From the IMG/VR virus record IMGVR_UViG_3300043420_001088, positions 1 to 23,619 of that record: a DNA stretch of 23,619 nt; one strand, written 5' to 3'. Position numbers and translations under genes: made by a program. A model generated the notes under the pieces. That model was not told the origin of the DNA, made no database searches, and saw only the letters and a program-made list of their open reading frames with translations. Each line of letters opens with the position of its first letter. The stretch's first letter is position 1. This document shows, in pieces, positions 1 to 23,619 of this stretch. This DNA comes from a virus.

Positions 1-53
1 CTTGAGTGACCGGCTCTACGCTGGCCTCAACGCTGGAACTTCTACGCGGAGTC

Positions 54-248
54 ATGAAACGAGTTCGCCTCTTCGTACTACAGGATAACTGTCGCAGCTT
101 TATTGACGTTCCTTACGGCGTCCACGCTGAGGCTCAAGCCGAGCTTGAGATGTTTGGCGCCGAGGTTTACCACTCGATGGTTTTAAGCGAACCAGTCAAA
201 CAAAGGAAATCACGGACTGGCGCTAGACTCAAACAAAGGATGTACTGA
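54..248 (+). CDS. Small unknown protein upstream of the connector genes
   Basis: A 64-residue protein from the ATG at 54, rich in Arg and Lys at its C-terminus and starting MKRVRLFVLQ. I do not recognise a family. Its place just before the head-tail adaptor makes a virion or assembly role possible, but that is context only. The start is uncertain: the frame is open back to a GTG at position 6, just after an in-frame TGA at 3-5, which would give 80 residues. GGAG lies only two bases before the ATG, too close for a good ribosome binding site. A second frame (2-88) is also open from the window edge and could be the tail end of the preceding gene, overlapping this one. Confidence 0.5.
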   Translation: MKRVRLFVLQDNCRSFIDVPYGVHAEAQAELEMFGAEVYHSMVLSEPVKQRKSRTGARLKQRMY

Positions 249-250
249 TT

Positions 251-781
251 GTGGCTGCCGTCATTGATGCCACTGTTGCCGGCGCGTCAGCCAACAGCTA
301 CGTGACGCTTGCCGCTGCAAACACGTATTTCGAGACTGTCCCTGATTCTGCGACTTGGACCGATAAGACCGACGATCAAAAAAATCGCGCTCTGATCAGT
401 GCCACCCGCTGGATCGACGCACTGAGTTTTTATGGCGATCGTTGCACCACTACTCAAGCGTTGAAGTGGCCCCGCGAGGATTTTGAAGTCGACGGCATCG
501 AGCTTGTCTGCACGACTATCCCAACCGAGATCAAGGTTGCCACTTACGAATTAGCACGCGCTCTTGCCAACGACACAGACGCTATTACCGGCAGCACTGG
601 CACCACCGGTCTGTACGACCAAGTGGAGCTTGGCGAACTCAAAGTGAAATACAAAGCCAGCTCAATGACACCAGGTATGGTCAACAACGTCTTTGATCTT
701 TACCCCTGGCTGCAGACTTATCTCGGCGCTTATTGCATGGGCGGCGCCACCAACTACGCCGTCCGTCTACGTCGAGGTTGA
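251..781 (+). CDS. Head-tail adaptor, DnaT-like phage family
   Basis: A 176-residue protein. The N-terminal pattern NSYVTLAAANTYF followed by a Trp, a run of Lys/Asp and RALISATRWIDAL matches the phage family usually annotated 'DnaT-like ssDNA-binding protein', which in siphophages sits in the position of the gp6-type adaptor docking on the portal. The helical, acidic middle section fits a connector ring subunit. It starts at GTG 251, ten bases after AAAGGA and two bases past the previous stop. A GTG start is supported because the family motif begins almost immediately after it. It is followed at once by the head-closure gene, the expected order. The DnaT name reflects sequence resemblance only; a structural role is more likely from the context. 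Confidence 0.8.
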   Translation: MAAVIDATVAGASANSYVTLAAANTYFETVPDSATWTDKTDDQKNRALISATRWIDALSFYGDRCTTTQALKWPREDFEVDGIELVCTTIPTEIKVATYELARALANDTDAITGSTGTTGLYDQVELGELKVKYKASSMTPGMVNNVFDLYPWLQTYLGAYCMGGATNYAVRLRRG

Positions 782-782
782 T

Positions 783-1160
783 ATGGGTCTAATCGACACT
801 ACTTTTGCCCCAATTCCCACTTCAGTCTTGGCTGACTGGGGCCAAAACATCACGTACATCAAAACCACCACACCCCGCACCTACAACCCCACAACCGGCA
901 CCGTTTCTGGTGCAGATACCACTGTGACGGTTAAGGCCGTAATTACACGTGTAAGTCCACGTGAGTCTGAAGGTTTGTACCAAACAACCGATCTCAAAGT
1001 CATCATCGGCGCCAGCGAGCTTGGCACTTACTATCCGACTGAGGCTGATCGCATCCAGTACACACAGGCTGGAGCAACCCGCGAAGCCAAGATTATCGCC
1101 ATCACCACCTACCGCGGCGATAACCCTGTTTACCACTCTCTAATCGTGAGGCCCCAGTAA
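783..1160 (+). CDS. Probable head closure / head-tail joining protein
   Basis: A 125-residue, beta-rich protein. I placed the start at ATG 783, preceded by GAGG at 774-777 with five bases of spacing and one base past the upstream stop. The frame opens further upstream at 693 but that would overlap the adaptor by nearly 90 bases. No catalytic motif is seen; the sequence alternates polar and hydrophobic residues with many Thr and Val, as in small SPP1 gp16 / HK97-type closure proteins. The call relies mostly on size and on position between the adaptor and the HK97 gp10-like gene. Its stop overlaps the next start as TAATG. Confidence 0.6.
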   Translation: MGLIDTTFAPIPTSVLADWGQNITYIKTTTPRTYNPTTGTVSGADTTVTVKAVITRVSPRESEGLYQTTDLKVIIGASELGTYYPTEADRIQYTQAGATREAKIIAITTYRGDNPVYHSLIVRPQ

Positions 1161-1708
1161 TGGCACGCAATCGCGGTTTTCTGAACGAATTGGACCGTTT
1201 AGCGGAAAACATTGATCGTATTGCTGTCGCTGCTTTTAGCCGAGGCCCAGCCCGAGCCGCAGAAGAAATTGTTGTGGATTTACAGGAAGCGGGGCCTGTG
1301 TGGTCAGGTAAATTTTCAAACTCTTGGCAAATAGAAACAACCGATGGCCGCCGCACAGCCGGCAGCGGTTCTCCAGGATTACCTCAACGTGTGCCTGCCC
1401 CACTACTTAGTGGCCGTGGTTTTGCTTTTGACGACATCAAGTACACAATCTCAAACTTCTCGCCTTATGCCGATGAAGCACGAGATTTAGTTGAGGGATA
1501 TTTTGAAGATCCAGGTACGACTCCACTAAAAGAGTACGACCGAGGTACGCGTGTTAGCGGTTATCGGGGAGATATTGTTGGCGACGACGAAGGACCAAAC
1601 CGGATTACCGCTCCCCTCGATTGGTACACAACTTATCTGCGCGGTGGTGCTATAGATAGGCGCATAAGAGTCCAACTTGACGAGGAATTAGGGAGGATCC
1701 GTTTGTGA
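1160..1708 (+). CDS. HK97 gp10-like neck/tail component protein
   Basis: A 182-residue protein. Residues about 34-57 carry the pattern EEIVVDLQEAGPVWSGKFSNSW, seen here in two parts (helix, then P-V-W-S-G-x-F-S-N-S-W), which is the core of the HK97 gp10-like family of head-tail connecting proteins. The rest is polar with a long loop-like section rich in Gly, Arg and Pro near residues 60-80 and 115-150, so it is longer than the roughly 110-150 residues usual for the family. GAGG at 1147-1150 lies nine bases before the ATG. It sits between the head-closure and tail-terminator genes, overlapping the latter by four bases (GTGA). Confidence 0.72.
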   Translation: MARNRGFLNELDRLAENIDRIAVAAFSRGPARAAEEIVVDLQEAGPVWSGKFSNSWQIETTDGRRTAGSGSPGLPQRVPAPLLSGRGFAFDDIKYTISNFSPYADEARDLVEGYFEDPGTTPLKEYDRGTRVSGYRGDIVGDDEGPNRITAPLDWYTTYLRGGAIDRRIRVQLDEELGRIRL

Positions 1709-2136
1709 ACTACCAAGCAATCCGCGCCGCCGTCGAAAACCCGCTGCTTTCAGCATTTGGCGCACTGGTGCCAGCGGTTCCTGTGTACTTCGATAACATC
1801 ACAGCGGTCCCACCTAACACAACCACTGAGTACGTTCGCGTCAATGTTACTTTCGGTATTACCAACGAACCCACGCTTACCAGCAGCGTTGACAACGCCC
1901 GTGGCGCGATTGTTATCCGCATTTTTACGGAAAAAGGACGCGGCCCAGCCCGCAACCAAACCCTTTTGACAACAGCAGTCAGCGCATTGGAAACCCTTAA
2001 CGACACAGCAAAAACATCTAGCGGCGTATTTTTTCGCGTTGGTGAGATAAACGGTCCTACATTTTCCGCGACTGAGGAAGCACCGCATTTCGTAGGACGG
2101 ATAGATACCTCCTACGTTGCAACTGTGTTGTCGTAG
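1705..2136 (+). CDS. Tail terminator-like protein (DUF4128 type)
   Basis: A 143-residue protein that probably caps the tail tube at the head-proximal end. It begins MNYQAIRAAVENPLLSAF, has a central TTTEYVRVNVTFG strand and ends with GRIDTSYVATVLS, all in keeping with the lambda gpU-like / DUF4128 tail-terminator group, and the length is usual for that group. It starts at GTG 1705, overlapping the previous stop by four bases, with GGGAGG at 1691-1696 eight bases upstream. The gene order terminator then major tail protein is the usual one. The exact subfamily is from memory. Confidence 0.75.
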   Translation: MNYQAIRAAVENPLLSAFGALVPAVPVYFDNITAVPPNTTTEYVRVNVTFGITNEPTLTSSVDNARGAIVIRIFTEKGRGPARNQTLLTTAVSALETLNDTAKTSSGVFFRVGEINGPTFSATEEAPHFVGRIDTSYVATVLS

Positions 2137-2148
2137 GTAATGCTTAGC

Positions 2149-2166
2149 TACAGGCGCTAACCTGTA
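2149..2166. repeat. Short inverted repeat before the major tail gene
   Basis: TACAGG and CCTGTA form a 6-base perfect inverted repeat around a six-base loop, followed by a second small one (CGGGC/GCCCG near 2173-2185). They lie in the 76-base gap before the major tail gene. No T-run follows, so this is not a clear terminator; it could be an operator, an RNA hairpin or chance. Confidence 0.25.
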
Positions 2167-2212
2167 TTAAGCCGGGCAGTGCCCGCCCAACAACGTTCAT
2201 TTGGTACGCCCT

Positions 2213-2986
2213 ATGGCCACCACCGTTCTGTCCGGCACGTCCGGCGCTCTTTACTACAAACCCGCCGGCACCACCGGCACCTTTGGTGAATCCGGTGTTT
2301 CCGTCGCCAATGACGAAATCACCGTCGCCCCCTACCTGAACTTCAAAGTCGGCGATCCTGTCCAGTTCAGCGTGGTAAACAGCCAAACCGGCGGCGCCGG
2401 CAGCGGCACCCTTCCCGCCGGCATTACCGCCGGCACTACTTACTACGTGATCGCCTACGCCCCCACCACTGGCGTGCTGCAAGTTTCGGCAACCGCCGGC
2501 GGTGGCACGATCACAATCACCGACGATGGCACCGCCGCAGCTCCTAACGAGTTCCAGGTTGCCTATGCGGCCTTTGCCGTTGTCGGTCAAGTCCGCGACT
2601 GGAGCTTTGAAATCAGCCGCGCTGAAATCGATGTGACCACCATCGGTCAAACCCCTGGTCAGTACGTGCCTTTCCGTAGCTACATCAGCGGCTTCGGCGA
2701 CGGCACCGGCACCGCAACGGTCTACATGACCAACGAGGACGCCGCTCTGTCCAACCGGATGATTGAAGACGTGCTGCAGCGCCAGCAAACCGGCGCTGCT
2801 TTCAAGCTGTACACCGACCGCGTGTTCAGCGGCGGCACCCTGAGCGAGAGCCTGAGCCGTTCGATCGCTTTCGATGCAGTGCTGACTTCGGCCAGCCTGA
2901 ACATCAACCCCGACGACGCTCAATCGGTGACCGTCAACTTCCGCCCCGCAGGCACCCCCACCTTCGACTTCAGCACCTCCGCCTGA
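2213..2986 (+). CDS. Major tail tube protein
   Basis: A 257-residue protein that should form the tail tube. Residues 128-171 carry the tube-family core pattern (DWSFEISRAEIDVTTIG, then YVPFRSYISGFGDGTGTATV), and residues 222-247 the final strands (AVLTSASLNINPDDAQSVTV, then NF). Between the N-terminal arm and the core, residues about 42-105 look like an inserted beta domain (FKVGDPVQF ... TAGTTYYVI ... GVLQVSAT). The gene has higher GC and more regular C-ending codons than its neighbours, fitting high expression. I chose ATG 2213; TTG 2201 is in frame but less likely. No clear Shine-Dalgarno is seen. It stands alone between a 76-base gap and a strong terminator, as expected for an abundant protein. 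Two likely paralogues lie at 12190-12615 and 12615-13511. Confidence 0.85.
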   Translation: MATTVLSGTSGALYYKPAGTTGTFGESGVSVANDEITVAPYLNFKVGDPVQFSVVNSQTGGAGSGTLPAGITAGTTYYVIAYAPTTGVLQVSATAGGGTITITDDGTAAAPNEFQVAYAAFAVVGQVRDWSFEISRAEIDVTTIGQTPGQYVPFRSYISGFGDGTGTATVYMTNEDAALSNRMIEDVLQRQQTGAAFKLYTDRVFSGGTLSESLSRSIAFDAVLTSASLNINPDDAQSVTVNFRPAGTPTFDFSTSA

Positions 2987-3012
2987 TAGGTTGCCGGTGC
3001 AGTAGGTTCAGT

Positions 3013-3040
3013 AACCCCGGCCTCACAACCGGGGTTTTTT
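3013..3040 (+). terminator. Rho-independent terminator after major tail gene
   Basis: AACCCCGG and CCGGGGTT form an 8-base perfect stem around an eight-base loop, with a run of six T at 3035-3040. It begins 27 bases after the major tail stop codon and would end that transcript or reduce read-through into the chaperone genes. Confidence 0.9.
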
Positions 3041-3054
3041 CATTTCTAGTCCGC

Positions 3055-3060
3055 TACACT
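3055..3060 (+). promoter_or_regulatory. Possible -10 box (TACACT)
   Basis: TACACT lies directly after the terminator and 23 bases before the chaperone start. It matches four of six positions of the sigma-70 -10 consensus; no convincing -35 box is seen. It is one of several TANANT boxes at similar spacing in this window. Confidence 0.3.
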
Positions 3061-3083
3061 AGTCGCATACCCCAAGCACTGGT

Positions 3084-3425
3084 ATGCCCGTTCCTGTACG
3101 CGCAATCGACCGTCTCCGCAAGGCTGCCAACCTTGAACCGGTCAAAAAAGTAGTAGATCTGTCCGACGGCAGCACATTTGAAATGTGGGTGGCACCGCTG
3201 ACGATGGCCGAGCGCGAACGCGCCCAAAAGCAAGCCAAGTCCGACGACGCCAACGCTTTCGCACTCCAGCTGCTGATCGCTAAGGCACTCGACGAGTCCG
3301 GCGCCAAGCTTTTTAGTGTTGGTGAGGTGGACGTACTCAAAAACGAGGTCAAGGACAAGGATTTGCAAGCGTTGATGCTGGCGATTTTGACCGATGACGC
3401 CGAGCCCATCGACCCAAAATCCTGA
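3084..3425 (+). CDS. Tail assembly chaperone, G-like (zero-frame product)
   Basis: A 113-residue, highly charged, mostly helical protein. It matches the general form of lambda gpG analogues: a short N-terminal section, a beta pair (STFEMWVAPLTM), then helices rich in Ala, Lys and Asp. In this family the protein coats the tape measure during tail assembly and is absent from the finished virion. It sits between the major tail gene and the tape measure gene, the fixed place for this pair. No good Shine-Dalgarno is seen; the start at ATG 3084 is the first in the frame after the terminator. Its last codons hold the C CCA AAA slippery site just before the TGA, from which the longer product is made. 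Confidence 0.85.
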   Translation: MPVPVRAIDRLRKAANLEPVKKVVDLSDGSTFEMWVAPLTMAERERAQKQAKSDDANAFALQLLIAKALDESGAKLFSVGEVDVLKNEVKDKDLQALMLAILTDDAEPIDPKS

Positions 3426-3610
3426 GCGCCGAACTCCGCAAGGACAACTGGCTCATGCTCCAATTTGGCGTCGCCAAGGAGTTGGGCCTAACTCTTACCG
3501 AAGTTCGCACCACAATGACCGCCGAGGAGTTACTCGGCTGGAGCGCCTACTTCCAGATCCTCAACGAGGACCAGCAGAAGGAGCTTGAAAAAGCCAAACG
3601 CCGCCGCTAA
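3084..3610 (+). CDS. Tail assembly chaperone fusion, G-T-like, made by -1 frameshift
   Basis: Slipping back one base at 3413-3419 bypasses the TGA at 3423-3425 and continues in the -1 frame to TAA 3608-3610. This adds 63 residues to the first 112, for a 175-residue product. The added part reads cleanly: it begins ILSAELRKDNWLMLQFGVAK and includes MTAEELLGWSAYF, which is typical of T-domain proteins that contact the tail tube subunits, and it ends in a Lys/Arg-rich helix. The T part has an internal ATG at 3455 but no obvious Shine-Dalgarno, so frameshifting is the more likely route. The fusion to tape-measure ratio in this family is set by frameshift efficiency, which cannot be read from sequence. 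Confidence 0.82.
3413..3419 (+). promoter_or_regulatory. -1 programmed frameshift slippery heptamer C CCA AAA
   Basis: The heptamer fits X XXY YYZ with zero-frame codons CCA AAA and -1 codons CCC AAA. The zero-frame stop lies only four bases further on. Downstream, TGAGC (3423-3427) can pair with GCTCA (3451-3455), enclosing a small TCC-GCAA-GGA hairpin; this might act as the stimulating structure, but I could not fold it. Confidence 0.8.
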
Positions 3611-3625
3611 CCCGGCGGCTTTTTT
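3600..3625 (+). terminator. Rho-independent terminator overlapping the chaperone stop codon
   Basis: GCCGCCG (3600-3606) pairs with CGGCGGC (3613-3619) around a six-base loop and is followed by six T at 3620-3625. The stem uses the last Arg codons and the loop contains the TAA, so ribosomes reaching the stop of the frameshift product would disturb the hairpin. Confidence 0.85.
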
Positions 3626-3631
3626 GTCGCG

Positions 3632-3637
3632 TAAACT
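3632..3637 (+). promoter_or_regulatory. Possible -10 box (TAAACT)
   Basis: TAAACT lies just after the terminator and 26 bases before the GTG start of the tape measure gene. It matches four of six consensus positions and no clear -35 is visible. Confidence 0.3.
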
Positions 3638-3663
3638 GAAGTACCAGAGTGTGACGCAGCGCC

Positions 3664-6600
3664 GTGGCTTACAGAGCTGATATTGAGATCGGCGTAAGAG
3701 GCGCGGACAAGCTTAGGGAACTGCAAGAACGTGTAGTTAAACTTTCTCGTGCCGTAGAAGATGCGAACGTAAAAACACTTATTGATAGAAAGGCTATTCA
3801 AAGCGTAAGTGAATACACAAGCGTAGTAGCTAAAGCGGCCGATACATTACGTGAAACAGCAATACAACTAAATGCCGCAGGTAAAGCCTCAGGAGATTAC
3901 GCGGACGCTATTAGTCAGTATGTTACAGCTATTGGACAGGCAAACGCAGCACAACAACTACAAAATAATCTTATTGCTGATGAAATTGAATTACGCCGTA
4001 AACAAAAGTTAGCCCAATCCGGTATTCGTGAAACTACACAATATACCGGTCCTATCGGTCCAGGACCAGCTTCGTCGGTACTTGGAGGACAATCAACTCC
4101 CGTTGAAGAACGTATTCGCAGGACTCTAGATGCGCGAAGAGACGAACTAGAGCTGCAAAGAGCACTACTAACCTTGGAAGAAAAGTCTGCAGAAATAGCA
4201 AACAAAAAACTACAAGCGCAAGGAGAAATAGCCGCACTTACAGCTAGAAGCGTAAACGCCGCAAAATTTCAAGCGGTACAAACACCTGCACAACTTGCGT
4301 TACCAGCGTTTACAGAAAGGGGCTTACAGCTTTTAGATGATAGTGTAAGAGCGAATGCCAGTAGCTTAAGAATTGAAGCGGCACTGAACGGAGAACGCCA
4401 GCGTGGTGTACGTTTCTTAGAAAAACAGACAGCGGAAGAACAACGCCAACTTGAATTAGGAATTCTCGGTGCACGAACTAACATCCTCCCCGGTACTGGA
4501 CGGGCTCTAGGTGCGGTACCAACCGGAGGTTTTCCTACTGCAGGTCCCATGCTCAGCCCCGGTTTTCGGGGTATGCAGCGCAATGTCGGAAGATTCGGAG
4601 AGAATCTGGCCCTTGGCGCAGGCTTCCCGCTACTGTTCGGCGGTGGAGCTGGGTCAGTTTTAGGCTCTATCGCTGGCTCGTTTGTTGGCTCCGGTTTTGG
4701 CGGTCAGATTTTAGGCGGGGCTTTAGGTCAAGTTCTTGACCAAGCGCTCCTTAAAATTCGCGACATTGGCACGGCTATTAAAGAACTGGATTTTTCATCT
4801 CTAGTAGAGTCTGGAATCCGGTTTACAGAAGAAATTCAATCTCAACTAGATCTTTTACTTCAAGTTGGGGATGCCGTAACAACACAGAAGATTCTTAGTC
4901 AGGAAGTAGCGCGCGAGACGGGAACCTTACCTGGCGTAACAGAGGATATTGCAAATAGCGTAAGTATCTTAAATGACTCTTGGCGCAAAACAATTAACGC
5001 CATTGGAACGACTGTAGGTATAATTGCTTCTCCTCTTGCTGTAGCAATAGCAGGGATACTTGAAGCAGTAAATTTAATCTTTAGAGGCGTAAATCAGATA
5101 TTTAGTTTGCTCGGTAAAGGTATAAAAACGGCAGCCGAATTTGTTATTCAGTTGGTTGGCGGTAAAGAGGTACTAGAGTTTATTAACCAGGGTATAGCGC
5201 AATTAAATTCCGGTTTAAGTGAAGCTGTTGCAACAGCAGCAGAATTCCGTAATACACTCAACCAGACTGTGGTACGCACGTCTATCGACCTGACCGCTGC
5301 TCAAGCTCTCACACCCGGTCTTACTAGCGAAGATAAACTTACTAACATTCGTGTAGAAAAACAAAGGCAGCTAAACCAGCTGTATCAAGATGAAGCCGAT
5401 GCAAGAATTAAGATTCGCAGTGAAAACGCTAAAGCCACGCAAGAAATTATTGATGGTTTAATTAAACAAAACGAGTTTGTATTCAAAAACAAAAGAGAGC
5501 TTGTTGAAATAACCGCTGAAAGGCAAATTACGGCAGAAGTTCAACGGGAACAAGCTCGCCTAGCCGGTGAAGAAGCACGAGCTGCAGAAAAAGCAGCAAG
5601 AGAGCTGGAACGTCAGCGCAAAGAAACGGAACGTATGGCAGAATTACGTCGTAAACAGTTAGATGATGCTCAGCGCAATTTTATTCTTGCGGAAGCAAAT
5701 ATAGACATCGCTACTTCCAACACAAAAGAAAGCAAATTACAGGCCGAATACGATAAAGTACGCGTAGAGCGTATGTTTACTTTTAGCGATTTACTTAAAA
5801 AAGCTTTAAGCGAAGAAGAGCGTGAGTTTATAGTACAGACTCAATACTTACAGGTTATATTAGATACAATTAAAAACGAAGAAGCTCTTTTAGAACTTAA
5901 AAAACAGCAGACGGCGGAACTTTATGCCCAACTAGATGCAGCAGGAATCCTTGATGAACAGACACAAAGGCGTTTACGTCGTGGCATGAGCCCTGAAGGG
6001 GGCGCGGATCGACGCGTCGGCGTACTCGGTTTTACTTCTGGCATTGATTTAGACCCAAGCAACAGAGCCGCTGAAAAAATAAAAGAGATGAAACAGCGTT
6101 TAGAAGAATTAAGCGACCCAATCAATATGGCTGCCCAAGGTGCTATGGGTATTGGCAACGCTTTCAGCACGGCGTTCCAAGGCATAATCACGGGCACTCA
6201 ATCTACACAAGAAGCACTTAGCAATTTCTTCAAAGGCGTTGGCGATGCTTTTGTAAGTATGGCCACCGAAATTATTGCTCAAATGGTTGTAATGTTTGCC
6301 TTTAAAACACTACTAGGTATTTTTGGTGGCGGAGGCGGCAGCTTTTTTAGCGGCGCAGGTCCGGTAAAACTGCCGGGCGCATTGAATCCGTTGGGAGGAG
6401 CGGATGTAGCAGGTAATTTTGCTCCGAATTTTACATTTGCAGAAGGCGGATTTGTTACCGGCCCCACTCGCGCACTAATTGGCGAAGGCGGCGAACCGGA
6501 ATACGTCATCCCAGCCAGCAAGATGCGCACCGCTATGTCGCGTTATTCGGCTGGCGCACGCGGTTCTGCTGTCATCCCAGCCGGCAACGACGGCGGCGAG

Positions 6601-6807
6601 GGGCCAGATGGCGCCAATGCAACGGCACCAGGCACAATTGACGTGCGCTACACCGTTGAGCGCATCAATAACGTGGATTACGTGACCGCCGATCAATTCC
6701 AGCAAGGTATGCAACGTGCTGCTGCCGAAGGCGCCCAACGCGGCCAACAACTTACGCTTCGCCGTTTACAACAGTCACCTGCAACCCGTAGGAGGGTCGG
6801 CATCTGA
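3664..6807 (+). CDS. Tail tape measure protein
   Basis: A 1047-residue protein that sets tail length and helps pass DNA into the cell. At the usual scaling of about 0.15 nm per residue it predicts a tail near 155 nm. Residues 1-270 are largely coiled coil; about 320-370 is a Gly-rich hydrophobic stretch; about 450-500 is a second hydrophobic segment; about 550-770 is a long charged coiled coil. The end holds ALIGEGGEPEYVIPASKM, the conserved C-terminal motif of tape measures. No peptidase or lysozyme motif is seen. The start is GTG 3664, the first in frame after the terminator. The first 2.7 kb is AT-richer with many A- or T-ending codons, while the last 330 bases are GC-rich like the flanks. 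Its stop overlaps the next start (TGATG). Confidence 0.92.
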   Translation: MAYRADIEIGVRGADKLRELQERVVKLSRAVEDANVKTLIDRKAIQSVSEYTSVVAKAADTLRETAIQLNAAGKASGDYADAISQYVTAIGQANAAQQLQNNLIADEIELRRKQKLAQSGIRETTQYTGPIGPGPASSVLGGQSTPVEERIRRTLDARRDELELQRALLTLEEKSAEIANKKLQAQGEIAALTARSVNAAKFQAVQTPAQLALPAFTERGLQLLDDSVRANASSLRIEAALNGERQRGVRFLEKQTAEEQRQLELGILGARTNILPGTGRALGAVPTGGFPTAGPMLSPGFRGMQRNVGRFGENLALGAGFPLLFGGGAGSVLGSIAGSFVGSGFGGQILGGALGQVLDQALLKIRDIGTAIKELDFSSLVESGIRFTEEIQSQLDLLLQVGDAVTTQKILSQEVARETGTLPGVTEDIANSVSILNDSWRKTINAIGTTVGIIASPLAVAIAGILEAVNLIFRGVNQIFSLLGKGIKTAAEFVIQLVGGKEVLEFINQGIAQLNSGLSEAVATAAEFRNTLNQTVVRTSIDLTAAQALTPGLTSEDKLTNIRVEKQRQLNQLYQDEADARIKIRSENAKATQEIIDGLIKQNEFVFKNKRELVEITAERQITAEVQREQARLAGEEARAAEKAARELERQRKETERMAELRRKQLDDAQRNFILAEANIDIATSNTKESKLQAEYDKVRVERMFTFSDLLKKALSEEEREFIVQTQYLQVILDTIKNEEALLELKKQQTAELYAQLDAAGILDEQTQRRLRRGMSPEGGADRRVGVLGFTSGIDLDPSNRAAEKIKEMKQRLEELSDPINMAAQGAMGIGNAFSTAFQGIITGTQSTQEALSNFFKGVGDAFVSMATEIIAQMVVMFAFKTLLGIFGGGGGSFFSGAGPVKLPGALNPLGGADVAGNFAPNFTFAEGGFVTGPTRALIGEGGEPEYVIPASKMRTAMSRYSAGARGSAVIPAGNDGGEGPDGANATAPGTIDVRYTVERINNVDYVTADQFQQGMQRAAAEGAQRGQQLTLRRLQQSPATRRRVGI

Positions 6808-7274
6808 TGGAACTATCAATCGGCAATTATCTGACGCTGAAAGATCGCGGCGGCACTGTCCGCCTTCGTGCGCAGAACTTTTTTATCGGCCAAAACAGCA
6901 GCTACGAAAACCAAACGTACAACTTCATGCCATTCGGCTTTTCCGGCATCACAATCAACCGGAATGGCGACAACACCGACGCCAGCTTGGTTTTCCCAAA
7001 CAACGACATCAGCCGTAACTGGTCTGTCGAAGCTTTGCGAGATCGTTGGCTAGCGATTGTGTACGTGATGTTGCTGGATCCAGAAACCCGTGCTGTTACC
7101 ACGCGGATGCACCAGTACTACGGCCAAGTCGCGGGCGGGGAATGGGATGAAACGATGCTGACGCTCCAGCTCAATACCGTATTGGATGCTGTTGGCGCCG
7201 ATTTTCCAGTGCGGCGACTGAACCAACGCTTGATTGGTGCGTTGCCCGTGTCCAACAATGTCCGACTGCAGTGA
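6807..7274 (+). CDS. Minor tail protein, L-like (possible DUF1833 relative)
   Basis: A 155-residue protein directly after the tape measure, the place of lambda gpM/gpL. It has a beta-rich N-terminus (NFMPFGFSGITINRNGDN), a LVFPNNDISRNW segment, and ends with LDAVGADFPVRRLNQRLIG followed by a short strand. The closing P-x-R-R-L-x-Q motif recalls the C-terminal part of L/DUF1833-type minor tail proteins, which join the tube end to the tip complex. Start ATG 6807 overlaps the upstream stop by one base, so the two are translationally coupled. The family name is from memory and is the weak point; the role as distal tail protein is supported by order. Confidence 0.7.
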   Translation: MELSIGNYLTLKDRGGTVRLRAQNFFIGQNSSYENQTYNFMPFGFSGITINRNGDNTDASLVFPNNDISRNWSVEALRDRWLAIVYVMLLDPETRAVTTRMHQYYGQVAGGEWDETMLTLQLNTVLDAVGADFPVRRLNQRLIGALPVSNNVRLQ

Positions 7275-7626
7275 TCTGATCGGCTATCGCTACCGGCTAG
7301 GCGCTACCGGCAAGGATGGCGAGATCGACTGCATCCACTTGGTTTACACAGTATTAGGGCGTCTGCACATACCGACGCCAGCGTTTAATCCGGCTTGGTA
7401 CACGGCATCACGAATCCAGATAGCCCGTGATCTTTTGCAATGGGGCGAGCGAATATCAGACCCCAGCTATGATGGCGATGTCCTGCTATTGAAGCAGGGT
7501 ACAACAGCATTTGCGGTTACATGGCAGGCGGGAATCCTCTACATCTGCCCCAATACGGAGAAGGTGAACTGGTGCCCGTTGGCGGCACAAAAAGGCTTCC
7601 ATTGCTTCCGTATGAGAAGCAGCTGA
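7258..7626 (+). CDS. NlpC/P60-like tail protein, catalytic His apparently lost
   Basis: A 122-residue protein in the position of lambda gpK. LIGYRYRLGATGKDGEIDCI gives the NlpC/P60 signature (G-x-x-Y-x-x-G, then G-x-x-D-C) with the nucleophile Cys at residue 25, and YDGDVLLLK the following G-D-V strand. In the family the next strand begins H-V-G-I; here it reads Q-A-G-I (Gln90), so the catalytic His seems missing. It may therefore be structural, or use another residue. ATG 7258 is chosen because the family motif starts at once; it overlaps the previous gene by 17 bases. GTG 7234 is an alternative. The 3' end overlaps the hub gene by at least 55 bases. Confidence 0.75.
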   Translation: MSDCSDLIGYRYRLGATGKDGEIDCIHLVYTVLGRLHIPTPAFNPAWYTASRIQIARDLLQWGERISDPSYDGDVLLLKQGTTAFAVTWQAGILYICPNTEKVNWCPLAAQKGFHCFRMRSS

Positions 7627-10600
7627 TTGAACTGCTGGGTTGCAGCGAAGAGGAATATCGAAGGTTTGCCGCTGAAGCCCAAAGGCGTGGAATGATCCGC
7701 CCAGCGGAATACGACGGCATACCGGATGTAAGAAATGAAACTGCGACAATCCTTGCAATTATCAGCTTGGTAGTCGGCTTAGCGTCCACAGCCCTATCGC
7801 TGTTGATGCAGCCCAAAATCCCAAGTGCTGACGATAGGGGTGTTCGCAGGCTTGCCAGCCGCACCGGTCCTGATCGCTTCAGTCAAACTACAGGATTTGA
7901 CTCGCTTGCTGATCTAGCTGACTACAACACTCCAATTCCGATCATTTTCGGTCGCCGCAATGAACGCGCTGGCGGCATGTTGGTTACACCCAGCCTTGTG
8001 TGGTCACGTGCGTTTTCCTACGGCTCACAGCAGAGCGTCAAAATGCTGTTTGTCGTTGGCGAACAGGGACTGGGGCGCGGAATTGAACCGCCAGTACTAC
8101 AAGGCATCTTCCTAGGCAACACACCGCTGGATGCGATATATGCGCACTCCTTCGCGATGTATTGGAAGCGCGGCACAAACGAAGTACCTCGCATCAATAA
8201 CACCAACCTTCTATCTGGAACACGCGGCACTCCTTCAAGCGGTGATCCTCAGACTAACGACGATATTTTTACTTGCCCCACAATTAGAAACGCAAACGAT
8301 ACCGGCTTCTGTCATACATACACCCCAACGTCAAACACGACATTTGGCGCTTACTCCGCAATCGCGAATGGTACTGATTTTCGCCTTAACTTTGTAATCA
8401 AAGCTGTCGAAAACGTAAGTGGAGACGGCAGAGACGCGCACAACAGAAACGGCGCACAACCTTCTTTACAAGAAAGAATTAAAATTGCAGGTGATTACAA
8501 CATTGACCGAGCTGCATCTGGCGAAGATAATTATTACAGCCGAGTGTGGCACTATGGACAGGCTGGTGTGGGGCGCGGTTATAGCATCCGCATGGGGATT
8601 GTTCGATACGAAGGGCAAGCTGCTAGCGAGAACCGTGCATCGTATGTAGCCGCAGTTGGTGATCGCATTGTATTTGCCATCCATCCAGGCAATGTTCCTG
8701 CAGACACCTACCAAGAAACTGAAGATGGCGAAAGAACTGACGCCGGCGTCGAAGACATAAACAATGAAATTCAGTCTTTAAGAGAGCGCGCAGATGATCT
8801 ATTGCAGGTAGGGGAAACATTTATTATCAGTGGTTCGGTGTGGGTCGTCGAATCAAGAACGAGAGAAGTTTTTACAAACCAACGTCAAGACATTACTTTG
8901 CGGTGCATTGAAGTTCTTGCTGACGGACAGGCCCGTCGAGTAGGGATTATCAACGAAAGGTTTATTACTGAATGGAAAAATGGTGATGATCTGCAACCAC
9001 GCAGCATCGGTCCTTCGTATTACCCCTTGCTGCGCGTCGACTTTGCAACAGTAAAAAATACACGTGCGTGCGAAATTACAGAGATTGGTATCAAAAGCCA
9101 AGTGTGGAATAGAGCAAATGGTTTGTCGAATTTCAATAGCCTAATTAGCCCCGAACCGCTTAAAAGACTTGAGCGCGCTGGCTACGCGGTTCAGAGTGGT
9201 GTGATGAATATGTTCATGAAGCGCTCATCGCTGTTCACAATTTTCGTTCGTCCGGCTGGTGTTAATGCAAGCGGCGATCCGTATGAATGGGCTCCAATCG
9301 GTGAAGAGTTTAACGTAAACGGTGAAAACAACATTGATAAGTACAACTACATTCGTATCCAGCACCCCGAGCTAGGTCGCTACGAATTTCGTCTAGTGCC
9401 GCGACCCGGCGCTTATGTACAGCAACATATAGAAGACACGTCGCAGCTGTGGACGCTAAATGCAGCCAACGGCCCGCAGCTAACTGGCACGTACCAAACT
9501 CAGTACGGCAGTTTTAGGCTTTATTCACGCGGTTATCGAGTAACTAAGAGCGCAATTACGTTTAACCCAGAAATGATGCAAGATCCTCGTGTTACACGAG
9601 GCGGTGAGACACGGACTATCCCAAGCGGAATGGAAGTCGTGCGGTATCTTCCCGATGACTCGACTGTTGAAAATCACCCAACTTCGTTGCAATTCAACGA
9701 AACCGATTACGGTTCATGGTTCCCTAGACCGGTAAGCGGCGCACCGGCTCCTGGTGTACAAGGTCAAATTGGTTGTTTCATGTACGAAGTACTGGGGCAA
9801 CCCAACTCACTTAACGAACGGCGCAGCGCTACACGTCGTTTTGAACTTGGTAACAATAGAAGTATCACCGTTGAGTTTGTTGGCATCGCCGCAGTAGATC
9901 TGCGCAATCTTGACCACTACACGGGGCGAAACGGCAGCGGAAATCGGCAAAACTTCCGCTGGGTGCCAATTGCAATGAATCCGATTGCCGCCACAGGTCA
10001 CTTCGCAGCTAATACAAATATCGACTTAATCCTCACTACCAGTAGCAGCAACCCTTGGCGGGTTCGTACTAATCCATCTGGAATTAACAGCCCAACAGGC
10101 GTGACCGTGCGAATCGTTTCCGTGCGTGCCACAGAGGTGTTTGGCCGTCAGCAAGGATATGAGTACGAATTGTTTGGCGCACCTACAGCAGCCGGTACAA
10201 CAGGTCGTCGCACGATTGATCGAACTATCGGTGGACGTGAATTGCGTCTTACTGCAACTAGCACTGTTGTTGCTGCTGGCGAATGGGAACGTCAACAATT
10301 TCCCGCTGAACAGTACATGTGGGGAGACACCGTGTTTACGGTGGATGAAGCTGGTACTGACGGTACTTGGCGATCTGGTGAAACCGTCGACATCACCACA
10401 ACAGTGGGTGCTGGGAATATATGGCGCCCCTTTGGTAGCACCGTTGGCGTCCGTCTTCGTGTAACTGGATTGCGTTCTACTACAGGCAGCACAGCAGTAC
10501 GAGCCGCCCGTCAGTTTGAAGAAGCATCCCGAATTGCGGATGTAACACATTATCCAAGTTTGCTACAAAAGTCGAATGAAAGTGGTCCCGAACATGAAGT

Positions 10601-11786
10601 CGTTTATGTCAATGAAATGCGGCAAAACGTCGCCGTACCTGAGTACACAAACTTGACATTGGCTGGTCTGTCACTTAAGGCAAGCCGGACATTTAGCCGG
10701 ATGGATCAGATTCGCTTCTGGTTGTCCGATGGGATCAAAGTCCGCAAATTCCAGCCAAATGCGGGCAATGATCCAGCAGCAAGCGAAATGTTCTGTGATC
10801 TGGTGTACTACCTACTTACCGACAGCACGGCAGGTGTTGGATCGGTTGTGTCGACAGATCTAATTGATACCAGCAATTTTGCTGAACTGACCCGTTTTTA
10901 CGACGGCAATTTGATGTACTTCAATGGTGTCATTTCTGAGCCAACAAATATCCGCCAGTTTATTTACGAAACAGCGCCTTTCTTCCTTACCAATTTCACG
11001 ATTGCCGAAGGGCGGTTCGGTCTGCGTCCAGCACTCCCAATCAACCCTTCTGGAACGTTTGCCTCTAGTACTCCCGTACAGGGTTTGTTCACTGCCGGCA
11101 ACATTCTTGAGGATAGTTTTGCCGTAACATTTTTCACATCAGAAGAACGCAAAGATTTTCAGGCAGTGGTGCGTTACCGCCAGGAACGTCCCAACCAACT
11201 ACCGGAGGAGCGGACAGTCAATGTGCGCTGGGGCGAAGAAGGCGGTGACACTTACCCGATTGAAAGTTTTGACCTAACTCGTTTCTGCACAAACCGCGAA
11301 CACGCAGAAATTGTCGGCAAGTACCTACTGTCCATCCGTCGGCGCATTACGCACTCCATCAGGTTCAAAACCAGTCCTTATGGATTGCAACTGTCGCCTG
11401 GTGACTACATTCGTGTTAATACCACGGCAAGTCCTTATTCCTCGGCAAATAACGGTGTAATTGATGCAACGGGTAATATCACCTCAGCCACTACGCTGAC
11501 CGATGGGCAGTACAACGTCATTTATTACCTGCCGCCTGAAGACACAACGCAAGAAAGCACTTTGACTGTTGCCAATGGACGCGCCGTTGAGACAACACTG
11601 TTTAATAGTATTTTCACAGTACTAACCAACACGACTAGCAGCAACTTGTACAGCGTGGATCAAATCAGCCTTGACGAGGAAGGCATGGTTGAAATTGTTG
11701 GCACGGAGTTCCCGACTATGCCCAACACCACTAGAAGCTCGATTGTGGAAGACCTACAATCAAATGGATTCATCGTGGAGGGTTAG
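7572..11786 (+). CDS. Tail tip hub / host specificity protein, J-like
   Basis: A protein of 1404 residues (1421 if started at ATG 7521). The N-terminus carries a hydrophobic helix, ATILAIISLVVGLASTALSL, as in lambda gpI-type proteins, then the J-like start TPIPIIFGRRNERAGG. The C-terminal third contains the hub segments EYTNLTLAGLSLKASRTFS and HAEIVGKYLLSIRRRITHS followed by LSPGDYIRV, which are typical of gpJ-like baseplate hubs. The middle (about residues 250-1050) is beta-rich and I could not split it. GTG 7572 is preferred because GGAGAAGG lies upstream at 7557-7564, whereas ATG 7521 has no Shine-Dalgarno and would overlap the upstream gene by 106 bases. It probably forms the central spike and may contact the host receptor. 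Confidence 0.88.
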   Translation: MPVGGTKRLPLLPYEKQLIELLGCSEEEYRRFAAEAQRRGMIRPAEYDGIPDVRNETATILAIISLVVGLASTALSLLMQPKIPSADDRGVRRLASRTGPDRFSQTTGFDSLADLADYNTPIPIIFGRRNERAGGMLVTPSLVWSRAFSYGSQQSVKMLFVVGEQGLGRGIEPPVLQGIFLGNTPLDAIYAHSFAMYWKRGTNEVPRINNTNLLSGTRGTPSSGDPQTNDDIFTCPTIRNANDTGFCHTYTPTSNTTFGAYSAIANGTDFRLNFVIKAVENVSGDGRDAHNRNGAQPSLQERIKIAGDYNIDRAASGEDNYYSRVWHYGQAGVGRGYSIRMGIVRYEGQAASENRASYVAAVGDRIVFAIHPGNVPADTYQETEDGERTDAGVEDINNEIQSLRERADDLLQVGETFIISGSVWVVESRTREVFTNQRQDITLRCIEVLADGQARRVGIINERFITEWKNGDDLQPRSIGPSYYPLLRVDFATVKNTRACEITEIGIKSQVWNRANGLSNFNSLISPEPLKRLERAGYAVQSGVMNMFMKRSSLFTIFVRPAGVNASGDPYEWAPIGEEFNVNGENNIDKYNYIRIQHPELGRYEFRLVPRPGAYVQQHIEDTSQLWTLNAANGPQLTGTYQTQYGSFRLYSRGYRVTKSAITFNPEMMQDPRVTRGGETRTIPSGMEVVRYLPDDSTVENHPTSLQFNETDYGSWFPRPVSGAPAPGVQGQIGCFMYEVLGQPNSLNERRSATRRFELGNNRSITVEFVGIAAVDLRNLDHYTGRNGSGNRQNFRWVPIAMNPIAATGHFAANTNIDLILTTSSSNPWRVRTNPSGINSPTGVTVRIVSVRATEVFGRQQGYEYELFGAPTAAGTTGRRTIDRTIGGRELRLTATSTVVAAGEWERQQFPAEQYMWGDTVFTVDEAGTDGTWRSGETVDITTTVGAGNIWRPFGSTVGVRLRVTGLRSTTGSTAVRAARQFEEASRIADVTHYPSLLQKSNESGPEHEVVYVNEMRQNVAVPEYTNLTLAGLSLKASRTFSRMDQIRFWLSDGIKVRKFQPNAGNDPAASEMFCDLVYYLLTDSTAGVGSVVSTDLIDTSNFAELTRFYDGNLMYFNGVISEPTNIRQFIYETAPFFLTNFTIAEGRFGLRPALPINPSGTFASSTPVQGLFTAGNILEDSFAVTFFTSEERKDFQAVVRYRQERPNQLPEERTVNVRWGEEGGDTYPIESFDLTRFCTNREHAEIVGKYLLSIRRRITHSIRFKTSPYGLQLSPGDYIRVNTTASPYSSANNGVIDATGNITSATTLTDGQYNVIYYLPPEDTTQESTLTVANGRAVETTLFNSIFTVLTNTTSSNLYSVDQISLDEEGMVEIVGTEFPTMPNTTRSSIVEDLQSNGFIVEG

Positions 11787-11788
11787 CG

Positions 11789-12166
11789 ATGGCGTTTCCA
11801 TCCCAGCGGCCAACTTCGCGTGAATTCAACGCAGGCGACTGGCCTACAAAGACTTTCAAGGCGCAGAACGGGGTCGAAATCCGCATCCTTTATGGCGATC
11901 AGCGCACCAACATGACGTTGAGCCTTACATACAGCAATATCACGGATGCAAACGCCGAAGCCTTTTTGACGCATTACCGCGAAACGCGCGGCACCTATTC
12001 CACGTTCACCATTCCAACTGAAGCCAAAGCTGGCTGGACAGGTAGTGCGGATGAAATTGACGCAACGCCTTGGAACAACCGGTGGCGATATAGCGGTCCA
12101 CCTACCGTTACTAGCGTCAAACAAGGGCGCAGCACGGTAAAAGTCGATCTGATCGGCGTTCTCTAG
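11789..12166 (+). CDS. Minor tail protein after the hub
   Basis: A 125-residue protein starting AFPSQRPTSREFNAGDWPTK, followed by FKAQNGVEIRILYG and a beta-rich body with several Trp. This pattern (P-S-x-R-x-F x-x-G, then a N-G-x-E-x-R-x-x-Y-G strand) is common in small phage tail proteins found beside tip genes; I recognise the type but not a firm family. The start has a strong Shine-Dalgarno, GGAGGG at 11777-11782, six bases before the ATG and overlapping the hub's last codons, so it is coupled to the hub gene. It is probably part of the tip or the fibre attachment ring. Confidence 0.65.
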   Translation: MAFPSQRPTSREFNAGDWPTKTFKAQNGVEIRILYGDQRTNMTLSLTYSNITDANAEAFLTHYRETRGTYSTFTIPTEAKAGWTGSADEIDATPWNNRWRYSGPPTVTSVKQGRSTVKVDLIGVL

Positions 12167-12189
12167 ACTGCTACTAGGAGGCACCTGCA

Positions 12190-12615
12190 ATGGCCAAGGT
12201 TTATACGGGACGCGACGGTCGCCTACTGATCGACGACGTTGAGCAGATCAAGGTAACGAACTGGAGCATATCCGGCAATCTTGAGATGCTGGAGACCACC
12301 AGCCTTGGCGATTCGCAACGAACCTACGCACCGGGCGTGCAGGAATTTAGCGGTAGCGCCACTTTGTTGTATTACAACGACGGTACTGGTCGAAATGACG
12401 CGGCTACTGCTCTGCGTAAGGTGCTGCGGATTGGCAGCGTTGCCGATGCCGATACAGTTGATCTTCGCCTGCGCTTGGTGGAGGGCAGCACCAACCACGA
12501 CATTCGCCTTACCGCTTATGTAACCAGCGTCAGTTTTGGCGCCAGCGTGGGCGAGGTTAGTTCTGCACAGATCAATTTCCAAGGAACTGGTGCTCTCACT
12601 GCGGTAACGATCTAA
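12190..12615 (+). CDS. Small tail-tube-fold protein, paralogue of the major tail protein
   Basis: A 141-residue protein. Residues 24-62 (NWSISGNLEMLETTSLG, then YAPGVQEFSGSATLLYY) follow the same pattern as residues 129-171 of the major tail protein: W-x-I/F, a polar strand, T-T-x-G, then Y-x-P, G and a final strand. Residues 108-135 (AYVTSVSFGASVGEVSSAQI then NFQGTG) match the last strands. It lacks the inserted domain of the major tail protein, so it is close to a minimal tube fold. AGGAGG at 12176-12181 gives an excellent Shine-Dalgarno eight bases before the ATG. Its place after the hub, not before the tape measure, suggests a tip ring or fibre adaptor. Homology is my reading of aligned motifs. 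Confidence 0.72.
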   Translation: MAKVYTGRDGRLLIDDVEQIKVTNWSISGNLEMLETTSLGDSQRTYAPGVQEFSGSATLLYYNDGTGRNDAATALRKVLRIGSVADADTVDLRLRLVEGSTNHDIRLTAYVTSVSFGASVGEVSSAQINFQGTGALTAVTI

Positions 12616-13511
12616 TGGGTATTTACCTTGGACAAATCGGCAGCATAGAGCTTACGCGGAAGTCACTGGAAAGTCCGCTGGAGTCTATTGTTAATCCGAG
12701 CGATGTTAATGCTAATCGCAACCGCTTCAGCTTTGATTTCGATGAGGGTTATTTAGTTACAGGTGATTTGGTAGAACTTGCCACTACTGATAACACAACT
12801 TTAGACTTTGTTGCGGCTAGCGGATGGACAGCCGGCACCGTTCAAACAAGCGGCGACTGGTACGTCTTTATTGATGAACTAGGCGGGATAAAGTTATACG
12901 ATAATTTCGACGATAGCCTAGAAGGTAGTACAACAGGACAGGTTACGCTTGCGGCTATTGCGCGCAACATTCCAATCCGTGTAACCGTCCGCGATCGTGA
13001 CTCCCGTTTGCTGGCCAACGTTGTTGAGTATGAGCTGAATACAAATCGTGAAACAGTTGATGTGACTGCCTTGAGTGATCAGCATCGCCAGCAGTACAGC
13101 AGCTTAATCACAGGCAGCGGCAGAGTAACCGCCCACTGGGACTACACTAATACAACTGGCTACGAACCCATCCATTACTTAATGCAGCTTGTAATCCGCA
13201 CTGAAGTTGGTTCGTCTTTTCACGGCAAGTTTTACGTTAAAGCGGAAAATACCACGTCGCAAACGGGTCGTTTTGATGCCACGCAGATCAACGACTCTCT
13301 TTGGTGGGAGTTTGATGCACTGGTAACAAGCGCCGCAGTCAGCTTTACGCCGGACAGCGTGATCGTTGGTGTTGTGGATTTTGTTGCCACGGGTCCAATT
13401 CGCTTGAAGGCACGCACACAACAGAAACGCTTCCTGCTGCAAGAGGACGACGGCAAGATCGAGCTGGAGCAGGATCCCACTTCTTACTTGTTGCTGGAAG
13501 AATTGGAGTAA
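12615..13511 (+). CDS. Second tail-tube-like paralogue, with inserted domain
   Basis: A 298-residue protein whose start overlaps the previous stop (TAATG). Residues 137-176 (VEYELNTNRETVDVTALSD, then YSSLITGSGRVTAHWDY) and 234-262 (ALVTSAAVSFTPDSVIVGVV then DFVATG) repeat the core and closing strands of the major tail protein. Residues about 44-112 (YLVTGDLVEL ... WYVFIDELGGIKLYD) look like the same kind of inserted beta domain as in that protein. The last 35 residues (QKRFLLQEDDGKIELEQD then YLLLEELE) are a short repeat of leucine-and-acid strands common at the ends of phage structural proteins. A tip or adhesion-ring role is likely from its position directly before the fibres. Confidence 0.68.
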   Translation: MGIYLGQIGSIELTRKSLESPLESIVNPSDVNANRNRFSFDFDEGYLVTGDLVELATTDNTTLDFVAASGWTAGTVQTSGDWYVFIDELGGIKLYDNFDDSLEGSTTGQVTLAAIARNIPIRVTVRDRDSRLLANVVEYELNTNRETVDVTALSDQHRQQYSSLITGSGRVTAHWDYTNTTGYEPIHYLMQLVIRTEVGSSFHGKFYVKAENTTSQTGRFDATQINDSLWWEFDALVTSAAVSFTPDSVIVGVVDFVATGPIRLKARTQQKRFLLQEDDGKIELEQDPTSYLLLEELE

Positions 13512-13528
13512 GCCCTAGACTGGGCTTA
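13509..13528 (+). terminator. Hairpin at the stop codon, possible weak terminator
   Basis: TAAGCCC and GGGCTTA form a 7-base perfect stem around TAGACT. The first arm contains the TAA of the preceding gene, like the terminator at 3600. No T-run follows (ACTGTAAACATT), so termination would be weak; it may instead protect an RNA end. Confidence 0.4.
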
Positions 13529-13557
13529 ACTGTAAACATTGCTGGGAAGCAGCGGGT

Positions 13558-15264
13558 ATGGCTGACCTCAGGATCACCGAACTGGCGGCCCTGGCTGGCG
13601 CCAACCTCGCTGCCGGCGATTTACTGGCAATCGCGGACATCAGCGCCAGTGAGACCAAAAAGATCACGGTCACGGATCTGGTTGGCAACGCAACGACACT
13701 GATTGCTGATGCCACTATCCCCGGCGCCAAGATCCTGTTCAGCAGCGGTCAAATTGCAGGCAGTGCCATTGCGACGGGTGGCATTAGCGCCACGCAACTA
13801 GCTGACGACGCAGTTACTGCAGCAAAACTTGCTGACGAATCCAGCGTCGATCTTGTCACGACGCTTCCGGTGTCTGGCGCTTTTGTCGGTCAGATTGCAC
13901 TGGACACCGACGACAGCAAAATTTACTGCTGGAATGGCAGCACTTGGGTCAGCGTCAAAGCAGCCGGCAGCGTCAACAGTGTTGTAGGCAGCAGCAGTGG
14001 AATCGTCAATATCAGTGTTTCCACTGTCGGTGACACCGTAACGATTACCACGACACTTGATGCCACGGCAGGCGCAGCGGAATTTCTTGCTGGTCCAACG
14101 AGTGCAGCTGGTGCTGTTGGTTATCGCGGAATTGTCGGCACTGATCTTCCTACACCAACGAATTCAACAAAAGGTGCCGTCATTATTAACGGCGAGGGGC
14201 TCCGCGTAGATGGCGACACCCTTGAGATTGATAACGACGTAACGGCAGCGGCTACCCATTCTGTTGTTACTCATAACGCAAAAGGTCTTGTAACCGGAAG
14301 TCGTGCGATTGTTGCTGCTGATCTTCCTGCTGCGACCGTCAGCGCCAAGGGTGCCGTTGTCGTTGGCACGGGTCTGAGCGTTGACGGCACTGGAACACTT
14401 AATCACAGCAACACAGTTGTTTCTGGCACCGCAGCCAAGGTTACTTTTGACTCGCAGGGCCATATCACTGGCACATCAAACTTGCTTGCGGCTGATATTC
14501 CAGATCTTGACGCGGCAAAAATCGCCAGCGGGACACTGCCTACCGCCCGATTCGCTGACAATGCAGTCACAGGCGTCAAATTAAGTGATTATGCCGTCTC
14601 GTTAATTGGTGAAACGCAACCTACAGCAGAACATATTGGTCAGTTCTTCTTTAACCCGCTTACCCGAGATTTGTATCTTTGGGACGGCAACGTTTACCAG
14701 CCCGTCGGCATTAGCGCCGGTGAAATTGTTCTTGCCGGTACTTACGACGCAAGCACAAACTTGCTGGATTCTGTAACAGCAGAAGGTGCCGCCGCAGGAT
14801 TCACCAATGGCGCATCTTTACCTGGTGCTGCTGCGCTAAACAACCGTTACTACGTTGTTGTTAGTCAATCCGGCACAGGCACAGCCCCTGCACCAACGGT
14901 TGCACTGGAACCGCCCGACATTTTGCTGTCGAATGGCACGAACTACGTTCTGATTGAAACATCAGAAACGATCACAGCACAGATCGCAAGTAATGTCGGC
15001 TTTACTCCGACCGGCAATATCGCCAGCACCAATGTTCAGGCTGCAATCGTTGAGGTAGACAACGAAAAAGTCGCCAAAGCCGGCGACACAATGACCGGCG
15101 ATTTACTGCTTAATAACTGCAATTTGGTATTTGAAGGAGCAACAGCAAACGATTACGAAACAACCCTTACTGTTACAGATCCAACTGCTGACCGGACTGT
15201 CACATTCCAAGACGCTACTGGCACAGTTGCATTGACTAGCGATCTTGACGATGGAACGTTTTAG
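13558..15264 (+). CDS. Tail fibre protein, cyanophage type
   Basis: A 568-residue protein. The N-terminus, ADLRITELAALAGANLAAGD followed by LLAIADISASETKKITV, is a form I associate with cyanophage fibres and probably attaches to the tail tip. The body is Ala/Gly/Thr/Val-rich with repeated short beta units: STKGAVIINGEGLRVDGDTL and SAKGAVVVGTGLSVDGTGTL are two copies near residues 202-221 and 261-280. Near 360-385 is a QFFFNPLTRDLYLWDGNVYQ unit of the kind found in fibre shafts, and an earlier IYCWNGSTWVSV copy occurs near 122. It ends with DPTADRTVTFQDATGTVALT, again typical of these fibres. No enzyme motif is seen. The ATG has only a weak GGGAAG upstream. Confidence 0.8.
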   Translation: MADLRITELAALAGANLAAGDLLAIADISASETKKITVTDLVGNATTLIADATIPGAKILFSSGQIAGSAIATGGISATQLADDAVTAAKLADESSVDLVTTLPVSGAFVGQIALDTDDSKIYCWNGSTWVSVKAAGSVNSVVGSSSGIVNISVSTVGDTVTITTTLDATAGAAEFLAGPTSAAGAVGYRGIVGTDLPTPTNSTKGAVIINGEGLRVDGDTLEIDNDVTAAATHSVVTHNAKGLVTGSRAIVAADLPAATVSAKGAVVVGTGLSVDGTGTLNHSNTVVSGTAAKVTFDSQGHITGTSNLLAADIPDLDAAKIASGTLPTARFADNAVTGVKLSDYAVSLIGETQPTAEHIGQFFFNPLTRDLYLWDGNVYQPVGISAGEIVLAGTYDASTNLLDSVTAEGAAAGFTNGASLPGAAALNNRYYVVVSQSGTGTAPAPTVALEPPDILLSNGTNYVLIETSETITAQIASNVGFTPTGNIASTNVQAAIVEVDNEKVAKAGDTMTGDLLLNNCNLVFEGATANDYETTLTVTDPTADRTVTFQDATGTVALTSDLDDGTF

Positions 15265-15315
15265 GTGAAGGTCGTTACAGTGTAAGGGTGATTTCCGGCC
15301 TACGGGCGTTAAGGA

Positions 15316-17277
15316 ATGGCTCTTCAACATCTGCGTTCTAGCACTGCCAATAAGCGCCCACTGCCCGCCTCAATGTCAGATGGGCAACTGGCAGTCAACA
15401 CGGAAGCTACCAGTCCCGGCGTTTTCTTTAAGAACACCTCTGGGTTGCTTGTAAAAGCTGGACCGGTTCACGTTGGAACGACTGCGCCAAATGCGACTCC
15501 AGCTTCCGGCGGCGATACGGGCAACAGCGTTGGCGAGCAGTGGCTTGATACCAGCGTTAGCCCCAGTCAATTGAAGACATGGGATGGATCTGCTTGGGTT
15601 AGCGATTTTCCCGACGAAATTCCTGTCAGTAAACTTGCTGATGGCACAGCCCGTCAATTACTGCAAACCGATGCAGCCGGAACTGGCGTTGAGTGGACTA
15701 GCAACGTAGATATTCCTGGCACACTAGACGTATCCGGTGCTGCAACATTTGACGATACGGCAACATTTGCAAACAATGCAGCGCACCCGATTGGTAGTGC
15801 CGCAGCGCCAACGATTACATTTACCGGCGACACCAACACTGGTATTTATTCTCCCGGCGCAGACCAAGTAGCCATCTCGACTAATGGCACTGGGCGGTTG
15901 TTTGTTGACAGTGTTGGACTTGTTGGTATTCGTAAAGCTGTTCCTACAGCTTTGTGTGACGCTGTTGGCTCTGTTGTTGGCTTTCGCCATACCAACGGTT
16001 CAGGAACATCAGAGTTTTACTCTGATTCTGCTCAGACGGTAATCAACTCAAGCGGTTCTATTGTCGCCTCTGCTTCCGGTGCAAATAGTTTTGTAGTACA
16101 GACAAACTCCAGTGAGCGGCTTCGCGTTGACTCCAGTGGCCGCTTAGGTCTGGGGACTAGTAGCCCTGCTAATCTTCTCGATCTATTTGGCACTGATTGC
16201 AAACTTCGTGTTCGGGATAGTGGTCAAACCAACGGTCTTGAAATCTATCAAACAAACTCTGACGGTGGCAACAGCATTTATGCAGTCAACAATAACTACC
16301 TGCGGTTTGGCACAAATAACACTGAGCGAGTCAGAATCACATCGGGAGGCAACGTAGGGATTGGCACTGCGAGCCCTCAAGACACATTGCACGTTGCCGG
16401 GAGTGTTTACACAGAAAATCGCCTTTATGCAGGAGACGGTGCAGCAGCTACACCATCTATTCGCTTCTGGAACTCGAATGTTGGCCTGTATGCACCTGGG
16501 AGTAATGCGCTTGGATTCAGTACAGGTGGATCCGAACGAGCCCGCATCGACAGCTCCGGCAGGCTCTTAGTTGGCACGTCTAGTGCGCGTCAGATTGGTA
16601 CAGAGCGGGGTTTACAAGTTGAATCAACAGGAGCTTTAGGCTCAGTCTCTGTTGCTCGCAACGACAATTCCAGTGCTAGCGCTTCTCCAGTGATAGTCCT
16701 AGGCAGATCGCGTGGGACAACAAACGGTTCAAATACTGTTGTTCAAGCAGATGACGATCTCGGGTATTTGATTTTTGCGGGCGCCGATGGCTCTGATATG
16801 AATAGCTATGGCGCCTGGATTCGCTGTCAAGTGGATGGCACCCCCGGCGATAACGACATGCCGGGCAGGTTAGTGTTCTCCACTACGGCGGATGGATCAG
16901 CTTCTCCAACGGAGCGGATGAGGATTAGCCAAAATGGCGTAGTAACAGTTAAAAATGGTGCTGTTGCTGAAATTGGTACCCTTACTGATGCTGCAACGAT
17001 CACACCTAACTTTGCCGCTAATTGCAATTTTACTGTTACTCTTGGGGGCAACCGGACTATTGCTAACCCCACTAACCTGACTGCAGGGCAAAGTGGTAGC
17101 ATTTTTATTGTTCAAGATGGAACTGGCAGCCGCACACTTGCTTGGGGCAGTTATTGGGACTTTGCTGGCGGTACAGCACCAACCCTTTCGACTGCCGGAG
17201 GATCCGTTGATCGCGTTGACTACATTGTGCGCAGTAGCACAAGCATCCATACTGTGTTTACTGCAAACTACTCATAG
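15316..17277 (+). CDS. Tail fibre protein with SSGRLGLGTSSP-type repeats
   Basis: A 653-residue protein. Residues 1-55 (LRSSTANKRPLPASMSDGQL then AVNTE) are a conserved fibre N-terminus of cyanophages, and QWLDTSVSPSQLKTWDGSAW near 75-94 is a short attachment or shaft unit. Five divergent repeats follow the plan E-R-x-R-x-x-S-x-G-x-x-x-x-G-T: residues about 192-208, 267-284, 337-354, 407-424 and 533-547, with variable beta segments between them. Residues 556-653 form a common C-terminal beta domain (VTLGGNRTIANPTNLTAGQS ... IVQDGTGSRTLAWGSYW). It probably trimerises into a long fibre that contacts the host. It follows the first fibre gene by 51 bases. AAGGA is almost touching the ATG, so initiation may be weak. 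Confidence 0.84.
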   Translation: MALQHLRSSTANKRPLPASMSDGQLAVNTEATSPGVFFKNTSGLLVKAGPVHVGTTAPNATPASGGDTGNSVGEQWLDTSVSPSQLKTWDGSAWVSDFPDEIPVSKLADGTARQLLQTDAAGTGVEWTSNVDIPGTLDVSGAATFDDTATFANNAAHPIGSAAAPTITFTGDTNTGIYSPGADQVAISTNGTGRLFVDSVGLVGIRKAVPTALCDAVGSVVGFRHTNGSGTSEFYSDSAQTVINSSGSIVASASGANSFVVQTNSSERLRVDSSGRLGLGTSSPANLLDLFGTDCKLRVRDSGQTNGLEIYQTNSDGGNSIYAVNNNYLRFGTNNTERVRITSGGNVGIGTASPQDTLHVAGSVYTENRLYAGDGAAATPSIRFWNSNVGLYAPGSNALGFSTGGSERARIDSSGRLLVGTSSARQIGTERGLQVESTGALGSVSVARNDNSSASASPVIVLGRSRGTTNGSNTVVQADDDLGYLIFAGADGSDMNSYGAWIRCQVDGTPGDNDMPGRLVFSTTADGSASPTERMRISQNGVVTVKNGAVAEIGTLTDAATITPNFAANCNFTVTLGGNRTIANPTNLTAGQSGSIFIVQDGTGSRTLAWGSYWDFAGGTAPTLSTAGGSVDRVDYIVRSSTSIHTVFTANYS

Positions 17278-17283
17278 GCCTGA

Positions 17284-17289
17284 TATAGT
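17284..17289 (+). promoter_or_regulatory. Possible -10 box (TATAGT)
   Basis: TATAGT matches five of six consensus -10 positions and lies 21 bases before the next start. No clear -35 is seen at the expected distance inside the end of the fibre gene. Confidence 0.3.
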
Positions 17290-17310
17290 CTTACGGAGAG
17301 GTTCTCAACT

Positions 17311-17655
17311 GTGTCTATCATGTCTCCTTCTTCTGACATTTCGATCCCATCTACAACGTTCACCTGGAACATCTCTCAGTTAGAGAGAGAGGTTTCCGAT
17401 GGGTACGTTTTTACTGCTCATTACACAATTGATGCAAAAGATGGTGTTTATAGCTCGGGCGCTTATGGTTCTATTGGTTTTGAGCGTCCGCAGAACTTAA
17501 TTCCATATTCGGAGCTAACTTCAGAAGAGGTGATTGGCTGGGTAAAAAATGCTCTAGGTGAAGATAAAGTTGCTGAAATCGAAGCTGCTTTGCAAAAGCA
17601 ACTTGATGAGCAACGTGCACCTTCTGTTGCCAGTGGGTTGCCCTGGAATAACTGA
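17311..17655 (+). CDS. Conserved cyanophage small protein, possibly DUF7936 type
   Basis: A 114-residue protein with the pattern FTWNISQLEREVSDGYVFTA, then GVYSSGAYGSIGFERP, then a helical EEVIGWVKNALGEDKVAEIE and a short tail ending SGLPWNN. I recognise this as a small family widespread beside fibre genes of cyanophages and other marine phages, which I recall as DUF7936; the number is from memory. No function is known to me. The start GTG 17311 is chosen because GGAGAGG at 17295-17301 lies nine bases upstream; ATG 17320 in the same frame is the alternative. Its place between two adhesion genes hints at a virion or fibre-assembly role. Confidence 0.7.
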   Translation: MSIMSPSSDISIPSTTFTWNISQLEREVSDGYVFTAHYTIDAKDGVYSSGAYGSIGFERPQNLIPYSELTSEEVIGWVKNALGEDKVAEIEAALQKQLDEQRAPSVASGLPWNN

Positions 17656-17690
17656 TCTTTTAGAGTTTTTACTTACCCCCGTTTTCTGTC

Positions 17691-20105
17691 ATGAGCCTTT
17701 TTCACAGCAGTGCTTTAGTTGGTGCCAGCGGTGCTAGCGGAGGTGGCGGAGGCGGGGGTTACAGTATTTCTAGATCCGTTCGTTTCAACTCAGCAGACTC
17801 AGCTTACCTTAGTCGCACCCCCGCATCTGCCGGCAACCGCAAGACGTGGACCTGGGCGGGGTGGGTGAAGCGGAGTGCAGGAGGGTCAGAGCAGGCTATT
17901 TTTTCTGGCGGCTCGGGCAGCAACGATTCAACGTTTGGGCAAATTATTTTTGCCAATACCGATACGATTAGAGTGAACGGCTATAGCTCCACCTGGAGAG
18001 AAACTAGTCAGGTATTTAGAGACTATTCTGCCTGGTATCACATTGTTGTTGCGTTTGATACTACTCTTGCCTCTGCCGGCGACAGAGTAAAACTTTACGT
18101 AAATGGCGCGCAAGTCACTGCGTTTTCGCAAACATACAATCCGACCCAAAACACTGATTACGGCGTTAACCAAGCTGCCGCACATAACATCGGCAAAACC
18201 ACTATCGGCTCTGGTTATCTTCCCGGCTACCTCGCCGACATCCACTTCATCGACGGTCAAGCGTTAGACCCCACCAGCTTCGGTGAGTTCGACGACAACG
18301 GCATCTGGCAACCCAAAGCCTATAGCGGTGGTTCCTACGGTACAAATGGATTCCACCTTGATTTCTCCAATAACAGCACCGCCGCCGCATTAGGGACGGA
18401 CACTAGTGGGCAAGGGAACACGTGGAGTGTCAACAACATCAGCGTGGCTGCTGGCTCTGGAAACGACAGCCTCGTAGACGTTCCCACTAATGGCACCGAG
18501 ACGGACACCGGAGTCGGGAATGAAGTTCGTGGCAACTACTGCACGCTTAACGCCTTGGACAAGGGTAGCAGTGTCACCCTCACCAACGGCAATTTAGACA
18601 TCGCTGTTGGCGGATCTCATAACCTTGCCGCTGGGACAATTATGATCTCATCTGGCAAATACTATGCGGAGTTTGTTGCTACATCTCTTGCAAACGGAAT
18701 TAGCTGTCTTGTCGGCGTCTGCAATCCTCTTGCTTCGCGCTCCAGCTATTTAGGTGGAACAAATGGTGGCGTCGGATACGGCTTTGCTGGGGACAAGTGG
18801 GTAGACGGTTCTGTTACAGGTGGTCAAACTGCTTCGGCGGTGGGAGATGTCATCGGCATCGCGCTTGACAAAGACAACAACGAAGTCAAGTTCTACAAGA
18901 ACAATACTCTGATACTTACGCAGACCGGGCTTAACACATCGCAGCCCTATACGTTTGCTATGGGTCACCAAAACTGCAGCGGAACGTTCAACTTCGGCCA
19001 ACGCCCCTTCGCCTACACCGCCCCTAGCGGCTTCAAAGCACTCAATACTGCATCGTTACCCGCCCCAGTAGTCACAAAGCCTTCCACGGTGATGGATGTC
19101 CTTACGTGGACCGGAAATGGGTCATCACCACGTACCTTCAGCGGCTTAAACTTCTCGCCCGACTTTGTATGGGTGAAATCACGGAGTAACTCTAACTGGT
19201 GGCATCAATTTGCTGATGTAATACGAGGTGGTGGCGTACTATTCAGCAACAGCACTAGCGCCGAGTATGTCCAGGCATCTAACATCGCTGGTTATGTTTC
19301 TGCTTATAGCAATGATGGATTTACGGCAACGGCTGGCAATTCCTCCATTAACTCTTTTAACGCTACCAACGACACCTACGTCGCTTGGGCCTGGGACGCC
19401 GGAAACTCCACCGTTACGAACACACAAGGCTCCATCACTTCTAGTGTGAGGGCTAATGCCAGTGCGGGGTTCTCGATTGTTACTTATACGGGGACGGGTT
19501 CAGCCGCCACTGTGGGTCATGGACTTAATGCTGCGCCAGGCATGATCGTTGTTAAGTCTAGAAGTAACACGATGGATTGGGGTGTCTACCACTCCTCCCT
19601 TGCTAATACTCAGTTCCTTAAATTGAACACAGATGGAGCCCCTCAGAGCTTCAACGCTTGGAACAGCACTAGCCCAACTTCCACAGTTTTTTCTATCGGG
19701 AACATTGGAGAGACAAACACAAATACATACACTTACGTCGCCTACTGCTTCGCCCCAGTATCCGGGTACTCTGCGATGGGCAGATACACCGGCAACGGCA
19801 GCGCGGATGGTCCGTTTGTTTATACCGGGTTTAGGCCAAAGTGGTTACTAATTAAACGCACACAGAATGCTGACGGTTGGTTGATGTTAGATGCCGCCAG
19901 AAATCCTTACAATGTTGCAGATCGACGTTTAGAGGCGAATAGCTCTGGAGCAGAAACTGACAGTAGTGTAATCAATGTTAGGACAGACTTCTGCTCTAAT
20001 GGATTCAAGTTGCGGGGCACTTGGGGCGGGTACAACCAAAACGGGGAAGTATTTCTCTACGCCGCCTTCGCCGAATCGCCCTTCCAATACGCCCGCGCAC
20101 GCTAA
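17691..20105 (+). CDS. LamG/SPRY-like tail adhesin with three C-terminal repeats
   Basis: An 804-residue protein that is probably a receptor-binding tail component. A short N-terminus with a Gly run (17-23) leads to a concanavalin-A/LamG-like domain at about 27-205 (RSVRFNSADSAYLSRTP, WTWAGWVKRS, WYHIVVAFDTT, KLYVNGAQV, YLADIHFIDGQAL). Residues about 320-440 look like a SPRY domain (GKYYAEF, GVGYGFAGDKW, GDVIGIALDKDNNEVKFYKN). Three units of a T-G-N-G-S-x-x repeat follow at about 469-580, 593-690 and 695-804, each with a P-x-x-x-x-V/L-K-x-R strand (SPDFVWVKSRS, APGMIVVKSRS, RPKWLLIKRTQ); these resemble a phage repeat I recall as DUF7483. There is no hydrolase motif. The ATG lacks a clear Shine-Dalgarno. 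Confidence 0.8.
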   Translation: MSLFHSSALVGASGASGGGGGGGYSISRSVRFNSADSAYLSRTPASAGNRKTWTWAGWVKRSAGGSEQAIFSGGSGSNDSTFGQIIFANTDTIRVNGYSSTWRETSQVFRDYSAWYHIVVAFDTTLASAGDRVKLYVNGAQVTAFSQTYNPTQNTDYGVNQAAAHNIGKTTIGSGYLPGYLADIHFIDGQALDPTSFGEFDDNGIWQPKAYSGGSYGTNGFHLDFSNNSTAAALGTDTSGQGNTWSVNNISVAAGSGNDSLVDVPTNGTETDTGVGNEVRGNYCTLNALDKGSSVTLTNGNLDIAVGGSHNLAAGTIMISSGKYYAEFVATSLANGISCLVGVCNPLASRSSYLGGTNGGVGYGFAGDKWVDGSVTGGQTASAVGDVIGIALDKDNNEVKFYKNNTLILTQTGLNTSQPYTFAMGHQNCSGTFNFGQRPFAYTAPSGFKALNTASLPAPVVTKPSTVMDVLTWTGNGSSPRTFSGLNFSPDFVWVKSRSNSNWWHQFADVIRGGGVLFSNSTSAEYVQASNIAGYVSAYSNDGFTATAGNSSINSFNATNDTYVAWAWDAGNSTVTNTQGSITSSVRANASAGFSIVTYTGTGSAATVGHGLNAAPGMIVVKSRSNTMDWGVYHSSLANTQFLKLNTDGAPQSFNAWNSTSPTSTVFSIGNIGETNTNTYTYVAYCFAPVSGYSAMGRYTGNGSADGPFVYTGFRPKWLLIKRTQNADGWLMLDAARNPYNVADRRLEANSSGAETDSSVINVRTDFCSNGFKLRGTWGGYNQNGEVFLYAAFAESPFQYARAR

Positions 20106-20166
20106 CCCAGTAGTGAACAAGACTTCCACGGCTACCCAGCTAACCTAAAACCACGGAGCCAAAACC

Positions 20167-20715
20167 ATGTTCATCCTCGACGGCAAGCCACTGAGCCCAG
20201 ACGTGGCATTCACCCACAACGGCGTGCAGTACCCAGCCAACTGGCTACGTCTTGCCTCCCCCGAGGAACGTGCCGCCATCGGCATCACTGAGGTGCCTGA
20301 TCCCCGTCCATACGATCAGCGCTTTCAGTGGGGTTGGACGGAAGGCGGTCAGCCGATCTGGAAAGACCACACTCAGCTTGTGGAACAGTGGACGCAACAA
20401 ACCCGTACCACCGCCAACACTTTGCTGGCGCCAACTGACTGGATCATTATTCGTGAAGCCGATAACGGCAAACCTGCAGATCCGGCGCTTAAAACTTGGC
20501 GCGAGGATATTCGTATTGCTGCCGGTGTAAAAAATGCCGCTATTGCTGCGACGGTAGACACACAATCACTAGCTGGGTACATTACTGGCGCAGATTATCC
20601 TATTTGGCCAGTAGATCCGTATGCACCTGTTCTTGTCAGCGACACTGGCAGTGCTGATTTTGATGGGGTGGGCGCTACTTTCAATGGCGGCGCTACAGGA
20701 GGAGCAATCCTCTGA
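20167..20715 (+). CDS. Tail fibre assembly-like protein
   Basis: A 182-residue protein. The C-terminal half contains LAPTDWIIIREADNGKPADP followed by a helix with W-R-E-D-I-R-I-A-A, the pattern of tail-fibre-assembly / DUF4376-like proteins (L-x-x-T-D-W then R-x-x-I-R). The N-terminal part (ILDGKPLSPDVAFTHNGVQY, then W-L and a short E-E-R-A-A-I-G-I helix) matches phage proteins that describe a growth rule 'variable, pasted' with W-x-x-x-x-E-x-R. Such proteins help fibres fold or attach. GGAG near 20155 lies before the ATG. The gene follows the adhesin by 61 bases, supporting the role. The last 45 residues are Gly/Asp-rich and probably flexible. Confidence 0.65.
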   Translation: MFILDGKPLSPDVAFTHNGVQYPANWLRLASPEERAAIGITEVPDPRPYDQRFQWGWTEGGQPIWKDHTQLVEQWTQQTRTTANTLLAPTDWIIIREADNGKPADPALKTWREDIRIAAGVKNAAIAATVDTQSLAGYITGADYPIWPVDPYAPVLVSDTGSADFDGVGATFNGGATGGAIL

Positions 20716-20852
20716 TGGCCGTAAAAAGTAAGACGGCACTTGGACGCGTCGAACACAAAGCCGGTCGCCCCAAAACAACCAGCCAAGGCATGGGACAACA
20801 CAGTCGCCCACGTCGTCGCGGCAAAAAACCTCTACGCGGGCAGGGACGCTAA
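20715..20852 (+). CDS. Small basic conserved cyanophage protein
   Basis: A 45-residue protein starting AVKSKTALGRVEHKAGRPKT and ending RRRGKKPLRGQGR, with about 15 Lys/Arg residues and only two acids or fewer in the core. Its ATG overlaps the stop of the previous gene (TGATG). I recognise this as a short family found in many cyanophages, but its function is unknown to me. The strong positive charge suggests binding to nucleic acid or to acidic partner proteins, or a role in virion assembly. It is too short to appear in most automatic gene calls. Confidence 0.75.
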   Translation: MAVKSKTALGRVEHKAGRPKTTSQGMGQHSRPRRRGKKPLRGQGR

Positions 20853-20854
20853 CC

Positions 20855-20860
20855 TATAAA
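20855..20860 (+). promoter_or_regulatory. Possible -10 box (TATAAA)
   Basis: TATAAA matches five of six -10 positions and lies 23 bases before the start of the holin-like gene, which begins a new functional block. No clear -35 is seen. Confidence 0.3.
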
Positions 20861-20883
20861 AAAGGTCGGCAGTATGCCTCGCA

Positions 20884-21135
20884 ATGGAGCACCACGAAGA
20901 GGCGCTAATTACTGCCAAACCATCTGAAAGTCCCTTTTCACAAATGGTGCCAGCTTTGTTGACCGCTGCGGTGGTCGGCTTAGCTGGTCTTTTTATGCAG
21001 GTTGCCAAGCTGGATCAGTCGGTCAACACGGTTGCCGCCGACATCCAAGAACTCAAAAACGACTCAAAAGAACGGCTTAGTGACCTTGAAACCAGAGTGC
21101 GTCAGATTGAGATGCGCGTCGGTTACAACAAATGA
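20884..21135 (+). CDS. Small membrane protein with coiled coil, holin-like candidate
   Basis: An 83-residue protein. Residues about 23-41 (VPALLTAAVVGLAGLFMQVA) form one hydrophobic membrane segment; residues about 42-78 form a charged heptad-like helix (VNTVAADIQELKNDSKERLS ... TRVRQIEMRVG). One membrane segment plus a coiled coil recalls XhlA-type and class III holin-like phage proteins, although XhlA has its segment at the other end. It lies upstream of the endolysin in the same direction, which supports a lysis role. The Shine-Dalgarno is poor: AAAGG at 20860-20864 fits an out-of-frame ATG at 20874 better than this ATG. A spanin or other membrane role is possible. Confidence 0.5.
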   Translation: MEHHEEALITAKPSESPFSQMVPALLTAAVVGLAGLFMQVAKLDQSVNTVAADIQELKNDSKERLSDLETRVRQIEMRVGYNK

Positions 21136-21317
21136 GCGTTACCAACACCACTGACTACGGCAACGGCTACAGCCTGGACCAACTGGAAAACGAACGCGGC
21201 GAACTGTACTATCGCGCCTGCAAGGACAGCGTTTGCCGTTACGCCGAAGACCACTACATCGCGGTGATGTATCTCGAAGGCATGGGCTGGGACCCTACGC
21301 AACAAGTCCCTCAGTAA
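21132..21317 (+). CDS. Small unknown protein in the lysis region
   Basis: A 61-residue acidic protein whose ATG overlaps the stop of the holin-like gene by four bases (ATGA), so the two are translationally coupled. It contains YGNGYSLDQLENERGELYYR and a short helix with C-K-D-S-V-C, then YIAVMYLEGMGWDP. I do not recognise the family. There is no signal peptide or membrane segment. Its last 23 bases overlap, tail to tail, the antisense HNH gene. Confidence 0.65.
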   Translation: MSVTNTTDYGNGYSLDQLENERGELYYRACKDSVCRYAEDHYIAVMYLEGMGWDPTQQVPQ

Positions 21318-21615
21318 TCCAGCGGATAATCGCATCCTCTCGATGCGGCTCCCAAAACGGCTGGTCCCTGTACCACTCCAGCCAATCTTCCGCCGACTTC
21401 GAGATATTGCAGCCAAAACAGCAAGCCACCAAATTCTGCTGGTGCGTGTGCCCACCTCTGAATTTGGGATGTACATGATCCAGCGTGGCAGATCGCCCCA
21501 AATCTGCACCGCAATAGGCGCAGGAATTATTCCAATGGTTAAGGATTGATTGCCTAAATCTTGCTTTCGCTTCCTTTTTGTTTAAGTATTCGCCATCCTC
21601 GATGCGATGGTCCAT
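21295..21615 (-). CDS. HNH endonuclease, antisense in the lysis region
   Basis: A 106-residue protein on the minus strand. It has two zinc-binding Cys pairs (CAYC at 32-35; CFGC at 66-69) and an HNH core: LDHVHPKFRGG with His47, then NL with Asn61, then CN with Asn70 and K73. The tail EDWLEWYRDQPFW is typical of a group of HNH proteins common in cyanophages. All key residues are present, so the enzyme could be active as a free-standing nuclease or homing enzyme. It is the only gene on this strand between the connector genes and 23.4 kb. It overlaps the end of 21132-21317 by 23 bases. No Shine-Dalgarno is evident before the start at 21615. Confidence 0.85.
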   Translation of the reverse strand: MDHRIEDGEYLNKKEAKARFRQSILNHWNNSCAYCGADLGRSATLDHVHPKFRGGHTHQQNLVACCFGCNISKSAEDWLEWYRDQPFWEPHREDAIIRWITEGLVA

Positions 21616-21625
21616 ACCAAGCAGT

Positions 21626-21644
21626 CGCTACCTGGAATGTAGCG
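21626..21644 (-). promoter_or_regulatory. Hairpin just upstream of the HNH start
   Basis: CGCTAC and GTAGCG form a 6-base perfect stem with a seven-base loop, ending about ten bases before the HNH start codon on the minus strand. The sequence AGG sits at the loop/stem border, so the hairpin could limit initiation, as known for T4 homing nuclease genes. This is a suggestion only. Confidence 0.3.
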
Positions 21645-21665
21645 GGAGAGACTATTACGTGCGCC

Positions 21666-21706
21666 GGAACTCTTCTCTACTACAGCTAAACTTCCTACAG
21701 AGTTCC
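21666..21706 (+). repeat. 8-base inverted repeat followed by a T-run
   Basis: GGAACTCT (21666-21673) is repeated in reverse as AGAGTTCC (21699-21706), 25 bases apart, followed by TATTTTTC. It lies in the gap between the HNH gene and the next + gene. The loop is long for a terminator, so it may be an operator or an RNA structure. The loop also contains a TAAACT box at 21687-21692. Confidence 0.35.
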
Positions 21707-21714
21707 TATTTTTC

Positions 21715-21855
21715 ATGGACTTTATCCACCATCCAGCTTTCTGGATCATCGTTGCGGCAGCTTCCGAACTAATCGCCCTTTCCCCGTTGAAGGACAACAG
21801 CATTATCCAACTGGTGTTCCATGCCCTCCGCTCTGTGAAGGGAAAAAAGCTCTGA
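21715..21855 (+). CDS. Small membrane protein, second holin candidate
   Basis: A 46-residue protein beginning DFIHHPAFWIIVAAASELIA with a single hydrophobic segment at about residues 8-23, then LSPLKDNSIIQLVFHALRSV and a basic end VKGKKL. This plan (short N-terminus, one membrane helix, charged C-terminus) fits the smallest holins, and I recall similar short proteins in cyanophages. It lies directly upstream of the endolysin block. Its stop TGA at 21853-21855 overlaps the next reading frame. No clear Shine-Dalgarno is seen. It could also be an accessory membrane protein. Confidence 0.6.
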   Translation: MDFIHHPAFWIIVAAASELIALSPLKDNSIIQLVFHALRSVKGKKL

Positions 21856-22112
21856 TCGCTTTCGGCAAGCCGGGCTGGCAACGTCGACTAGAACAAGCCA
21901 TCCGCCAATGGTGGTTTGAGCTGACACTGCCCGGCAAGCTCGACAAAGCTGAAGCGGACTGGCACGCAACCCAACCGACCGATCCACTTCCTGTGATCGT
22001 TCACCACGAAATTGATGAACAGCTTCAAACCGGCGAAAGCCGCCTTTTGGGTGGCGCCATGACCATCTCCTCCCCTTGGTCCAATGCCCAGCAACAAGAT
22101 CCGCCTGAATGA
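21855..22112 (+). CDS. Conserved-looking 85-residue protein without a canonical start codon
   Basis: An open frame, uninterrupted to TGA 22110-22112, that reads as a normal protein: AFGKPGWQRRLEQAIRQWWF, then LPGKLDKAEADW, then DPLPVIVHHEIDEQLQTG and GGAMTISSPW. It has four to five Trp and codon use like its neighbours. No ATG, GTG or TTG occurs in frame between the upstream TAA (21687-21689) and the middle of the protein. The likely start is ATC at 21855, overlapping the previous stop where a TGATG would be expected, or CTG at 21852 one codon earlier; GAAGGGA at 21837-21843 is well placed for either. The end overlaps the endolysin start by 29 bases. The function is unknown to me. Confidence 0.6.
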   Translation: MAFGKPGWQRRLEQAIRQWWFELTLPGKLDKAEADWHATQPTDPLPVIVHHEIDEQLQTGESRLLGGAMTISSPWSNAQQQDPPE

Positions 22113-23211
22113 CTTGTTCCGGTACTACAAAGGTTTGCCCCACCAAATGGCGGCAATCACCGAGCTGGAGCAAACCATCAACAAGGCCAACCCTTACATT
22201 CTGGGCCGCGACCAAGGCTGGTTCAAAACCTGGAGCGTTGCCGGCAAACAAACGCAGTTCCCCAATAGCTGGGAAGGAATCCTCGAAGCTGCCCGCGTCG
22301 CTGGCGCAAAGTTTCCCGAACTTGTAGCTGCCCAATGGGCACTCGAATCAAATTACGGCAAATTAGTGTCTGGCAGAAATAATTTCTTTGGATTAAAAGG
22401 CGAAGGCAGCGACAAAAAAACGCAGGAATTTATTAACGGGCAGTGGATCACTATTACAGATAGCTTTATTGATTTTCCGGATTTACTGTCCTGCGTCATC
22501 TATCTAGTAGATCACTGGTACAAAGACTACAAGAGCTACAAAGGCTGTAATAATACCACCACCCGTGAAGAAGCTGCAAAGTGGTTGCACAAAGAAGGTT
22601 ATGCAACCGACCCAAATTACCCAGGTAAGTTAATCCAACTGATGGAGCAACACGCCGGGACAAAACCGGTTGTGCCGCCAGGGCAAAAACTACTAAAAGT
22701 ACCCTATGAATATCAGCTGGGACCTGACGATGGAGCGACAGGTTATCGACAATGTTTTAGTTCCAGCTGTGCCATGGTGGCCCGTTACTACGGCAAGATT
22801 TCGGGCGATTACGAATACAACAAACTTCGCGCCCGCTTTGGTGACACGACAGATCCCAAAGCGCAGATTGCCGCTCTCAAAGCATTGGGATTAAATGCCA
22901 CCTTTGAGATGGACGGCACTGTCGAAGATTTGGAAACGGAAGTAGCCAATGGCTATCCCGTCCCCGTGGGTTGGCTACACAAGGGACCAGTTTCCAACCC
23001 AACTGGTACTGGACACTGGAGCGTCGTGGTGGGATATACGCCAACGCATTTCATCCATAACGATCCTTTTGGTGAAGCGAATCTTTCAAACGGTGGTTAT
23101 GTGAGCAACAAAGGCGGAGCAGGCATTGCATACTCCAGGAAGAACTGGCTGCCTCGCTGGCTCATCGAAGGCAACGACACAGGCTGGTTTCTCAGAATCC
23201 GCCGAGGTTAG
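22084..23211 (+). CDS. Endolysin: glucosaminidase-like plus C39-like peptidase domains
   Basis: A 375-residue lysis enzyme. Residues about 60-190 resemble the FlgJ/GH73 glucosaminidase fold: FPELVAAQWALESNYGKLVS with probable catalytic Glu88, then GRNNFFGLKG. Residues about 200-375 resemble a C39-like cysteine peptidase: YRQCFSSSCAMVARYYG with Cys224 at the position of the nucleophile, TGTGHWSVVVGY with His311, and IHNDPFG with Asp327. So both a sugar bond and a peptide bond of the cell wall may be cut. There is no signal peptide, so export would need a holin. ATG 22084 is the first in the frame and lies inside the preceding gene by 29 bases; no Shine-Dalgarno is clear. A tail-associated role is less likely from its place. 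Confidence 0.85.
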   Translation: MPSNKIRLNDLFRYYKGLPHQMAAITELEQTINKANPYILGRDQGWFKTWSVAGKQTQFPNSWEGILEAARVAGAKFPELVAAQWALESNYGKLVSGRNNFFGLKGEGSDKKTQEFINGQWITITDSFIDFPDLLSCVIYLVDHWYKDYKSYKGCNNTTTREEAAKWLHKEGYATDPNYPGKLIQLMEQHAGTKPVVPPGQKLLKVPYEYQLGPDDGATGYRQCFSSSCAMVARYYGKISGDYEYNKLRARFGDTTDPKAQIAALKALGLNATFEMDGTVEDLETEVANGYPVPVGWLHKGPVSNPTGTGHWSVVVGYTPTHFIHNDPFGEANLSNGGYVSNKGGAGIAYSRKNWLPRWLIEGNDTGWFLRIRRG

Positions 23212-23213
23212 CC

Positions 23214-23435
23214 ATGCGCCCCATCGAACACACTCCTGAATCCTGCTTCCACAAGACTGCGCAGGATCGCTGGCTCGTTGATCTGTTCAACAAGCAGGAT
23301 TATCGCGGCCTACTTGAAGCCGCACTGGTGCTGAACACATTGCATCAGCTAGAAAAAACAAAAGCGGCCTGGGCTATCCGCGAGGCAGCGGATAACCTGG
23401 CCGAGCAATTTGGGATGGACCGCGACTCCGCCTAG
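23214..23435 (+). CDS. Small conserved protein after the endolysin
   Basis: A 73-residue helical protein that begins RPIEHTPESCFHKTAQDRWL, then VDLFNKQDYRGLLEAALVLN, and ends in a charged helix. It starts two bases after the endolysin stop, with GAGG at 23204-23207 six bases before the ATG, so the two are co-transcribed. I do not know the function; I think I have seen this form in cyanophages, but cannot name a family. Its stop overlaps the stop of the convergent minus-strand gene by four bases. Confidence 0.65.
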   Translation: MRPIEHTPESCFHKTAQDRWLVDLFNKQDYRGLLEAALVLNTLHQLEKTKAAWAIREAADNLAEQFGMDRDSA

Positions 23436-23442
23436 TTGGCGG
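23428..23442. terminator. Possible bidirectional hairpin at convergent stop codons
   Basis: CCGCC-TAGTT-GGCGG forms a GC-rich 5-base stem whose loop holds the stop codons of both convergent genes. There is no T-run on either side, so it would be a weak terminator at best. Confidence 0.3.
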
Positions 23443-23602
23443 TGTACTTGAGATATAACCCTGTGTATGTGCTGTGCATGGGGTGATCCTTGTTGTCGCG
23501 GCCGTCCCAGACGTAAAGCCTGTCCAAGAGGTCTACGCGATTTTGATCGACGATGACCTCACCCCACGACTGGCGTGCCCAATCAGCGATCTGCTGGTTC
23601 AT
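23432..23602 (-). CDS. Small conserved protein on the minus strand
   Basis: A 56-residue protein starting NQQIADWARQSWGEVIVDQN, then RVDLLDRLYVWDGRDNKDHP, then MHSTYTGLYLKY. The D-R-L-Y-x-W-D-G-R-D motif followed by H-P-x-H-x-x-Y-x-G-L-Y is one I recall from cyanophage small proteins of unknown function. GGAGAAAAGGA directly precedes the ATG at 23602, a good ribosome site. It is tail to tail with the small + strand gene, and shows that transcription beyond the right edge probably runs leftward. Confidence 0.7.
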   Translation of the reverse strand: MNQQIADWARQSWGEVIVDQNRVDLLDRLYVWDGRDNKDHPMHSTYTGLYLKYTAN

Positions 23603-23619
23603 TCCTTTTCTCCACGAGT

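Follow-up and report, generated by a model that had tools for sequence, protein, structure and literature searches.

Two adjacent genes located downstream of the J-like hub gene of an uncultured phage, referred to here as P1 and P2, encode proteins that share a homologous core with the phage's own major tail (tube) protein, P3. Computational analysis shows that the two genes are conserved as a pair, evolve under purifying selection, and belong to the tail-tip module and not to the tube. On balance, we think that both proteins would be carried in the virion, where they would supply the tail tip with accessory rings of the tube fold, that of P2 being decorated and facing the fibres.

The window, i.e. 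the whole stretch of 23,619 nucleotides analysed, is a tailed-phage contig from IMG/VR, with genes running from head completion through the tail to lysis. The closest named relative by the major tail protein is KBS-S-2A (79%), and the closest by the J-like protein are S-CBS1, S-CBS3, S-LBS1, and Mic1. Since these nearest named relatives are cyanophages, the window phage is taken to be an uncultured siphophage whose host is probably a cyanobacterium. A small open reading frame with an HNH-endonuclease-like motif (21295-21615, - strand) runs against the main direction of transcription and is found near the lysis gene in relatives.

P1 (12190..12615), P2 (12615..13511), and P3 (2213..2986), all on the + strand, encode proteins of 141, 298, and 257 aa respectively, with coordinates and frames identical to those given in the first-pass annotation. 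P1 is a minimal tail-tube-fold protein without insert, while the tail-tube-fold protein P2 comprises an insert representing a candidate outward decoration domain (12672..12968, ~aa 20-118), a tube core (12969..13409, ~aa 119-265), and a C-terminal tail that is a candidate fibre-docking peptide (13410..13508, ~aa 266-298). P3 has its core at ~aa 118-250 and an insert of its own at ~aa 27-117, and its gene occupies the canonical site, flanked by the terminator on one side and the tape measure on the other. A good Shine-Dalgarno sequence (AGGAGG at ~12176-12181) precedes P1, and no obvious ribosome site for P2 was found in the window sequence. The stop codon of P1 and the start codon of P2 share one nucleotide (TAATG), an overlap kept in 152 of 160 loci; because the two codons overlap, the translation of P1 and P2 is probably coupled. 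Purifying selection is reflected in a dN/dS of ~0.08 for both genes, the P2 value being derived from only 7 relatives of equal length. A scan for promoters and terminators around the pair returned nothing interpretable.

Small coupled gene pairs that precede fibre genes can act as assembly factors. P1 and P2 might thus stay outside the mature virion, as assembly helpers for the tip or fibre or as scaffold-like factors, an explanation to which we give a slim chance: tube-fold proteins are characteristically structural rings, P2 bears a decoration-type insert and a tail, and conservation is strong.

The homology of the P1, P2, and P3 tube cores, far beyond chance, emerges from several sequence comparisons. 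Among the window proteins, BLASTP returned E values of 6e-4 for P1-P2, 2e-3 for P2-P3, and 3e-3 for P1-P3, and a phmmer search with P3 against 8,428 open reading frames reached relatives of P1 (to 6e-8) and of P2 (to 4e-6). The first-pass annotation had claimed that P1 and P2 repeat the core pattern of P3, and profile-profile alignment with hhalign bears this out, with E values of 2e-10 (P1-P3), 5e-9 (P2-P3), and 6e-8 (P1-P2). As negative controls, the gpM-like, gpL-like, and Mic1 ORF20 proteins were compared with the P1 profile, and nothing matched (probabilities below 2%). The Pfam lambda-like tube family was reached by 34 of 56 P1 relatives (E<=0.01), the window P1 itself lying under the curated cut-off of this family. 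The AlphaFold2 models were of modest confidence, with a mean pLDDT of 64.5 for P1 and 67.3 for P2, and the claim of core homology is therefore carried by the sequence evidence. Foldseek comparison supported the tube fold strongly for P1, whose model matched 40 PDB entries at E<=1e-3, with few exceptions tube, terminator, or baseplate tube-fold chains; support was weaker for the P2 core, for which tube chains topped the list with a best E of 4e-3. By core sequence and by the predicted beta-sandwich with helix, P1 and P2 are thus assigned to the fold superfamily of tail tube (major tail) proteins; sequence searches yielded no solved relatives of either. In the phylogenetic tree, P2 formed a single clade and P1, P2, and P3 appeared as old, separate lineages, with deep branches made unsafe by long-branch warnings, and for this reason no claim is made as to which of the three was duplicated from which.

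Near the N-terminus, P2 and P3 both contain an insert of ~100 aa, located at an equivalent position, and the P2 insert is modelled confidently (block-mean pLDDT mostly 75-93). The first-pass annotation had described the two inserts as a common domain, a view that the profiles do not support: the hhalign alignment of the pair spanned 28 columns with a probability of 0.4%, and in hmmsearch each insert retrieved only its own family, with no cross matches. A shared insert was accordingly rejected at the level of sequence.

The neighbouring tip genes, all on the + strand, include a gpL-like hub protein (6807..7274; phrog_25799), recognised by pattern and by a profile match to the Mic1 'Phage tail L', and a J-like hub/central protein (7521..11786) of the S-CBS1/S-CBS3/S-LBS1/Mic1 type. 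They are followed by a gpM-like or DUF2460-like, probable distal tail protein (11789..12166), displaced to a position after J, and, directly after P2, by the fibre gene F1 (13558..15264), whose product begins with an 'ITEL...SASETKKITV' domain. The order gpL-like, NlpC-like, J, gpM-like, P1, P2, fibre recurs in >100 IMG/VR loci, and a distant P2 query, which retrieved 8 loci only, showed the same gene order. The gpM-like gene is itself a normally fixed gene in a mobile position (window 11789-12166; L181, L183, L200, L202, L203, L208): it comes after J in most relatives, but some, such as L181, L183, L200, L203, and L208, have it ahead of the gpL-like gene, nearer to its usual place. The possibility that P1 and P2 are misnamed gpM or gpL was rejected, the P1 profile matching neither (gpM-like probability 1.7%); P1 falls outside the distal tail protein family (gpM / DUF2460 Dit), which is represented in the window by 11789-12166.

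Loci fetched with P1 or P2 would be biased with respect to linkage, and the linkage test was therefore run on loci fetched by P3 alone, having the J type of the window and room downstream of J. P1 and P2 were both present in all 18 of these. Conversely, a locus with a P3 96% identical to that of the window (L141) encodes lambda-like gpM, gpL, and J proteins, has a fibre-like gene immediately after them, and lacks both P1 and P2, and neither gene found a match in KBS-S-2A or S-2L, which have the same tube family and another tip. In three further loci with a KBS-S-2A-type tip (L187, L215, L218) P1 and P2 were not detected, the loci ending before the region after J. Across 37 loci, the divergence of P1 and P2 correlated with that of the gpM-like protein (rho 0.80 and 0.81, respectively) and of J (0.74 and 0.72), and not with that of P3 (-0.12 and -0.09), although P3 varies little and neighbouring genes correlate through linkage alone. 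P1 and P2 are thus inherited and exchanged with the hub and tip genes and not with the tube. Plain gene adjacency could account for this linkage and is counted against the tip-ring explanation.

Among relatives, identity is mostly 80-98% for the terminator, P3, and the gene after it, and falls to ~28-62% for the tape measure and tip genes, which places a recombination border within the tape measure gene or close to its start (window 3664-6807). L141, L187, L215, and L218 combine the same tube protein family with a wholly different, lambda/KBS-S-2A-like tip module.

These results also bear on the alternative that P1 (or P2) is part of the tail shaft, as another tube subunit, second or alternative, that is interspersed with P3 or layered on it. 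'Major tail protein' families fit P1 better than P3 (4e-12, the PHROG match, vs 4e-3), and P1's closest relatives in named phages include members of adjacent tube-fold gene pairs in MED4-117 and S-H1; unlike P1 and P2, however, these pairs lie in the normal tube position, between terminator and tape measure. In Mic1, the gene for the abundant tail tube protein lies downstream of that for the J-like protein (PMC7156551). This tube gene, ORF20 (L229 3975-4613), is far from the normal place of a tube gene; its kinship with P1 and P2 was considered and rejected, neither showing a sequence match to it. In the window, the canonical tube site is taken by P3, and P1 and P2 both come after J; moreover, the same P3 works with a tip devoid of both, and their divergence is uncorrelated with its own. 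We regard a shaft role as improbable, and the 'second tube layer' suggested by the first-pass annotation finds no support, given the phages that have the same tube protein, another tip, and neither P1 nor P2.

A link with the fibres is suggested by the C-terminal tail of P2, which carries a conserved motif (RxLLQEDxxKIELEQDxxSYLLLEE) and for the most part is modelled only at low confidence. The tail and a directly downstream ITEL fibre were both present in 110 loci with a readable next gene, neither was present in 7, and the ITEL fibre without the tail was found in none; this count omits L193, a tail-protein fragment. The lone apparent exception, L068, does have the fibre, whose start, with a non-standard start codon, was missed. 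In the 7 loci with a tailless P2, the next gene encodes a different protein, mostly much larger. As the tailless proteins form one clade in the tree, the association amounts to about one independent evolutionary event. Searches of the phage records with the P2 tail peptide and the fibre N-terminus retrieved nothing.

In three loci (L068, L073, and L078; e.g. L078 from 6078), F1 has no ATG, GTG, or TTG at the expected start, and the frame opens at ATC (GTC ATC GCT GAC CTA CGC) a few bases past a GGAGG site, so that use of a rare start codon is possible; F1 likewise lacks a usual start codon in the relative L079. A second fibre gene in the window (15316-17277) contains short stretches ~90-100% identical to tail-fibre DNA of S-CBP3, S-CBP4, and S-CBP42, which are Synechococcus podophages, pointing to an exchange of fibre modules across phage types.

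Since P1 and P2 travel with the tail-tip genes and not with the tube, they are probably tip rings that help to hold the fibres. Under the preferred tip-ring model, each would use the tube fold to form a ring that shares the axis of the tail and is probably hexameric. That of P1 would be a plain adaptor and that of P2 a decorated ring, with its ~100-aa insert directed outward and its flexible C-terminal tail helping to hold F1, the fibre encoded by the adjoining gene. Their partners would be the gpM-like ring and the gpL/J hub, and neither ring would act along the shaft. The first-pass annotation had already proposed a ring that adapts the tip to the fibres; tip-module linkage and the fibre as the next gene agree with it. 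What we infer is that the proteins are in the virion, form rings, sit at the stated position, and dock the fibre. The most specific version of the model is put forward tentatively: in a widespread group of uncultured siphophages, probably infecting cyanobacteria, two dedicated tube paralogues would supplement the gpM/gpL-type rings as a two-ring tip adaptor, the second ring docking the fibre by means of its conserved C-terminal peptide, so that the tip would be built by repurposing the tube protein itself.

The main rival shares with the tip-ring model both the fold and the tip linkage. P1 and/or P2 would be tube initiators, lying as rings where the shaft meets the hub and nucleating assembly of the tube, and would play no part in fibre attachment, as illustrated for tube initiation by Mu gp43, whose tube-like domain forms a hexameric initiator ring at the hub and which carries an additional domain (PMC11915804). 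Mu gp43 belongs to a contractile tail, the window to a siphophage. The insert-free P1 would suit a plain stacking ring. In siphophages, however, tube and hub are already connected by the gpM/Dit ring, for which the window has a gpM-like gene, while the P1-P2-fibre order and the pattern of the P2 tail point towards the fibres; we therefore consider tube initiation unlikely, albeit the most serious of the alternatives. That the usual distal-ring role is already filled by the gpM-like protein also counts against the tip rings proposed here.

Tube-fold rings at the tip are standard in siphophages, and P1 and P2 would most likely contribute one or two more of them: in lambda, the gpM ring and a gpL hub domain have the tube fold, and gpM, topologically similar to gpV, anchors the tip to the tube (PMC10721106). 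Lambda gpM and gpL are nevertheless encoded before J, one each, whereas the window encodes a gpM-like and a gpL-like protein of its own, to which P1 and P2 come as extras; their genes follow J, and their sequences are nearer to those of tube proteins than to the gpM-like or gpL-like one. Decorated distal tail rings, combining the tube fold with added domains, include JBD30 gp49, from a phage in which fibres attach at sites made up of the distal tail and upper baseplate proteins (PMC11445458), LSH1 gp24 (PMC13243795), and the R4C Dit (PMC10276861); in these phages the decorated ring is the Dit itself, whereas in the window it would be a separate tube paralogue. S-CBS1, S-CBS3, S-LBS1, and Mic1 have related gpL-like, J-like, and gpM-like genes and, as in the window, small structural genes after J; in the S-CBS phages and S-LBS1, these comprise two gpM-like proteins, with no P1 or P2.

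Among 50,697 phage records, most P1 matches were to proteins annotated as tube or major tail protein, with identities no higher than 35%, and P2 matched nothing, so that no cultured phage encoding P2 was found; a weak search of bacterial genome contigs with a few short patterns also found no P2 relatives. An extra, co-conserved pair of tube paralogues after J, beyond gpM and gpL, was likewise absent from these records and from descriptions in the open-licence literature. The novelty claimed by the first-pass annotation thus holds for the pair and not for tube-fold tip rings in general, and P1 and P2 are probably a modest novelty within an established tip architecture.

On current thinking, tail tips arose as the tube fold was put to new use time and again. 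P1 and P2 represent two extra reuses, still recognisable at the sequence level and swapped together with the tip, in many environmental phages of which no cultured example was found. If the tip-ring model is true, they would provide a clear case of a tube protein turned fibre adaptor, with the P2 tail as a named peptide that makes fibre docking testable.
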